Below are positions 1 through 64,000 of a DNA stretch of 64,000 nt, in pieces. The notes beneath the pieces were generated by a model. The model did no database searches and had not been told where the DNA came from. It saw only the letters and a list, made by a program, of their open reading frames with translations. The translations under genes were made by a program, and so were the position numbers. Position 1 is the first letter of the stretch. Each line of letters opens with the position of its first letter. Source of the DNA: Oceaniglobus trochenteri (GTDB lineage: Bacteria > Pseudomonadota > Alphaproteobacteria > Rhodobacterales > Rhodobacteraceae); the NCBI RefSeq assembly GCF_020529025.1, contig NZ_JACNMM010000008.1:186001-250000 (forward strand). The letters are read 5' to 3'.

Positions 1-814
1 CGCGTTTCAGCGCGGTGATCAGAAGGTCGGCATTGGCATAGGCCACCTTGTCCAGAACCATCTGATCCAGTCTCGTGAGCGATTTCGTGAAGGAATCGGC
101 CTTCTGTTGGACCGAATTGGTCGGGCGACCGTTCTCGATGGTGTCGAGCGCCCCTTGCACGTTCTCAACACCGCTTTCGGGCGCAAGGATCAGATCCAGA
201 ACCTTGGCTTGTGTCGTGCGGGTCTGTTCGGACAGAAGCTTAAGTTCGGTCTGTTTGCTCGCCAGGGCCTTGCCCACAAGGCGGCTGCGGCTGTCGGGCG
301 TCAGGTCTTTCCAGATCTTGACGGCAAGCTGAATGGTGCGGGTGTTCAGGCCGATCGCTTTGGCGGTGTCTTCTGCAAACGAAAAGATTTCGTTTGCAGC
401 ACCATTCTTGGCATTTGCACCGGCGACGCCCGCTTTCGTCTCCGGATGCAGCTTCTCATATACCCGTTTCAGCTCGAACAGGTGGCGGCAGCGGTCCAGC
501 GCCTTCAGCTCGTGCCGTCCGAGGTTCTCCATCACCTCTTCCAGACGCGCCTCGTCGTCGCTCCGGGCGGTGGACAGGCGGGCCGCGATATGGGTTGCGC
601 CGTTGCGCTGAACGGCGGCGATGCGGTGAAGCCCGGTGACCAGGCAATAGCCGGCCTCGCCGTCGCGCTGACGTACGGTGATCGGGTTGGTCAGCCCCTG
701 TTCGGCGATGATCGCGGCCAATCCATCGGCCCAGGCCGGATCAAGTACGCGCGCCCGATCATCGGGGATGGTGATGTCGGCAAGCGGTATCGTGACCATC
801 GTGTCCTCGCCCAT
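1..814 (-). CDS. ParB/Srx-fold (ParB-like nuclease domain) protein of Mu-like phage, partial
   Basis: This open frame begins with MGEDTMVTIPLADITIPDD and runs off the left edge, so the C-terminus is missing. After the start come a short beta-rich segment, the pattern LxNPITVR, then GYCLVTGLHRIAAVQRNG and EEVMENLGRHELKALDR. These match the ParB-like N-terminal domain (the GxHRxAA box and the E-N-L-x-R box). The ATG overlaps the stop of the upstream gene as ATGA, so translation is probably coupled. ParB-like proteins sit in the same early operon of Mu-like phages of alphaproteobacteria. A partition or regulatory role is inferred from the family only. A start at 799 is also possible. Confidence 0.7.
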   Translation of the reverse strand, partial: MGEDTMVTIPLADITIPDDRARVLDPAWADGLAAIIAEQGLTNPITVRQRDGEAGYCLVTGLHRIAAVQRNGATHIAARLSTARSDDEARLEEVMENLGRHELKALDRCRHLFELKRVYEKLHPETKAGVAGANAKNGAANEIFSFAEDTAKAIGLNTRTIQLAVKIWKDLTPDSRSRLVGKALASKQTELKLLSEQTRTTQAKVLDLILAPESGVENVQGALDTIENGRPTNSVQQKADSFTKSLTRLDQMVLDKVAYANADLLITALKR

Positions 815-1218
815 CAAAGCACCCACCATGTGGCCAGCCACAGACAGATCAACGGCCAGATCGCCACCACAAAGACCACACCGGCAAGCCAGCCGAGGCC
901 ACGGCGCATCGGCACATCCGGCCCACAGTTGGGCCAGTCCATCAGGGTTTCGGTTTCGATCGAAGCCTCCTCCGCCTTGCGCTCCAGCGTCTCGAGAACG
1001 CGGGTGGCGGTATCGCGGTCCATCCAGTTTCCGCGAAGGATAAGGAATCGGGCGGCTGATCTGACCTGTGCGTCACTTGCTTCAGCGCTGCGCAGCGTCA
1101 GCTGCGCCTTGCAGATCATGGCGCAGGCCTCAGTCGTCGGCAGGATCGGGGCCTCGGAAGGACCGCTGACCGCAGGCATGTCCGAAGGGCGCGGCGGGGC
1201 TGACAGAATACCGGTCAT
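814..1218 (-). CDS. Hypothetical phage early protein with a C-terminal membrane segment
   Basis: A 134-residue protein that I do not recognise. The first two thirds are soluble and partly charged. The last about 25 residues are a strongly hydrophobic stretch rich in Trp, Val and Leu (WLAGVVFVVAIWPLICLWL) ending in WWVL. This suggests a tail-anchored or single-span inner-membrane protein. Its ATG overlaps the ner stop codon as ATGA, and its own stop overlaps the start of the ParB-like gene the same way, so it belongs to the leftward early operon. An internal ATG could give a shorter product. Confidence 0.5.
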   Translation of the reverse strand: MTGILSAPPRPSDMPAVSGPSEAPILPTTEACAMICKAQLTLRSAEASDAQVRSAARFLILRGNWMDRDTATRVLETLERKAEEASIETETLMDWPNCGPDVPMRRGLGWLAGVVFVVAIWPLICLWLATWWVL

Positions 1219-1529
1219 TGCGCGGCGATCCTGTCAGATCCGCCGACAGACTTTTTCCTGTCCACCGGGGGATATTTCTTGGTATCCAGAATCCGGGGAC
1301 CACCCTTGGGATACCGACTCGGCCAAAGGCTCTCGGGCTTGTAGCCCAGAAAGTCGGCAATCGCCTTCTGGGCCGCATAGTTGGTGGCGTTCTTGACCTT
1401 ACCGCAGGCGGTGCGGGTCAGACCGGAACGAACGGACAGCTCGCCAAAGGTCATACCTTTGCGATGCAGGGCGGCTTTGATGCCTTCCCAGTCCAGGGCG
1501 GGGGTTTTGTCGCGGTCGTGCGATGACAT
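1215..1529 (-). CDS. Ner-like DNA-binding regulator (Mu Ner / Nlp family)
   Basis: A 104-residue protein carrying a lambda-repressor-like helix-turn-helix in residues about 15-75: WEGIKAALHRKGMTFGELS, then NYAAQKAIADFLG, then ESLWPSRYPKGG. The E-x-x-W-P-S-R-Y box is the hallmark of Mu Ner and bacterial Nlp/SfsB. In Mu, Ner is the first gene of the early operon and turns down early and repressor transcription. Gene position and leftward orientation fit that role. A GGAGAG ribosome-binding site lies about 8 nt before the ATG. Its 3' end overlaps the next gene by 4 nt. Confidence 0.8.
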   Translation of the reverse strand: MSSHDRDKTPALDWEGIKAALHRKGMTFGELSVRSGLTRTACGKVKNATNYAAQKAIADFLGYKPESLWPSRYPKGGPRILDTKKYPPVDRKKSVGGSDRIAAQ

Positions 1530-1549
1530 GGGGGGTCTCTCCGATTGGG

Positions 1550-1578
1550 AGCGGGTGGTTGGACACCCGCTTCTTTTT
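1550..1578 (+). terminator. Candidate hairpin with T-run between ner and the repressor
   Basis: AGCGGGTG (1550-1557) and CACCCGCT (1564-1571) form a perfect 8-bp stem with a 6-nt loop. TTCTTTTT follows on the plus strand. It looks like an intrinsic terminator that would stop rightward transcripts before the repressor gene. On the minus strand the same stem sits in the 5' leader of ner. The function is inferred. Confidence 0.35.
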
Positions 1579-1635
1579 GGCTCGATTGGCTAAACAGCGC
1601 CGCTCTTGAACGGCGCGCAACTATAGGGATAGCGG

Positions 1636-1684
1636 TTTTCTGCCACCAATCAAGCAGAAAAGCGTTAAAATGGTGATTTTCTGC
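1636..1684. promoter_or_regulatory. Probable repressor/Ner operator: three TTTTCTGC half-sites
   Basis: TTTTCTGC occurs at 1636-1643 and again at 1677-1684, and its reverse complement GCAGAAAA occurs at 1654-1661. The first two form an inverted repeat with a 10-bp gap. The third overlaps the start of the repressor frame. The cluster lies between the divergent ner and repressor genes, where Mu-like phages place their operators. Which protein binds is inferred, not shown. Confidence 0.5.
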
Positions 1685-2424
1685 CTATTGTTTCGAAAAC
1701 TCTCGGCGATAGAATACGGGAATCTGCCGATAGATTGGGCGGTCTTGATGCGTTGGCCGACGCGATGGCCGCCACCAAGCGGCGGACCCTGACCGACTAT
1801 GTTTCCAATAAGACCGAGCCTCGCGCTTCTGTGATTGCAGAAATCTGTGATCTAACAGGCGTCGATATCGACTGGTTGATCAGGGGCGGCTCTCACATAT
1901 CTCCGCTTGCCGGGGCGCAGAAATCTGCCAGCGGCCTCATCGCCTCGGAGGCTCTAAAGCAACCTTCTCGCTTGCCGAAACTTGAAATTGAGAGATCGGA
2001 TCTGGAAACTGGTCTGACCCGGATTCCCCAGTTTGACATCAACGCCTCCGCTGGTCCTGGCGCCTTGCCTGGGAACGAGGCCGTTGCAAGCGTCGTTTCC
2101 TTTGAGACAAGTTTCCTGCGTGATCTGGGCGCCAGGCCCGACGCGTGCTCGGCGATCTGGGTCAAGGGCGACAGTATGGAGCCGACAATCCCCGACCGTT
2201 CCGTCGCCATCATCGATCACAGTCAGACCTCCGTCAAAAACGGCTGCATCTACGTGCTGAACGTCCAGGATGATCTTCTTGTCAAACGCGTGCGCCGCAA
2301 GATCGACGGCACCATCGAGCTGGTGTCGGACAACGACCGATACCCAGTCGAGCCCATAGCCCCCGACCGCGCGGCCCAGCTCCGCGTCATCGGGCGTGTC
2401 GTCTATTTTTGCAGGGAGCCGTGA
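1681..2424 (+). CDS. Phage c repressor, HTH plus S24 (LexA-like) peptidase domain
   Basis: The N-terminal about 65 residues form a lambda-repressor-like helix-turn-helix (GDRIRESADRLGGLDALADA ... TLTDYVSNKTEPRASVIAEI). The C-terminal half is an S24/LexA-type domain with the serine in KGDSMEPTIPD and the lysine in DDLLVKRVRRK. Such repressors hold the prophage lysogenic and may self-cleave under SOS-type signals. No ATG, GTG or upstream TTG exists between an in-frame stop at 1666 and residue 1. The HTH requires translation from about 1681-1690, so CTG at 1681 or ATT at 1687 are the only candidates. A TTG at 1735 would remove the first helix. The stop overlaps the next ATG (TGATG). Confidence 0.75.
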   Translation: MPIVSKTLGDRIRESADRLGGLDALADAMAATKRRTLTDYVSNKTEPRASVIAEICDLTGVDIDWLIRGGSHISPLAGAQKSASGLIASEALKQPSRLPKLEIERSDLETGLTRIPQFDINASAGPGALPGNEAVASVVSFETSFLRDLGARPDACSAIWVKGDSMEPTIPDRSVAIIDHSQTSVKNGCIYVLNVQDDLLVKRVRRKIDGTIELVSDNDRYPVEPIAPDRAAQLRVIGRVVYFCREP

Positions 2425-2816
2425 TGTCGGAGAATCTAAGACCAGTACTGTGGTCAGGCTTGATGGTCTGGCTTCTCGTCGGGTGCGCAACTGTCACTGA
2501 AGATGAGTTTCAGCGCCAGCCGTTTGAAGCTGAGCAGGTAGTGACAGATGACTACCTTACAATCTATCGCCGTACGCTCAGTGGAGCACGTGTCTGTACC
2601 AGCGGAGAGGGATTGGACGATCAACTATATGAGGAAAAGCGTTACGGGGAGATCTATGTATTTGCTCACGTATTTGAGGTACATCCGAGGCTCTTAATCC
2701 GCATTGAAGATCGCGGCGGGCAAACAGCCATCAAGGTTAAGACCGCCGATACGGTGGGGCGCAAGGGCGCTCGTGAGCAGGGTTTTAAGTGGGCGAGAGG
2801 CTATCGGGGGTGCTAG
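2424..2816 (+). CDS. Small phage-borne lipoprotein
   Basis: A 130-residue protein with a lipoprotein signal: MSENLRPVLWSG, a hydrophobic core, and the lipobox LVGC with Cys at about residue 20. The mature part is mixed in charge and ends with a Cys. No enzyme motif is visible. It starts within the repressor stop codon (TGATG) behind GGGAG, so it is expressed with the repressor from the prophage. Lipoproteins in this position of temperate phages often block superinfection or alter the envelope, but here that is only a suggestion from context. Confidence 0.55.
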   Translation: MSENLRPVLWSGLMVWLLVGCATVTEDEFQRQPFEAEQVVTDDYLTIYRRTLSGARVCTSGEGLDDQLYEEKRYGEIYVFAHVFEVHPRLLIRIEDRGGQTAIKVKTADTVGRKGAREQGFKWARGYRGC

Positions 2817-3025
2817 TTGAAAATGACCTCGCTCTCTCCTCGGCACGCTGCCTCCGGTGAATGGATGGGCCGCAACGGAGGCGCGGCCCCCGATTTGACC
2901 CAGCAATCTACTTGATCCGGCGACACACAGAGCTCTTTGACACATCGGTCAAATGCTTGGTCGGCCTTGGCGGAGGCGACGTTTAGGGTAAGACCAGCCA
3001 TGGCGATGGCAAATAGAAAACGCAT
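2813..3025 (-). CDS. Small secreted cysteine-containing protein
   Basis: About 70 residues starting MRFLFAIAMAGLTLNVASAK, a typical Sec signal peptide with a likely cleavage after AKA. The mature part (DQAFDRCVKELCVSPDQVD) has four cysteines, which suggests disulfide-bonded periplasmic folding. I chose the ATG at 3025 because GGAG lies 7 nt upstream. The longer reading from 3106 adds an unconvincing leader. It converges with the lipoprotein gene, overlapping it by 4 nt. No family recognised. Confidence 0.45.
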   Translation of the reverse strand: MRFLFAIAMAGLTLNVASAKADQAFDRCVKELCVSPDQVDCWVKSGAAPPLRPIHSPEAACRGESEVIFN

Positions 3026-3182
3026 CAGTTTCTCCATTTGGGGTGACGCCTCGATCATGAAATGGCCGCCGGAGTTAGTCCAGAAATTTGATAGGTCTGA
3101 CCACAAACCCGCTTTCGTAAATCGTGCGACAAAACTAAATGTTCCTGCTATGTTCCTATTCGTAGCAGCAAGGAACCCACCC

Positions 3183-3995
3183 GTGACAATCGCCCCTCAT
3201 CCCGTCGCCCCCATCCGACCTATCGCTCCCTGGCAGGGCGGCAAACGCAATCTGGCCAAACGGATCTGCACGCTGATCGACGCAACGCCGCACGACACCT
3301 ATGCCGAACCTTTCGTCGGTATGGGCGGCATCTTCCTGCGCCGTGCATTGCGTCCGAAGGCCGAGGTGATCAACGACTACGGGCGTGACGTTTCCAATCT
3401 CTTCCGCATCCTTCAGCGCCATTATCCGCAGTTCCTCGATACCTTGCGGTTTCAGCTGACCACTCGCGCCGAATTCTACCGCCTTGTCGAAACCCCAGCT
3501 GAAACGCTGACCGATCTGGAACGGGCCGCGCGGTTCCTGTACCTGCAGCGGACCGCATTCGGCGGCAAGGTTTCTGGCCGAAACTTCGGCGTAACTCCGG
3601 ATCGCCCCGGCCGCTTCAACCTGTCCACCCTGGAACCGATGCTGGAAGATCTCCACAGTCGTCTGGCCGGTGTCGTCATCGAGTGCCTGGACTATGCGGA
3701 ATTCATCGACCGTTATGACCGGCCTGGCACCCTGTTCTACCTTGATCCGCCCTATTGGGGGTGCGAGGGCGACTATGGCAAAGCCATGTTCGAGCGCTCC
3801 GACTTCGACCGCCTGGCAAAGCAGCTGGCGGCGCTGAAGGGGCAGTTCATCCTGTCGATCAATGATGTGCCGCCGATTCGCAGTGCGTTTTCCGGTTTCG
3901 ATCTGACAGAGCTTTCGGTCTCCTACACGATCGGGAAAACTGGACGTGGCAATCCTCGCGCCGAACTGCTGATCAGCAATCGTCCGCTGCTGTAA
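3183..3995 (+). CDS. D12-class N6-adenine DNA methyltransferase (Dam-like), phage cargo
   Basis: A 270-residue enzyme that would transfer a methyl group from S-adenosylmethionine to N6 of adenine in DNA. Visible motifs are PWQGGKRNLAKRI near the N-terminus, the AdoMet-binding box FVGMGG at residues 44-49, and the catalytic DPPY at 188-191. These are in the order of the D12/Dam (alpha) class. The length is normal for the family. The GTG start is favoured because AAGGA precedes it by about 9 nt; an in-frame ATG at 3150 is the alternative. No restriction endonuclease is adjacent, so it reads as an orphan phage methyltransferase that protects or marks phage DNA. The target sequence cannot be predicted. 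Confidence 0.8.
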   Translation: MTIAPHPVAPIRPIAPWQGGKRNLAKRICTLIDATPHDTYAEPFVGMGGIFLRRALRPKAEVINDYGRDVSNLFRILQRHYPQFLDTLRFQLTTRAEFYRLVETPAETLTDLERAARFLYLQRTAFGGKVSGRNFGVTPDRPGRFNLSTLEPMLEDLHSRLAGVVIECLDYAEFIDRYDRPGTLFYLDPPYWGCEGDYGKAMFERSDFDRLAKQLAALKGQFILSINDVPPIRSAFSGFDLTELSVSYTIGKTGRGNPRAELLISNRPLL

Positions 3996-4514
3996 GAGCG
4001 ACCGGCGACCGTCAGAAACTCGGCCGATTTCCATTTTTTGACGGTCAGTGTTTGGCCGTTGGCCGCGAGCGGTCAACGGCGCTATCTATCGCGCCTTTTC
4101 AATAGCTTGCGGGAACTCTGACCGACTGATTGAACTCTGACGCATCGGTCAGAGTTCAATCTTTGACCTACATGCTGATCTCATCCGCATCTCAGGTGGC
4201 AGAGGGTGCCACAGAAGCACTCAAACCCCTGTATTCATTGGCTGGCCTGATACTGTGCCAATGCCGTCTATTGCGCTTTGCAGGCCAACCTTTCGCAATC
4301 TCCCGCCGCGCGGACGCATGCAATAGCGCAAATTCCCGTCCATCACTCGCAGTGTGCCTCCCAGGCAGCAACCGCCCACTTTCCGCGCGATTTCAATGCC
4401 ATACGCACTTCATGCTTGATTTTCCGCCTAGTCCAGAAGCTAGTGTCCCCCTACACGATTGCAGGGTGGGGCAGGATCGTTAAGCTGATCCCTGAAAACG
4501 CAGGAGTAGAAATC
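3996..4514. other. Non-coding phage terminus region and junction with the host
   Basis: I find no credible gene here. The first half is packed with repeats around GGTCA/TGACC and GAACTCTGAC (see the repeat entry). The second half (4170-4450) has lower G+C than the host and several CAATAG/GCGCAA-like words. This layout is expected of a Mu-type left end carrying transposase-binding sites. The exact phage-host junction is probably within 4440-4460, just upstream of the ABM gene. Confidence 0.45.
4007..4168. repeat. Cluster of GAACTCTGAC / GGTCA repeats with a 32-bp near-palindrome
   Basis: GAACTCTGAC lies at 4113-4122 and 4132-4141, and its reverse complement at 4148-4157. The last two sit in a perfect 13-bp inverted repeat (4129-4141 and 4148-4160, 6-bp centre). 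GACCGTCA (4007-4014) and TGACGGTC (4039-4046) form a further inverted pair, and TTGACC ends the cluster at about 4163-4168. These may be transposase sites of the phage left end. Confidence 0.5.
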
Positions 4515-4823
4515 ATGTCAGCCATCGTTCACGTCGTCGCCGTTCTGGAAACCAAACCCGGCACGCGCGATGCCGTCCTGGCCGCCTTTGCCGACAACCT
4601 GCCCGCCGTCCTGGCCGAGAAGGGCTGCCTGAAATATGTGCCCACCGTGGATACCGAAACCTCGGCCGCGCCCTATGGCCCGGACACCATCGTGGTGATC
4701 GAAGAGTGGGAAACCCAGGGCGATCTGGACGCCCACGCCGTTGCCCCGCACATGGCCAAGTTCAGCCAGCGCATCGGCGATCACATCATCGGGCGGCGCA
4801 TCCACGTGATGACGCAGGCCTGA
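4515..4823 (+). CDS. Antibiotic biosynthesis monooxygenase (ABM) domain protein
   Basis: A 102-residue single-domain protein of the ABM/YgiN superfamily. It starts MSAIVHVVAVLETKPG and carries the usual segment IVVIEEWETQGDLDAH, then HMAKFSQRIGD. Members form ferredoxin-like dimeric alpha/beta barrels and include quinol monooxygenases and heme- or polyketide-modifying enzymes. The substrate cannot be told from sequence. CAGGAG precedes the ATG by about 8 nt. It converges with katG across a shared hairpin. If the prophage junction is near 4455, its promoter region is short or phage-derived. Confidence 0.7.
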   Translation: MSAIVHVVAVLETKPGTRDAVLAAFADNLPAVLAEKGCLKYVPTVDTETSAAPYGPDTIVVIEEWETQGDLDAHAVAPHMAKFSQRIGDHIIGRRIHVMTQA

Positions 4824-4837
4824 CCATACAATGAAAG

Positions 4838-4865
4838 ACGGCGCCCCGATTTCCCGGGGCGCCGT
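4838..4865. terminator. Bidirectional hairpin between the ABM gene and katG
   Basis: ACGGCGCCCCG (4838-4848) and CGGGGCGCCGT (4855-4865) form a perfect 11-bp stem with a 6-nt loop between convergent genes. There is no long T-run on either side, so termination is likely but unproven. Confidence 0.65.
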
Positions 4866-4883
4866 TCTGGTGCGAGGGGCCGA

Positions 4884-7210
<2,327 letters not shown>

Positions 7211-8143
7211 ATGAGCAACGTCACCCTCAAGCAGTTCCGCTATTTCGAGGCTTTGGCCCGCCATGGCCATTTCGGGCGGGCCGCCGATGCCTGCGCAATC
7301 TCGCAACCGGCCTTGTCGATGCAGATTAAGGAACTGGAGGACGCCCTCGGCACCCCGTTGTTCGAGCGCGGCCCGCGACAAGTGCGCCTGACCAGCTTTG
7401 GCGAGGCTTTCGGCCAGCGAGTGCGGGACATCCTGCGCAGTGTCGATGAATTGACCGACCTGGCGCGCGCCGCGGGGGACGGGTTGGTCGGGCGGCTGCG
7501 GTTGGGGGTGATTCCCACCGTTGCCCCCTATCTTCTGCCACGGCTGATCGGCGATCTGGGGCGGGCCTATCCCGGCATCGACCTGCATGTGCGCGAAACC
7601 CTGACCCCACGCCTGCTCGAAGAACTGAGCGAGGGCCGTCTTGATGCCGCGATCCTGGCCCTGCCCGTGGCGGAACCTGCCTTGCAGGAGGAACCGCTGT
7701 TCGAGGAGGAATTCGTTTTGGTCCGCCCCCGGGCGGATGCGCACCGCCCGGTGCCGGATGGGGAAACCCTGCTTCGGATGCGCCTGTTGCTGCTGGAAGA
7801 GGGGCATTGCTTTCGGGATCAGGCGCTTGCCTTCTGCAATGTCCATTCGGGTTTGCCGCGTGACGGGCTGGACGGCAGTTCGCTGGCCACTCTGGTTCAG
7901 CTTGTGGGCGCCGGTGTGGGGGTGACGCTTATTCCGGAAATGGCGGTGCCGGTCGAAACCCGGTCGGCGCCGGTGGCGGTGGCGCGTTTCGCCCGGCCCC
8001 GGCCCAGCCGCACCATCGGCATGGTCTGGCGCCGCTCCAGTCCGCTTGCGGCCCAACTGGCGACAATGGCCGAGGTGGTGCGCCGTTCGGGCGAGGCATT
8101 GCGCAGCGCGGGCGCTGTCACGGATGGGCAGGCGCCCGAGTGA
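7211..8143 (+). CDS. oxyR: Hydrogen-peroxide sensor and LysR-type regulator OxyR
   Basis: A 310-residue LysR-type protein. The winged helix-turn-helix covers residues about 4-62 (FRYFEALARHGHFGRAADAC ... QPALSMQIKELEDALG). The effector domain follows. The two redox cysteines of OxyR are present at residues 200 and 209 in GHCFRDQALAFCN, matching the peroxide-forming disulfide of OxyR. This separates it from generic LysR regulators. It is divergent from katG with 113 bp between the starts. On oxidation it would activate katG and usually represses its own gene. Confidence 0.92.
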   Translation: MSNVTLKQFRYFEALARHGHFGRAADACAISQPALSMQIKELEDALGTPLFERGPRQVRLTSFGEAFGQRVRDILRSVDELTDLARAAGDGLVGRLRLGVIPTVAPYLLPRLIGDLGRAYPGIDLHVRETLTPRLLEELSEGRLDAAILALPVAEPALQEEPLFEEEFVLVRPRADAHRPVPDGETLLRMRLLLLEEGHCFRDQALAFCNVHSGLPRDGLDGSSLATLVQLVGAGVGVTLIPEMAVPVETRSAPVAVARFARPRPSRTIGMVWRRSSPLAAQLATMAEVVRRSGEALRSAGAVTDGQAPE

Positions 8144-8271
8144 CGATCGGCCGATACACGATTGTCTCAGCCCCCGATTGGGCCCCGCGCCGGGCTGTGG
8201 CCGGGTAGGGGGCGCGCCATGACGTGCCGGTCCCGGCGTGAAAGGCAGGAGTTTCGAGACCGGAAAACAGA

Positions 8272-8293
8272 AAGGCCGCCCGAAGGCGGCCTT
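8272..8293 (-). terminator. Terminator after tRNA-Gly
   Basis: AAGGCCGCC (8272-8280), loop CGAA, GGCGGCCTT (8285-8293) form a perfect 9-bp tetraloop hairpin. On the minus strand it is followed by TTTCTGTTTT, so it should end the tRNA transcript. It may also stop oxyR read-through from the other side. Confidence 0.75.
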
Positions 8294-8323
8294 GTCTAAC
8301 TAACCGTGGGTATTCGGTTATTT

Positions 8324-8398
8324 TGGAGCGGGCGAGGCGATTCGAACGCCCGACCCTAACCTTGGCAAGGTTATGCTCTACCCCTGAGCTACGCCCGC
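8324..8398 (-). tRNA. tRNA-Gly (anticodon GCC)
   Basis: The minus strand folds as a 75-nt cloverleaf with an encoded CCA. The acceptor GCGGGCG pairs with CGCCCGC. The D arm is GCTC/GAGC, and the anticodon loop TTGCCAA sits between TAACC and GGTTA, giving anticodon GCC. The T arm carries TTCGAAT. It lies between the oxyR and pyc genes, followed by its own hairpin terminator. Confidence 0.95.
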
Positions 8399-8515
8399 TT
8401 CCTTGTGTGGCGGAATACTCAGTCTGGCGGGGGGCTGCAAGTGGAAATTTGCCCCGAAGGGCAAAAAATGTCGCTGCCCTGCGAATGACTGTTCCGGCGT
8501 GCGGAGGGGGCAACG

Positions 8516-8546
8516 AAAAACGCCCCGGCCTTTCGGTCGGGGCGTC
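8516..8546 (-). terminator. Terminator of pyc
   Basis: The stem ACGCCCCGGCC (8520-8530) with GGTCGGGGCGT (8535-8545) has one mismatch and a 4-nt loop. On the minus strand it is followed by a run of five T. It lies about 20 bp after the pyc stop codon. Confidence 0.75.
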
Positions 8547-8567
8547 GGAAAGCGATGTGAAATCCGC

Positions 8568-11500
8568 CTATTCGAATTCGATCAGAAGGTCCTTGGCGTC
8601 GATCTGTGCACCGGCGGTCACATGAACCGCCTTCACCGTTGCCGCGCGTTCGGCATGGATGCCGGTTTCCATCTTCATCGCCTCGATGGTCAGCAGAAGA
8701 TCGCCCTCCTTCACCTTCTTGCCGGCCTGGGCGGCGATGGTGGCCACCACCCCCGGCATCGGGGCGCCAAGATGCGCGGGATTGCCCACCTCGGCCTTGG
8801 GACGCTTGGCGCTGGCGGCGCTGAACTTGCGGTCGGGCACGCGGATCAGGCGCGGCTGGCCGTTCAGTTCGAAGAACACCTTGGCCTCGCCCTCTTCGTT
8901 GGTCTCGCCGATGGCCTGACAGCGGATTTCCAGCGTCTTGCCCGGGTCGATCTCGGCGGTGATCTGTTCACCGTCCTCCATGCCGTAGAAGAAGGTATGC
9001 GTCGGCAAGACACGCACCGGGCCGTATTCCAGGTTGCGGGTGCGGTATTCGACGAAAACCTTGGGATACATCAGGTATCCGTTCAGATCCTCGTCGTCGA
9101 TCGCCACATCGCCGCCCACGGCCTTGGCCGCCTCGGCGCGGGCCTGTTCCAGGTCGATGGGTTTCAGGTGCTTGCCGGGGCGGTCGGTGAAGGGTTTTTC
9201 GTCCTTGAGGATCTTCTTCTGGATCTTCTTGGGCCACCCGCCCGGCGGCTGGCCCAGCGATCCGCGCATCATGTCGATGACGGAATCGGGGAAGGAGACA
9301 TCGACCTTGGGGTCTTCGACCTGATCGCAGGTCAGCCCCTGGGCCACCATCATCAAGGCCATGTCACCCACCACCTTCGATGACGGCGTGACCTTCACGA
9401 TATCCCCGAACATGCGGTTTACGTCGGCATAGGTCTGGGCGACCTCGTGCCAGCGTTCCTCAAGCCCCAGGCTGCGCGCCTGCGCCTTGAGGTTGGTAAA
9501 CTGGCCGCCGGGCATTTCGTGCAGGTAAACCTCGGAGGCGGGGGCCTGCATGCCCGACTCGAACGCCGCGTAATGGGCGCGGACGGCTTCGAAATAGTTC
9601 GAAATCTCGCGCACCGCGCCGATGTCCAGCCCGGTTTCCCGGTCGGTATGGGCCAGCGCCTCGACGATGGTGCCAAGGGTGGCCTGGCTGGTGTTGCCCG
9701 ACAGCGAATCCATGGCGCAATCCACCGCGTCCACCCCAGCTTCGGCGGCGGCCAGGATGGTGGCGCAGGCGATGCCCGCGGTGTCATGGGTGTGGAAATG
9801 GATCGGCAGGCCCACTTCCTCTTTCAGGGCCTTGATCAGCATGGTGGCGCCGACCGGTTTCAGCAGCCCGGCCATGTCCTTCAAGCCCAGAACATGGGCG
9901 CCCGCCGCCTTCAGCTCCTTGCCCATGCCGACATAGTACTTCAGGTCATACTTGGCGCGCTCGGGATCCAGCAGATCGCCGGTATAGCAGATCGTGCCTT
10001 CGCAGACCTTGTTCGCCTCGATCACGGCATCCATGGCCACGCGCATGTTTTCGACCCAGTTCAGAGAATCGAAGACGCGGAACACATCGACACCCGACTT
10101 GGCCGCCTGCGCGATGAAGCTTTGCACCACGTTGTCGGGATAGTTGGTATAGCCCACGCCGTTGCTGGCCCGCAAAAGCATCTGAGTCATCAGGTTGGGC
10201 ATGGCGGCGCGGATGTCGCGCAGGCGCTGCCAGGGGCATTCCTGCAGGAAACGATAGGCCACGTCGAAGGTGGCGCCGCCCCAGCATTCGACGCTGAAAA
10301 GCTGTGGCAGGTTGGCCGAATAGGCGGGCGCGGCCTTGATCATATCGATGCTGCGCATCCGCGTGGCCAGCAGCGACTGGTGCCCGTCACGCATGGTGGT
10401 GTCGGTGATCAGCAGCTGTTTCTGCTCGGCCATCCAGTCGGCCACGGCGGCGGGGCCGAACTCTTCCAGGATCTGCCGGGTGCCCGGACGCGGCGAATCG
10501 GTGCGCAGGGCGGGGGGAATCGGGGTTTTCACATCGGCGGGCGGTTTCGGCCGCCCTGCGGTTTCGGGATGCCCGTTCACCGTGATGTCGGCGATATAGG
10601 TGAGAATCTTCGTCGCCCGGTCGCGCCGCTTCTTGAAGTCGAACAGTTCGGGCGTCTGGTCGATGAACTTGGTGTGGTATTCGTAGTTCAGGAAGGTCGG
10701 GTGCTTCAGCAGGTTTTCCACGAAGGCGATGTTGGTGGACACGCCGCGGATTCGGAATTCGCGCAGGGCGCGGTCCATCCGCGCGATGGCGGCTTCGGGC
10801 GTCGGCGCCCAGGCCGTCACCTTCACCAGAAGCGAATCGTAATACCGGGTGATGACCGCGCCGGCATAGGCGGTGCCGCCGTCCAGCCGGATGCCCATGC
10901 CCGTGGCGCTGCGGTAGGTGGTGATGCGGCCATAGTCGGGAATGAAGTTGTTCTGCGGGTCTTCGGTGGTGATCCGGCATTGCAGGGCGTGGCCGCGCAA
11001 TTGCACATCGTATTGCGACGGGGTGCCGGTGGCCTCGACCAGGCTCTTGCCCTCGGCGATCAGGATCTGCGCGCGCACGATGTCGATGCCGGTCACTTCC
11101 TCGGTGACGGTATGTTCCACCTGCACGCGGGGGTTCACCTCGATGAAGTAGAATTCGCCCGAATCCATGTCCATCAGGAACTCGACCGTGCCGGCGCATT
11201 CGTAGTTCACATGTTCGCAGATCTTTTTGCCCAGCCCACAGAGCTTTTCGCGCTGCGCGGCGGTCAGGTAGGGGGCGGGGGCGCGTTCGACAACCTTCTG
11301 GTTGCGCCGCTGCACCGAACAGTCCCGTTCCCACAGATGATAGATGGCGCCGTGCTGATCGCCCAGGATCTGCACCTCGACGTGGCGGGCGCGCATGATC
11401 ATCTTTTCAAGGTAGCCTTCGCCGTTGCCGAAGGCGGCCTCGGCCTCGCGGCGGCCCTCGCGCACCTTTTCCTCAAGCTCTTCGGGGCCGTTGATCGGGC

Positions 11501-12014
11501 GCATCCCGCGCCCGCCGCCGCCCCATGACGCCTTCAGCATCAGCGGATAACCGACCTCTTCGGCCTGTTTGGCGATTTCCTTCATGTCCTCGCCCAGAAC
11601 CTCGGTCGCGGGAATGACGGGCACGCCCGCCTCGATCGCGACGCGCCGCGCGCTGGCCTTGTCGCCCAGGGCGCGCATGGTTTCGGCCTTGGGGCCAATG
11701 AAGGTGATGCCGTTTTCTGCACATGCATCGACGAAATCGGGGTTCTCGGACAAGAGGCCGTAACCGGGGTGAATGGCGTCGGCGCCCGACATCTTGGCCA
11801 CGCGGATGATCTCGTCGATGGAAAGATAGGCCGCCACCGGGCCAAGGCCCTCACCGATCCGGTAAGCCTCGTCCGCCTTGAAGCGGTGCAGGCACAGCTT
11901 GTCTTCCTCGGCATAGACGGCGACAGTTTTCTTGCCCAGCTCGTTGGCCGCCCGCATCACCCGGATGGCGATTTCACCGCGGTTGGCGATCAGGATTTTC
12001 TTGAAGTCTGCCAT
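8568..12014 (-). CDS. pyc: Pyruvate carboxylase
   Basis: A 1148-residue biotin enzyme that makes oxaloacetate from pyruvate and bicarbonate with ATP, refilling the TCA cycle. Biotin carboxylase domain: KILIANRGEIAIRV at the N-terminus, glycine-rich ATP loop SWGGGGRGMRP, and EVNPRVQVEHTVTE. Carboxyltransferase domain: DTTMRDGHQSLLATRMR in mid-protein. Biotin carrier domain at the C-terminus: EAMKMET, with biotinyl Lys at residue 1114. All domains are on one chain, the single-subunit form, and the length is standard. It is monocistronic, divergent from the DUF2945 gene and followed by its own terminator. Confidence 0.97.
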   Translation of the reverse strand: MADFKKILIANRGEIAIRVMRAANELGKKTVAVYAEEDKLCLHRFKADEAYRIGEGLGPVAAYLSIDEIIRVAKMSGADAIHPGYGLLSENPDFVDACAENGITFIGPKAETMRALGDKASARRVAIEAGVPVIPATEVLGEDMKEIAKQAEEVGYPLMLKASWGGGGRGMRPINGPEELEEKVREGRREAEAAFGNGEGYLEKMIMRARHVEVQILGDQHGAIYHLWERDCSVQRRNQKVVERAPAPYLTAAQREKLCGLGKKICEHVNYECAGTVEFLMDMDSGEFYFIEVNPRVQVEHTVTEEVTGIDIVRAQILIAEGKSLVEATGTPSQYDVQLRGHALQCRITTEDPQNNFIPDYGRITTYRSATGMGIRLDGGTAYAGAVITRYYDSLLVKVTAWAPTPEAAIARMDRALREFRIRGVSTNIAFVENLLKHPTFLNYEYHTKFIDQTPELFDFKKRRDRATKILTYIADITVNGHPETAGRPKPPADVKTPIPPALRTDSPRPGTRQILEEFGPAAVADWMAEQKQLLITDTTMRDGHQSLLATRMRSIDMIKAAPAYSANLPQLFSVECWGGATFDVAYRFLQECPWQRLRDIRAAMPNLMTQMLLRASNGVGYTNYPDNVVQSFIAQAAKSGVDVFRVFDSLNWVENMRVAMDAVIEANKVCEGTICYTGDLLDPERAKYDLKYYVGMGKELKAAGAHVLGLKDMAGLLKPVGATMLIKALKEEVGLPIHFHTHDTAGIACATILAAAEAGVDAVDCAMDSLSGNTSQATLGTIVEALAHTDRETGLDIGAVREISNYFEAVRAHYAAFESGMQAPASEVYLHEMPGGQFTNLKAQARSLGLEERWHEVAQTYADVNRMFGDIVKVTPSSKVVGDMALMMVAQGLTCDQVEDPKVDVSFPDSVIDMMRGSLGQPPGGWPKKIQKKILKDEKPFTDRPGKHLKPIDLEQARAEAAKAVGGDVAIDDEDLNGYLMYPKVFVEYRTRNLEYGPVRVLPTHTFFYGMEDGEQITAEIDPGKTLEIRCQAIGETNEEGEAKVFFELNGQPRLIRVPDRKFSAASAKRPKAEVGNPAHLGAPMPGVVATIAAQAGKKVKEGDLLLTIEAMKMETGIHAERAATVKAVHVTAGAQIDAKDLLIEFE

Positions 12015-12149
12015 GTCTTTTTCTCGTTCCCATTTTGCAGGTGCAGAATAACGGGATGTGACGGCAGGGAAAGCGGAAAAATGAGAGGCCCCTCAAGGGC
12101 GGAACTTCGGCCGCCCAGCCGGTGTTTTCCTGAGGAAAGGAGAGATGTC

Positions 12150-12359
12150 ATGGCCAGGTTTTCCGTAGGTGACCATGTCCGCTGGAATTCGGAAGCGGGA
12201 CACGTCACCGGCAAGATCAGCAAGATCCACGAAAGCGATTTCACCTACAAGGGGCATCAGCGGCGCGCCAGCAAGGACGAACCGCAGTATGAAATCGAAA
12301 GCGACAAGACCGACCATGTCGCGGCGCACAAAGAGAATGCGCTGACGAAGATCGATTGA
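12150..12359 (+). CDS. DUF2945 / hypervirulence-associated TUDOR-domain small protein
   Basis: 69 residues beginning MARFSVGDHVRWNSEAGHVT, followed by GKISKIHESDFTYKGHQ and YEIESDKTDHVAAHKE. The pattern F-x-x-G-D-x-V-x-W-N-S-E-x-G is characteristic of the small DUF2945 family, a Tudor-like SH3 barrel. The molecular role is not known; a nucleic-acid or protein interaction is inferred from the fold. GGAAAGGAGAG precedes the start. Its stop overlaps the next ATG (TGATG), so it is coupled to the DUF488 gene. Confidence 0.7.
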   Translation: MARFSVGDHVRWNSEAGHVTGKISKIHESDFTYKGHQRRASKDEPQYEIESDKTDHVAAHKENALTKID

Positions 12360-12892
12360 TGGAGACCCGATTTGCATCGGTCGGCCATTCGAACCGGAGC
12401 CTTGAGGAGTTCATCGACATTTTGCGCGATGGCCGCATCGCGCGCATTGTCGATGTGCGGTCATTTCCGCGTTCGCGCAGCAACCCGGCCTTCAACACCG
12501 ACAGCCTGCCCGATGATCTGGCAAAGGTGCAGATCGGTTATGTTCACATGCCTGCACTGGGCGGGCGGCGCGCCCGTCAGAAGGATGTGGGGGAAAACGT
12601 GAACGCCATGTGGCGGGTGCGAAGCTTCCAGGATTATGCGGATTACGCGCTGGGGGATGATTTTGCCGCCGCCTTTGACGACCTGTTGGCGCTTGGCCGC
12701 GAAAGCCGCTTTGCGATGATGTGCTCCGAGGCCGTCTGGTGGCGCTGTCACCGGCGCATCATCACCGACCATCTTCTGGCAAGGGGCGAAGCTGTCGATC
12801 ACCTCATGGGCGCGGGGCGGATAGATGCCGCCGACATGACGCCGGACGCAAAGGTGCGCGGTGATGGCAAGGTCGTTTATCCCGCCGTCTGA
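12359..12892 (+). CDS. DUF488 family protein
   Basis: A 177-residue protein with the DUF488 hallmarks: FASVGHSNRSLEEFIDILR at the N-terminus, IVDVRSFPRSRSNPAFN, HMPALGGRR, and the cysteine-containing segment MMCSEAVWWRCHRRIITDHL near the C-terminus. The conserved Cys, Glu and Arg/His suggest an enzyme, but no reaction is established. It is co-transcribed with the DUF2945 gene through a TGATG overlap. Its last 16 nt overlap the convergent lldD-like gene. Confidence 0.75.
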   Translation: METRFASVGHSNRSLEEFIDILRDGRIARIVDVRSFPRSRSNPAFNTDSLPDDLAKVQIGYVHMPALGGRRARQKDVGENVNAMWRVRSFQDYADYALGDDFAAAFDDLLALGRESRFAMMCSEAVWWRCHRRIITDHLLARGEAVDHLMGAGRIDAADMTPDAKVRGDGKVVYPAV

Positions 12893-14013
12893 TCCAGGCC
12901 CGCCACCAGGCGGCCCAGCCCCAATTGGCCCATGTCGGCAATCAGCCCGGCCCGCAGCACATGCACGACGTGATCGACCCCCGCCGCGCCGAAGGCCGCA
13001 AGCCCCCAGTGCGGCGCACGGCCCAGCATGACGAAATCGGCGCCCATCGCCATCAGGCGCAGGATATCGGTGCCCGCCCGCACGGCGCCATCTGCGATCA
13101 CCGGAAACGAGGGGCCCACGGCGGCGCGGATCGCGGGCAGGACGGTGGCAGGCGCGGGCCCGGCATCGAACTGCCGCCCGCCATGGCCCGACACCCAGAC
13201 CGCATCGGCGATCTTGGAAATGCGCGCGGCATCGCCGGGGTGCAGCACGCCCTTGACCACCAGCGCGCCGTCCCATTCCCGGCGCAGGGTTTCAAGATAG
13301 GCCCAGTCGGGCGCCGTGCGCAGTTGATACCCGATATGTTCGGTACCACTGCGCGAGGTGCGGGTGTCGCCGTATTTCTCAAGCGTTTTCAGGGTGGGGA
13401 TGCCGCTGCGCAGTGTGGCAAGCGCCCAGGCCGGATGCATGGCCGCCTGTGCCAGGATGCGGGGCGTCATGCGCATGGGGTTCGTCACCCCGGCGCGATG
13501 CAACCTTTCGCGGCGGCTGGGCACCGGAACGTCGGCCGTCAGAATCAGGGTGTGGAACCCCGAATCCCGGGCGCGGGCCAGCATGTCGCGCCTGATTTCG
13601 GGCTGGCCGGGGGCATATAGCTGAAACCAGCCCTGATCGCCGATATGGGGCGCCAGGTGTTCGGGCGTCTGCGCCGCCACCGTCGACAGGCCGAAGGGAA
13701 TGTGATGGCGCGCGGCGGATCGGGCCAGCGTCACCTCGGCATCGGGCCAGACCAGGCCCGACATGCCCACGGGGGCAAATCCGAAGGGCAGGGGATAGTC
13801 GCGCCCCATCATGCGCACAGAAAGATCGGGCTTGGGTGCCCCACCAAGGGCACGCGGCACCAGGGTGATGGCATCCAATGCGGCCATGGCACGGGGCATC
13901 GCCGTTTCATCGCCGGTGCCGCTGTCCAGATACTCCCACACAAAGCGGGGCAGGCGCCGGCGGGCGCGGCGGCGGATGTCATCCAGGGCGGGAAAGCGAT
14001 GATCGAGGCTCAT
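12877..14013 (-). CDS. FMN-dependent alpha-hydroxy acid dehydrogenase (LldD/glycolate oxidase family)
   Basis: A 378-residue TIM-barrel flavoprotein that oxidises a 2-hydroxyacid, most often L-lactate. The N-terminal region reads FPALDDIRRRARRRLPRFV ... YLDSGTGDE. FMN and substrate contacts are PFGFAPVGMSGL, GLSTVA, FQLYAPG, VVKGVLHPGDA and VIADGAVRAGTDI. The catalytic His and binding Arg are in VSGHGGRQFD. Most relatives have Asn where this protein has Gly (VSNHGGRQ). The electron acceptor (respiratory quinone or cytochrome rather than O2) is inferred from bacterial LldD. It converges with the DUF488 gene and is divergent from the helicase gene. Confidence 0.85.
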   Translation of the reverse strand: MSLDHRFPALDDIRRRARRRLPRFVWEYLDSGTGDETAMPRAMAALDAITLVPRALGGAPKPDLSVRMMGRDYPLPFGFAPVGMSGLVWPDAEVTLARSAARHHIPFGLSTVAAQTPEHLAPHIGDQGWFQLYAPGQPEIRRDMLARARDSGFHTLILTADVPVPSRRERLHRAGVTNPMRMTPRILAQAAMHPAWALATLRSGIPTLKTLEKYGDTRTSRSGTEHIGYQLRTAPDWAYLETLRREWDGALVVKGVLHPGDAARISKIADAVWVSGHGGRQFDAGPAPATVLPAIRAAVGPSFPVIADGAVRAGTDILRLMAMGADFVMLGRAPHWGLAAFGAAGVDHVVHVLRAGLIADMGQLGLGRLVAGLDQTAG

Positions 14014-14126
14014 GCGTTCTCATCGCCCGGAACCCCGACGCGGGCAAGTGGGCAGGCGCGGAAAGCTGCGGAACATTTGGCGAACAATGCTTTTCCTCGC
14101 GCGGCCCCTATACTATAGTATCCGCC

Positions 14127-16568
14127 ATGAGCAGTTTTGACGAAAGCGATGCCTTCGAGGCCGCCGTGCCGCTGAGCCGCCAGGCCATGGCGGCGCGCCC
14201 CGTTCCCTATCTTGACGATCTGAACCCGGCACAGCGCCAGGCCGTGGAAACCATGGATGGCCCGGTTCTGATGCTGGCCGGGGCAGGCACCGGCAAGACC
14301 AAGGCCCTGACCGCCCGCATCGCCCACCTGATGATGACCGGCCGCGCCCGCCCGAACGAGATTCTGGCCGTGACCTTCACCAACAAGGCCGCCCGCGAAA
14401 TGAAGGATCGCGTGGGCCGCCTTCTGGGTCAGACGGTCGAGGGGATGCCGTGGCTGGGCACCTTCCACGCCATCTGCGTGAAACTGCTGCGCCGCCATGC
14501 CGAACTGGTGGGGTTGAAAAGCAACTTCACGATTCTGGACACCGACGACCAGATTCGCCTGCTGAAACAACTCATCGTGGCCGAGAACATCGACGAGAAA
14601 CGCTGGCCCGCCCGCCAGTTGGCCAATATCATCGACGGTTGGAAGAACCGCGCCTGGACCCCGGCCAAGGTGCCCGCCGCCGAAGCGGGGGCCTTCAACA
14701 ACCGCGCGACCGAACTTTACGATTACTACCAGCAGCGTCTGAAAACCCTGAATGCCACCGATTTCGGCGATCTGCTGCTGCATGTGGTGACGATCTTTCA
14801 GGAACACCCCGATGTGCTGGAACAGTACCAGCGCTGGTTCAAATACATCCTTGTGGACGAATACCAGGATACCAACGTGGCCCAGTACATGTGGCTGCGC
14901 CTGCTGGCCCAAAGCCACAAGAACATCTGCTGCGTGGGCGACGACGACCAGTCGATCTATGGCTGGCGCGGCGCCGAGGTGGGCAATATCCTGCGGTTTG
15001 AAAAGGATTTTCCGGGCGCCCATGTGGTGCGGCTGGAACAGAACTATCGTTCGACACCCCACATCCTGGCCGCCGCCTCGGGCGTGATCGACGCCAACCA
15101 GGGGCGGCTGGGCAAGACGCTGTGGACGGCGGAAGAGGACGGCGAGAAGGTGCGCCTGATCGGCCACTGGGACGGCGAGGAGGAGGCCCGCTGGATCGGC
15201 GAGGAGATCGAATCGCTGCAGCGTGGCACACGGGGCATCGACCCGGTCAGCCTTGACCACATGGCGATTCTCGTCCGCGCCAGCCACCAGATGCGCGCGT
15301 TCGAAGACCGTTTCCTGACCATCGGCCTGCCTTACCGCGTGATCGGGGGGCCGCGATTCTATGAACGGCTCGAGATTCGCGATGCCATGGCCTATTTCCG
15401 CCTGGCCGTTTCGCCCGAAGACGACCTGGCGTTCGAGCGGATCGTGAACACCCCCAAGCGCGGGCTTGGCGACAAGGCGCAACAGAACATCCAGATCACC
15501 GCCCGCAACCATGGCGTTTCGCTGGTGGATGGCGCGCGCATCCTGCTGGCCGACAAGGGAATCACCGGCAAGGGCGCCAACCAGTTGCGCCATCTGATCG
15601 ACAGCATCGCGCGCTGGCACGACCTCACCCGCCCGACCGTCGCCACGGATGCCGACGACGTGATCGAGGTTGACGCACCGGCCCGGCCCCCGGTCAGCCA
15701 TATCGAACTGGCCGAGCAGATTCTCGAAGATTCGGGTTACGTCGCCCATTGGCAGAACGACAAGACGCCCGAGGCCCCGGGGCGGCTGGAAAACCTGAAG
15801 GAACTGATCAAGGCGCTGGAACAGTTCGACAACCTGCAAGGGTTCCTGGAACACGTCAGCCTGATCATGGACAACGGCAGCGAACAGGGCGGCGAAAAGG
15901 TGTCGGTGATGACATTGCATGCCGCCAAGGGGCTGGAGTTTCCCGTCGTCTTCCTGCCGGGTTGGGAGGACGGGCTGTTTCCCAGCCAGCGCAGCATGGA
16001 CGAATCGGGCCTGAATGGGCTGGAGGAGGAACGCCGCCTTGCCTATGTCGGCATCACCCGGGCCGAGCGTCTGGCCACGATCAGCTTTGCGGCCAACCGG
16101 CGGGTCTATGGCCAGTGGCAATCGGCCTTGCCCTCGCGTTTCATCGACGAATTGCCGGCGGCCCATGTCGATGTCCTGACGCCCCCGGGGCTTTACGGGG
16201 GCGGATATGGCGCGGCGGGCATGGCGGCGCAGGCCAGCCCCAGCATCGCCATGGGGGCGCAAAGCACGATTCACCAGAAGGCGGCCGAGGCGAACGTCTA
16301 CAACTCGCCCGGCTGGAAGCGGATGCAAAGCCGCAGCGCCAACCGCCCGATGAGCCAGCCGCGCGAAAGCCGGAACATGACCATCGATTCGACAGCAACG
16401 GCGGCCCACACTCAGGGCGACCGCGTGTTTCACACCAAGTTCGGCTATGGCACGGTCATGGGAATCGAGGGCGACAAGCTGGACATCGAATTCGACAAGG
16501 CGGGCGCGAAGAAGGTTGTCGCGCGGTTTGTCGTCGATGCGGCCCGGGCCGACGACGTGCCGTTCTGA
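14127..16568 (+). CDS. uvrD: UvrD/PcrA-type DNA helicase II
   Basis: An 813-residue superfamily-1 3'-5' helicase for nucleotide excision and mismatch repair. Motifs in order: Q motif LNPAQRQAVETMDGP, Walker A AGAGTGKTKALTARIA, TFTNKAAREMKDR, Walker B DEYQDTN, VGDDDQSIYGWRGAE, LEQNYRST, VMTLHAAKGLEFPVVFLPGW and YVGITRAERLATISFA. The C-terminal about 40 residues (HTKFGYGTVMGIEGDKLDIE) form the Tudor-like RNA-polymerase/UvrB interaction domain of UvrD/PcrA. The ATG at 14127 gives a start just before the Q motif; earlier in-frame codons overlap the divergent gene. Confidence 0.93.
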   Translation: MSSFDESDAFEAAVPLSRQAMAARPVPYLDDLNPAQRQAVETMDGPVLMLAGAGTGKTKALTARIAHLMMTGRARPNEILAVTFTNKAAREMKDRVGRLLGQTVEGMPWLGTFHAICVKLLRRHAELVGLKSNFTILDTDDQIRLLKQLIVAENIDEKRWPARQLANIIDGWKNRAWTPAKVPAAEAGAFNNRATELYDYYQQRLKTLNATDFGDLLLHVVTIFQEHPDVLEQYQRWFKYILVDEYQDTNVAQYMWLRLLAQSHKNICCVGDDDQSIYGWRGAEVGNILRFEKDFPGAHVVRLEQNYRSTPHILAAASGVIDANQGRLGKTLWTAEEDGEKVRLIGHWDGEEEARWIGEEIESLQRGTRGIDPVSLDHMAILVRASHQMRAFEDRFLTIGLPYRVIGGPRFYERLEIRDAMAYFRLAVSPEDDLAFERIVNTPKRGLGDKAQQNIQITARNHGVSLVDGARILLADKGITGKGANQLRHLIDSIARWHDLTRPTVATDADDVIEVDAPARPPVSHIELAEQILEDSGYVAHWQNDKTPEAPGRLENLKELIKALEQFDNLQGFLEHVSLIMDNGSEQGGEKVSVMTLHAAKGLEFPVVFLPGWEDGLFPSQRSMDESGLNGLEEERRLAYVGITRAERLATISFAANRRVYGQWQSALPSRFIDELPAAHVDVLTPPGLYGGGYGAAGMAAQASPSIAMGAQSTIHQKAAEANVYNSPGWKRMQSRSANRPMSQPRESRNMTIDSTATAAHTQGDRVFHTKFGYGTVMGIEGDKLDIEFDKAGAKKVVARFVVDAARADDVPF

Positions 16569-16654
16569 AGAATTCGGCAGGTCATCCTGGCGGTTGCTTT
16601 ACCCGAATCGTCCAGATTGGGTGCCGGACCGGAACCGACCCGTAGTAACCGAAG

Positions 16655-16850
16655 ATGGATGTCTTGATCGTTTACGGCGATGCGACGGCGCGCGCTGGAA
16701 ATCTGCGTTTGCGCGGGCAGGTCGCGGCGCGACCGCCAATCACAACCCTGACAATGCCCTGTCGCAGGTGCGCCGCCGGCCCTTCGATATCGCGCTGGTC
16801 GATCCCTTGTCCCGACATAACCGGAATTTCGCCATGTTGGCTCCGCCCGC
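16655..16850 (+). pseudogene. Decayed response-regulator receiver fragment
   Basis: The frame from 16655 reads MDVLIVYGDATARAGNLRLR, like the first strand and acidic loop of a receiver domain. About 70 nt on, the next frame continues as DNALSQVRRRPFDIALVDPL, which resembles the helix 2 to strand 3 region (normally FDxIxxDxxL). A +/-1 frameshift near 16720 is needed to join them, and the C-terminal half of a receiver domain is missing. No credible start or promoter was found. I infer a relic gene downstream of uvrD. Confidence 0.4.
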
Positions 16851-16860
16851 CGATCGACAC

Positions 16861-16901
16861 AAAAAAACGGCGGCGCCCGGGAGGAGGTGGGCGCCGCCGT
16901 T
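16861..16901 (-). terminator. Strong intrinsic terminator closing the sRNA array, with the motif in its loop
   Basis: AACGGCGGCGCCC (16866-16878) and GGGCGCCGCCGTT (16889-16901) form a perfect 13-bp stem. The 10-nt loop on the transcribed minus strand is ACCTCCTCCC. Seven T follow directly in the transcript. The loop carries the same nonanucleotide as the upstream sRNAs. Confidence 0.85.
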
Positions 16902-16909
16902 CTTCGCAG

Positions 16910-16939
16910 CGCACACCCTTAAGGGAGGAGGGGTGTGCG
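16910..16939 (-). ncRNA. Extra CCUCCUCCC stem-loop distal to the array
   Basis: CGCACACCC (16910-16918) pairs perfectly with GGGTGTGCG (16931-16939). The intervening loop contains CCTCCTCCC on the minus strand (16923-16931). It sits between the last repeat unit and the terminator and differs in sequence from the repeat stems, so the shared loop is not merely duplication. Confidence 0.5.
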
Positions 16940-16972
16940 AACCGGCTGGGGCCGTGGCCCCTGAAACTGCGC

Positions 16973-17039
16973 GGTGACACCCGGGAGGAGGTGGGTGCCA
17001 CCGCTTTCATCGACAGGCCCAATGGGAGGAGAAGACCTG
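16973..17039 (-). ncRNA. CcsR-like sRNA core, copy 4 (most distal)
   Basis: Two hairpins read on the minus strand. The first is CAGGTC / GGCCTG around TTCTCCTCCCATTG (17039-17014), closed with a G-U pair. The second is GGTGGCACCC / GGGTGTCACC around ACCTCCTCCC (17002-16973), also with one G-U pair. This two-stem-loop, anti-Shine-Dalgarno layout is that of the R. sphaeroides CcsR RNAs, which lie downstream of a DUF1127 gene and help with oxidative stress. Processing ends are not predictable here. Confidence 0.7.
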
Positions 17040-17090
17040 CGGATCTGGTCGGGATGGGGGCGACTTGTGCCCGAACCCCTGAAACTGCGC

Positions 17091-17157
17091 GGTGACACCC
17101 GGGAGGAGGTGGGTGCCACCGCATTCATCGACAGGTCCAATGGGAGGAGAAGACCTG
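17091..17157 (-). ncRNA. CcsR-like sRNA core, copy 3
   Basis: It has the same two-hairpin layout as its neighbours. CAGGTC / GACCTG (17157-17132) forms a perfect 6-bp stem around the CTCCTCCC loop. GGTGGCACCC / GGGTGTCACC (17120-17091) encloses ACCTCCTCCC. The spacer to the next copy carries the conserved GTTTCAGGGG segment. Confidence 0.7.
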
Positions 17158-17209
17158 CGGATCTTGGTCGGGATGGGGGCGACTTGTGCCCGAACCCCTG
17201 AAACTGCGC

Positions 17210-17276
17210 GGTGACACCCGGGAGGAGGTGGGTGCCACCGCTTTCATCGACAGGCCCAATGGGAGGAGAAGACCTG
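17210..17276 (-). ncRNA. CcsR-like sRNA core, copy 2
   Basis: Hairpin one is CAGGTC / GGCCTG (17276-17251), with one G-U pair, around CTCCTCCC. Hairpin two is GGTGGCACCC / GGGTGTCACC (17239-17210) around ACCTCCTCCC. The loop sequence is unchanged, while the first stem differs from copies 1 and 3 only by a change that keeps pairing in the minus-strand RNA. Confidence 0.7.
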
Positions 17277-17327
17277 CGGATCTGGTCGGGATGGGGGCGA
17301 CATTCGCCCGAACCCCTGAAACTGCGC

Positions 17328-17394
17328 GGTGACACCCGGGAGGAGGTGAGTGCCACCGCTTTCATCGACAGGTCCAATGGGAGGAGAAGACCTG
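17328..17394 (-). ncRNA. CcsR-like sRNA core, copy 1 (nearest ccaF1)
   Basis: Hairpin one, CAGGTC / GACCTG (17394-17369), is a perfect stem around CTCCTCCC. Hairpin two, GGTGGCACTC / GGGTGTCACC (17357-17328), keeps all ten pairs through two G-U wobbles and loops out ACCTCCTCCC. The extra base change in this stem, compared with the other copies, is again only tolerated in the minus-strand transcript. Confidence 0.7.
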
Positions 17395-17448
17395 CGGATC
17401 TTGGTCGGGATGGGGGCGATCTACGCCCGAACCCCAGGAGAAAAATGC

Positions 17449-17513
17449 GGCGACACCCGGGAGGAGGTGGGTGTCACCGCAAGAAACAGAAGACCCCGGG
17501 AGGAGGTGGAGCC
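17449..17513 (-). ncRNA. Two further CCUCCUCCC stem-loops between ccaF1 and the repeats
   Basis: Hairpin GGTGACACCC / GGGTGTCGCC (17478-17449) encloses ACCTCCTCCC and has one U-G pair. A second hairpin, GGCTCC / GGGGTC (about 17512-17492), encloses the same loop with two G-U pairs. They follow the ccaF1 stop codon by about 15 nt. They may form the first RNA of the array or the 3' UTR hairpins of the ccaF1 mRNA. Confidence 0.55.
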
Positions 17514-17529
17514 GTCTGATTCCTGAACC

Positions 17530-17748
17530 TCAGGCGCCGTAGGCGGCTTCGGTTGCAATGGTGTTGATCATCGCGCGGTTGATGCCCAGGTCGGCCAGTT
17601 CGCGCTCGCTCAGCTGCGACAGCTCGGTCAGGGTGCGGCGGTAGGTGCGGTACTGCTCCATGCGCTCGCCGATGTTCTTGAAGAAGGCGGCCGTGCGGCC
17701 CATGATGTCGGAACGGGCGGCGCCGTGGGTGTTCGTGATATAAGCCAT
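17530..17748 (-). CDS. ccaF1: DUF1127 small RNA-chaperone-like protein, CcaF1 type
   Basis: A 72-residue, basic, helical protein: MAYITNTHGAARSDIMGRTA at the N-terminus, then the DUF1127 core YRTYRRTLTELSQLSERELA and DLGINRAMINTIATEAAYG. In R. sphaeroides the equivalent gene (RSP_6037, CcaF1) is co-transcribed with the CcsR sRNAs under stress sigma factors RpoHI/RpoHII, and the protein binds RNA and affects its turnover. The same gene order is seen here, with eight CCTCCTCCC copies downstream on the same strand. GAGG lies about 9 nt before the ATG. I saw no promoter I could assign confidently. Confidence 0.85.
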   Translation of the reverse strand: MAYITNTHGAARSDIMGRTAAFFKNIGERMEQYRTYRRTLTELSQLSERELADLGINRAMINTIATEAAYGA

Positions 17749-17984
17749 GTCTCAAACCTCTTTGCGTATCTGGGCGCCGGTGCGCCCCGTGTTCTGTTGA
17801 GACTGAAAATAGGCATATGCTGCACCTGCGCAATCCCGGAAAGGCTCAATGCTGCTATGCAGCAAGTGCATACGTAATGTTGACCTAAAGTCAGGCACTT
17901 GGCGCCCCTGCCGCAAGCGGGCGATCCGGCTTGCCGTCAGGGTGCAAAGGTGCATGGTGAACCCGGTTTTCAGAAGGAGGCAGC

Positions 17985-19052
17985 ATGTCGATCACGCGCG
18001 AAGAGGTTCTTGCAACCCTGTCCCGGCTGGGATTGCCCGATGGCCGCAGCCTTGTATCGGCCGACATGATCCGCGCGCTTGCGGTCGAGGGCGGCGCGGT
18101 GCGCTTCGTCATCGAGGCGCCCACCGCCGAGGTGGCCCGCAAGATGGGCCCGATCCGCGATGCCGCCGAAAAGCTGGTGCGCGAGTTGCCGGGCGTCGAC
18201 ACCGTGTCGGCGATCCTGACCGCCCATCAACAGCCGCCCGCCGCGCCCAACCTCAAGCTGGGGCGCCATCCCACGCCGTCCCAGGGCGGGCCGCAGGCGC
18301 TGCCGGGCATTGCGAATATCATCGCTATCGGGTCGGGCAAGGGCGGGGTGGGGAAATCGACCGTCTCGTCGAACCTCGCCGTGGCTCTGGCGCGTCAGGG
18401 CCGGCGGGTCGGCCTGTTGGATGCCGATATCCACGGGCCGTCTCAGCCGCGGATGATGGGCGTGAACGCACGGCCGGCCTCGCCCGACGGCAAGTCCATC
18501 GTCCCGCTGAAGGCACATGGCGTGACGCTGATGTCCATCGGCCTGATGCTGGACCCGGACAAGGCGGTGGTCTGGCGCGGTCCCATGCTCATGGGGGCCT
18601 TGCAGCAGATGCTGGGGCAGGTGCAGTGGGGCGAACTCGACGTCTTGCTGATCGACCTGCCGCCGGGCACGGGCGATGTGCAGCTGACCCTCTGCCAACG
18701 CTATGCGGTGACGGGCGCCCTTGTCGTGTCGACACCCCAGGACGTTGCGCTTCTGGATGCGCGCAAGGCGCTGGACATGTTCCGCACCCTGAAAACCCCG
18801 GTTCTGGGCCTGATCGAGAACATGTCGGTCTTCGTCTGTCCCCATTGTGGGGGGCAATCCCATATCTTCGGCGAAGGTGGTGTGCGGGCCGAGGCCGAGA
18901 AGCTGAGCCTTCCCTTCCTTGGTGAACTGCCGCTGAACCTCGATGTGCGTCTGGCCGGGGACAGCGGCACGCCCATCGCGGCGGGCCAGGGCGAGGCGGC
19001 CGAGGCCTATGCCGCGCTGGCCGCCCGGCTGGTCGGGCAGGGCGTTGCCTGA
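17985..19052 (+). CDS. apbC: Mrp/ApbC iron-sulfur cluster carrier ATPase
   Basis: A 355-residue P-loop protein of the Mrp/NBP35 family that carries Fe-S clusters to apo-enzymes. The N-terminal about 90 residues are a MIP18/DUF59-type domain ([20 protein letters not shown] ...). The deviant Walker A is [11 protein letters not shown], followed by [10 protein letters not shown] and [11 protein letters not shown]. The cluster-binding CxxC is in [11 protein letters not shown] near the C-terminus. AGAAGGAGG is ideally placed before the ATG. It stands alone, divergent from ccaF1. Confidence 0.93.
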
Positions 19053-19105
19053 GATCTGATTTGGGAAACCATGGGTGCGGGCTGGGAGCGGCCCCCCGTT
19101 TCGCG

Positions 19106-19248
19106 GAATCGGACGGCGATTCCCGCCCGCGCCCCATGGCTGTGCCCCGATTCTAGGGCGCGAACCACGCTCAACCCCGAATCACGGCGCCGTGATTCCC
19201 CCGATTCCGGGGGAGTTGGCGGCGTGGTTTAATCGGATAGGTCGAGTC
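19106..19248. promoter_or_regulatory. Cluster of seven GANTC (CcrM) methylation sites
   Basis: GANTC occurs at 19106, 19118, 19149, 19179, 19194, 19203 and 19244, seven in 143 bp. By chance about one is expected per 256 bp. Two of them are the ends of the perfect palindrome GAATCACGGCGCCGTGATTC (19179-19198). In alphaproteobacteria CcrM methylates GANTC, and GcrA reads it at cell-cycle promoters, including cell-division genes in Caulobacter. A role here is inferred from position and density. Confidence 0.6.
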
Positions 19249-19430
19249 CTGCGGATTTCGGGCCGCATTGCACCCTAGGGGCGCGAATTTTCTGCAACAC
19301 TATATTTGGTATGGATGCGGGTGTGCTTAGCCTAGGTTGTGTGCGTGGCCGCAGATTTTTTACAGAAAATGTGCCAAAATCGCCACAGGGAACGGCGCAA
19401 CCGACCACCTGCGCGGCGATTTATAGTTGC

Positions 19431-19457
19431 TTCCCATGATTTCCCATGGCATCCCTT
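19431..19457. promoter_or_regulatory. MraZ box: TGGGN repeats at 10-bp spacing
   Basis: On the minus strand the segment reads AGGGA-TGCCA-TGGGA-AATCA-TGGGA: three boxes 10 bp apart, two of them exact TGGGN with 5-nt gaps. That is the operator described for E. coli MraZ, which represses its own cluster. It lies about 300 bp before mraZ. Confidence 0.65.
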
Positions 19458-19760
19458 TCTACATCGAAGAGCAGGCGGGACGGAGCGACAAAGACTTCAA
19501 CCGCAACCAATAAAAACAGAGGCTTAGCTTCATACAGGCACACACTTTTCTTCGACACACCGTCCGGTAACGGACAAACGAGATCCGGCGCGCGGGCGAG
19601 CAGACATCCCCCCAGGTGGCGCGCGCAGTCGGACAACCCCGGAAACGGGTAGAGGGCGGCGGACCGTACAGTGGCAGCAGTACGGTTCGCCGTTCGCCGT
19701 TTTCCGTTTCACGGGACAGCATACACGCATTCGGGGGCGGGACAAAGAAGGAAACAGGCC

Positions 19761-20258
19761 GTGTTTGGAGTGTTCATCGGCGAACACGAGAACAAGATCG
19801 ACAGCAAGTTCCGCTTGTCGATACCGGCCGATTTCCGTCGTGAACTTGAAGAGGGCGACCCCAAGTGGGAGCCGGGCAAGAACGCGAGCATGGCCATCGT
19901 CTATGGCGATCAGCGCCGCAACTACCTGGAAGTCTTCACCATCAAGGACCTGATGGGCGTCCATCGCATGATCGCGAAGATGCCCCGCGGGTCGGCCAAG
20001 CGCGCGGCGCTTCAGAAACTCTATGCAACCCAGGCGGTTACCGCCACGCTGGACGATACGGGCCGGATCGTCCTGTCGGCCAAGCTGCGCGAGAAGCTGG
20101 GCATCGAGGGCCTGGCCGCAGTCGTGGGCAACGGCGAAACCTTCCAGATCTGGAAGCCCGAAACCTATGCCGCCGATACGGCCGCCCTGCTGCACGAGGA
20201 TGAGGATTTCGATCCCGAGCTCGACCCCTCGGTCTATCTTCCGGGCCTGGAGGACTGA
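19761..20258 (+). CDS. mraZ: Transcriptional regulator MraZ
   Basis: A 165-residue AbrB-like protein with two SpoVT/AbrB half-domains. The first contains [20 protein letters not shown] and the second [21 protein letters not shown]. The DxxGR/FRLS pattern is that of MraZ, which forms a ring and represses the mra/dcw promoter. The start is GTG (19761), chosen because [11 protein letters not shown] is the family N-terminus and AAGGAA lies about 7 nt upstream. It is the first gene of the cluster and probably acts on the box at 19431-19457. Confidence 0.92.
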
Positions 20259-20262
20259 CCCC

Positions 20263-21258
20263 ATGGTCACCTCGCCGCCCAACGCCCAACCCCATGTCCC
20301 CGTCCTGCTGCGCCCGCTGCTGGCCGCCGTCGCGCCGGTATCCGGCGTCTGGCTGGACGGCACCTTCGGGGCGGGGGGCTATGCGCGGGGCCTGCTGGCT
20401 GCGGGGGCCGACGTGGTGATCGGCGTCGACCGCGACCCGATGGTCTTTGACATGGCGCGCGACTGGGCCGGTGAGCATGGCGAGAAGCTGCGCCTTGTGC
20501 AGGGCACCTTTTCGGACATGGACAGCCTGGCCGGTGAGCCGCTGGACGGTGTCGTGCTGGATCTTGGCGTCAGCTCCATGCAGCTTGACCTGGCCGAGCG
20601 CGGGTTTTCCTTCATGAAGGACGGCCCGCTGGATATGCGGATGGGCGATCAGGGCCAATCCGCCGCCGATCTGGTCAATACCGCGTCCGAGGCACAGCTT
20701 TCGGATATCCTGTTTCACTATGGCGAGGAACGGGCGGCGCGACGCATCGCCCGGGCCATCGTCAAGATCCGGGCGGAGGGTGCGATCGAAACCACCCGCC
20801 ACCTTGCCCGGATCGTCGAAGGGTGCCTGCCCCGTCCCAAGCCGGGGCAGAGCCACCCGGCGACGCGCACGTTCCAGGCCGTGCGCATCGCCGTAAACGA
20901 TGAATTCGGCCAGCTGGTCGCGGGGCTGGAAGCCGCCGAACGGGCGCTGAAACCGGGTGGTCAACTGGCCGTGGTCAGCTTTCATTCGCTGGAGGACCGA
21001 GTCGTGAAGCGGTTCTTCACCGCCCGCAGCGGCGGGGGCGGCAATGCCAACCGCTATGCCCCGGAAACGGTGTCCGAAAAGCCCCGGTTCGAAAAGCTGT
21101 CCAAGGGGATCGGTCCCGACGAACAGGAACTGGCGGAAAACCCCCGCGCCCGGTCGGCCCGGCTGCGGGTGGGGCGGCGCACCGAGGCGCCCGCCGGGGC
21201 GGTGGACCGCGCCGCACTGGGTCTGCCACGTTACGATCATCAGGGGGATGATACCTAA
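20263..21258 (+). CDS. rsmH: 16S rRNA m4C1402 methyltransferase RsmH (MraW)
   Basis: A 331-residue AdoMet enzyme that N4-methylates C1402 of 16S rRNA in the ribosomal P site. [26 protein letters not shown] (motif I), [32 protein letters not shown], and [16 protein letters not shown] near the C-terminus are the family signatures. It begins 4 nt after the mraZ stop. Its TAA shares its last base with the ftsL ATG (TAATG), implying coupled translation. Confidence 0.95.
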
Positions 21259-21608
21259 TGCGTTCGATTTTCTTCATCATGTCCGCACTGGCCGTCATGG
21301 GCCTGGCCTTCTGGGCCTATCATGAGAACTACAAGACCCAGCAGGCATTGAAAGAGGTGGAGCGGCTTCAGCGCGAGATCGGCCAGCGGCGCGAATCCCT
21401 GGCGGTGCTGCGCGCCGAATGGGCCTATCTCAACCGCCCCGAGCGGCTGAACGATCTGGTGAACATGAACTTCGAACGTCTTGGCCTGCTGCCCCTGACC
21501 CCCGAACAATTCGGCCGGGTCGAACAGCTGGGCTATCCGCTGACGCCGGGCCGCATTCCGGGCGGCGTGATCGACAACTCGGTGAGCGTGCAGGGAGAAC
21601 TGCCATGA
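21258..21608 (+). CDS. ftsL: Cell division protein FtsL
   Basis: A 116-residue bitopic membrane protein. Residues about 1-20 form the membrane anchor ([20 protein letters not shown]). A periplasmic coiled coil follows ([20 protein letters not shown]), then [20 protein letters not shown], typical of alphaproteobacterial FtsL. It would bind FtsB/FtsQ to recruit FtsW-FtsI. Identification rests on position between rsmH and ftsI and on architecture, because sequence conservation in FtsL is low. It overlaps the rsmH stop by one base and the ftsI start by 4 nt. Confidence 0.85.
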
Positions 21609-23395
21609 TCCGCACCCCGCTGCGCCCGCTGGCGCGCATCCTCAAGGCCCGCGAAACCGGCGAGAACCCCGATGCCATCGAGGCCGAAAACCTGCGCCTG
21701 CGCCACGAGGAAATGCGCGACAAGTCGCGTTTCCAGGCCGAGGGGCGGCTTCTTGTCCTGCTGGTGTTCTTCTTCTGCGCCTACGCCGTGGTGGGCGCGC
21801 GCATGGGGCTGCTGTCGGCCTCCGAGGCGGAAGAGCCGCGTGCCCGTGCCTCGGGTGCGGCTATCGTCGCCCAGCGGGCCGATATCGTCGACCGCAATGG
21901 CCGCATCCTGGCCACCAACATGTTCACCCATTCGCTTTATGCCCAGCCGCCCAACATGATCGACAAGCCCCGCGCGGCGCGCGAGCTGGCGGCGATCTTC
22001 CCCGAGCTGGACGAGAAGGAGCTGCTTGAGGATTTCACCGGCAAGCGCAAGTTCCTGTGGATTCGCAAGAAGCTGAGCCCCGAGCAGAAACAGGCCGTGC
22101 ATGACATCGGCGATCCGGGTCTCCTGTTCGGCCCGCGCGAGATGCGGCTTTATCCCAATGGCAAGCTGGCCGCGCATATCCTGGGCGGTGCCAGCTTCGG
22201 GCGCGAGGGCGTGCATTCGGCCGAGGTGATCGGCGTGGCAGGCATCGAAAAGCAGTTCGACGATTATCTGCGCGACCCGGCCCAGGGCGGCAAGCCGCTG
22301 CAACTCTCCATCGACCTGTCGGTGCAATCGGCCATGCGGCAGGTGCTTTACGGCGGGATGAAGCTGATGAACGCCAAGGGCGCGTCGGCGGTCCTGATGG
22401 ACGTGCACACCGGCGAGATCATCTCGATGGTCTCGCTTCCCGATTTTGACCCGAACGACCGCCCCGCACCCCTTCTCAAGGGCGATCCGGCGGACAGCCC
22501 GCTGTTCAACCGCGCGGTGCAGGGGGTCTACGAACTGGGCTCGACCTTCAAGATCTTCGCGGCGGCCCAGTCGATGGAGCTTGGCCTTACCAACCCCTCG
22601 ACCATGGTGGACACGAAATCGCCCCTCTATTGGGGCAAGTTCCGGATCGGTGAATATGACGGCCACAACTATGGACCGGAACTTTCGGTCACCGACATCA
22701 TCGTGAAATCCAGCAACGTCGGCACAGCCAACATGGCGATGGAGATCGGCGCGACCCGGCAGAAGGACTTCCTGCGCCGGCTGGGGCTTCTGGATGCCAC
22801 GCCGGTAGAACTGGTCGAAGCCTCGGGCGCGAAACCGCTCTATCCCAGCCATTGGAGCGAGATCACCACCATCACCGCGTCATACGGCCACGGCGTTGCC
22901 TCGTCGCCGTTGCACCTGGCGGCGGCCTATTCCTCAATCCTGAACGGTGGCACGCTGGTGAAGCCCACGCTGATCAAGAAGGATGAATTCAAGGTGGGCG
23001 AACGCATCGTGTCCAAGCGGGTTTCATCTGCCGCGCGCGACATGCTGCGCGCCGTCGTGGTGCGCGGCACCGCCAGTTTCGGCAAGGTGCCCGGCTACGA
23101 GGTGGGCGGCAAGACCGGCACCGCCAACAAGCCAAAGCACACCGGCGGCTATTACCAGGACAAGAACGTCAATACCTTCGCCTCGGTCTTCCCGGCCTCT
23201 GATCCGCAGTACACGCTGATCGTGTCCATGGACGAGGCGTCGGACAACAGCGGCGACCGCCCCAAGCGCACCGCCGGCTGGACCGCCGTTCCCGTCGCCG
23301 CCGAGGTGATCCGCCGCACGGCCCCCCTTCTGGGGCTCAGGCCGATCATTGAAAAGGTGGGCGAACCTGAAGTAACACTCACCTCAAGCCAGTAA
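21605..23395 (+). CDS. ftsI: Septal peptidoglycan transpeptidase FtsI (PBP3)
   Basis: A 596-residue class B penicillin-binding protein that cross-links septal murein. One transmembrane segment lies near residues 48-65 ([17 protein letters not shown]), followed by the pedestal domain ([15 protein letters not shown]). The catalytic motifs are Ser313-T-F-Lys (GSTFKIF), SSN at 369-371 and KTG at 503-505 (KTGTANKPK). The ATG overlaps the ftsL stop as ATGA. FtsW, its polymerase partner, is encoded later in the same cluster. Confidence 0.96.
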
Positions 23396-23410
23396 TAAAT
23401 GGAACGAGGC

Positions 23411-24895
23411 ATGAGCGGCAGAACGGCAACCCTGGCCGACCTGGGTCTGACGGCACAATTGGGGCGCGAGGCGAAGATCACCGAACTGGTGGTGGACAGC
23501 CGCGCCGTACACGAGGGCGCGTTGTTCGCCGCACTGCCCGGCAGCCGGGTGCATGGGGGCGAATTCATCCAGTACGCCCTGCGCATGGGGGCCAGCGCGA
23601 TCCTGACCGACCGCGAGGGCGCGCGCATCGCGGCCGAGGATCTTGCCTCGTCCTCGGCGGCGCTGGTGGTGGCCGAAGACCCGCGCCAGACGCTGGCGCT
23701 GGCCGCCGCGCTCTGGTTCGAACGTCAGCCCGAGGTGATCGTCGCCACGACAGGCACCAACGGCAAGACATCGGTGGCCACCTTCGTGCGCCAGATCTGG
23801 ACGGGGCTTGGCCATGCGGCGGTGAACCTTGGCACAACCGGCGTCGAGGGCGCGTTCGAGGCGCCGCTGAAGCACACCACGCCCGAACCGATTACCCTGC
23901 ACGGGATGCTGGCGCGCATTTCCGACGCGGGCGTGACCCATGCCGCGATGGAGGCTTCCTCCCACGGCCTGGCACAGCGGCGGCTGGACGGGGTCGCGCT
24001 CAGCGCGGCGGCCTTCACCAACTTTTCCCAGGATCACCTGGATTACCACGCCAGCTTCGATGAGTATTTCGAGGCCAAGGCGGGGCTGTTTTCCCGTGTG
24101 TTGCCGGATGATGCCATCGCCGTGATCAACATCGACGATCCGCGCGGCCCCGAGATGGCGGCCGTGGCCGAGGCGCGCGGCCAGGACGTTCTGCGCGTGG
24201 GCCGGGCAGGGGATGCCGCCATGCGCATCCTGGGCCAGCGTTTCGATGCCACGGGGCAGGATCTGCGGTTTTCCTGGAACGGGCAGGTGCGGCAGGTGCG
24301 CCTGAATCTCATCGGCGGCTTTCAGGCCGACAACGTGCTGGTGGCGGCGGGCCTTGCCATTGCCTGCGGCGATGAACCGGGCCGGGTGTTCGACACCCTG
24401 CCGGGCCTTCAGAACGTGCCGGGGCGGATGCAGCTTGCCGCGACGCGTGACAATGGCGCGGCGGTCTTCGTGGATTACGCCCATACGCCCGATGCCCTGT
24501 CCACCGCCCTGTCGAACCTGCGGCCCCATGTGATGGGCCGCCTGATTGTGGTCTATGGCGCCGGGGGCGACCGTGACAGGGGCAAGCGGCCGCTGATGGG
24601 CGCCGCGGCGGCGGCCAACGCCGATCTGCGCATCGTCACCGACGACAACCCGCGAAACGAAGACCCCTCCGAGATCCGCGCCGAGATCCTGGCGCAGGAC
24701 CCCGACGCAAGCGAGGTGGCCGACCGCGCCGAGGCCATCCTGCGCGGCGTCGATGCGCTTGAGCCGGGCGATGCCCTGCTGATCGCGGGCAAGGGCCATG
24801 AAAAGGGCCAGACCATCGGCGATTCGGTCTTTCCCTTCGATGATGTCGAACAGGCCAGCGTGGCCGTCGCCGCCCTAGACGGACGCGTCGCATGA
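23411..24895 (+). CDS. murE: UDP-MurNAc-tripeptide synthetase MurE (meso-DAP adding)
   Basis: A 494-residue Mur ligase that adds the third stem-peptide residue in the cytoplasm. It shows the ATP loop TTGTNGKTS, the N-terminal UDP-binding segment ITELVVDSRAVHEGALFAAL, and DYAHTPDAL. The specificity loop reads DNPRNEDP, which marks the meso-diaminopimelate rather than the lysine enzyme. I chose the ATG at 23411 because GGA and GAGG lie just upstream; an in-frame ATG at 23399 has no ribosome-binding site. It overlaps murF by 4 nt. Confidence 0.95.
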   Translation: MSGRTATLADLGLTAQLGREAKITELVVDSRAVHEGALFAALPGSRVHGGEFIQYALRMGASAILTDREGARIAAEDLASSSAALVVAEDPRQTLALAAALWFERQPEVIVATTGTNGKTSVATFVRQIWTGLGHAAVNLGTTGVEGAFEAPLKHTTPEPITLHGMLARISDAGVTHAAMEASSHGLAQRRLDGVALSAAAFTNFSQDHLDYHASFDEYFEAKAGLFSRVLPDDAIAVINIDDPRGPEMAAVAEARGQDVLRVGRAGDAAMRILGQRFDATGQDLRFSWNGQVRQVRLNLIGGFQADNVLVAAGLAIACGDEPGRVFDTLPGLQNVPGRMQLAATRDNGAAVFVDYAHTPDALSTALSNLRPHVMGRLIVVYGAGGDRDRGKRPLMGAAAAANADLRIVTDDNPRNEDPSEIRAEILAQDPDASEVADRAEAILRGVDALEPGDALLIAGKGHEKGQTIGDSVFPFDDVEQASVAVAALDGRVA

Positions 24896-26382
24896 GCGCG
24901 CCGGTCCTCTGGACCTCGGCCGACGCGGCCGCCGCCACCGACGGCATGTCGATGCACCAATGGCAGGCCACGGGCGTTTCCATCGACACGCGCACCCTGA
25001 AACCCGGCGATCTGTTCGTTGCGCTTTCGGATGTGCGCGACGGGCATGACTTCATCCTGCAGGCGATGGAAAAGGGCGCCTGCGCCGCCATGGTGTCCTA
25101 TATCCCCGACGAGGTTGACGAAACCGTGCCGCTTCTGGTGGTCGAGGATGTTCTTGAAGCGCTCGAGGATCTGGGCCGTGCTGCCCGTGCGCGCACCCGC
25201 GCCAGGGTGATCGGCGTCACCGGTTCGGTGGGCAAGACCTCGGCCAAGGAAATGCTGCGCACGGTCCTGTCGCGCCAGGGCCGCTGCCATGCTGCCGAGG
25301 CGAGTTACAACAACCACTGGGGCGTGCCGCTGACCCTGGCGCGGATGCCCGAAGACACCGATTTCGCGGTGATCGAGATCGGGATGAACCACCCCGGCGA
25401 GATCGCGCCGCTGGCCGGGATGACGGCGCCCCATGTCGCGCTGATCACCACCGTCGCCGCCGCCCATCTTGAAGCCTTCGACAGCATCGAGGGGATTGCC
25501 GCCGAAAAGGCCGCCATCTTTCAGGGGCTGGAGCCCGACGGTGTGGCCGTCATCAATGCCGACCTGCCCACCACCGACATCCTTGTGCAGGCCGCCCGGC
25601 AGGCCAGTGCCCGCATCCTGCGCTTCGGCAGGGCGGATACCGCCGATTACCTCCTGCGCGAGGTGACCGTGGGCGCGGATGCCACGGTGGTGCAGGCGCT
25701 GCGCGGCGACAGCCCGCTGTTGTTCAAGGTGATGAGCCAGGGGCGGCATTTCGCCATGAATGCCCTGGGCGTTCTTGCCTGCGGCGAGGCACTGGGCTGT
25801 GATCCCGACATCATGGCCTGCGACATCGCCACCTGGACGCCGCCGCTGGGCCGGGGCACGCGCGAGAGGATACAGCTCGACCCGCAGGATGCGGCCCTTT
25901 CGATCGACCTGATCGACGATGCCTTCAACGCCAACCCTACCTCGATGGCGGCCGCCCTTGACGTGCTGGCGGCCTGCCAGCCGGTGCAGGGGGTGGGGCG
26001 CATCCGCAAGGGGCGGCGCATCGCCATCCTGGGCGACATGCTGGAACTGGGCCCCGACGAGGCGGCCATGCACCTGGCCATCGCCGATGTTCCGGCCCTG
26101 GGCGCGGCGGATGTGATCCACTGCGTCGGGCCGCGCCTGAAGCCGCTGTTCGACCGGTTGCCCGAGGAAAAGCGCGGCCTCTGGTTCGACGCGGCGGGCG
26201 AACTGGTGGCGCGCGTCCACTCCCTGCTTGACGCGGGGGATGTGGTGCTGGTCAAGGGCAGCAAGGGAATCAAGGTCAGCCTGGTTGTTGACGCCATCCG
26301 CAAACTGGGCCATCGCGACGCCCAGGCCGGTGATGCACCGGCCAGAGAGGGCGCAAGCCGCGCCCAAAGGGGGACCGAATAA
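24892..26382 (+). CDS. murF: UDP-MurNAc-pentapeptide ligase MurF
   Basis: A 496-residue Mur ligase that adds D-Ala-D-Ala to UDP-MurNAc-tripeptide. The ATP loop is GVTGSVGKTSAKEML, followed by ASYNNHWGVPLTLARMP and the conserved EIGMNHPGEIAPL. The C-terminal domain shows DAFNANPTSM and AILGDMLELG. The ATG overlaps the murE stop, and the next gene starts directly after its TAA. The C-terminal about 25 residues are a charged extension (REGASRAQRGTE). Confidence 0.95.
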   Translation: MSAPVLWTSADAAAATDGMSMHQWQATGVSIDTRTLKPGDLFVALSDVRDGHDFILQAMEKGACAAMVSYIPDEVDETVPLLVVEDVLEALEDLGRAARARTRARVIGVTGSVGKTSAKEMLRTVLSRQGRCHAAEASYNNHWGVPLTLARMPEDTDFAVIEIGMNHPGEIAPLAGMTAPHVALITTVAAAHLEAFDSIEGIAAEKAAIFQGLEPDGVAVINADLPTTDILVQAARQASARILRFGRADTADYLLREVTVGADATVVQALRGDSPLLFKVMSQGRHFAMNALGVLACGEALGCDPDIMACDIATWTPPLGRGTRERIQLDPQDAALSIDLIDDAFNANPTSMAAALDVLAACQPVQGVGRIRKGRRIAILGDMLELGPDEAAMHLAIADVPALGAADVIHCVGPRLKPLFDRLPEEKRGLWFDAAGELVARVHSLLDAGDVVLVKGSKGIKVSLVVDAIRKLGHRDAQAGDAPAREGASRAQRGTE

Positions 26383-27468
26383 GTGCTGTACTGGCTCACC
26401 GAGTTTTCTGATGGCGGCGACGTCTTCAACCTGTTCCGCTACATCACCTTCCGGGCCGGTGCGGCATTCTTCACGGCGCTGATCTTCGGCTTCATCTTCG
26501 GGCGTCCGCTGATCGACCTGCTGCGCCGCCGTCAGCGCCATGGCCAGCCGATCCGCGACGACGGCCCCGCCAGCCACATCGAGACCAAGGCCGGCACCCC
26601 CACCATGGGCGGCCTTCTGATCCTGTCGGCGCTGGTGGTTTCGACGCTGCTTTGGGCCCGGCTGGACAACCCCTATGTCTGGATGGTGCTGCTGGTGACG
26701 GCGGGCTTCGGGCTGATCGGGTTCGCCGATGACTATGCCAAGGTGACCAAGAATACCCATGCGGGCCTCTCGGGGCGCGTGCGCCTGCTGATCGGCTTCA
26801 CCATCGCCGCCGCCGCCGCCATCTGGGCCTCGTGGTTTCATCCGCCCGAACTCAGCTACAACCTGGCCTTTCCGATCTTCAAGAACGTGCTGCTGCACCT
26901 TGGCTGGTTCTTCGTGCCCTTCGCGATGTTCGTCATCGTCGGCGCGGCCAACGCCGTGAACCTGACCGACGGGCTGGACGGTCTGGCCATCATGCCGGTG
27001 ATGATCGCGGCCGGCACCCTGGGCGTGATCGCCTATGCCGTCGGGCGGGTGGATTTCACCGACTACCTCGAGGTGCACTACGTGCCCGGCACCGGCGAGC
27101 TTCTGATCTTCACCGCCGGGCTGATCGGCGGGGGGCTTGGCTTTCTGTGGTACAACGCGCCTCCGGCGGCGGTCTTCATGGGCGATACCGGTTCTCTGGC
27201 CCTGGGCGGTGCGCTGGGGGCCATCGCCGTGGCCATCAAGCACGAACTGGTGCTGGGCATCGTCGGCGGGCTTTTCGTGGTCGAGGCGCTTTCGGTCATC
27301 ATCCAGGTGCTGTACTTCAAGCGCACGGGGCGCCGTGTCTTCCTGATGGCACCGATCCACCACCATTTCGAAAAGCGCGGCTGGGCCGAACCCCAGATCG
27401 TGATCCGCTTCTGGATCATCTCGCTGATCCTGGCGCTGATCGGGCTGGCGACGCTGAAGCTGCGCTAG
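26383..27468 (+). CDS. mraY: Phospho-MurNAc-pentapeptide transferase MraY
   Basis: A 361-residue polytopic membrane enzyme that makes lipid I from UDP-MurNAc-pentapeptide and undecaprenyl phosphate. Signatures are [24 protein letters not shown] with the DDY magnesium site, [13 protein letters not shown], and [12 protein letters not shown], with [11 protein letters not shown] near the C-terminus. About ten hydrophobic segments are visible. The GTG start follows the murF TAA without a gap, behind AAAGGGGGA. A hairpin lies about 35 bp after the stop. Confidence 0.96.
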
Positions 27469-27502
27469 CCGCGATGACGGGGCGTCGTTCGGATGGCGCG
27501 CC

Positions 27503-27556
27503 TGTGGGGGTTTCACACCCCCACACCCCCGTGGGATATTTGTAGACCAAAGATGA
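27503..27556. repeat. Rhodobacteraceae-type intergenic element, variant 1 (hairpin + GGGATATTT)
   Basis: GTGGGGG (27504-27510) and CCCCCAC (27518-27524) form a hairpin. It is followed by GTGGGATATTTGTAGACCAAAGATGA, which shares GGGATATTT and ACCAAAGATG with the element after murD. It may act as a partial terminator or processing site between mraY and murD. Confidence 0.5.
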
Positions 27557-27620
27557 GGGCCGATTCGGCTGCCTTTCGCCCGGGGCGATGGGCCGCAACG
27601 GCGTTGGAGGCGAAACAGGC

Positions 27621-29018
27621 ATGATACCGGTAAGAGGATACGAGGGTGCGCGGGTCGCCGTTCTGGGGCTGGGCCGGTCGGGCCTTGCCACCGCGCGGGC
27701 GCTGGAGGCCGGCGGAGCGCAGGCGCTGTGCTGGGACGACAGCCCCGAGAGCCGCGAGAATGCCCAGGCGGCGGGGCTGATGCTGCACGATCTGTCCCGT
27801 TCCGATGCCTGGGATGACGTGGCCGCGCTGATCGTGTCGCCCGGCATTCCTCATCTCTACCCCGAGCCAAACCGGCTGATCGCGCGGGCGATGGAGGCGG
27901 GGGTGCCGGTGGACAACGATATCGGGCTGTTCTTCCGCAGCCTCGCCCTGGGCGAGTGGGACCAGCATGACAGCCCGCCCCGCGTGGTGGCCGTGACCGG
28001 CAGCAACGGCAAATCCACCACCTCGGCCCTGATCCACCACATCCTGACCGAGGCGGGCAAGCCCAGCCAACTGGCCGGGAACATCGGGCGCGGCGTGCTG
28101 GACATCGACCCGCCGGGCAACGGGGCGGTGGTGGTTCTGGAACTGTCCAGCTATCAGACCGACCTGGCCCGCGCCCTGACCCCGGACATCGCCGTCTTCA
28201 CCAACCTGTCGCCCGACCACCTGGACCGCCACGGCGGCATGGGCGGATATTTCGCGGCCAAGCGGCGGCTGTTCGCCGAGGGCGGGCCGGACCGCGCCGT
28301 GATTGGCGTGGACGAGCCCGAGGGCGTCTATCTGGCCAACCAGCTTGTCGAACATGCGGCTGACGACCGGCTGATCCGCATCTCGGTCGAGCGCAAGTTG
28401 ACCGGCCCCGGCTGGATGGTGCAGGCGCGCAAGGGGCAGCTTTCGGAATGGCGCAAGGGGCGGCAGGTGGCCAGCATCGATCTGCGCGGCGTTCCTGGCC
28501 TGCCGGGCACCCACAACCACCAGAACGCCTGCGCCGCCTATGCGGTGGCGCGCACCCTGGGCGTTGCGCCGCGGGTGATCGAATCCGCTCTGCACAGCTT
28601 TGGCGGTTTGCCGCACCGCAGCCAGCTTGTGGGTGAAAAGGGGGGCGTGCGTTTTGTCAACGACAGCAAGGCAACCAATACCGACAGTGCCGAAAAGGCG
28701 CTGCTGGCCTTCAGGTCGATCCGCTGGATTGCCGGGGGGCTGGGCAAGGATGGCGGCATCGCCGCCCTGGCGCCGCACCTAGGCGAGGTGAAGAAGGCCT
28801 ATCTGATCGGCCACTCGGCCCGGGATTTCGCCTTGCAACTGGGCGAGACCCCGCATGAGATTTGCGAAACCATGGCCGAAGCGGTGCGCCGCGCCGCCGA
28901 AGAGGCCGAGGCGGGCGATACGGTGCTTTTGGCGCCGGCAGCCGCCAGTTTCGACCAGTATCCGAACTTCGAGAAGCGCGGAGAGGATTTCGTCGCCCAG
29001 GTCGCGCGCCTTCTCTGA
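27621..29018 (+). CDS. murD: UDP-MurNAc-L-alanine:D-glutamate ligase MurD
   Basis: A 465-residue Mur ligase that adds D-Glu to UDP-MurNAc-L-Ala. It has an N-terminal Rossmann segment [18 protein letters not shown], the ATP loop [34 protein letters not shown] and [15 protein letters not shown]. The ATG at 27621 is favoured by GGAGG about 10 nt upstream and by matching the family N-terminus; an in-frame ATG at 27588 would add 11 residues. It follows a 150-bp gap after mraY and ends just before another intergenic element. Confidence 0.95.
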
Positions 29019-29045
29019 GCGTCGCGCCGGACGGTGCTGTCGGAT

Positions 29046-29079
29046 GCCTCCGGCGGGGATATTTCAGGACCAAAGATGG
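29046..29079. repeat. Rhodobacteraceae-type intergenic element, variant 2
   Basis: GCCTCCGGCGGGGATATTTC followed by AGGACCAAAGATGG. The GCCTCCGGCGGG part folds as a small hairpin (CCTCCGG / CCGGCGGG register). The tail matches the variant after mraY. It lies between convergent murD and the flavoprotein gene. Confidence 0.55.
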
Positions 29080-29123
29080 TGGGGCGGTTCAAGGAATTGT
29101 GCCGACGGCACCGGCGCGGGGCG

Positions 29124-30320
29124 TCAGCCGCCCTGCGCCGCGATCGCGGTTCCCGCGGCCCAGCCCGATGACCAGGCCCACTGGAAATTGTAGCCCCCCA
29201 GCCAGCCGGTGACATCCACCGCCTCGCCTATGGCGTAAAGGCCGGGCAGGGCGCGTGCGGCCATGGTGCGACTGTCGAGCCCGGCGGTGTCGATCCCGCC
29301 GAGGGTGACTTCGGCGGTGCGATAGCCTTCGGTGCCGGCGGGGCGCAGCCTCCAGTCGGTCAGCCGCGCCGCGAGGTCGCGCAGGCGGTCGTCGGAGCAA
29401 TCGGCCAGGTTGCCCGAGAGGTCATGCAGGGCGGCAAGATGGGTCACGAGGCGGCCGGGCAGCAGGTCGGAGAGGTGGGTGGTCAGCGCGCGCCGACCGG
29501 TTTCGGCCCGACGTTGGCGGAGCAGCGCGAAAAGATCGGCGCCGGGGCTGAGGTTGACGGCAATCTCCTGCCCCTCGCGCCAATAGGACGAGGCCTGGAG
29601 GATCGCCGGACCCGAAAGGCCGCGGTGGGTGAAGAGCATCGCCTCGTCGAAGGTGGCGCTGCCCGAGGTGATGGCGACCGGCGCGGCGACCCCGGCCAGG
29701 GGCCTGAAGCCCACCATCACGTCGTCACCGAAGGTAAAGGGCACCAGGGCCGGGCGGGTTTCGGTAAGGGCAAGGCCGAACTGTTGCGCCAGGGTATAGG
29801 CCAGTCCGGTCGCGCCCATTTTCGGGATGGACTTTCCGCCGGTCGCCAGAACCAGGTTGCGGGCCGTGACGCCTTGGCTTTTGCCATCACGGGTCAGTTC
29901 TGCGGTGAAGCCGCCCCCTGTTTGCGTGACCTGGCCCACCGTGGTCTGCAACCACAACTCGGCCCCCGCGTCCGCCATCTCGGCCAGGAGCATGGCGATG
30001 ATGTCCTTGGCGGAACGGTCGCAGAACAACTGGCCCAGCGTTTTTTCATGCCAGGGGATCGCGTGGCGCGCCATGAGGTCGAGGAAATCCCACTGGGTAT
30101 AGCGCGACAGGGCCGATTTGCAGAAATGCGGGTTGTTCGACAGGAAATTGCCGGGCCCGGCGCCCAGGTTGGTGAAATTGCAGCGCCCGCCGCCGGAAAT
30201 GCGGATCTTCTCGCCGGCGGCCCTGGCGTGATCGACGACCAGGGTGCGCCCGCCCGCATGGGCCGCGCACATCATTCCGGCCGCGCCCGCGCCGAGGATC
30301 AGGGTGTCGTAATCGCTCAT
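29124..30320 (-). CDS. HI0933/YhiN-family FAD-dependent oxidoreductase
   Basis: A 398-residue flavoprotein. The N-terminal dinucleotide loop DTLILGAGAAGMMCAAHAG binds FAD. The family-specific KIRISGGGRCNFTNLG follows, then NLVLATGGKSIPKMGATGLA, and a C-terminal LYAIGEAVDVTGWLGGYN that closes the FAD site. The substrate of this family is not settled; some databases call it aminoacetone oxidase-like. It is on the opposite strand inside the dcw cluster, between murD and ftsW, so it should have its own promoter. Confidence 0.85.
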   Translation of the reverse strand: MSDYDTLILGAGAAGMMCAAHAGGRTLVVDHARAAGEKIRISGGGRCNFTNLGAGPGNFLSNNPHFCKSALSRYTQWDFLDLMARHAIPWHEKTLGQLFCDRSAKDIIAMLLAEMADAGAELWLQTTVGQVTQTGGGFTAELTRDGKSQGVTARNLVLATGGKSIPKMGATGLAYTLAQQFGLALTETRPALVPFTFGDDVMVGFRPLAGVAAPVAITSGSATFDEAMLFTHRGLSGPAILQASSYWREGQEIAVNLSPGADLFALLRQRRAETGRRALTTHLSDLLPGRLVTHLAALHDLSGNLADCSDDRLRDLAARLTDWRLRPAGTEGYRTAEVTLGGIDTAGLDSRTMAARALPGLYAIGEAVDVTGWLGGYNFQWAWSSGWAAGTAIAAQGG

Positions 30321-30478
30321 GCATCCCTGTCACCATGTTGCGGGCGAGGGGGCAAGGGGGCAGGCGCGGCGAAGTGGGGGTGGGCTGCGCAAAACGCTGG
30401 CCAGAAGGGGCGTTTCACGTTAGAATCGCCAACAGACCCGGAAAACGGGCAACACCCGAGGCAGTAGGCAGCACATCC

Positions 30479-31645
30479 ATGACTGAAATGGTTTACGGCA
30501 CGGCTCCCGTGCAGAGCGGAGAACCGATTCTTCCGCGCTGGTGGAACACGATCGACCGCTGGTCGCTGTCCTGTATCCTCTTGCTGTTCGGGATCGGGCT
30601 TCTTCTGGGGCTGGCCTCGTCGCCGCCGCTGGCCGCGCGCAACGGGTTCGAGCCGTTCCATTACGTCAAGCGGCAGGCCGTCTTCGGCGGCGCTGCCCTT
30701 CTGGCCATGTGGATCACCACGCTGATGTCGCCGCAGCTGGTGCGGCGTCTGGCGGTTCTGGGCTTTGCCGCCGCCTTCTTCGCCCTCGTGATGCTGCCCT
30801 TCTTCGGCACCGATTTCGGCAAGGGCGCGGTGCGCTGGTATTCGCTGGGCTTTGCCAGCGTCCAGCCCTCCGAGTTTCTGAAGCCGGGCTTCGTGGTCGT
30901 GGCCGCCTGGATGCTGGCGGCGAGTTACGAGGTGGGAGGACCGCCGGGCAAGACCTTTTCGCTGATCCTCTGTGTGACGGTGGTGTTGTTCCTGGCGATG
31001 CAGCCCGACTTCGGGCAGGCGGCTTTGGTGCTGTTTTCCTGGGGTGTCATGTATTTCGTCGCCGGTGCGCCGATCACCCTGCTGGTGGGGCTGGCGGGGG
31101 GCGTCGTTCTGGCGGGCACCTTTGCCTACAACAATTCGGAGCACGTGGCGCGGCGGATTGACGGTTTCCTGTCGGCCGACGTGGACCCGACGACGCAGCT
31201 TGGCTATGCCACGAACGCCATCCGCGAGGGCGGGTTCCTGGGGGTCGGCGTGGGCGAGGGCGAGGTGAAATGGTCGTTGCCCGATGCGCATACCGATTTC
31301 ATCATCGCGGTTGCGGCCGAGGAATACGGCCTTGTCCTGGTGCTGTGCATCATCGCGCTTTACGCCACCGTCGTCGTGCGCAGCCTGATCCGGCTGATGC
31401 GCGAACGCGATCCCTTCATCCGCCTGGCGGGAACGGGGCTGGCCTGTGCCTTCGGCGTTCAGTCGATGATCAACATGGGGGTTGCCGTGCGCCTGTTGCC
31501 GGCCAAGGGCATGACGCTGCCCTTCGTGTCCTACGGGGGGTCGTCGCTGATCGCCGGGGGAATTGCCGTCGGGATGCTGCTGGCCTTCACGCGCACCCGT
31601 CCGCAGGGCGAGATCGGCGATATCCTGATTTCACGGAGCCGCTGA
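30479..31645 (+). CDS. ftsW: Septal peptidoglycan polymerase FtsW
   Basis: A 388-residue SEDS-family membrane glycosyltransferase that polymerises septal glycan with FtsI. About ten transmembrane segments are visible. The SEDS signatures are GAVRWYSLGFASVQPSEFLK, DFGQAALVL, AHTDFIIAVAAEEYGL and GMTLPFVSYGGSSLIAGG. The start at 30479 is the ATG nearest the first membrane segment. A weak ribosome-binding site means the start is less certain than the identity. Confidence 0.93.
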   Translation: MTEMVYGTAPVQSGEPILPRWWNTIDRWSLSCILLLFGIGLLLGLASSPPLAARNGFEPFHYVKRQAVFGGAALLAMWITTLMSPQLVRRLAVLGFAAAFFALVMLPFFGTDFGKGAVRWYSLGFASVQPSEFLKPGFVVVAAWMLAASYEVGGPPGKTFSLILCVTVVLFLAMQPDFGQAALVLFSWGVMYFVAGAPITLLVGLAGGVVLAGTFAYNNSEHVARRIDGFLSADVDPTTQLGYATNAIREGGFLGVGVGEGEVKWSLPDAHTDFIIAVAAEEYGLVLVLCIIALYATVVVRSLIRLMRERDPFIRLAGTGLACAFGVQSMINMGVAVRLLPAKGMTLPFVSYGGSSLIAGGIAVGMLLAFTRTRPQGEIGDILISRSR

Positions 31646-31693
31646 GGTGGCGCGCGCTCCTCGCTCCTTTCGGTCGCTTGTCGAGGTGGCCAG

Positions 31694-32794
31694 GTGACGG
31701 CGCCTCTCATGGTGATTGCCGCGGGCGGCACGGGCGGGCACATGTTCCCGGCCCAGGCCCTGGCCGAGGCGATGCTGGCGCGGGGCTGGCGCGTCCAGCT
31801 GTCGACCGATGCCCGGGGTGCGCGCTATACCGGCGGCTTTCCCGATGCGGTGGACATCCGGCAGGTGCAATCGGCCACCTTTGCGCGCGGCGGGCTGTTG
31901 GCCAAGCTGGCCGCGCCGTTCCGTATCCTGTCCGGGGGTATGGCAGCGCGCCGTGCCATGCGGGCCGACCGCCCCACCGTGGTGGTGGGGTTTGGCGGTT
32001 ATCCCTCGATCCCGGCGCTGATGGCGGCGGTGATGCTGAAGCTGCCGCGGGTGATCCATGAACAGAACGGCGTGCTGGGCCGGGTGAACCGGCTGTTCGC
32101 GCGCCATGTCGATGCCGTGGCCTGCGGCACCTGGCCGACCGAACTGCCCGGCGGGGTCGAGGGGGTGCATACCGGCAACCCGGTGCGTGGCGCGATCCTT
32201 GAACGCGCCGGAGCGCCCTATGACCCCGAGGGCCGCCTTTCACTTCTGGTGATCGGCGGCAGCCAGGGCGCGCGCATCCTGTCGGACGTGGTGCCGGGCG
32301 CCATCGCCGCGCTGCCCGAGGCCCTGCGCGCGCGGGTGCATGTGACCCAGCAGGCCCGCGCCGAGGATAGAGAGCGCGTCACGCGCTTTTACACCGATCA
32401 CGCCATCGACCACGAGGTGGCGCCGTTCTTTGCCGATGTCCCTGAGCGGATGGCGGCGGCGGCGCTGGTGATCTCGCGCGCCGGGGCCTCGTCGGTGGCC
32501 GATATCAGCGTGATCGGGCGGCCTTCGATCCTGATCCCCTTTGCCGCCGCCACCAACGATCACCAGACCGCCAACGCCCGGGGCCTGGTCGAGGCGGGCG
32601 CGGCGCTCTTGCTGCCCGAGGACGGGGCGAGCGTCGATGCCCTGAACCGCATGATCGCCGAGGTTCTGGGCGACCCGGCCCGCGCCGCCGAGATGGCGCG
32701 CGCCGCCGCCGCCCATGGCCGCCCCGACGCCACCGAGCGTCTTGTCGCGCTGATCGAAACGCTGATACCGCCGGGAACAGTGCCCCATGTTTGA
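31694..32794 (+). CDS. murG: UDP-GlcNAc transferase MurG (lipid II synthesis)
   Basis: A 366-residue GT-B glycosyltransferase that adds GlcNAc to lipid I at the inner face of the cytoplasmic membrane. The acceptor loop is [19 protein letters not shown]. Further signatures are [25 protein letters not shown], and the donor site [19 protein letters not shown]. The GTG start follows GAGG by about 8 nt. The gap to ftsW is about 50 bp. A TTTCGGTCGCTT stretch precedes it, but no terminator is visible. Confidence 0.95.
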
Positions 32795-32813
32795 CCTATC
32801 GAAAGAACACGCC

Positions 32814-34211
<1,398 letters not shown>

Positions 34212-34215
34212 CGGC

Positions 34216-34473
34216 GTGGAACTGTCCTTCCTGACCCTGGTTGCGGCCTTCGGGCTGGGGTTCTGGGCGGGGTTCGGGCTGCCGTTTCGGGCGTCGTGGC
34301 TGCTGTCGGCGCTGGTCCTTGTCGCGGGGCTGGCCATCGGGGTGCTGACCCGCATGGGCATCGGCCTGCCCGACGGGGGCGAGCTGTGGTTGACGGTGGC
34401 GCCGGGGGTGCTGTTGTTCGTGATCGGGCAAGGGCTTGGTGCGCTGAAGCGGCGCGAAGGCGGCCCCTTGTGA
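34216..34473 (+). CDS. Small membrane protein between murC and murB
   Basis: 85 residues in three hydrophobic segments: FLTLVAAFGLGFWAGFG, ASWLLSALVLVAGLAIGVLT and LWLTVAPGVLLFVIGQGLGA. It ends in a basic tail (LKRREGGPL). No known domain is recognised. The GTG start is 5 nt after the murC stop. The stop overlaps the GTG of the next gene (GTGA). The tight packing suggests a co-expressed envelope protein, but no function can be assigned. Confidence 0.6.
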   Translation: MELSFLTLVAAFGLGFWAGFGLPFRASWLLSALVLVAGLAIGVLTRMGIGLPDGGELWLTVAPGVLLFVIGQGLGALKRREGGPL

Positions 34474-34745
34474 GCGCGGCACTGATCGCCGCCTGCCTCT
34501 GGGTGCTGGCCGCCGCCCTGACGGCGATGCTGCCGCTTTCGGCGCAATACCTGCCCGGCCTGTCGCTTCTGGTGGCCGCGCCTGTCCTGGCCGGATGGAT
34601 CGGCGCGGTGCATGGCCCCTGGGTTGCCCTCGCAATGCTGGTCGCGGCGGCGTCGATGTTCCGCAAGCCGCTGATCCACCTCGCGCGCCGGGTTGCGGGC
34701 CTGCCCGAAAAGCGCGCGCAAGCAAGCGATGAGGGCCGGTCATGA
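34470..34745 (+). CDS. DUF2484 family membrane protein, first copy
   Basis: 91 residues with three short hydrophobic segments. It has the motif ACLWVLAAALTAMLP at the start and VHGPWVALAMLVAAASMFRKPL, then a basic C-terminus. The same pattern, LWxxxAxxxAxLP ... HGPWxALxVxxxxxSxxRxPL, recurs in the next gene, so the two are tandem paralogues of DUF2484, a family I associate with dcw clusters of Rhodobacteraceae. GTG start overlapping the previous stop. Function unknown. Confidence 0.65.
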   Translation: MSAALIAACLWVLAAALTAMLPLSAQYLPGLSLLVAAPVLAGWIGAVHGPWVALAMLVAAASMFRKPLIHLARRVAGLPEKRAQASDEGRS

Positions 34746-34993
34746 GCGGTTCCCTGATCCTCACCTGTCTCTGGTTCGTCATCGCCAATGTCGGGGCGAT
34801 CCTGCCCAGCCGGCACAGCCATTGGCCGCTGGCCTGGGGTCTGATCGCCACCGGCATTCCGATCCTGGGCTATGTCTGTCTGCAACACGGCCCCTGGATC
34901 GCCCTGCTGGTCATGGCGGGGGGCATGTCGGTTCTGCGCTGGCCGCTGCGCTATCTCGTGGCATGGCTGCGCCGGTGGATGGTCAGGGGCTGA
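34742..34993 (+). CDS. DUF2484 family membrane protein, second copy
   Basis: 83 residues: TCLWFVIANVGAILPSRHSH, then GLIATGIPILGYVCLQ, then HGPWIALLVMAGGMSVLRWP, ending WLRRWMVRG. It shares the CLW, LP, HGPWIAL and S-x-x-R-x-P positions with the preceding gene. It begins with an ATGA overlap and ends about 75 bp before murB. No function is known; membrane location is inferred from hydrophobicity. Confidence 0.7.
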   Translation: MSGSLILTCLWFVIANVGAILPSRHSHWPLAWGLIATGIPILGYVCLQHGPWIALLVMAGGMSVLRWPLRYLVAWLRRWMVRG

Positions 34994-35068
34994 ACATGGC
35001 GCGCCCCTGCCACGTCTTGCCGGGCCGGGCAAATTCACGCTAGAGCACGAAAGAAAACGCGAGCGGAC

Positions 35069-36013
35069 ATGATGAACACCCTTCCCACCCCACGCGGCAC
35101 CCTGACGCCCGACCGTTCCCTGGCCGATCTGACCTGGCTGCGGGTCGGCGGGCCGGCCGACTGGCTGTTCCAGCCGGCGGATGCCGACGACCTGGCCCAG
35201 TTCCTGCGCGATCTCGATCCCGCGGTCGCGGTCTTTCCCATGGGCGTCGGCAGCAACCTGATCGTGCGCGACGGGGGCATTCGCGCCGTCGTCATCCGCC
35301 TTGGGCGCGGGTTCAACGGCATATCAGTCGAGGGCGACACCGTCACCGCCGGCGCTGCGGCGCTTGACGCCCATGTGGCGCGGCGGGCGGCGGACGCCGG
35401 GGTCGATCTGACCTTCCTGCGCACGATTCCGGGGGCCATCGGCGGGGCGGTGCGGATGAACGCGGGCTGCTATGGCTCTTACGTGGCCGATCATTTCGTC
35501 GGGGCCACGGCGGTGACGCGGGCGGGCGAGATCATCACCCTGACGCCCGCCGACATGCGCTTTGCCTATCGCTCCAGCCACCTGCCCGAAGGCGCCGTCC
35601 TGATCGAGGCGCGGTTCACCGGAGCGCCCGGCGACCCCGAGGCCCTGCACGCCCGCATGACCGACCAACTGGCAAAACGCGATGCCACCCAGCCCACCAA
35701 GGACAGGACCGCCGGCAGCACCTTCCGCAACCCGGCCGGGTTCTCCAGCACCGGCAAGGCCGACGATACCCATGACCTGAAGGCATGGAAGGTCATCGAC
35801 GATGCCGGCCTGCGGGGCCACCGGCGGGGCGGGGCGCAGATGTCGCCCAAGCATCCGAACTTCCTGGTCAACGCCGAGGGCGCTACGGCGGCGGAACTGG
35901 AGGGGCTGGGCGAAGAGGTGCGCGAAAAGGTCTTTCAAAACAGCGGAATTCGTCTAGAGTGGGAAATCATGCGTGTCGGTGAACCGATGCCCGTGAAAAA
36001 GCAGGCAGAATAA
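35069..36013 (+). CDS. murB: UDP-N-acetylenolpyruvoylglucosamine reductase MurB
   Basis: A 314-residue FAD enzyme that reduces UDP-GlcNAc-enolpyruvate to UDP-MurNAc with NADPH. FAD-binding elements are [26 protein letters not shown] and [18 protein letters not shown]. The catalytic serine region is TAGSTFRNP, followed by [22 protein letters not shown] precedes two adjacent ATG codons (35069, 35072), and either may be used. The length fits type II-like alphaproteobacterial MurB. Confidence 0.95.
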
Positions 36014-36073
36014 ACAGAAAACCGGCCGTCAATGGCCGGACAAGTGGCCGAAAAGGCCATGTGAGGCGATAAG

Positions 36074-36994
36074 TTGGGTATGTCGAGCAGGACAAACCCC
36101 AAGGTTGCGGTATTGATGGGCGGACCCTCGGCCGAGCGCGAGGTGTCGTTGTCGTCGGGGCATGAATGTGCCGCTGCGCTGCGGGGTGAAGGATTCGAGG
36201 TGGTCACGCTGGATGCGGGCCGCGATCTTCCCGCACGGCTGGGCGAAATCAAACCGGATGTGGTGTTCAACGCCCTGCATGGCCGCTGGGGCGAAGACGG
36301 CTGTGTGCAGGGTCTGCTGGAATGGCTGGGCATCCCCTATACCCACTCCGGTGTCCTGGCCTCGGCCCTGGCCATGGACAAGGAGCGCAGCAAGGTTGCC
36401 TTCCGCAAGGCGGGGCTGCCCGTGGTCGGATCGCTTCTGGCCGAGTCAAAGCATGTGCGCGCCAGCCATGTGATGGACCCGCCCTATGTCGTGAAACCCT
36501 ATAACGAGGGGTCGTCCGTCGGCGTCTACCTGGTGCACGAGGCCGCGAACGGCCCGCCGCAACTGGCCCCCGACATGCCCGAATGGGTGATGGTCGAACG
36601 CTTTGCGCCGGGGCGCGAGTTGACCACGACTGTCATGGGCGACCGCCCCCTGACCGTCACCGACATCATTGTCGATGGCTGGTACGATTACGACGCCAAG
36701 TACAAGCCCGGCGGCTCGCGCCATGTGCTGCCCGCCGAGGTGCCGGCCGAGATTCACGCCGCCTGCCTTGACTATGCCCTGCGCGCCCATGATGCGCTGG
36801 GGTGCCGGGGGGTGAGCCGCACCGATTTCCGCTGGGACGAAACCCGCGGTGTCGATGGCCTGATCCTGCTGGAAACCAACACCCAGCCCGGAATGACGCC
36901 CACGTCCCTTGCCCCCGAACAGGCGGCCCATTGCGGCATGTCCTTCGGCAAGTTCTGCGCCTGGCTGGTCGAGGATGCCTCATGCAACAGATGA
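36074..36994 (+). CDS. ddl: D-alanine--D-alanine ligase
   Basis: A 306-residue ATP-grasp enzyme making the D-Ala-D-Ala dipeptide for MurF. Signatures are VAVLMGGPSAEREVSLSSGH at the N-terminus, FNALHGRWGEDG, PYNEGSSVGVYLV, SRTDFRWDE and LETNTQPGMTPTSLAPEQ. The TTG at 36074 is spaced 7 nt from GAGG. The alternative ATG at 36080 is only 2 codons later and closer to the family N-terminus. Its 3' end overlaps ftsQ by 13 nt. Confidence 0.95.
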   Translation: MGMSSRTNPKVAVLMGGPSAEREVSLSSGHECAAALRGEGFEVVTLDAGRDLPARLGEIKPDVVFNALHGRWGEDGCVQGLLEWLGIPYTHSGVLASALAMDKERSKVAFRKAGLPVVGSLLAESKHVRASHVMDPPYVVKPYNEGSSVGVYLVHEAANGPPQLAPDMPEWVMVERFAPGRELTTTVMGDRPLTVTDIIVDGWYDYDAKYKPGGSRHVLPAEVPAEIHAACLDYALRAHDALGCRGVSRTDFRWDETRGVDGLILLETNTQPGMTPTSLAPEQAAHCGMSFGKFCAWLVEDASCNR

Positions 36995-37866
36995 CCTCTT
37001 CGTCGAACGCCCCGCGCCGCGATCCGGCGCCTTCGCGCCTGGCCTACCGGATGCAGCGGCTTTTGCTGACGCCCTTCTTCCGGCGCCTGCTTTGGGTTGG
37101 TCTTCCGGCGCTGGTGCTGTCGCTTGTCGTTGGCATCTACCTGTCTGACCAGGCACGCCGCGACGGCATTACGCTCTGGGTGAACGACCTGAAGGCGACG
37201 GTGCGCGAACGGCCCGAATTCATGGTCAAGCTGATGGCCATCGACGGGGCCTCACCCGGCGTTTCCGACGATATCCGCGAGGTGGTGCCGATCGACTTTC
37301 CGGTCTCCTCGTTCGATCTGGACCTGCCGCGCATGCTGCGCGATGTGATGGCGCTGGATGCCGTGGCCAAGGCCGATCTGCGGGTCCGCCCGGGCGGTGT
37401 ACTTCAGATTTCGGTGGTCGAGCGTATTCCGGTGGCGATCTGGCGAAACGACGACACGCTTGACCTGCTGGACGACAAGGGCCACCGGGTGGCACCCCTC
37501 GCCGCGCGGGCCGAACGCCCCGATCTGCCGCTGATCGCCGGCCGGGGCGCCGAACGCGCGGTGGGCGAGGGCATTGAAATCGTCTCGGCCGCTGCCCCCC
37601 TTGCCGAACGGCTTCGCGGCCTAGTGCGGGTGGGCGAACGGCGCTGGGATGTCATTCTGGAGGGCGGTCAGACGATCAAGCTGCCCGAAGACGAACCGGT
37701 GCGCGCCCTTGAACAGGTGCTGGCGCTGGACGAGGCGCAGGATCTGCTGGCCCGCGATGTGTCGGACGTCGACATGCGCAACCCGCGCCGCCCGACGGTG
37801 CGCCTGGGCGAGGTCGCGGCCGAAACCCTGCGGGAAATACGTGTGATGGAACTGGGAGCCGATTGA
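36982..37866 (+). CDS. ftsQ: Cell division protein FtsQ
   Basis: A 294-residue bitopic protein: cytoplasmic N-terminus of about 35 residues, one membrane span (LLWVGLPALVLSLVVGIYLS), then a POTRA domain (VKLMAIDGASPGVSDDIREV) and the FtsQ/DivIB domain (VLQISVVERIPVAIWRNDD, WDVILEGGQTIKLPED). It would bridge FtsL/FtsB to the divisome. The ATG at 36982 lies within ddl with GAGG 7 nt upstream, so translation is coupled. The stop is 1 nt before the ftsA start. Confidence 0.92.
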   Translation: MQQMTSSSNAPRRDPAPSRLAYRMQRLLLTPFFRRLLWVGLPALVLSLVVGIYLSDQARRDGITLWVNDLKATVRERPEFMVKLMAIDGASPGVSDDIREVVPIDFPVSSFDLDLPRMLRDVMALDAVAKADLRVRPGGVLQISVVERIPVAIWRNDDTLDLLDDKGHRVAPLAARAERPDLPLIAGRGAERAVGEGIEIVSAAAPLAERLRGLVRVGERRWDVILEGGQTIKLPEDEPVRALEQVLALDEAQDLLARDVSDVDMRNPRRPTVRLGEVAAETLREIRVMELGAD

Positions 37867-37867
37867 G

Positions 37868-39202
37868 ATGACAGACCTTTACCAATCCCAGCGCGCGATG
37901 CGGGCCATGCGGCGGGCCGCGATGCAGCGGGGGGTGATTGCCATTCTCGACGTGGGGACGTCGAAGATCGCCTGCCTCGTGCTGCGCTTCGATGGCCCCG
38001 AGGCCTTTCGCGACAGCGACGGCGTGGGGTCGCTGGCCGGGCAGAGCAGCTTTCGCGTGATCGGCGCGGCGACAACCCGGTCGCGCGGCGTGCGGTTTGG
38101 CGAGGTCGATGCCATCCAGGAAACCGAACGCGCCATCCGCACCGCGGTGCAGGCGGCCCAGAAGATGGCCAATGTCCGGGTGGATCATGTGATCGCCTGC
38201 CTTGCCGGGGGCGCGCCGCGTTCTTACGGGCTAGCCGGGCAGATCGAGGTCGAGGGCAGCACCGTCAGCGAACAGGACGTGGCCCGCGTCATGGCCGCCT
38301 GCGACGTGCCCGACTTCGGCGAGGGGCGCGAGGTGCTGCACGCCCAGCCGGTGAACTTCGCGCTGGACCATCGCAGCGGCATGGCCGACCCGCGCGGCCA
38401 GACTGGCCATCAACTGGCCTGCGACATGCACCTGCTGACGGTGGACGGCAACGTCATCGCCAACCTTCTCTACTGCATCAAGCGTTGTGACCTGGAACTC
38501 GCCGGGCTGGCCTCCTCGGCCTATGTCAGCGGGATTTCCAGCCTGGTCGAGGATGAACAGGAACTGGGTGCTGCCTGTGTCGACATGGGGGGAGGGGCGA
38601 CCGGCATCTCGATCTTCATGAAGAAGCACATGATCTTTGCCGACAACGTGGGCCTTGGCGGCGATCAGGTCACCTCGGACATCTCGAAGGGGCTTCAGGT
38701 GCCCCTAGCGGTGGCCGAGCGGCTGAAGACGGTGCACGGCGGCGTCGTGGCCACCGGCATGGACGACCGCGACCTGATCGAGATCGGCGGCGAGACGGGC
38801 GACTGGGAGCTGGACCGGCGCACCGTTTCGCGGGCCGAGCTGATCGGGATCATGCGCCCCCGGGTCGAAGAGATTTTGGAAGAGGTGCGCGCCCGGCTGG
38901 ATGGCGCAGGCTTCGAACATCTGCCTTCACAGCAGGTGGTGCTGACGGGCGGCGCAAGCCAGATTCCGGGGCTGGATGGTCTGGCGCCCAAGATCCTGGG
39001 CCAGCAGGTGCGCATCGGTCGCCCGCTGCGGGTGCAGGGGCTGCCTCAGGCCGCCACGGGGGCCGGTTTTGCCAGCGCGGTGGGCCTGTGCCTTTTCGCG
39101 GCGCACCCCCAGGACGAGTGGTGGGATTTCGAGATTCCCGCCGATCGCTATCCCTCGCGGTCGTTGAAACGGGCCGTGAAATGGTTCAAGGATAACTGGT
39201 GA
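37868..39202 (+). CDS. ftsA: Cell division protein FtsA
   Basis: A 444-residue actin-like ATPase that anchors FtsZ to the membrane. It has a phosphate-binding loop IAILDVGTSKIACLVLRF, SHS2-containing subdomain 1C (FRVIGAATTRSRGVRFGEVD), the second phosphate loop CVDMGGGATGISIF, and the adenosine motif VVLTGGASQIPGLDGLA. The C-terminal amphipathic helix (RSLKRAVKWFKDNW) is the membrane-targeting sequence. It is followed by a 170-bp gap that could hold an extra ftsZ promoter. Confidence 0.95.
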   Translation: MTDLYQSQRAMRAMRRAAMQRGVIAILDVGTSKIACLVLRFDGPEAFRDSDGVGSLAGQSSFRVIGAATTRSRGVRFGEVDAIQETERAIRTAVQAAQKMANVRVDHVIACLAGGAPRSYGLAGQIEVEGSTVSEQDVARVMAACDVPDFGEGREVLHAQPVNFALDHRSGMADPRGQTGHQLACDMHLLTVDGNVIANLLYCIKRCDLELAGLASSAYVSGISSLVEDEQELGAACVDMGGGATGISIFMKKHMIFADNVGLGGDQVTSDISKGLQVPLAVAERLKTVHGGVVATGMDDRDLIEIGGETGDWELDRRTVSRAELIGIMRPRVEEILEEVRARLDGAGFEHLPSQQVVLTGGASQIPGLDGLAPKILGQQVRIGRPLRVQGLPQAATGAGFASAVGLCLFAAHPQDEWWDFEIPADRYPSRSLKRAVKWFKDNW

Positions 39203-39372
39203 TCGCAATATGCGGTGGATTTGGCGAAATACCGCTGAAAACAGCGAGGAATTGGCCACATTTTGTGGTGAAAAGGTGTTTTTTGGGTGACGTCGCTTCT
39301 GCGAAACGCTAGAATCACTGAAAACGACGGCAGCAAACCCCGAAACGGGATCAGAACAGGCGGACAGACCAG

Positions 39373-41049
39373 ATGACACTCAACCTCATGATGCCTCAGC
39401 AGGAAGAATTGAAGCCGCGGATCACCGTGTTCGGTGTCGGTGGTGCGGGCGGCAACGCCGTCAATAACATGATCGCAAAGCAGCTTGACGGGGTCGAGTT
39501 CGTGGTGGCCAACACCGACGCGCAGGCGCTGCAACAGTCCACCGCGCCCGCCAAGGTGCAGATGGGCGTGAAGGTGACCGAAGGTCTGGGTGCCGGTGCG
39601 CGTCCGTCGGTGGGTGCTGCCGCCGCCGAGGAAAGCATCGAACAGATCGTCGATCACTTGGCCGGTGCGCATATGTGCTTCATCACCGCCGGCATGGGTG
39701 GCGGCACCGGGACCGGCGCCGCGCCGATCATTGCGCAGGCCGCGCGCGAACTGGGTGTGCTGACCGTCGGCGTCGTGACCAAGCCGTTCCAGTTCGAAGG
39801 CTCCAAGCGGATGAAGCAGGCCGAGGAGGGTGTCGAAGCCCTTCAGAAGATGGTCGATACCCTCATCATCATTCCCAACCAGAACCTGTTCCGTCTGGCC
39901 AACGAAAAGACCACCTTCACCGAAGCCTTCTCGATGGCCGATGATGTGCTGTACCAGGGCGTCAAGGGCGTGACCGACCTGATGGTGCGCCCGGGCCTCA
40001 TCAACCTCGACTTTGCCGACGTGCGCGCCGTCATGGACGAGATGGGCAAGGCCATGATGGGCACCGGCGAGGGCGAGGGCGAGGATCGCGCGATCCAGGC
40101 CGCCGAAAAGGCCATCGCCAACCCGCTGCTGGACGAAATCAGCCTGCGTGGTGCCAAGGGCGTTCTGATCAATGTCACGGGCGGTCACGACCTGACCCTG
40201 TTCGAACTGGACGAAGCCGCCAACCGCATCCGCGAGGAAGTGGACCCCGAGGCAAACATCATCGTCGGTTCCACTCTGGACGAGATGATGGAAGGCCGGA
40301 TGCGCGTTTCGGTCGTTGCCACCGGCATCGACGCTTCCGAAGCGGTCCACGACATCCCCGTGCCGCGCCGCCGCATGGCCGAGCCGCTGCGCAACGCCAC
40401 CAGCCTGGAAGAGGCGGCCGCACCTGCGCCCGCCGCGGCCCCGGCCGCTCCGCGCCCGCAGCCCGCGCCCCAGCCTGCAAGGGAAGTGGCCCGCATCGCC
40501 GAGCCCGAGCCTGTCGAGGAAGAGATCGACGATTTCTTCGCCGACATGAACCCCCCGGCCCAGCAGGAGCGGGTGCAGGACCTGTTCGAAGACTCCGCGC
40601 AGGACGCTGAGGACGACGTGCCGCCCCCGGCCTATCGCCCCCAGGCCCCTGCCGCGTTCCGCCCCCGCGATGAAACCCCGGCCGAAGCCTTCGTCGCGCC
40701 CCGCGCGCCCAAGCCCGGCGCCCCTTCGCCCGAAGCGATGGCCCGGTTGCAAGCCGCTGTTCAGCGCGCTCCGGGGCAGGCGGGCCAGCAGCGCCCGACG
40801 CCGTCCTCTGCCCCCGCTGCGGCACCCCGCCCGGCGGCCCCTGCCGCGGCCGACCGTCCGCGCTTCGGCATCAATTCGCTGATCAACCGGATGACCGGCC
40901 ACCAGGAAGGCGGCGCGGACCGTGGGGCAGCCCCGGCTGCGGCACGTCGCGAACAGCCGCAGGTCAGCCGTCAGGAAGACCCGCAGGAAATGTCGCCCGA
41001 CCAGGAGCGGATCGAAATTCCCGCCTTCCTGCGCCGTCAGGCGAACTGA
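39373..41049 (+). CDS. ftsZ: Cell division GTPase FtsZ
   Basis: A 558-residue tubulin homologue that forms the Z ring. GTP-binding signature [12 protein letters not shown], plus [16 protein letters not shown] at the N-terminus and the T7 synergy region [11 protein letters not shown]. After about residue 330 comes a long Pro/Ala-rich linker (about 200 residues). The conserved C-terminal peptide is [12 protein letters not shown], which binds FtsA. The long linker is usual for Rhodobacterales but longer than in E. coli (383 residues in total). A perfect terminator follows. Confidence 0.97.
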
Positions 41050-41073
41050 CGCAGGGTCACGATTTTTACGGGA

Positions 41074-41099
41074 AAGGCCAGCGCAAGCTGGCCTTTTTT
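41074..41099 (+). terminator. Terminator of the dcw cluster after ftsZ
   Basis: AAGGCCAGC (41074-41082), loop GCAA, GCTGGCCTT (41087-41095) form a perfect 9-bp GNRA-type hairpin running directly into six T. A textbook intrinsic terminator about 25 bp after the stop. Confidence 0.92.
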
Positions 41100-41177
41100 C
41101 ATTTATAACAGGGCTTTATCGGTTTCATGGCGGGCAGGGGGCGAAAACCCGCCCTTCGCGCGACGGCATGTTTCAGA

Positions 41178-41207
41178 CCGTTACAAAGATTGAATTGTTT
41201 GTAACGG
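41178..41207. promoter_or_regulatory. Perfect 10-bp inverted repeat upstream of lpxC (candidate operator)
   Basis: CCGTTACAAA (41178-41187) and TTTGTAACGG (41198-41207) are exact reverse complements separated by 10 bp, with centres 20 bp (two helical turns) apart. This suits a dimeric regulator. There is no T-run after it, so it is not a terminator. It lies about 70 bp before the lpxC start, in the only gap between the ftsZ terminator and lpxC. Confidence 0.5.
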
Positions 41208-41274
41208 GCGGTGTGATTAGCTCTCTGTAACCACCGGGCACGACATCGGTGTGACAATAGCGGCGAGGCGGATC

Positions 41275-42195
41275 ATGCAAACCACATTGAAGTCACCGGT
41301 GACATTCACGGGCCTGGGCCTGCATTCGGGCAAACCTGTGCGCATGACCCTGCGTCCGGCTGCCGCCGAATTCGGGATCTGGTTTCGCCGCACTGACATT
41401 GCAGATGGCAACACGCTGATCCCCGCCCATTGGGATGCAGTAATGCCTTCGCAGCTTTGCACCCGTATCACAAACAACAATGGCGTGACCGTTTCCACCA
41501 TCGAACACATCATGGCGGCTGTCGCGGGGTGTGGCATCCAGAACCTGCTGATCGAGATCGACGGCCCCGAGGTTCCGATCCTTGACGGATCGTCCGCGCC
41601 CTTCGTCACCGCAATCCTGGCCCGCGGGCTGCGGGCGCTGGATGCGCCTGTCCGCGCCCTTGAGGTGCTTGAGACGGTCGAGGTGCGCAACGGCGATGCC
41701 TTTGCCCGCCTGTCGCCTGCCCAATCGCTTGAGATGGATTTCCACATCAGCTTTCCCGACGCCGCGATCGGCGTGCAGGACAAGTCGCTGAACATGGCCA
41801 ACGGCACCTTCGTGCACGAACTTTGCGACAGCCGCACCTTCTGCCGGCAGGCCGATGTTGACGCCATGCGCGCCCAGGGGCTTGCGCTGGGTGGCACGCT
41901 GGACAACGCCGTGGTGGTGGACGGGGCGCAGGTTTTGTCGCCCGGCGGGCTGCGCCACGCGGACGAGGCCGTGCGCCACAAGATGCTGGATGCCCTGGGC
42001 GATCTGGCCCTTGCGGGTGCACCGCTTCTGGCGCGTTACACCGGCTATCGGGCAGGTCACGCGATGACGAACGCCCTGCTGCGGGCGCTGTTTGCGCGCC
42101 CCGGTGCGTGCCGCATGGTGATCTGCGACGCCCCGATGGAGGCGCGTCTGCCCGGTGCGGGCCTGTCGCGCGGCGATGCTCCGCGCGCGCTCTGA
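41275..42195 (+). CDS. lpxC: UDP-3-O-acyl-GlcNAc deacetylase LpxC
   Basis: A 306-residue zinc amidase that commits UDP-acyl-GlcNAc to lipid A. It starts MQTTLKSPVTFTGLGLHSGK and shows STIEHIMAAVAGCGIQN (zinc His), VPILDGSSAPF, SRTFC, the KMLDALGDLALAGAPLL region with the zinc Asp, and GHAMTNALLRAL with the third ligand. GAGGCGG lies before the ATG at 41275; an in-frame GTG at 41251 is less likely. It is separated from ftsZ by a terminator and a candidate operator. Confidence 0.95.
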   Translation: MQTTLKSPVTFTGLGLHSGKPVRMTLRPAAAEFGIWFRRTDIADGNTLIPAHWDAVMPSQLCTRITNNNGVTVSTIEHIMAAVAGCGIQNLLIEIDGPEVPILDGSSAPFVTAILARGLRALDAPVRALEVLETVEVRNGDAFARLSPAQSLEMDFHISFPDAAIGVQDKSLNMANGTFVHELCDSRTFCRQADVDAMRAQGLALGGTLDNAVVVDGAQVLSPGGLRHADEAVRHKMLDALGDLALAGAPLLARYTGYRAGHAMTNALLRALFARPGACRMVICDAPMEARLPGAGLSRGDAPRAL

Positions 42196-42313
42196 TCCGG
42201 GGCGGTGATTTTGCCGCGCAAAGGCGTTTTGTACCGACTTTTAATATGCTAGACCAACCCGTAAGAGTGGGAACGCCCCGGTCGAACCAAGGGCGGCGTT
42301 GGAGGTATTTGGC

Positions 42314-43159
42314 ATGAAGTTTTCCTCGGGCAGGCACACACCCCTTGCCGCCTTGATGGCTGCGTCTTTGATGCTGGGCGCTTGCGGTGATGCCTTTTCC
42401 AGCCGCGACCAGCCACTTGAGAGCTTTTCGGCAGAAGACATCTACAAGCGCGCCGAATTCGAACTGGAATCGCGCAACCCCGACGAGGCGGCGCGCTATT
42501 TCGGTGAGGTCGAGCGTCTTTATCCCTATTCCGAATGGGCCAAGCGCGCGCTGATCATGCAGGCCTTTGCCTATCATCGCGACAAGGATTACGAATCCGC
42601 CCGCTCGTCGGCGCAGCGGTTCCTTGATTTCTATCCCGCTGATGAGGACGCGGCCTATGCCCAGTACCTGATGGCGCTGTCCTATTACGACCAGATCGAC
42701 GATGTGGGCCGTGACCAGGGGCTGACCTTCCAGGCCCTTCAGGCCATGCGCGAGGTGATCGAGAATTACCCCGACAGCGAATATGCCCGCTCGGCGATCC
42801 TCAAGTTCGATCTGGCCTTCGATCATCTGGCCGCCAAGGAAATGGAGATCGGGCGCTATTACCTCAAGCGCAAGAACTACTCGGCCGCGATCAACCGGTT
42901 CCGCGTGGTCGTCGAACAGTTCCAGACCACGACCCATACCCCCGAGGCGCTGCACCGCCTTGTCGAGGCCTATCTGTCGCTGGGCCTGAACGACGAGGCG
43001 CGAACCGCAGGCGCGATCCTCGGTCACAACTTCAAGTCCACCCCATGGTATCAGGACAGCTTTGCCCTGCTGACCGGGCAGGGGCTGACGCCCGAAGCCT
43101 CGGGAACAAGCTGGCTGCGCGATGTCTATCGTCAGGTGGTCAAGGGCGAATGGTTGTGA
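42314..43159 (+). CDS. bamD: Outer-membrane assembly lipoprotein BamD
   Basis: A 281-residue lipoprotein with signal MKFSSGRHTPLAALMAASLM and lipobox LGAC. Mature TPR repeats follow (AEFELESRNPDEAARYFGEV, WAKRALIMQAFAYHRDKD). They form the BamD scaffold that works with BamA on beta-barrel proteins. GGAGG precedes the ATG. The order lpxC-bamD-recN is widespread in alphaproteobacteria. Confidence 0.93.
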   Translation: MKFSSGRHTPLAALMAASLMLGACGDAFSSRDQPLESFSAEDIYKRAEFELESRNPDEAARYFGEVERLYPYSEWAKRALIMQAFAYHRDKDYESARSSAQRFLDFYPADEDAAYAQYLMALSYYDQIDDVGRDQGLTFQALQAMREVIENYPDSEYARSAILKFDLAFDHLAAKEMEIGRYYLKRKNYSAAINRFRVVVEQFQTTTHTPEALHRLVEAYLSLGLNDEARTAGAILGHNFKSTPWYQDSFALLTGQGLTPEASGTSWLRDVYRQVVKGEWL

Positions 43160-43192
43160 TCCCGGGGCATCCTCCCGACAGGTGATCTGAGA

Positions 43193-44842
43193 ATGCTGCG
43201 CGGTCTGGACATCAGAGACATGCTGTTGATCGACCGGCTGGAACTGATGTTTCAGCCGGGGCTCAACGTGCTGACCGGCGAAACGGGGGCGGGCAAGTCC
43301 ATCCTGCTGGATTCGCTCGGGTTTGTCCTTGGCTGGCGGGGGCGGGCCGAACTGGTGCGCCAGGGGGCCTCTCAGGGCGAGGTCACGGCGTGGTTCGACC
43401 TGTCGCCGCAGCACCCGGCGCGCGCGGTGCTGGAAGAGGCCGGTTTTCCCGTTGCCGACGAATTGATCCTGCGCCGGATCAACACCGCCGAGGGGCGCAA
43501 GACGGCCTTCGTCAACGACAGGCGCACCAGTGGCGAGGTGCTGCGCGCCCTGTCCGACACCCTGGTGGAACTGCACGGCCAGCACGACGACCGCGGCCTG
43601 CTGAACCCCCGGGGCCACATGGCTCTGCTTGACCAGTTCGCCGGCGTCGATCTGCCGCTGGCCGCCACCCGCGCCGCCTGGCGCAGTTGGAGCGCGGCAC
43701 GCAAGGCGCTGGAACAGGCGCAGAAAGAGATCACCGCGATCCGCGCCGAAGAGGATTTCCTGCGCCACGCTGTGGATGAACTGGACCAGCTTTCGCCCGA
43801 ACCCGGAGAAGAGGCGACCCTGGATGCCGAACGGCGCCGGATGCAGGGGGCCGAGCGGATCCGCGACAGCGTGCTGAGCGCGGTGCGCGCTCTGGGCGCC
43901 GACGGGGCCGAAGGGCAGATGGCCGATGCCATGCGCTGGCTGGATTCGGCGGCGGGGCAATCCGATGGCTTGCTGGACGGCCCGCTGGAAAGCCTGGGCC
44001 GCGCCATGAACGAACTGGCCGAGGCCGAGCAGGGGGTTTTGGCCTGTCTCGACGCGCTGGATTTCGACCCACGCACGCTCGAGGCGACCGAAGAGCGTCT
44101 GTTTGCCATCCGCGGCCTGGCCCGCAAGCATGGTGTGCTGCCCGACGACCTGTCGGGCTTTGCCGACGGGCTGCGCGGCCGCTTGAATGCCCTCGACGCC
44201 GGCGAGGCCGATCTGTCGCGCCTCTCGGGCGAGGTTGCGGCCGCCGAGACCGAATATACCGCCGCCGCCGAGCGGCTGACGGCGCTGCGCCAGGAAGCGG
44301 CCGAACGGTTGGACGCGGCCATGTCCGCCGAACTGGCACCGCTGAAGATGGAGCGCGCGGTTTTTGCCACCCGCGTCGCCCCCGCTGAACCCGGCCCCGA
44401 TGGCAGCGACAGCGTGGATTTCACCGTCGCCACGAACCCGGGCGCACCGGCAGGGCCGCTGGGCAAGATCGCCTCGGGGGGGGAGTTGTCGCGGTTCCTC
44501 CTGGCGCTCAAGGTCTGTCTGACCCGCAGCGATACCGGCCTGACCCTGATCTTCGACGAGATCGACCGCGGCGTCGGTGGCGCCACCGCCGATGCGGTGG
44601 GCCGCCGCCTGTCGTCGCTGGCCGAGGGGCAGCAGGTTCTGGTGGTCACCCATTCGCCCCAGGTTGCGGCGCTGGGGCAGCATCATTGGCGCGTGGAGAA
44701 GTCGGTTTCGGGCGATGTGACCACCTCGAACGTCGTGCCGCTGAACGCCGCGCAACGGGTGGATGAAATCGCCCGCATGCTGTCGGGCGACACCGTCACC
44801 GACGAGGCCCGTGGCGCGGCGGCGAAGCTGCTGACCGGTTAG
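43193..44842 (+). CDS. recN: DNA repair protein RecN
   Basis: A 549-residue SMC-like ATPase for double-strand-break repair. Walker A is LTGETGAGKSILLDSLGFVL, followed by a coiled-coil middle. The C-terminal ABC signature and Walker B follow: LGKIASGGELSRFLLALKV and LIFDEIDRGVGGATADAVG. The length is standard. It starts about 33 bp after bamD. LexA control is common for recN, but I saw no clear LexA box. Confidence 0.95.
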   Translation: MLRGLDIRDMLLIDRLELMFQPGLNVLTGETGAGKSILLDSLGFVLGWRGRAELVRQGASQGEVTAWFDLSPQHPARAVLEEAGFPVADELILRRINTAEGRKTAFVNDRRTSGEVLRALSDTLVELHGQHDDRGLLNPRGHMALLDQFAGVDLPLAATRAAWRSWSAARKALEQAQKEITAIRAEEDFLRHAVDELDQLSPEPGEEATLDAERRRMQGAERIRDSVLSAVRALGADGAEGQMADAMRWLDSAAGQSDGLLDGPLESLGRAMNELAEAEQGVLACLDALDFDPRTLEATEERLFAIRGLARKHGVLPDDLSGFADGLRGRLNALDAGEADLSRLSGEVAAAETEYTAAAERLTALRQEAAERLDAAMSAELAPLKMERAVFATRVAPAEPGPDGSDSVDFTVATNPGAPAGPLGKIASGGELSRFLLALKVCLTRSDTGLTLIFDEIDRGVGGATADAVGRRLSSLAEGQQVLVVTHSPQVAALGQHHWRVEKSVSGDVTTSNVVPLNAAQRVDEIARMLSGDTVTDEARGAAAKLLTG

Positions 44843-45241
44843 CAGGTTGGGTGGCCCGGCGCCTGTGGCCCGTTTCTCATGTCACTCATCGGTATGTGCT
44901 CCGAATTGACGGGGATCAATTGTCTTGGGTGCTGTCGGTCCGGAACTGGTCGCCGCGAAGAACGAACGGGATGTCGCGATCAACGAGGTGTGCGAGAGCG
45001 TTTGCGCAGCGCCTTGTGAGGTAAATCGCGCCTGTCGGCCGGGCGAAACAGCGGACGCACTGCGTGCCAACGCGCCGCCCATTGGGGGAAGGTGCCAAGT
45101 GAGCAGTTTGATGCAGCGCAGAATGCAATGCGGCAACTCTGGCCGCTACACTCAGAATTGGTCGCTGGTGAATTGCGAGGTGGCTCGCGAAAAATAGGGA
45201 AAACCGACCGTCTTCCAATGATCCGCACGGCAAGGGGAAAA
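44843..45241. other. Atypical, lower-GC segment without a recognised gene
   Basis: About 400 bp between recN and tRNA-Thr with visibly lower G+C than both sides. A minus-strand reading frame of about 100 codons crosses it (for example RRVGTQCVRCFARPTGAIYL and HLVDRDIPFVLRGDQF), but it lacks a convincing start and I could not match it to a family. AATTGA/TCAATT around 44907-44924 is a small inverted repeat. It could be the remnant of an element inserted next to the tRNA. Confidence 0.4.
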
Positions 45242-45316
45242 TGGTGCTGTGAGAGAGGATTGAACTCTCGACCTCACCCTTACCAAGGGTGTGCTCTACC
45301 ACTGAGCTACCACAGC
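45242..45316 (-). tRNA. tRNA-Thr (anticodon GGT)
   Basis: The 75-nt minus-strand cloverleaf has the acceptor GCTGTGG paired with TCACAGC, and an encoded CCA. The D arm is GCTC/GAGC with AGTGGTA. The anticodon stem CACCC/GGGTG holds the loop TTGGTAA, anticodon GGT. The T loop is TTCAATC. It stands alone, with no clear terminator nearby. Confidence 0.95.
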
Positions 45317-45579
45317 ATCTTCGTGGCGGGTGGATAAACGGTTGCGGGGAGGGGCGCAAGGGGGATCGGGCGGGTTTTTTCGGTCTTTTGGCAACTTGTC
45401 TGGCAAGCGCCCGAACGGCGGCAAAAACATGGATTCCGTCGCCTTTGGGCAGTCTCTCGTCGGGTCATCGCTGGCCCTGTCGGGCGGCCGGGTTGCATTC
45501 ACGCCACCGCCCGGGCGGTCGGGCCGGGGGCGGGCTGTCGAATCTGGACCGCGGGCCAAGGCTGGGTTAGGAACGCTGC

Positions 45580-45747
45580 ATGGCAAAGGCAAACGATCCG
45601 GGCAAGAATGCCAGACCGGTCAGCGACCGGGAAAAGCGGCTGAAGGCGGCGCTGAAGGCCAATCTGGCCCGGCGCAAGGCGCAGGCGCGGGCACGTTCGG
45701 AACAGGCAACGAAAACGGCGGACGACGATTCCGCCAAGGGCGAATGA
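45580..45747 (+). CDS. Small basic hypothetical protein upstream of murA
   Basis: 55 residues, [20 protein letters not shown] then [20 protein letters not shown], ending in DDDSAKGE. It is rich in Lys, Arg and Ala, very likely one helix, and has no known domain. TTAGGAAC lies about 8 nt before the ATG. The murA start is 13 bp downstream, so the two are probably one operon. A nucleic-acid-binding role would fit the charge but is not shown. Confidence 0.55.
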
Positions 45748-45760
45748 AAAGGGCAGGCAG

Positions 45761-47026
45761 ATGGATTCGATCATTGTAAAGGGCGGCGGTGAGCTGCGGG
45801 GCGAAATTCCGATCGCGGGCGCCAAGAACGCCTGCCTGACGCTGATGCCCGCCACCTTGCTGAGCGATGAACCGCTTACGCTGACCAACGCGCCGCGCTT
45901 GTCGGACATCGCGACGATGACGGCGCTGCTGCGTTCGCTCGGGGCCGAGGTCAGCAGCCTGCAGGACGGGCAGGTTCTGGTGATGTCGTCGCACAACCTG
46001 AACAATCACACCGCCGATTATGACATCGTGCGCAAGATGCGCGCCTCGATCCTGGTTCTGGGGCCGATGCTGGCGCGCGACGGTCATGCTGTCGTGTCGC
46101 TGCCCGGTGGATGTGCCATCGGGGCGCGGCCGGTCGATCTGCACCTGCGCGGGCTTGAGGCACTGGGCGCCGACCTGGAGCTGCGCGACGGTTACGTGCA
46201 CGCCAAGGCGCCCGGCGGGCTGAAGGGCGGGACGGTCGATTTCCCGCTGGTCTCGGTGGGGGCGACCGAAAACGTGCTGATGGCCGCAACCCTGGCCAAG
46301 GGAACGACGACGATCAACAACGCCGCGCGCGAGCCTGAGATCGTGGATCTGGCCCGGTGTTTGCGCCGCATGGGCGCGCAGATCGAAGGCGAGGGCACCA
46401 GCACCATCACCATTCAGGGTGTCGAAAAGCTGCACGGGGCCACGCATCCCGTTGTCACCGACCGGATCGAACTGGGCACCTATATGCTTGCCCCCGCGTT
46501 TTGCGGTGGCGAGGTGACCTGCCTTGGCGGGCGGATCGACCTTGTGGGCGCCTTCTGTGAGAAACTGGACGAGGCCGGAATTTCCGTCACCGAAACGCCC
46601 CGGGGCCTGACCGTGGCGCGCAAGAACGGCCGCATCAAGGCCGTGAACGTCACAACCGAACCCTTCCCCGGTTTCCCGACCGATCTTCAGGCGCAGATGA
46701 TGGCGCTGCTCTGCACGGCCGAGGGCACCAGCGTGCTTGAGGAAAAGATCTTCGAGAACCGCTTCATGCATGCGCCCGAGCTGATCCGCATGGGCGCCGA
46801 TATCGAGGTTCACGGCGGCACCGCAAAGGTGAAGGGCGTGGAACGGTTGAAGGGCGCGCCGGTGATGGCCACCGATCTGCGCGCTTCGGTCTCGCTGATC
46901 CTGGCGGGCATGGCGGCCGAGGGGGAAACCATGGTCAGCCGGGTCTATCACCTTGATCGCGGGTACGAGCGGGTCGAGGAAAAGCTGGGCGCCTGCGGTG
47001 CGCGGATCGAACGGGTGCGCGGATGA
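45761..47026 (+). CDS. murA: UDP-GlcNAc enolpyruvyl transferase MurA
   Basis: A 421-residue EPT-family enzyme for the first committed step of murein synthesis, adding enolpyruvate from PEP to UDP-GlcNAc. [20 protein letters not shown] opens the protein. The active-site loop [16 protein letters not shown] contains Cys118, the residue attacked by fosfomycin. Near the C-terminus [18 protein letters not shown] completes the fold. The MurB that follows in the pathway is about 10 kb upstream. It overlaps the next gene by 4 nt. Confidence 0.96.
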
Positions 47027-47472
47027 GCGCCGACGCCCGTTTCGAGGATGGCGCCCCCCGCCCGCTGCGGCTTCAGGCGCTGAGCGAGGAGGATCTGACG
47101 ATCCTGTCGTCGCTGGTGCAGGATGCCGTCTTTGCGGCGACTGACATGAAGTTCGACCGCGCCGCGGGCCGCTTTGCCATCCTGCTGAATCGCTTCCGCT
47201 GGGAGGACAAGACTGCACAGCCCGAACGTGTGCGCGCGGTTCTGTCCTTTGAAAACGTGACAAAGGTGCAAAGCAACGGGATTGACCGGCGCGATGCCGA
47301 TGTCGTTCTTTCCGTGCTGTCGATCACGCTGGAGGGCGACGACCGCGCCATCCTGACCCTTGCGGGCGACGGGGCGATCGCGGTGGATGCCACCGCGCTT
47401 TCGGTGGCGCTGCGCGATGTCACGCAGCCTTATCGCGCCGTTTCCGGCAAGGTTCCGCACCACCCGGAATAA
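47023..47472 (+). CDS. DUF2948 family protein
   Basis: A 149-residue protein with [40 protein letters not shown] and [20 protein letters not shown], then [20 protein letters not shown]. This is the DUF2948 pattern found in alphaproteobacteria between murA and hisD. There is no catalytic motif and the role is unknown. It begins with an ATGA overlap of murA. Confidence 0.75.
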
Positions 47473-47552
47473 GACGCAAGCGGGCCCGGCCCATCCCGGG
47501 GTTGAGCCCGCTGCAGCGCGGCGTTATGCCTTTGGCGAACGGAGGTTCTGTC

Positions 47553-48854
47553 ATGCCCCATATCCTTACCACGTCCGATGCCGATTTCGAGGAACGCTTT
47601 GCCGCGCTTCTGACCATGAAGCGCGAGGACAGCCCCGATGTCGATGCCACGGTGGCGCAGATCATCGATGACGTGCGCAAGCGGGGCGATGCGGCGGTGA
47701 TCGAGCTGACCGCCCGCTTCGACAGGCTGAACCTGACGCCCGAGACCATGGCCTTTTCCCGTGACGAGATCGACGCCGCCTGTGCCAGCGTCGCCCCCGA
47801 GGACAAGGCCGCGCTTGAACTGGCCGCCGCCCGCATCCGCGCCTATCACAGCCGCCAGATGCCCCAGGACGAAAGCTGGACCGATGACTCCGGCGCCACC
47901 CTGGGCTGGCGGTGGACACCGGTTTCGGCGGCGGGGCTTTACGTGCCGGGCGGCACGGCCTCTTATCCTTCCTCTGTCCTTATGAACGCGATTCCCGCCG
48001 CCGTCGCCGGGGTTGAACACCTTGTGATCACGGCCCCCACGCCCGACGGCGTGGCCAATCCACTGGTTCTGCTGGCGGCGCGGCTGGCCGGTGTCGAAAC
48101 CGTCTATCGCGTTGGCGGGGCCCAGGCGATTGCCGCCCTGGCCTATGGCACCGAATCCATCGCGCCCGTCGACAAGATCACCGGCCCCGGCAACGCCTTC
48201 GTCGCGGCCGCCAAACGGCGTGTCTTCGGCAAGGTCGGGATCGACATGATCGCCGGGCCGTCCGAGATCCTGGTCATCGCCGATGGCGACAACGATCCCG
48301 ACTGGATCGCGCTGGATCTGCTGAGCCAGGCCGAACACGACGAAAGCGCGCAGAGCATCCTGATCACCACCGATCCGATGCTGGCCGAAGCCGTCGCCGA
48401 GGCGGTGGCCCTGCGTCTTGAAACGCTGGAGCGGCGCGCGATCGCCGCGGCGTCCTGGCGCGATTTCGGCGCCATCATCACGGTCAACGACCTGGGCGAG
48501 GCGGCCGCGCTCTGCGATCAGATCGCGCCCGAGCACCTTGAACTCTGCGTCGACAACCCCGAGGCCCTGGCCGCGAACATCCGCCACGCCGGAGCGATCT
48601 TCCTGGGGAAATGGACGCCCGAGGCCATCGGTGATTACGTCGGCGGGCCGAACCATGTCCTGCCCACCGCACGCTCGGCGCGGTTTTCCTCGGGGCTGTC
48701 GGTGATGGATTTCCTGAAACGCACCACCATGGCCAAGATGTCTCCCGGCGCCCTCAAGGCCATTGGCCCGGCGGCCGAGCGTTTGGCCACGTCGGAAAGC
48801 CTCGAGGCGCATGGCCTGTCGGTCCGCGCCCGGCTTGAACGGCTGAACCGGTGA
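47553..48854 (+). CDS. hisD: Histidinol dehydrogenase HisD
   Basis: A 433-residue zinc enzyme for the last two steps of histidine synthesis, oxidising L-histidinol to L-histidine with two NAD+. It shows AGLYVPGGTASYPSSVLMN, EHLVITAPTPDG, the zinc/NAD region GPGNAFVAAAKRRVFGKVG and IDMIAGPSEILVIADG, and SILITTDP. GGAGG lies before the ATG at 47553. The rest of his synthesis is not nearby. It overlaps the next gene by 4 nt. Confidence 0.95.
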   Translation: MPHILTTSDADFEERFAALLTMKREDSPDVDATVAQIIDDVRKRGDAAVIELTARFDRLNLTPETMAFSRDEIDAACASVAPEDKAALELAAARIRAYHSRQMPQDESWTDDSGATLGWRWTPVSAAGLYVPGGTASYPSSVLMNAIPAAVAGVEHLVITAPTPDGVANPLVLLAARLAGVETVYRVGGAQAIAALAYGTESIAPVDKITGPGNAFVAAAKRRVFGKVGIDMIAGPSEILVIADGDNDPDWIALDLLSQAEHDESAQSILITTDPMLAEAVAEAVALRLETLERRAIAAASWRDFGAIITVNDLGEAAALCDQIAPEHLELCVDNPEALAANIRHAGAIFLGKWTPEAIGDYVGGPNHVLPTARSARFSSGLSVMDFLKRTTMAKMSPGALKAIGPAAERLATSESLEAHGLSVRARLERLNR

Positions 48855-49315
48855 GCCGGCTTCTGGCGGTCAGCATCGATGATGCCGGCCTGCCGCCGCC
48901 CACCCCCGAGATCGAACAGGAACGCCGCGTGGCGATCTTCGATCTTCTGGAAGACAACGCCTTTGCCCTGCCGGGGCGGGGCGCAGGGGGGCTGCACCTT
49001 CTGTTGTCGATCCGCGAAAGGCGGCTGGTCTTCGATCTGACAACACCCGAGGCCCAGAAGGTGGCCGAGTTTCACCTGTCGCTGGGGCCGTTCCGCCAGG
49101 TGGTGAAGGATTACTTCCAGATCTGCGAAAGCTATTTCGACGCGGTCAAGAAACTGCCCGCCAGCCAGATCGAAACCATCGACATGGCCCGGCGCGGCAT
49201 CCACATGGAAGGCGCGCGGGTCTTGCAGGAGCGACTGGACGGCAAGGCCGAGATCGACATCGACACCGCGCGCCGCCTGTTCACGCTGATCTGCGTGCTG
49301 CACTTCGGCGGCTGA
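48851..49315 (+). CDS. UPF0262 family protein
   Basis: A 154-residue protein: MSRLLAVSIDDAGLPPPTPE, then ERRVAIFDLLEDNAFALPG, LVFDLTTPEAQKVAEFHLSL and MARRGIHMEGARVLQERLDG. The length and these blocks fit UPF0262, an uncharacterised alphaproteobacterial family often next to hisD. It is coupled to hisD by ATGA, and its stop is followed by the phosphatase GTG. Function unknown. Confidence 0.8.
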   Translation: MSRLLAVSIDDAGLPPPTPEIEQERRVAIFDLLEDNAFALPGRGAGGLHLLLSIRERRLVFDLTTPEAQKVAEFHLSLGPFRQVVKDYFQICESYFDAVKKLPASQIETIDMARRGIHMEGARVLQERLDGKAEIDIDTARRLFTLICVLHFGG

Positions 49316-49316
49316 C

Positions 49317-49769
49317 GTGGCCGAGGTTCCGCAGTCGGTCCTCTTTTGCTGCGATCACAATGCCGTCCGTTCGCCCATGGCCGAGGGCATGATGAAGCGC
49401 TTTCATGGCACGCGGACCTATGTGCAATCCGCCGGGGTGAAGGGGGACATGGAGATTGACGGCTTCGCCATTGCCGTCTGCCGCGAACTGGGCGTCGAAC
49501 TTGAACGCCACCGCACCCGGTCATTCGACGAGATGGCGCAGTGGGGCGACGATCTATCCGGGTTCGACCTGATCGTTTCGCTCTCGCCCGCTTCGCAACG
49601 TCATGCGCTTGAACTGACACGGCTTTATCACCTCGAGGTCGAATATTGGCCGATCCTCGATCCGACGGGCCTGGGCCAGGGGCGCGAGGACAAGCTGCGT
49701 TCCTACCGCGAAAGCCGCGATCAGATTCACCGCCGGCTGATCGAACGTTTCGGCCCGCCCGGGCGGTGA
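49317..49769 (+). CDS. Low-molecular-weight phosphotyrosine phosphatase family protein
   Basis: A 150-residue protein with the phosphate loop VLFCCDHNAVRSP, Cys12-x5-Arg18, at the N-terminus, as in low-molecular-weight protein tyrosine phosphatases. The general-acid Asp is probably in YWPILDPTGLG. Arsenate reductases of the same fold share this loop, so the substrate is open. The GTG start follows the UPF0262 stop by 1 nt. Confidence 0.8.
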   Translation: MAEVPQSVLFCCDHNAVRSPMAEGMMKRFHGTRTYVQSAGVKGDMEIDGFAIAVCRELGVELERHRTRSFDEMAQWGDDLSGFDLIVSLSPASQRHALELTRLYHLEVEYWPILDPTGLGQGREDKLRSYRESRDQIHRRLIERFGPPGR

Positions 49770-49960
49770 CGATGCCGCTTGCCGCCGGGGCCGCCGCGGG
49801 CTAGAACCTCGGCCACGCGGGGGTTTCATGCCGCACCCCGGACGTTGCAGCGCAGCATGACTGCAAGGCAATGTGCGATGAAGCCTTGAAAACCGGCGCG
49901 ATAGGGCGCATTTAGTCGCTCGTCCGCAAATTTGGCGGGCACCCACATTATGGAGTGAAC

Positions 49961-50179
49961 ATGGCCAAGGAAGAACTGCTCGAATTCCCCGGTGTCGTGA
50001 AGGAACTCCTGCCGAATGCGACATTCAGGGTCGAGCTGGAAAACGGCCATGAGATCATCGCACATACGGCAGGCAAGATGCGCAAGAACCGCATCCGTGT
50101 TCTGGCTGGCGACAAGGTCCAAGTCGAAATGACACCCTATGATCTGACCAAGGGGCGGATCAACTATCGTTTCAAGTAA
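49961..50179 (+). CDS. infA: Translation initiation factor IF-1
   Basis: A 72-residue OB-fold protein, the usual IF-1 length: [40 protein letters not shown] and [20 protein letters not shown]. It binds the 30S A site with IF-2 and IF-3. TGGAGTG precedes the ATG. A TTGAAA (49886-49891) and TTTAGT (49911-49916) pair, 19 bp apart, may be its promoter but is off-consensus. Confidence 0.97.
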
Positions 50180-50182
50180 GCC

Positions 50183-50755
50183 ATGCGCCTGATTCTGGGC
50201 TCCGGCTCTCCCCGACGGCGCGAGCTGTTGGGGCAGTTGGGCCTTGTGCCCGACGACATTCGCGCGCCCGACATAGATGAAACGCCGCGGGCGGGCGAAC
50301 TGCCGCGCCCCTATTGCATCCGCATGGCGGCGGAAAAGGCCGCGGCGGTTGCCCTGGGCGAGGATGAAATCCTGGTTTCGGCCGACACCACCGTTGCCCT
50401 TGGCCGCCGCATTCTGGGCAAACCTGCCGATGCGGGCCAGGCGGCGGAATTTCTGCACAAGCTGTCCGGGCGCCGTCATAAGGTGATCACCGCCGTGGCG
50501 GTGCGCCGGGGTGCGCGCCTTTGGCAACGAGACGTGGTAACGGATGTGAAGATGAAGCGGCTGAGCGATGTCGAAGTGAACGGATACCTTGCCACCGGCG
50601 ATTGGCAGGGCAAGGCGGGCGGCTATGCCATTCAGGGGCCGGCCGGGGCCTTCATCCCCTGGATTCAGGGGTCGTTCACCGGGGTTGTCGGCCTGCCTGT
50701 TGCCGAAACGGCCACGCTTCTGGCTGCGGCCGGCTATCCGGTGTTCGGCCGATGA
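50183..50755 (+). CDS. maf: Maf family nucleoside triphosphate pyrophosphatase
   Basis: A 190-residue Maf/HAM1-like housecleaning enzyme that would hydrolyse non-canonical or UTP/dTTP-type nucleotides. [19 protein letters not shown] is the nucleotide-binding N-terminus. [20 protein letters not shown] and [20 protein letters not shown] carry the conserved acidic and Gln residues. It is 3 nt after infA and overlaps the following RNase gene by 4 nt. Confidence 0.93.
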
Positions 50756-51765
50756 AGGGGCGTTCGGTGATCCTTGACCGGCTGGGCGACCGGCTGGCGG
50801 CGGCGATGCTTGTCGATGGTGTGCTGGACGATCTGCTGATCGCGCCCCCCGAGGGTGTACCGGTGCCCGGCGCAATCTATCGTGCCGTGGTCGACCGCCC
50901 GATGAAGGGGCAGGGCGGGGCGATCCTGAAACTGCCCGAGGGGCGCGGTTATCTGAAATCGGCCAAGGGCCTTGTGCCGGGCACATCGATTCTGGTGCAG
51001 GTGACGGGTTTTGCCGAAGGCGGCAAGGCGGTGCCGGTGACCGACCGTGTGCTGTTCAAAAGCCGCTATGCCATCATCACGCCCGACGCGCCGGGCATCA
51101 ACATCTCGCGTTCGATCAAGGACGAGGACCGGCGCGAAGAGCTTTTGCTGCTGGCCCACGAGGCAATGGGCGAGGCGGGGCGCACCGGCCTGATCCTGCG
51201 CTCGGCCGCCGCCACCGCCCCGGATGAGGCGCTGGCCGAAGACATCTTCGCCATGTCAGACTTGGCCGCGGCGATCCTGGCCGAAACCGGTGATTCGCCC
51301 GAATTGCTGGCCGATGGCCCCGATCCGCACACGCTGGCCTGGCGCGAATGGCCCGAACCCGATTCGATTTCGACCCGGGATGGCGGTTTCGGTGAACAGG
51401 GCATCGACGACATGATCGCGGCGCTGCATCAGCCCCTGGTGCAGCTTGGCGCCGGTTCGATGTATATCGAACCCACCCGCGCCCTTGTGGCCGTGGATGT
51501 GAACACCGGCGCCGACACTTCTCTTTCGGCTGGGTTGAAGGCCAATATCGCCTGTGTGCGCGCCCTTCCGGCGCAGTTGCGCTGCCGGGGCCTTGGGGGG
51601 CAGATCACGCTGGATCTGGCGCCCATGGCCAAGAAGGAACGCCGCGGGTTCGAACAGATCCTGCGCGCGGCCTTCCGGCAGGATTCGATCGAAACCATTC
51701 TGGCGGGCTGGACGCCTCTGGGCTGTTACGAGCTTCAGCGCAAGCGCGATCGCCTGCCCCTGTAA
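50752..51765 (+). CDS. Short ribonuclease E/G family protein
   Basis: A 337-residue protein related to the catalytic half of RNase [22 protein letters not shown] is a reduced S1-like part. The two metal-binding aspartates are in [12 protein letters not shown] and [12 protein letters not shown]. It ends at about the point where E. coli RNase G (489 residues) has the Zn-link CPxC and small dimerisation domain, which are absent. It lies in the conserved order maf-rng-yacG, with ATGA coupling. Whether it cleaves RNA or only binds it is unknown. Confidence 0.8.
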
Positions 51766-51775
51766 GGAGCCCGAC

Positions 51776-51949
51776 ATGGCCTGTCCGATCTGCGACCGTG
51801 AGACCGACCGCAAGTACCGCCCCTTCTGTTCGCGCCGCTGCGCCGATATCGACCTGGGCAAGTGGCTGACCGGCGCTTATGCGATCCCCGCCGATGACGA
51901 AGACGACATGGACGAGGCCGACCGCGCCCCCGCGCAACGCCCCAACTAG
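51776..51949 (+). CDS. yacG: DNA gyrase inhibitor YacG (zinc ribbon)
   Basis: A 57-residue protein with a four-cysteine zinc site: MACPICDRETDRKYRPFCSR then RCADIDLGKWLTGAYAIPAD, and an acidic tail. CxxC and CxxxC match YacG, which blocks DNA binding by GyrB. TAAGGAG precedes the ATG. It converges with engB 12 bp later. Confidence 0.9.
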   Translation: MACPICDRETDRKYRPFCSRRCADIDLGKWLTGAYAIPADDEDDMDEADRAPAQRPN

Positions 51950-51961
51950 GGGCGGGGCGGC

Positions 51962-52609
51962 TCAGTCCAGGGTGGCGATGATCCCGCGCAGCACGTCGAT
52001 GCCGGTGCCCTTGTCCGACGACGTGATCACGATTTCCGGAAAGGCGGCGGGATGGCGGGCCAGCATGTCGCGGGTGCGCGCCAGCGACGCCTCAAGATCG
52101 CGCGCCGAGGGCTTGTCGGCCTTGGTCAGGACAGCCTGAAAGGTCACGGCCGAGCGGTCAAGCAGGCTCATGATCTCGTCGTCGACCTCTTTCGCGCCAT
52201 GGCGCCCGTCGATCAGAACGAAGACCCGGCGCAGGGTGGCGCGGCCCGACAGATAGGCCTTCATCAGACGCTGCCATTTTTCGACGGTCTTGACCGGAGC
52301 CTTGGCAAAACCATACCCCGGCAGGTCGACAAGATAATGGCTTTCGGCGCAGGTGAAAAAGTTGATTTCCTGCGTGCGGCCCGGCGTGTTCGAGGCCCGC
52401 GCCAGCGCCTTGCGCCCGGTCAGCGCGTTGATCAGCGTCGATTTTCCCACGTTCGAACGCCCCGCAAAGCACACTTCCAGCCGGTCGTCGGGGGGCATTC
52501 CATCCATGGCGACGACGCCCTTCAGGAACTCGGTTTCGCCCGCGAACAACAGCCGCCCGGCCTCGCGGGCGTCGTCGTCGATTTCGGCCAGGGGGAAGGG
52601 CAGGGTCAT
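51962..52609 (-). CDS. engB: Ribosome-assembly GTPase EngB/YihA
   Basis: A 215-residue TrmE-Era-EngA-EngB-type GTPase needed for 50S maturation. G1 FAGRSNVGKSTLINAL, G2 region NTPGRTQEINF, G3 DLPGYGFA, G4 LTKADKPS and G5 TSSDKG are all present. I chose the ATG at 52609, which overlaps the acetyltransferase stop as ATGA. A longer frame upstream lies inside that gene. It forms a minus-strand run with the acetyltransferase and yidC. Confidence 0.92.
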   Translation of the reverse strand: MTLPFPLAEIDDDAREAGRLLFAGETEFLKGVVAMDGMPPDDRLEVCFAGRSNVGKSTLINALTGRKALARASNTPGRTQEINFFTCAESHYLVDLPGYGFAKAPVKTVEKWQRLMKAYLSGRATLRRVFVLIDGRHGAKEVDDEIMSLLDRSAVTFQAVLTKADKPSARDLEASLARTRDMLARHPAAFPEIVITSSDKGTGIDVLRGIIATLD

Positions 52610-53247
52610 GTCGCGGTTTCCAGTGCGCTCAGGTCGGCGCCGCGGATGGCGCCCAGGTTGCGGGTGATCTTGTCGGTCGGCCAATCCCACCACGCGATGG
52701 CCAGAAGCGCCGCGATGGTGGCATCGTCGAATCTTTGTTTCAAGGGGCGGGCGGGGTTGCCCCCCACAAGGGTATAGGGCGCGACATCGCGGGTCACGAC
52801 ACTGCCTGCGGCAATGATGGCGCCCGGGCCCACCGTGACGCCGGGCATCAGTGTCGCGTGATCGCCGATCCAGACATCGGCGCCGATCACGGTGTCACCC
52901 TTCTGCTGCATCACCCAGGTGCCAGGATCGAAACCTTCCTCCCATCCCTCGCCGAAGATGTTGAACGGGAAGGTGGAGAATCCGTCCATGGCATGGGTGC
53001 CGCCGTTCATGAAGATCCGCACGCCATGGGCGATGGCGCAGAAGGGGCCGATGATCAGACGGTCGCCGATGAAATCGTAATGGTGCAACACATTGGTGTC
53101 GAAAAAATCGCGGCTGCGGTCGCGGTCGTCGTAATAGGTGAACTGCCCCACTTCGACATTGGCGCGGCCCTGCGCGAGCGGGCGCAGGAAGACGGTGCCG
53201 TCATATTGCGGCATCGGCGCAAGGGTATCGGGGTTCGGTCCTGTCAT
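52606..53247 (-). CDS. CatB-related O-acetyltransferase (hexapeptide repeat)
   Basis: A 213-residue left-handed beta-helix protein with hexapeptide turns (IGPFCAIAHGVRIFMNGGTH, VIGADVWIGDHATLMPGVTV, GAIIAAGSVVTRDVAPYTLV). VGGNPARPLKQRF is the usual end of xenobiotic/CatB-type acetyltransferases. It would transfer an acetyl group from acetyl-CoA to a hydroxyl; the acceptor is unknown. GGAGG lies about 9 nt before the ATG at 53247. Confidence 0.85.
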   Translation of the reverse strand: MTGPNPDTLAPMPQYDGTVFLRPLAQGRANVEVGQFTYYDDRDRSRDFFDTNVLHHYDFIGDRLIIGPFCAIAHGVRIFMNGGTHAMDGFSTFPFNIFGEGWEEGFDPGTWVMQQKGDTVIGADVWIGDHATLMPGVTVGPGAIIAAGSVVTRDVAPYTLVGGNPARPLKQRFDDATIAALLAIAWWDWPTDKITRNLGAIRGADLSALETAT

Positions 53248-53323
53248 CTTCGGGTTCCTCCGGAACGAGAAACGCCGGGCGATCATGTCCCGGCGTTTTT
53301 CCTTTTGCGTCTGGCCCTCTGGC

Positions 53324-55186
53324 CTATTTCCGCTTCTTCGGCGTGTTCTTGTTGGCGGGCGCCTTGGTGTCGGGTTTTTCGGTCGATTTGCCGCGCTTGA
53401 AGCCGCTCATGATGTTGCCGAAGACGTCGGGTTTGTAACCCTGGCTGCGCATGATCAGGTACTGCTGGGTGAAGGTGATCGTGTTGTTGGTGATCCAGTA
53501 GAGGACCAGCCCGCTGGCAAAGCTGCCCAGCATGAACATGAAGACCCAGGGCATCCAGGCGAAGATCATCTTCTGTGTCGGGTCGGTGGGGGCCGGGTTC
53601 AGCTTTTGCTGCAGCCACATGGAGATGCCCAGAAGGATCGGCAGCACGCCCAGCGACAGGATGAAGAAGATCGAACCAGGCTCGGGCGTGGCCCAGGGCA
53701 GCAGGCCGAACAGGTTCAGGATGCTGCTTGGGTCGGGCGCCGAAAGGTCGCGAATCCAGCCGACCCAGGGGGCGTGCCGCAGTTCGATGGTGACGAAGAT
53801 CACCTTGTAGAGCGAGAAGAAGATCGGGATCTGCAACAGGATCGGCAGGCAGCCCGAGGCAGGGTTCACCTTGTTCTTCTTGTAAAGCTCCATCATGCCC
53901 TGCTGCATCTTCTGGCGGTCGTCGCCTGCACGCTCTTTCAGGGCCTCCATCTCGGGCTGAAGTTCCTTCATCTTCGCCATGGAAACATAGGACTTGTACG
54001 CCAGCGGGAAGAGCAGCGCCTTGAGGAAGAAGGTCAGCGCAATGATCGACCAGCCCATGTTGCCGAAGATGGCATGCAGCCAGTGCAGTACGAAGAAGAT
54101 CGGCTTGGTCAAGAAGAAGAACCAGCCCCAGTCGATGGAATCGATGAAGCCCTCGACGCCCTGATCGTTCTGGTAGTCGCGGATCGTGTCCCACTCCTTG
54201 GCGCCGGCGAACATGCGGCTGGTGGACTGCGCGGTGGTGCCCGCGGCGATGTCCATGGCGGCCAGGCGCGCCTCGGTCTGGTAGATGTCGGCGCCGGCGT
54301 TGTATTTCACCACCGAGGTGAAGGCGCTGCCCGGTTGCGGAACAAGTGAGGTCATCCAGTACTTGTCGGTGAAGCCCAGCCAGCCGTTTTCGCTGACCGA
54401 GATCACATCGGCATTGGCGCCCCAGCGTTCGTCGCTGGGTTGGTCGGGCATGTCGTCATAGTCGATTTCCTGCAACTCGCCGTCGGACATGCGCACGACA
54501 CCCTCGTGCAGGATGAAGAAGCTGGACAGGTTCGGCGGATTGCCCTGACGCGAAATCGTGCCGTAGGGGGCCATGCGGACCGTGCCATCGGTGGTGTTTT
54601 CCACGCTTTGGGTGACGGTGAACATGAACTTGTCGTCGACCGAGATGTCGCGGCGGAAGATCAGGCCCTTGCCGTTGTCCCAGGTCAGTTGAACGGGGCT
54701 GTCGACCGTTAGGGTAGTGCCGCCGCTCTGGGTCCAGAGGGTATTGGGGCCGGGTACGTCCTCGAACCCCAGGGCGCCGCCGGGGGCCCAGCCGAAGACG
54801 GCGTAATAGGGATGGGCGGTGCCGACGGGTTGCAGCAGGTCGACCAGCGGCGCGTCGGGGGCCAGGGTTTCGCGGTAGGTCTGCAGCGAAAGCTGATCGA
54901 TCCGCCCGCCAAGCAACGAAAGCGAGCCGACGAGGCTGGGCGTTTCCACGGCGATGCGCGGCGTGTCGGCATCGGCCACCATCAGCCCGCCGGGTGCGGC
55001 CGGTTGCGGCGCCGTGGCGGTGCCGGGCGCGGGGGCCGCCGTGGGCGGAAGATCGGCCGTCTGGCCCGCCACGGGGGCGTTGGGATCGGTGACCTGTTCC
55101 TCGGGCGGGAACAGGACGAACCATCCCAGGATCACGATAAAGCTGAGTGCCGTAGCAAGAATGAGGTTCTTGTTCTGATCGTCCAT
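53324..55186 (-). CDS. yidC: Membrane protein insertase YidC
   Basis: A 620-residue Oxa1/YidC-type insertase. An N-terminal membrane anchor (LILATALSFIVILGWFVLF) precedes a large periplasmic domain of about 330 residues. The insertase core follows with the conserved helical hairpin (SYVSMAKMKELQPEMEALKE) and GCLPILLQIPIFFSLYKV, then three more spans. The C-terminal tail is basic (KAPANKNTPKKRK). It works with SecYEG and alone. Confidence 0.95.
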   Translation of the reverse strand: MDDQNKNLILATALSFIVILGWFVLFPPEEQVTDPNAPVAGQTADLPPTAAPAPGTATAPQPAAPGGLMVADADTPRIAVETPSLVGSLSLLGGRIDQLSLQTYRETLAPDAPLVDLLQPVGTAHPYYAVFGWAPGGALGFEDVPGPNTLWTQSGGTTLTVDSPVQLTWDNGKGLIFRRDISVDDKFMFTVTQSVENTTDGTVRMAPYGTISRQGNPPNLSSFFILHEGVVRMSDGELQEIDYDDMPDQPSDERWGANADVISVSENGWLGFTDKYWMTSLVPQPGSAFTSVVKYNAGADIYQTEARLAAMDIAAGTTAQSTSRMFAGAKEWDTIRDYQNDQGVEGFIDSIDWGWFFFLTKPIFFVLHWLHAIFGNMGWSIIALTFFLKALLFPLAYKSYVSMAKMKELQPEMEALKERAGDDRQKMQQGMMELYKKNKVNPASGCLPILLQIPIFFSLYKVIFVTIELRHAPWVGWIRDLSAPDPSSILNLFGLLPWATPEPGSIFFILSLGVLPILLGISMWLQQKLNPAPTDPTQKMIFAWMPWVFMFMLGSFASGLVLYWITNNTITFTQQYLIMRSQGYKPDVFGNIMSGFKRGKSTEKPDTKAPANKNTPKKRK

Positions 55187-55245
55187 TCGGAGCGCCGCCT
55201 GTGGATTTCGGGTCAGGCAGGTTCAACAGGGCGTGCGGCCAAAGG

Positions 55246-56820
55246 TCAAGCCGTTTTGCCGCCAGAACCGGGTTGCGTTGCCCCGTGGGGTGGTTTTGGC
55301 GGCGCACTGCGGGGCGCGGGTGCGGCATCCCGGCGCAGCGCCCAGGCCAGAAGATCGGATGGCGCCATGGGGCGGGCGATGGCATGGCCCTGCACATGGT
55401 CGCAGCCCAGTTGCGCCAGTGTCGAATGCTGGCCCGGCGTTTCCACGCCTTCCGCCAGGACACCGACGCCAAGCTGCGCCGCCATGGTCAGGATGGCCGA
55501 GACCATGGCGTGCTGTTCCGGATCGGTATCGACGGCAGCGGTCAGGGAGCGGTCGATCTTGATACGGTCGACCGACCAGCGCCTTAGCGTGGTAAGTGAG
55601 GCATTGCCGGTGCCGAAATCGTCCAACTCGATCGGGCAGCCCAGCCGGACAAGGGCGCGCAGGTTGCGGGCGGCCATTCCATCTGGATCGAGGTGGGACA
55701 ACGCGTTTTCCTGCAGCTCGATTGCCAGGCGGGCAGGGGGAAGCCCGTGCCGGTCCAGCGCCCAGGCAACCCGGTCGGCAAGGCGCGGATCGATCAGATC
55801 TTCCGGCCCGATATTGACCGAGATGCGTGGTATCGTCACACCCGCCCGATCCCAGCCGCGCAGGTGGTGCAGGGCACCGTCCAGCATGGTTTCGGTCAGT
55901 GTCATGCTCAGACCCTGATCGCGGACCTGGGCCAAAAATTGCGCCGGTAACAGAATGCCCGCATCCGGGTGATCCCAACGGGCGAGGGTTTCAACCCCGG
56001 TCAGTGCCCCGGTATCGGCGCATATCTGCGGCTGGAACCATGGCACGATCCGGCCCGCCTTGAAGGCACGGGCCATATCGTCGCCTTGTGCCGTTCTCAG
56101 GGGCGATAGAGGCGCATCAGCGCCGTCATGGGCGCGCAGGCTGCGCGGGCCCTGGCGTTGTGCCATGGCAAGGGCCGAAAGGGCCGCATCAAGAAGTGCC
56201 GTCGCCTTGCCTGGCGCCCCGGCCCGCGACGCGGTGCAGAACCCGGCGCAGGCGGTCAGGTGATGGCGCAACCCGTCGATGGCGAAGGGGCGGGCCAGGG
56301 CCGCCTGAAGGCGAAGCGCCGCCTGCACTGCCGATTCGGTATCGATCCGCGGGTTCGGGGGCAGGAACACGGCAAAGCGTCCGTCGCCGAGGTCGGCGAG
56401 AGTGTCGCCGTTGCGCACCTGGCCATAAAGCCTTTCACCCATCTGACGCAGCAGGCTTGCCCGACCACCGCGGCCAAGCTGCGCCGTCGATCGGTCGAAA
56501 TCATCGATGGCCAGTGCAATGCAAAGCGAGTCGCCGCCGCGATCCTGCACCCGGCTGGCCGCCATCCGCGCCAGCAGGACATCGCGGGTCACCGGGAGAT
56601 CCAGCGGTTGGGTGGCCAGGCTGCGCAGATGGAAGGGGCCGGGGCGGCTGGCCGTGCCCAGCAGGAAGGCACAGCCAAGGGCGGAGGTGAAAAGCACCCC
56701 TTCGGCCCCGCTGATCGCGGCCGAGGCGCCGACAACGCCCAGCAGGCAAAGGAAGAGAACAGGCATGCTCCAGCCGCTGCGCCGACTGCGGATCAGGAAT
56801 TTCTGAAGGAGGCGCGCCAT
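55246..56820 (-). CDS. Membrane GGDEF-EAL protein with degenerate GGDEF (c-di-GMP phosphodiesterase)
   Basis: A 524-residue protein. Two hydrophobic segments near residues 15-60 anchor it. A GGDEF-like domain follows, but the signature reads LGDGRF instead of GGDEF, so cyclase activity is not expected. The EAL domain is complete by eye: ETLARW (ExLxR), SVNIGPEDL, AIELQEN, LDDFGTGNAS, DRIKIDRS, AEGVET and QGHAIARPM. It should cleave c-di-GMP. It is divergent from nothing close by and follows ttcA on the same strand. Confidence 0.85.
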   Translation of the reverse strand: MARLLQKFLIRSRRSGWSMPVLFLCLLGVVGASAAISGAEGVLFTSALGCAFLLGTASRPGPFHLRSLATQPLDLPVTRDVLLARMAASRVQDRGGDSLCIALAIDDFDRSTAQLGRGGRASLLRQMGERLYGQVRNGDTLADLGDGRFAVFLPPNPRIDTESAVQAALRLQAALARPFAIDGLRHHLTACAGFCTASRAGAPGKATALLDAALSALAMAQRQGPRSLRAHDGADAPLSPLRTAQGDDMARAFKAGRIVPWFQPQICADTGALTGVETLARWDHPDAGILLPAQFLAQVRDQGLSMTLTETMLDGALHHLRGWDRAGVTIPRISVNIGPEDLIDPRLADRVAWALDRHGLPPARLAIELQENALSHLDPDGMAARNLRALVRLGCPIELDDFGTGNASLTTLRRWSVDRIKIDRSLTAAVDTDPEQHAMVSAILTMAAQLGVGVLAEGVETPGQHSTLAQLGCDHVQGHAIARPMAPSDLLAWALRRDAAPAPRSAPPKPPHGATQPGSGGKTA

Positions 56821-56909
56821 GGCAAGCGTTCTTTCGTCCGGGTCAATCCGTCCCAGACTAGGGGCTCGGCATCACCAGAAGGTTAACGCCGCCCGCTTCT
56901 TCGGCGGGG

Positions 56910-57788
56910 CTAGTCGTTTTCGCCGAAAGGCCCCGGCTGGCCGCGCATCAGGCCCGCGAAATCGAACAGCTTGGGGTCAAGAAGATGGCTGGGCCGGGCA
57001 TTGGTGAGCGCGCGGAAGATCACCTGGCGGCGGCCGGGACTGTTGGCCTCCCAGCCATCAAGCATGCGCTTGATCTGCTGGCGTTGCAGGCCGTCCTGGC
57101 TGCCGCAGAGATCGCAGGGGATGATCGGATAGTTCATCGCGCTGGCAAAGCGCTCGCAATCGGATTCGGCCACATGGGCAAGGGGGCGATAGACGAACAG
57201 ATCGCCTTCCTCGTTCAACAGCTTGGGGGGCATCGTCGCCAGCCGCCCGCCGTGAAACAGGTTCATGAAGAAGGTTTCCAGAATGTCGTCGCGGTGATGG
57301 CCCAGCACCACGGCGCTGCACCCTTCCTCGCGCGCGATCCGGTAGAGGTTGCCACGCCGCAGGCGCGAGCAAAGCGCACACATGGTGCGCCCGGCGGGCA
57401 CCTTGTCCATCACGATGGAATAGGTGTCCTGATATTCGACGCGGTGCGGCACGCCCATCTTCTCAAGGAAGGCGGGCAGGACGGTGGCGGGGAAATTCGG
57501 CTGGCCCTGGTCCAGGTTGCAGGCCAGAAGATCGACCGGCAGCAGCCCGCGCCATTGCAATTCGTGCAGGATGGCCAGCAGGGTATAGCTGTCCTTGCCG
57601 CCGGAAAGGCAGACCAGCCACTTTTCGGGCGGAGCCCCTTCGGCGCGGCGGCTGGCCGCGTCGATCATGCCATAGGCCTCGATCGCCTCGCGGGTGTCGC
57701 GCACCAGGCGTTTGCGAAGCTTCTTGAACTCGGCACTTTTGGGGGCGCCGTAGAACAGGGGGTGAATATCGTCGGCATCATCCAGCAT
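56910..57788 (-). CDS. ttcA: tRNA 2-thiocytidine synthetase TtcA
   Basis: A 292-residue PP-loop ATPase that thiolates C32 of some tRNAs with an iron-sulfur cluster. The PP-loop is [13 protein letters not shown]. Two cysteine pairs, [11 protein letters not shown] and IPCDLCGSQ, provide the cluster ligands. [19 protein letters not shown] and NARPSHLLD are family blocks. It is divergent from the lar operon with 117 bp between them. Confidence 0.93.
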
Positions 57789-57834
57789 AGGCGGGATCTA
57801 GCGGTGTCTCGGGAGGGGGGCAAGGGTGTGTTGA

Positions 57835-57864
57835 TTGACCCTGCGGCGGGAAGACGGGCATATA
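57835..57864 (+). promoter_or_regulatory. Candidate promoter of the lar operon
   Basis: TTGACC (57835-57840) and CATATA (57859-57864) are separated by 18 bp and lie about 40 bp before larA, between divergent ttcA and larA. A fair match to sigma70-type hexamers. Not tested. Confidence 0.4.
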
Positions 57865-57905
57865 GGCCGAAATCGGCGCAACCGGCGCCCCAAGGAGGAC
57901 AAGGG

Positions 57906-59204
57906 ATGGATCTGAACCTGCTTTACGGGCGCACCGGCCTGACGGTCACCCTGCCCGAGGGGGCCAAGGCCCATGTCATCGACAAGCCGCCCTTTCCGAA
58001 GGTGGCCGCGCCCGAACGCCAGATTGCCGATGCCCTGGCCGCGCCGCTTGGCTCGCCCGCCCTGGCCGAGCTTTGCAGTGGGCGGCGTTCGGCCTGCATC
58101 CTGATCTGCGACATCACGCGCCCGGTGCCCAATCACCTGTTCCTGCGCCCGATGATCGAAACGATGATGGCCGAAGGCATCGCCGCCGAAAACATCACCG
58201 TGCTGATCGCCACGGGCCTGCACCGCCCCAACGAGGGCGACGAGATGGCAGAACTGGTGGGTGACCCCTGGGTTCTGGAAAACGTCAGCGTCGTCAACCA
58301 CTTCGCCCTGCGTGACGAGGACCATGTCGATCTGGGTGTGACCCGTGGGCGGGGCGTTCCGGTCAAGATCGACCGCCGCTTTGCCGAGGCCGACCTGCGC
58401 ATCGCCACCGGCCTGGTCGAGCCGCATTTCATGGCCGGCTATTCGGGTGGGCGCAAGGTGGTGGCGCCCGGCGTGGCGGGGCACGAAACCATCCGCACCT
58501 TCCATTCCGCCCGCTTCATGGAAGACCCGGCCGCGCGGGAATGCAACCTTGTCGAAAACCCCCTGCACGAGGAACAGCTTGAGATCGTGCGGATGCTGGG
58601 CGAGGTCTATGCCTTGAACACGGTGATCGACGACAAGCGCAACCTGGTCTTCGCCAGCTTTGGCGAGATCATCGAAAGCCACCTGGCGGCCGTGGCCTTC
58701 GTGCGGGATTACACCGAAATTCCGGTGGGCCGACGGTTTTCCACCGTGGTCACCTCGGCTGCCGGGTATCCTCTGGATCAGACCTATTACCAGACGGTGA
58801 AGGGCATGGTCACGCCGCTGGATATTCTTGAACCCGGCGGCACGCTGATCGTCGTGTCGCATTGCGCCGAAGGCGTGGGTTCACCCCATTTCCGCGCCGC
58901 GCAGGAACGCCTGGTGGCCATGGGGGCCGATGCCTTTCTGAAATCGTTGCTGGCCAAAAGCCTGGCCGATGTCGATGAATGGCAGACCGAGATGCAGCTG
59001 AAACCCATGCGCGCCGGCCGGGTTCTTCTCTATTCCGGTGGATTGCCCGAAGAGGACACGGCGGTAACAGGGGTCGAGCGGATCACCGACATCACCGCTG
59101 CCATCGCGCAATCCATGGCCCGCCACGACAGCCCCGACGTGGCGGTGATTCCCGAAGGGCCCTATGTCGTGCCGCTGGCCCGTGCGCCCCTGGCCGCAGA
59201 ATGA
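57906..59204 (+). CDS. larA: LarA-family nickel-dependent 2-hydroxyacid racemase
   Basis: A 432-residue enzyme of the lactate racemase family. The residues for the nickel-pincer cofactor are present: Lys184 (SGGRKVV), to which the cofactor is attached, His174 (EPHFMAGY) and His200 (FHSARF). His106 in ATGLHRPN corresponds to the catalytic His108 of L. plantarum LarA. LarA homologues also racemise malate or other 2-hydroxyacids, so the substrate is open. AAGGAGG precedes the ATG. It is the first gene of larACEB, with an ATGA overlap to larC. Confidence 0.9.
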   Translation: MDLNLLYGRTGLTVTLPEGAKAHVIDKPPFPKVAAPERQIADALAAPLGSPALAELCSGRRSACILICDITRPVPNHLFLRPMIETMMAEGIAAENITVLIATGLHRPNEGDEMAELVGDPWVLENVSVVNHFALRDEDHVDLGVTRGRGVPVKIDRRFAEADLRIATGLVEPHFMAGYSGGRKVVAPGVAGHETIRTFHSARFMEDPAARECNLVENPLHEEQLEIVRMLGEVYALNTVIDDKRNLVFASFGEIIESHLAAVAFVRDYTEIPVGRRFSTVVTSAAGYPLDQTYYQTVKGMVTPLDILEPGGTLIVVSHCAEGVGSPHFRAAQERLVAMGADAFLKSLLAKSLADVDEWQTEMQLKPMRAGRVLLYSGGLPEEDTAVTGVERITDITAAIAQSMARHDSPDVAVIPEGPYVVPLARAPLAAE

Positions 59205-60337
59205 GCGGACATATCCATATCGCCCCCCTTGGCGGGATTTCGGGCGACATGTTCGCCAGCGCGATGCTGTCGCTTCTGCCCGGGGCCGAGGCCGCGCTGC
59301 GCCGGGATCTGGGCGATGCGGGCATCCTGGACCACGTCACGCTGAACCTGGGGCAGGTGCGCAAGGCGGGTTTTGCCGCACTTCAGGTGAGCTTTACGCA
59401 ATCCTCCGACGCGCCGCCGACGTCGCATTGGCGTGATATCCGCGCTTTCCTGCAAGGTTCGAACCTGCGCGCGCCGGTCAAGGCCCGGGCCATCGCGATC
59501 TTTGCACTGCTGGCCGAGGCCGAGGCGGCCTGCCACGGCATCGATATCGAAAGCGTGCATTTCCACGAAATCGCGGATTGGGATTCGCTGGCCGACATCA
59601 CGGCTGCCGCCTCGCTGATCGAAACCTCCGGGGCCACGGGCTGGTCGGTTGCCCCCTTGCCCTTGGGGCGGGGCAACGTGCGCACCCAGCACGGGCCGAT
59701 CCCGGTTCCCGCACCGGCCACAGCCCATCTGCTGCGCGGCTTTGCCGTGGTTGACGATGGCATCGCCGGCGAGCGGGTGACCCCGACCGGTGCCGCCATC
59801 CTGCGCCATCTTGCCCCCGAAACCGGTGTGCCGGGGCAGGCAACGCTGGCGCAAACCGGCACCGGCGCGGGGCAGCGCGATCTGCCGGGAATCGCCAACA
59901 TCTGCCGCCTTCTGCACTTCGAAACCGCGCCCCAGGCCGACAGTATCTGCGAACTGGCCTTCGAAATCGACGACATGACGCCCGAGGAAATTGCCCATGC
60001 GCTGGATCACCTGCGCGCGGTTCCGGGCGTGGTGGATGCGGGCTATGGCGTTGAATATGCAAAGAAAGGGCGCATGCGCTTTGCCCTGCGCCTGCTGGTG
60101 TGCCCCGACAGCGCCGATGCCGTGGCACGGGCTTGCCTGGCCCAGACGACCACGCTGGGCGTGCGGATCGGGCAGGCGCGGCGGCTGATTGCGGCGCGCA
60201 CGCCGACCGAAATCGCCGGGCGGCGCGCCAAGATCGCCCACCGCCCCACGGGCGACACGGTAAAGGTCGAGGCCGACGATCTTGCACCGCTGCCCACCCT
60301 GGCCGAACGGCGCAAGGCGGGGCTGGCCGATGTCTGA
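59201..60337 (+). CDS. larC: Nickel insertion protein LarC
   Basis: A 378-residue LarC, which puts nickel into the pincer cofactor. HIAPLGGISGDMFASAMLSL at the N-terminus, SVHFHEIADWDSLADITAAA, GPIPVPAPATAHLL and CELAFEIDDMTPEEIAHALD are family blocks. Unlike the L. plantarum gene it is one uninterrupted frame (no LarC1/LarC2 frameshift). It overlaps larA by 4 nt and larE by 8 nt. Confidence 0.9.
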   Translation: MSGHIHIAPLGGISGDMFASAMLSLLPGAEAALRRDLGDAGILDHVTLNLGQVRKAGFAALQVSFTQSSDAPPTSHWRDIRAFLQGSNLRAPVKARAIAIFALLAEAEAACHGIDIESVHFHEIADWDSLADITAAASLIETSGATGWSVAPLPLGRGNVRTQHGPIPVPAPATAHLLRGFAVVDDGIAGERVTPTGAAILRHLAPETGVPGQATLAQTGTGAGQRDLPGIANICRLLHFETAPQADSICELAFEIDDMTPEEIAHALDHLRAVPGVVDAGYGVEYAKKGRMRFALRLLVCPDSADAVARACLAQTTTLGVRIGQARRLIAARTPTEIAGRRAKIAHRPTGDTVKVEADDLAPLPTLAERRKAGLADV

Positions 60338-61103
60338 GGTTTCCGAACGGTTGCGCAAGGCGCTGGCCAAACACGACAGCCTGATCGTGGCGGTCAGCGG
60401 CGGTGTCGACAGCCTGACCCTGGCCAGCTTTGCCCACAGCATGACCCCGGTGCGCGTGGCCCATGCGGTTTCGCCTGCCGTTCCGCCCGAAGCCACGGCG
60501 CGGGTGCGCGACATGGCGCAGGCGCAGGGTTGGGACCTGCACGTTCTGGATGCCCGCGAATTCGACGACCCCGCCTATCTCCACAACCCGTTGAACCGAT
60601 GCTATTTCTGCAAGACGAACCTCTATGCCCGGATCCGTGAAACGCTGCCCGAAGGGGCCATCGCAGCAGGCACCAATACCGATGACCTGGGCGAATACCG
60701 CCCCGGCCTGATCGCGGCCTCGGAACACGGGGTGGTGCACCCCTATGTCGAGGCAGGGGTGTCGAAAACCGCGCTGCGCGAACTGGCGCGGGGCCTTGGA
60801 CTGGGCGATGTGGCGAGTTTGCCCGCCCAACCCTGCCTGGCCAGCCGGATCGAAACCGGAATCGCCATCGACGCGACGGACCTGGCCTTCGTGCACCGGA
60901 TCGAAACGCTGCTGCGGGCGGAGACCGGGGCCGACAATGTGCGCTGCCGGATGACGGCAAGCGGCGTGAAGGTCGAGATCGACGGCGATCTGCCCGAGGG
61001 CCTGCGCCAGCGCGTCGCGGCGATCTGTCGTGAGGAAGGCCGCGATTTTCAGGGGGTTGCCCGATATCGGCGCGGCAGCGCCTTTGTCGGGGCGCCACAA
61101 TGA
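60330..61103 (+). CDS. larE: Pincer-cofactor sulfur transferase LarE
   Basis: A 257-residue PP-loop protein (VAVSGGVDSLTLA at residues 21-33) that adds the two sulfurs to the nickel-pincer precursor. Three cysteines stand out: Cys91 and Cys94 in NRCYFCKTN and Cys169 in PAQPCLASRI. The last matches the sacrificial Cys176 of L. plantarum LarE. Having all three resembles the [4Fe-4S]-type LarE of Thermotoga, which is catalytic rather than single-use. It overlaps larC by 8 nt and larB by 4 nt. Confidence 0.88.
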   Translation: MSEVSERLRKALAKHDSLIVAVSGGVDSLTLASFAHSMTPVRVAHAVSPAVPPEATARVRDMAQAQGWDLHVLDAREFDDPAYLHNPLNRCYFCKTNLYARIRETLPEGAIAAGTNTDDLGEYRPGLIAASEHGVVHPYVEAGVSKTALRELARGLGLGDVASLPAQPCLASRIETGIAIDATDLAFVHRIETLLRAETGADNVRCRMTASGVKVEIDGDLPEGLRQRVAAICREEGRDFQGVARYRRGSAFVGAPQ

Positions 61104-61750
61104 GCGGTGCGCATACGGTGTTCGACTGGGCGCGTCAGGCGCGCACCGGCCTGCCCGAGGTGGTGCTGGCCGAATCGAAAACCATCCTGCAACTGCGCGA
61201 CATCATCGAGGCCAACATCGCGCGGAAGGCCGCACTGCTGCTGACCCGGCTGACCGATGAACAGGCCGGCGCCTTGTCGGATTTGCCGCTGCAGTTCAAC
61301 GCCATGGCGCGCACCGCAGCGTTGAACCCGCCCGCATCGGCAGAGTCGGGGCGACGAATCGGGATCGTCACCGCCGGCACCTCGGACCTGCCCGTGGCCG
61401 AAGAGGCGGGCGAGGTGGCGCGTTTCCTGGGCATGGAGGCCGAGATCTTTGCCGATCTTGGAGTGGCCGGGCTTTGGCGCTTGCTGGAGCGGGCCGAGGA
61501 GCTGAACGGTTTCGACCTTCTGATCGCCGTCGCGGGCATGGAGGGAGCCTTGTTTTCGGTGCTCTCCGGCCTTGTGCGGCCACCGGTGATCGCGGTGCCG
61601 ACCTCGGTTGGGTATGGCGTGGCGCAGGGCGGGCAGGCGGCGCTCAGCTCGGCCCTGGCCAGTTGCGCGCCGGGGTTGGTGACGGTGAACATCGACAACG
61701 GGTTCGGCGCGGCCATGGCGGCGGCGCGGCTGTTGCGCGTCAACGGCTAG
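61100..61750 (+). CDS. larB: Pincer-cofactor carboxylase/hydrolase LarB
   Basis: A 216-residue protein of the LarB family, related to PurE-type AIR carboxylase. It carboxylates and hydrolyses nicotinic acid adenine dinucleotide, the first step of the nickel-pincer cofactor. Visible blocks: GRRIGIVTAGTSDLPVAEEA, GFDLLIAVAGMEGALFSVLS, VIAVPTSVGYGVAQGGQAAL and VTVNIDNGFGAAMAAARLLR. It completes the set needed to activate LarA. No nickel transporter is adjacent. Confidence 0.9.
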   Translation: MSGAHTVFDWARQARTGLPEVVLAESKTILQLRDIIEANIARKAALLLTRLTDEQAGALSDLPLQFNAMARTAALNPPASAESGRRIGIVTAGTSDLPVAEEAGEVARFLGMEAEIFADLGVAGLWRLLERAEELNGFDLLIAVAGMEGALFSVLSGLVRPPVIAVPTSVGYGVAQGGQAALSSALASCAPGLVTVNIDNGFGAAMAAARLLRVNG

Positions 61751-61775
61751 GGCGCGGCGGACGCGGGTTCGGGAC

Positions 61776-61809
61776 GCCTCCGGCGGGAGTATTTCGGGCA
61801 AGAAAGAGA
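61776..61809. repeat. Rhodobacteraceae-type intergenic element, variant 3
   Basis: GCCTCCGGCGGGAGTATTTC then GGGCAAGAAAGAGAG. It shares GCCTCCGGCGGG and TATTTC with the copy after murD. It lies between convergent larB and yidD. Confidence 0.55.
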
Positions 61810-61817
61810 GGGGGGCG

Positions 61818-62042
61818 TCAATCCTCAGGCACGTTGTCGATGCCGCTGCCGCCGAAGGGGTTGCAGCGCAGGATACGCCGCAGGGCCAGCCAGCCCCCCC
61901 GCAGCCCGCCGTGGCGCTGCAGCGCCTCAAGCGCATAGGCCGAGCAGGTGGGGTGATAGCGGCAGTTGTAACCCACCCAGGGGCTGAACACCGCGCGGTA
62001 GGCGCGGACGGGCAGCGCCAAGAGGCGGGCGAGGGGGGTCAT
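61818..62042 (-). CDS. yidD: Membrane protein insertion efficiency factor YidD
   Basis: A 74-residue protein with an N-terminal amphipathic/hydrophobic region (MTPLARLLALPVRAYRAVFS). The family-specific cysteine block is NCRYHPTCSAYALEAL, followed by GGWLALRRILRCNPFGG. It helps YidC-dependent insertion. It overlaps rnpA by 4 nt in the usual rpmH-rnpA-yidD order. Confidence 0.95.
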   Translation of the reverse strand: MTPLARLLALPVRAYRAVFSPWVGYNCRYHPTCSAYALEALQRHGGLRGGWLALRRILRCNPFGGSGIDNVPED

Positions 62043-62407
62043 TTGTGCAGATGGGCGAGGGCGGCGGCCAGATCGGTTTTCATCCGGTCCAGCGGCACGT
62101 CGGCAGTAACGTCGCGGCGCCCGATCAGCACGTAATCCCAGCCATCGCGCCCCTGCGTGGGCAGGACTGCGCGGGCGATCTCACGCAGCCGCCGCTTGGC
62201 GCGATTGCGGGCCACGGCATTGCCAACCTTCTTGGAACATGTGAAGCCGACGCGCATGCCCGATGCCTCGCCCGGGGGGCGGCGGCGGGCCTGCAGCACG
62301 AAACCGGGCATGGGTTTGTACCCCGCCCGGGCGGCACGCAGGAAATCGGCGCGCTTCTTCAGAACCGTGAGGGGCGGACACGACAAAGCCGCCGGTGGGA
62401 TATCCAT
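62039..62407 (-). CDS. rnpA: Ribonuclease P protein component
   Basis: A 122-residue basic protein with the RNase P core VGFTCSKKVGNAVARNRAKR (the RNR motif), preceded by LKKRADFLRAARAG. It binds the RNase P RNA, which is not in this window. The start is uncertain: ATG at 62407 and in-frame ATG at 62428 are both possible, the second only 11 nt after rpmH. Confidence 0.92.
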   Translation of the reverse strand: MDIPPAALSCPPLTVLKKRADFLRAARAGYKPMPGFVLQARRRPPGEASGMRVGFTCSKKVGNAVARNRAKRRLREIARAVLPTQGRDGWDYVLIGRRDVTADVPLDRMKTDLAAALAHLHK

Positions 62408-62439
62408 CGGCGACAGTCCCGTTTCCATACCGGGCGCGA

Positions 62440-62574
62440 TTACGCGCTCAACGATTTCCGGCCCTGGGCGCGGCGGGCGTTGATGATCTTGCGACCGGCC
62501 TTGGTGGCCATGCGGGCGCGGAAACCATGGCGCCGCTTGCGAACCAGGTTCGAAGGTTGAAATGTGCGTTTCAT
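62440..62574 (-). CDS. rpmH: 50S ribosomal protein L34
   Basis: A 44-residue protein: [20 protein letters not shown] then [20 protein letters not shown] and SLSA, nearly invariant L34. It is too short for ordinary gene finders that need 60 codons. It heads the rpmH-rnpA-yidD run, with a TAA stop about 11 nt before the earlier possible rnpA start. Confidence 0.97.
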
Positions 62575-62876
62575 CGGCGTCTCTCCGTCTTAAGCGGCCC
62601 GCACCCCATTTCGGATTCGTGGACCGCACATCATGCGAAGCCCGGTCATTACGGCCCAACATGGCGCAAGTCAACGGCGCCGGGGCGGGAAAATGGGGGT
62701 CGGCGGGAAAATCCTGCAACATTGTTGGCCCCGATTGTTACAGAAATTCGTGAACAAGGCCAATCGGGGCGGTTTTCATCAATGCCGCGTGAGCGGGCTG
62801 TGCGAAAGGGCGGGTGTCGCGCATTTATGGTGCAGGGAACGGGCGCCAGGATGCCCACGCAGAGGAAAGAGTTGGA
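62575..62876. other. Intergenic region between rpmH and the TVP38 gene
   Basis: About 300 bp without a credible gene. It holds the candidate rpmH promoter and an A/T-richer patch (62715-62760). Some alphaproteobacteria place oriC near rpmH, but no cluster of DnaA boxes (TTATCCACA-like) is visible here. Confidence 0.5.
62646..62674 (-). promoter_or_regulatory. Candidate rpmH promoter
   Basis: On the minus strand TTGACT (complement of 62669-62674) is followed by a 17-bp spacer and TAATGA (complement of 62646-62651), about 70 bp before the rpmH start. The -35 box is good and the -10 box weak. Confidence 0.4.
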
Positions 62877-63635
62877 ATGAGCGACATGACACAGGACAGC
62901 CCCCCCGACACTAGCCCCGCGCCGGGCAAATCGGGCTGGCTGCGCCGTCTGCCCCTGATCGCCATAGCCCTGATCGCGCTGGTGGGCGCCTTCACGCTGC
63001 GCGACTATCTGTCATTCGAGACGCTGGCGCAAAACCGCGAGCGTCTGATCGCCTTCCGCGATGCCAACTATGCGCTGACCGCGGGGGCCTTCGTGGCCGC
63101 CTATGTTCTGATCGTGGCGTTTTCACTGCCGGGGGCCACCATTGCCACCCTGACCGGCGGCTTCCTGTTCGCCACCTTTCCGGGCGTGCTGTTCAATGTC
63201 ACCGGGGCCACCCTGGGCGCCATCGCGATTTTCCTCGCGGCGCGCTGGGGCCTGGGCGAGCGGTTGGCCGCGCGCATGGAAAGCGGCGAGGGCACGGTGA
63301 AACGGATCAAGGCGGGGATCGACGAGAACCAGTGGTCGATGCTGTTCCTGATCCGGCTGGTGCCTGCGGTGCCTTTTTTCGTGGCCAATCTGGTTCCGGC
63401 GCTGGTGGGGGTGCCGCTTTTGCGCTTTGCCGTCAGCACCTTCATCGGAATCATCCCCGGCGCGCTGGTCTATACCTCGGTCGGGGCCGGGCTGGGCGAG
63501 GTTTTCGCGCGGGGCGAGACGCCGAACCTGGGGATCATCTTCGAGCCCCATATCCTGTTGCCGATTCTCGGGCTTTGCGCGCTGGCCGCGCTGCCCATCG
63601 TGTTGAAGGCCGTCCGCGGCAAGAAAGGTGTATAG
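62877..63635 (+). CDS. TVP38/TMEM64 (DedA-like) membrane protein
   Basis: A 252-residue membrane protein of the TVP38/TMEM64 (VTT/SNARE-associated) family. An N-terminal span (LPLIAIALIALVGAFTL), a re-entrant segment around SLPGATIATLTGGFLFATFP, and the block MLFLIRLVPAVPFFVANLVP then VPLLRFAVSTFIGIIPGALV are visible. Such proteins are related to DedA and may act as lipid or ion scramblases or transporters; the role here is unknown. It is followed by the reductase gene after 1 nt. Confidence 0.85.
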   Translation: MSDMTQDSPPDTSPAPGKSGWLRRLPLIAIALIALVGAFTLRDYLSFETLAQNRERLIAFRDANYALTAGAFVAAYVLIVAFSLPGATIATLTGGFLFATFPGVLFNVTGATLGAIAIFLAARWGLGERLAARMESGEGTVKRIKAGIDENQWSMLFLIRLVPAVPFFVANLVPALVGVPLLRFAVSTFIGIIPGALVYTSVGAGLGEVFARGETPNLGIIFEPHILLPILGLCALAALPIVLKAVRGKKGV

Positions 63636-63636
63636 T

Positions 63637-64000
63637 ATGAAGCGTATCAAGACGGACATCTGCGTGATCGGTGCCGGGTCGGGCGGGCTTTCGGTTGCGG
63701 CGGGGGCGGTTCAGATGGGCGCGCAGGTCGTTCTCCTGGAAGGGCACAAGATGGGGGGCGACTGCCTGAACTATGGCTGCGTGCCGTCAAAGGCGCTGAT
63801 CGCGGCGGCCAAGCACGCCCATGCCATGGGCAGCGGCGCGCCCTTCGGCGTCGCCCCGGTGGACCCCGAGGTGAATTTCGCCAAGGCGAAGGATCATGTG
63901 GCCAGCGTTATTGCCCATATCGCGCCGGTCGACAGCCAGGAAAGGTTCGAATCGCTGGGCTGTACCGTGATCCGCGAATACGGGCGGTTCATTTCCCCGA
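63637..64000 (+). CDS. FAD-dependent pyridine nucleotide-disulfide oxidoreductase, partial
   Basis: The first 121 residues of a flavoprotein that runs off the right edge. The FAD loop is DICVIGAGSGGLSVAAGAVQ. The redox-active disulfide is GGDCLNYGCVPSK, as in mercuric reductase and dihydrolipoamide dehydrogenase. A TVP38/TMEM64 protein next to such a reductase is a common pair; the reductase is often annotated as mercuric reductase-like without mer genes. The start is ATG, 1 nt after the previous stop. Confidence 0.85.
   Translation, partial: MKRIKTDICVIGAGSGGLSVAAGAVQMGAQVVLLEGHKMGGDCLNYGCVPSKALIAAAKHAHAMGSGAPFGVAPVDPEVNFAKAKDHVASVIAHIAPVDSQERFESLGCTVIREYGRFISP

Follow-up and report, generated by a model that had tools for sequence, protein, structure and literature searches.

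Cuckoo RNAs, put forward by Reinkensmeier and Giegerich in 2015, reportedly consist of adjacent hairpins that carry the same loop motif on variable stems, with 2-4 hairpins per RNA. The tail of the 16S rRNA carries the anti-Shine-Dalgarno (aSD) core CCUCCU. In R. sphaeroides, the RNAs CcsR1-4 are described as transcribed together with ccaF1, derived from its 3' UTR and processed with the involvement of RNase E and CcaF1 (PMC10253847), and as interacting with Hfq and targeting flhR (PMC8307010). The three identical aSD motifs of NfeR1 are reported to be redundant, the two validated targets of this RNA being mRNAs of substrate-binding proteins; for AbcR1 and AbcR2 the aSD1 motif is given as CUCCUCCC, and ABC-transporter mRNAs are said to be repressed at the ribosome-binding site (PMC8844928). 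Further background was drawn from PMC8625941, PMC10746234, PMC3320616 and PMC12218461.

Results and Discussion

A DUF1127 gene followed by six two-hairpin units

The locus studied here, gene and array together, spans 17748 to 16862 on the minus strand of the window, which is the whole 64,000-nt stretch of Oceaniglobus trochenteri DNA that was analysed. Its features, with the supporting evidence in brackets, are the following:

17847..17861, plus strand: VtlR-binding motif CAATGCAGCCATGCA, matched with 2 mismatches, upstream of the DUF1127 gene
17807..17834, minus strand: candidate promoter ATTGCG-N15-CCTATTT (conserved same-genus block and RpoH1 resemblance)
17530..17748 (coding 17533-17748 plus stop), minus strand: DUF1127 gene, ccaF1-like, 72 aa (Pfam PF06568)
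17442..17523, minus strand: unit 1, a pair of aSD hairpins (motifs 17498 and 17459), then TTTTT, a putative early terminator (RF02791, 48.1 bits)
17402..17435, minus strand: separator hairpin 1, motif-less (repeat family D4; separator fold z -2.4)
17321..17400, minus strand: unit 2, motifs 17379 (8-mer) and 17338 (9-mer) (RF02791, 27.1 bits; repeat; accessibility)
17283..17316, minus strand: separator hairpin 2, motif-less (D4; z -2.4)
17203..17294, minus strand: unit 3, motifs 17261 and 17220 (RF02791, 29.3 bits; repeat)
17165..17198, minus strand: separator hairpin 3, motif-less (D4; z -1.7)
17084..17163, minus strand: unit 4, motifs 17142 and 17101 (RF02791, 28.8 bits; repeat)
17046..17079, minus strand: separator hairpin 4, motif-less (D4; z -1.3)
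16966..17057, minus strand: unit 5, motifs 17024 and 16983 (RF02791, 29.3 bits; repeat)
16948..16961, minus strand: separator hairpin 5, short GGGGCC...GGCCCC form (read from the sequence; small hairpin in the fold)
16862..16943, minus strand: unit 6, hairpin with motif 16923 and terminator hairpin whose loop holds motif 16879 (RF02791, 39.4 bits)

The DUF1127 protein matches PF06568 in Pfam (E 9.4e-14), and its gene sits directly upstream of the array on the same strand; its nearest named relatives are from Paracoccus and Limimaricola, and a scan of genome contigs gave seven relatives. The 668 nt that follow the gene contain, on the minus strand, eight copies of CCTCCTCCC (plus-strand starts 16879, 16923, 16983, 17101, 17220, 17338, 17459 and 17498) and four further copies of CTCCTCCC (17024, 17142, 17261 and 17379). 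All eight starts, as well as a shortened motif in each of four repeat units, had been listed in the first-pass annotation, and the eight starts match exactly. In shuffled sequences CCTCCTCCC occurred 0.88 times on average and 5 times at most, and none contained eight copies.

The CcsR1 model (Rfam RF02791) gave six end-to-end matches over the array, scoring 27-48 bits where the cut-off is 65.3, and six were also obtained in the scan of family genomes; the best of them, unit 1, covers model positions 1-83 of 83 (E 1.6e-10) and also stays below this gathering score. At the gathering threshold, the Rfam search of the window returned two tRNAs only, all CcsR1 matches lying under the cut-off. Together with the Pfam match, the six model matches confirm the DUF1127-CcsR identity proposed earlier. 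The array had been described as leader hairpins, four units, a distal hairpin and a terminator. These elements are present, but since each of the six matches spans the full model, the leader hairpins correspond to unit 1, the tandem repeats to units 2-5, and the distal hairpin with the terminator to unit 6, so that the whole reads better as six two-hairpin units.

The terminator hairpin of unit 6 has 16-nt arms (16863-16878 and 16889-16904) that are 94% complementary, carries the final motif (16879) in its loop and is followed by T7; a terminator scan with a loop limit of 8 nt missed it. The same scan reported two terminator-like sites against 0.9 in shuffles, namely hairpin 1 of the array (17507-17493, minus strand) and one plus-strand site outside the array. 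In the four tandem units the copies of the strong hairpin lie 118-119 nt apart. A 237-nt copy recurs two units along at 95% identity, whereas a shift by one unit gives 67% (ungapped), and a two-unit block may therefore have been duplicated as the array grew.

Relation to described systems

As in the cuckoo RNAs, adjacent hairpins here share a loop motif on variable stems; those RNAs reportedly have 2-4 hairpins each, whereas twelve lie in one presumed precursor here, as in many relatives. An upstream DUF1127 gene, a CCUCCUCCC-type loop motif in two-hairpin units and stems that vary while remaining paired were all found, and the locus is a ccaF1-CcsR-type (CIN1, "cuckoo RNA") locus, a fairly large member of a type already known. 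It resembles ccaF1-CcsR1-4 of R. sphaeroides (CIN1; RF02791), in which, according to PMC10253847, several CcsR RNAs and a Rho-independent terminator come after a DUF1127 gene. It differs in having six units rather than four, in model scores that stay under the curated cut-off, and in its eight exact plus four shortened motifs. Neither motif-less separator hairpins nor a terminator-like T-run after unit 1, such as this genus has, was met in the available text of the literature consulted.

The array is also similar to NfeR1 (alpha-r14, Rfam RF02344), which has three identical, redundant CCUCCUCCC motifs: RF02344 gives five matches here, of 32-51 bits, the best (50.8) falling short of the gathering score of 58.8. 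NfeR1 is described as a single 115-nt sRNA with an RpoD-type promoter, and the available text of that source mentions no DUF1127 precursor (PMC8844928). With AbcR1/AbcR2 (alpha-r15) the array shares the aSD1 loop CUCCUCCC. Membership of that family was considered and rejected: AbcR is one RNA of ~120 nt with two distinct aSD seeds, whereas a one-seed array in a 3'-UTR position is found here.

Loops are exposed and stems are conserved as pairs

The 668-nt array region is more structured than its 20 shuffles (z -9.9). Each of the twelve motifs is mostly unpaired when folded locally, the probability that 6 nt are unpaired being 0.59-0.96 (mean 0.86), compared with 0.14 over all positions. The earlier statement that all twelve lie in hairpin loops holds to this extent; in the global minimum-energy fold it applies to 10 of 12 only, and motifs 17459 and 17101 fall in an internal loop between units, because the strong stems of different units are mutually complementary and interchangeable. 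The stems flanking each motif of this locus (L020) score 9-17, counted as pairs minus mismatches, the shorter stem (9-10) coming first in a unit and the longer one (12-17) second.

Across 456 hairpins from 57 DUF1127-linked arrays, stem pairing with the hairpin's own arm averages 9.5, and 5.3 when the 3' arms are swapped between loci; the largest mean of 200 such shuffles was 5.55. Not all hairpins are strong: 79% of the 456 have a stem score of at least 7. Thus the two arms of a stem change in sequence together, and pairing and loop are both kept, as would be the case for a loop presented for base pairing. Among 43 folded separators from 12 distinct arrays (L085 being left out as a copy of L136), 26 reached z <=-2 against mononucleotide shuffles and 17 did not; one of the 26 includes a decayed aSD hairpin.

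A run of five T follows the second hairpin of the array (17437-17480 of the window), and T-runs are likewise seen at L021-L025. With a T-run of at least 4 required, it is found after hairpin 2 in all six same-genus loci and in 11 of 46 arrays overall, after 4 of 294 inner hairpins and after the last-listed hairpin of 21 of the 46 arrays; these counts cover arrays with at least four motifs and a detected DUF1127 ORF, without L059, and the sequences are related, so a p-value on them is not a clean test. Since the T's of its final terminator pair in the stem, the present array scores just 1 there, and the measure therefore misses terminators. Judged from its sequence, the T-run after unit 1 is a possible early terminator, located before most of the array.

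Distribution among relatives

Motif pairs 25-55 nt apart occur in 161 of 198 genomes of the family; the reversed-pattern control matches 40 of 198, partly because loops reading CCCCTCCTCCTCCC contain the reversed pattern, and a single motif pair may be due to chance, as seems to be the case for L059, L062 and L068. The CcsR1 model finds a match at E <=0.001 in 163 of 198 genomes, only 9 of which reach the 65.3-bit cut-off; of 14 named control genomes one gave a match, and none passed the cut-off.

A DUF1127 ORF precedes 57 of 63 distinct arrays, a link that is partly built in, as 26 of the 63 came from the DUF1127 query. Such an ORF lies at most 400 nt upstream in 24 of the 29 distinct arrays obtained from the motif pattern alone and in 8 of 8 found with RF02791. 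The 57 linked arrays hold 2-26 motifs (median 8), with at least 12 in 13 of them; the six arrays with no detected DUF1127 ORF (L027, L062, L066, L068, L070 and L086) do not enter the motif-count and stem statistics, and the sample consists of best matches and pattern hits rather than a random choice, with short flanks that can cut arrays. Given paired motifs in 161 of 198 genomes and up to 26 motifs per array, the twelve loops, which had been singled out as remarkable, are ordinary; the comparison of array length and motif count with relatives thus goes against that claim.

In the six same-genus arrays the exact 8-mers number 12 (the present array), 5, 12, 6, 9 and 4. All six loci have matches to mrp/apbC and uvrD/pcrA in their flanks, and they are therefore taken as one orthologous locus; mrp was found in 52 of 77 loci, duplicates included.

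Some relatives deserve mention in their own right. L064 (G186), the longest array found, has 26 copies of CCTCCTCCC in 1,170 nt with a three-hairpin repeat of ~140 nt, and the arms of some of its hairpins no longer match, as if recombined. In L032 (G006), a DUF1127 gene lies near uvrD/pcrA and the 3.2-kb locus contains no CTCCTCCC; the array has perhaps been lost there. At L030/L046 (G012:C6), several DUF1127-like matches lie within ~2 kb, with separate motif clusters around them.

Ribosome-binding sites that match the loop

That the motif might pair with ribosome-binding sites had been proposed in the first-pass annotation, and the analogy with the aSD motifs of NfeR1 and AbcR supports it (PMC8844928). 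The literature on CcsR, NfeR1 and AbcR therefore led us to search for genes whose ribosome-binding sites match the loop. Sites of the form GGAGGAGG...ATG numbered 19 in 4.59 Mb (0 in the reversed control), and GGGAGG...ATG sites 223 (19 in the reversed control).

Among the matches listed, solute-binding proteins accounted for 18 of the 63 ORFs with a GGGAGG start site and for 3 of the 53 with an AAGGAGA start site (Fisher p 0.0014). The 63 remain from 100 of the 223 GGGAGG places, after 3 that were not located and 34 ORFs shorter than 80 aa, and the 53 from 70 of 84 AAGGAGA places, after 2 that were not located and 15 short ORFs. In the GGGAGG set, 24 of 63 ORFs were scanned singly and 18 counted; L115 and L259 had no match, and L299 matches a solute-binding protein but was excluded from the 18, its ATG lying inside the gene. 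In the AAGGAGA set, 10 of 53 were scanned singly and 3 counted, the remainder being judged from the best 25 of 89 families. The site class is not exclusive, as 45 of the 63 GGGAGG-started ORFs were not counted as solute-binding proteins. The 19 GGAGGAGG places gave 13 ORFs, of which 10 were scanned and 4 were solute-binding proteins (L098, L099, L101 and L102, the match of L099 being just below the Pfam cut-off).

A GGGAGG Shine-Dalgarno sequence precedes 17 of 29 usable SBP_bac_1 genes (G000, loci L346-L375) and 0 of 36 long window ORFs, start codons having been chosen slightly differently in the two sets. Co-evolution of GGGAGG with the array in particular is unsupported: the proportion among SBP_bac_1 genes is 16/29 in 13 array-lacking genomes and 16/30 in 13 array-bearing ones, all chosen by hand from the motif-pair and CcsR1-model scans, among the matches listed (30 SBP_bac_1 loci per search). 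As the usage is the same where arrays are lacking, it is not an adaptation to the CcsR array alone, and the GGGAGG site class at solute-binding-protein genes is older or wider than the array. AbcR-like RNAs with the same seed may read this class where arrays are missing. In the literature within our search, with subscription papers mostly outside it, we found no report that brings AbcR1, the Shine-Dalgarno sequence, solute-binding proteins and GGGAGG together; two papers combine the first three.

On GGGAGG sites the mean duplex energy favours the loop over the 16S tail by 3.8 kcal/mol, and on AAGGAGA sites it favours the tail by 1.5; the contrast follows in part from the choice of gene groups. 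The unit loop is predicted to pair most strongly (-30.6 kcal/mol) with GGGAGGAGGTGG before an ATG at G000:C27:189298-189313 (L092); the ORF after this ATG has just 31 aa, and the site may be there by chance.

Proposed function and alternatives

The sequence, the conservation of structure, the distribution and the ribosome-binding-site statistics are established here directly; transcription, processing, targets and early termination are inferred. The joint explanation that we prefer, with a probability of about two in three, is that of a CcsR (CIN1) locus whose interchangeable loops silence GGGAGG-type mRNAs, solute-binding proteins being the prominent candidates. A single minus-strand transcript would comprise the DUF1127 mRNA and then six two-hairpin CcsR-type RNAs, which RNase E, helped by the DUF1127 protein, would cut apart, as reported in R. 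sphaeroides. Each hairpin loop would expose CUCCUCCC, and the loops, as interchangeable seeds, would block translation by antisense pairing with Shine-Dalgarno sequences of the GGGAGG type; prominent candidate targets are solute-binding proteins of ABC, TRAP and TTT importers. The repetition of units would most likely increase the amount of a single seed and not provide different regulators. Because its own ribosome-binding site pairs weakly with the loops (duplex energy with the unit loop just -7.0), the DUF1127 mRNA should be largely spared. The terminator-like tail after unit 1 may stop part of the transcripts, with read-through yielding the long array. Control of solute-binding proteins by the array is a prediction and not a finding, and flhR, the sole CcsR target named in the available text of the literature consulted, speaks against such targets, being a regulator and not a transporter.

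Redundant antisense silencing is a stronger reading than either a bulk decoy or a sponge. It had also been suggested that the array could act as a bulk antisense, and twelve loops mimicking the 16S rRNA tail could lower the translation of most mRNAs under stress: the CCUCCU of the motif is the aSD core of 16S rRNA, the strong loops read CACCUCCU like the 16S tail, and GGGAGG...ATG sites far exceed their reversed control (223 vs 19). Such a decoy is nevertheless improbable, given that full 8-nt complements near ATG are as few as 19 in 4.59 Mb, that the motif ends in CCC, departing from the rRNA sequence, and that the advantage of the loop over the 16S tail on GGGAGG sites turns into a disadvantage on AAGGAGA-type sites; the earlier claim is therefore left doubtful. 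We give equally little credence to a sponge that mainly titrates RNAs, proteins or RNases (Hfq, RNase E or the DUF1127 protein), with mRNA pairing being secondary; nothing in this analysis pointed to such a sponge or to the RNase recruitment suggested earlier. Many near-identical tandem loops would suit titration, an interaction of CcsR with Hfq is reported (PMC8307010), and CcaF1 reportedly binds CcsR1 in vitro (review PMC10371769), but a loop that is kept while the stems change fits base pairing of the loop better than binding of the stem, even if a loop-binding protein is compatible with the kept loop sequence.

The position of the array directly downstream of the DUF1127 gene and the T-run of at least 4 after hairpin 2 in all six same-genus loci would also agree with a cis element, that is, a 3' UTR mainly stabilising or attenuating the DUF1127 mRNA. 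Near-invariant loop motifs on changing stems would then be left unexplained, and CcsR RNAs of R. sphaeroides are described as acting on other mRNAs (PMC10253847, PMC8307010), which makes this role highly improbable. Reading frames that enter or cross the array stay open for 150-152 aa on the minus strand and 102-176 aa on the plus strand, and yet a translated tandem-repeat protein has a negligible chance of being correct: conservation lies in the pairing of stems whose sequence is exchanged, not in a peptide, and a coding tandem repeat was rejected because units of 118-119 nt break the reading frame from one to the next.

The antisense reading could be extended further, to a scheme that we consider unlikely and offer tentatively. 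GGGAGG would be an "address" on solute-binding-protein genes of the family, read better by aSD loops than by the ribosome; CcsR arrays, with their 2-26 loops, would be a reader of this address that can be tuned by copy number, an early terminator after unit 1 would fix the number of loops per transcript, and the uptake of many nutrients would be lowered together under stress. Antisense silencing itself leads to a testable target rule for CcsR/cuckoo RNAs, namely that a loop with a CCC end should prefer ribosome-binding sites of the GGGAGG type, which are common at solute-binding-protein genes, to AAGGAG sites. If this rule is confirmed, the RNAs CcsR, NfeR1 and AbcR would all read a single class of ribosome-binding site.

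Upstream region of the DUF1127 gene

In Brucella, three DUF1127 genes are reportedly regulated by VtlR, whose binding motif is quoted as CAATGCAGCCATGCA (PMC12595884). Matches to it with at most 3 mismatches number 4 in the window against a shuffle mean of 3.46, that at 17847-17861 being the sole one with 2; by match alone, the VtlR-type box is at chance level. The promoter and terminator scan found no sigma-70 site. The ccaF1-CcsR locus of R. sphaeroides is described as having an RpoHI/RpoHII promoter (PMC10253847), and the S. meliloti RpoH1 consensus is quoted as CTTGAA-N16-CCTATAT (PMC8844928). In the candidate promoter, the CCTATTT/CCTATCT and TTG elements are conserved at a spacing of 15 nt, compared with 16 in that consensus. 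VtlR-type and RpoH-type inputs to the locus are both possible. The upstream block that holds the VtlR-like box and the promoter element is kept in five same-genus loci.
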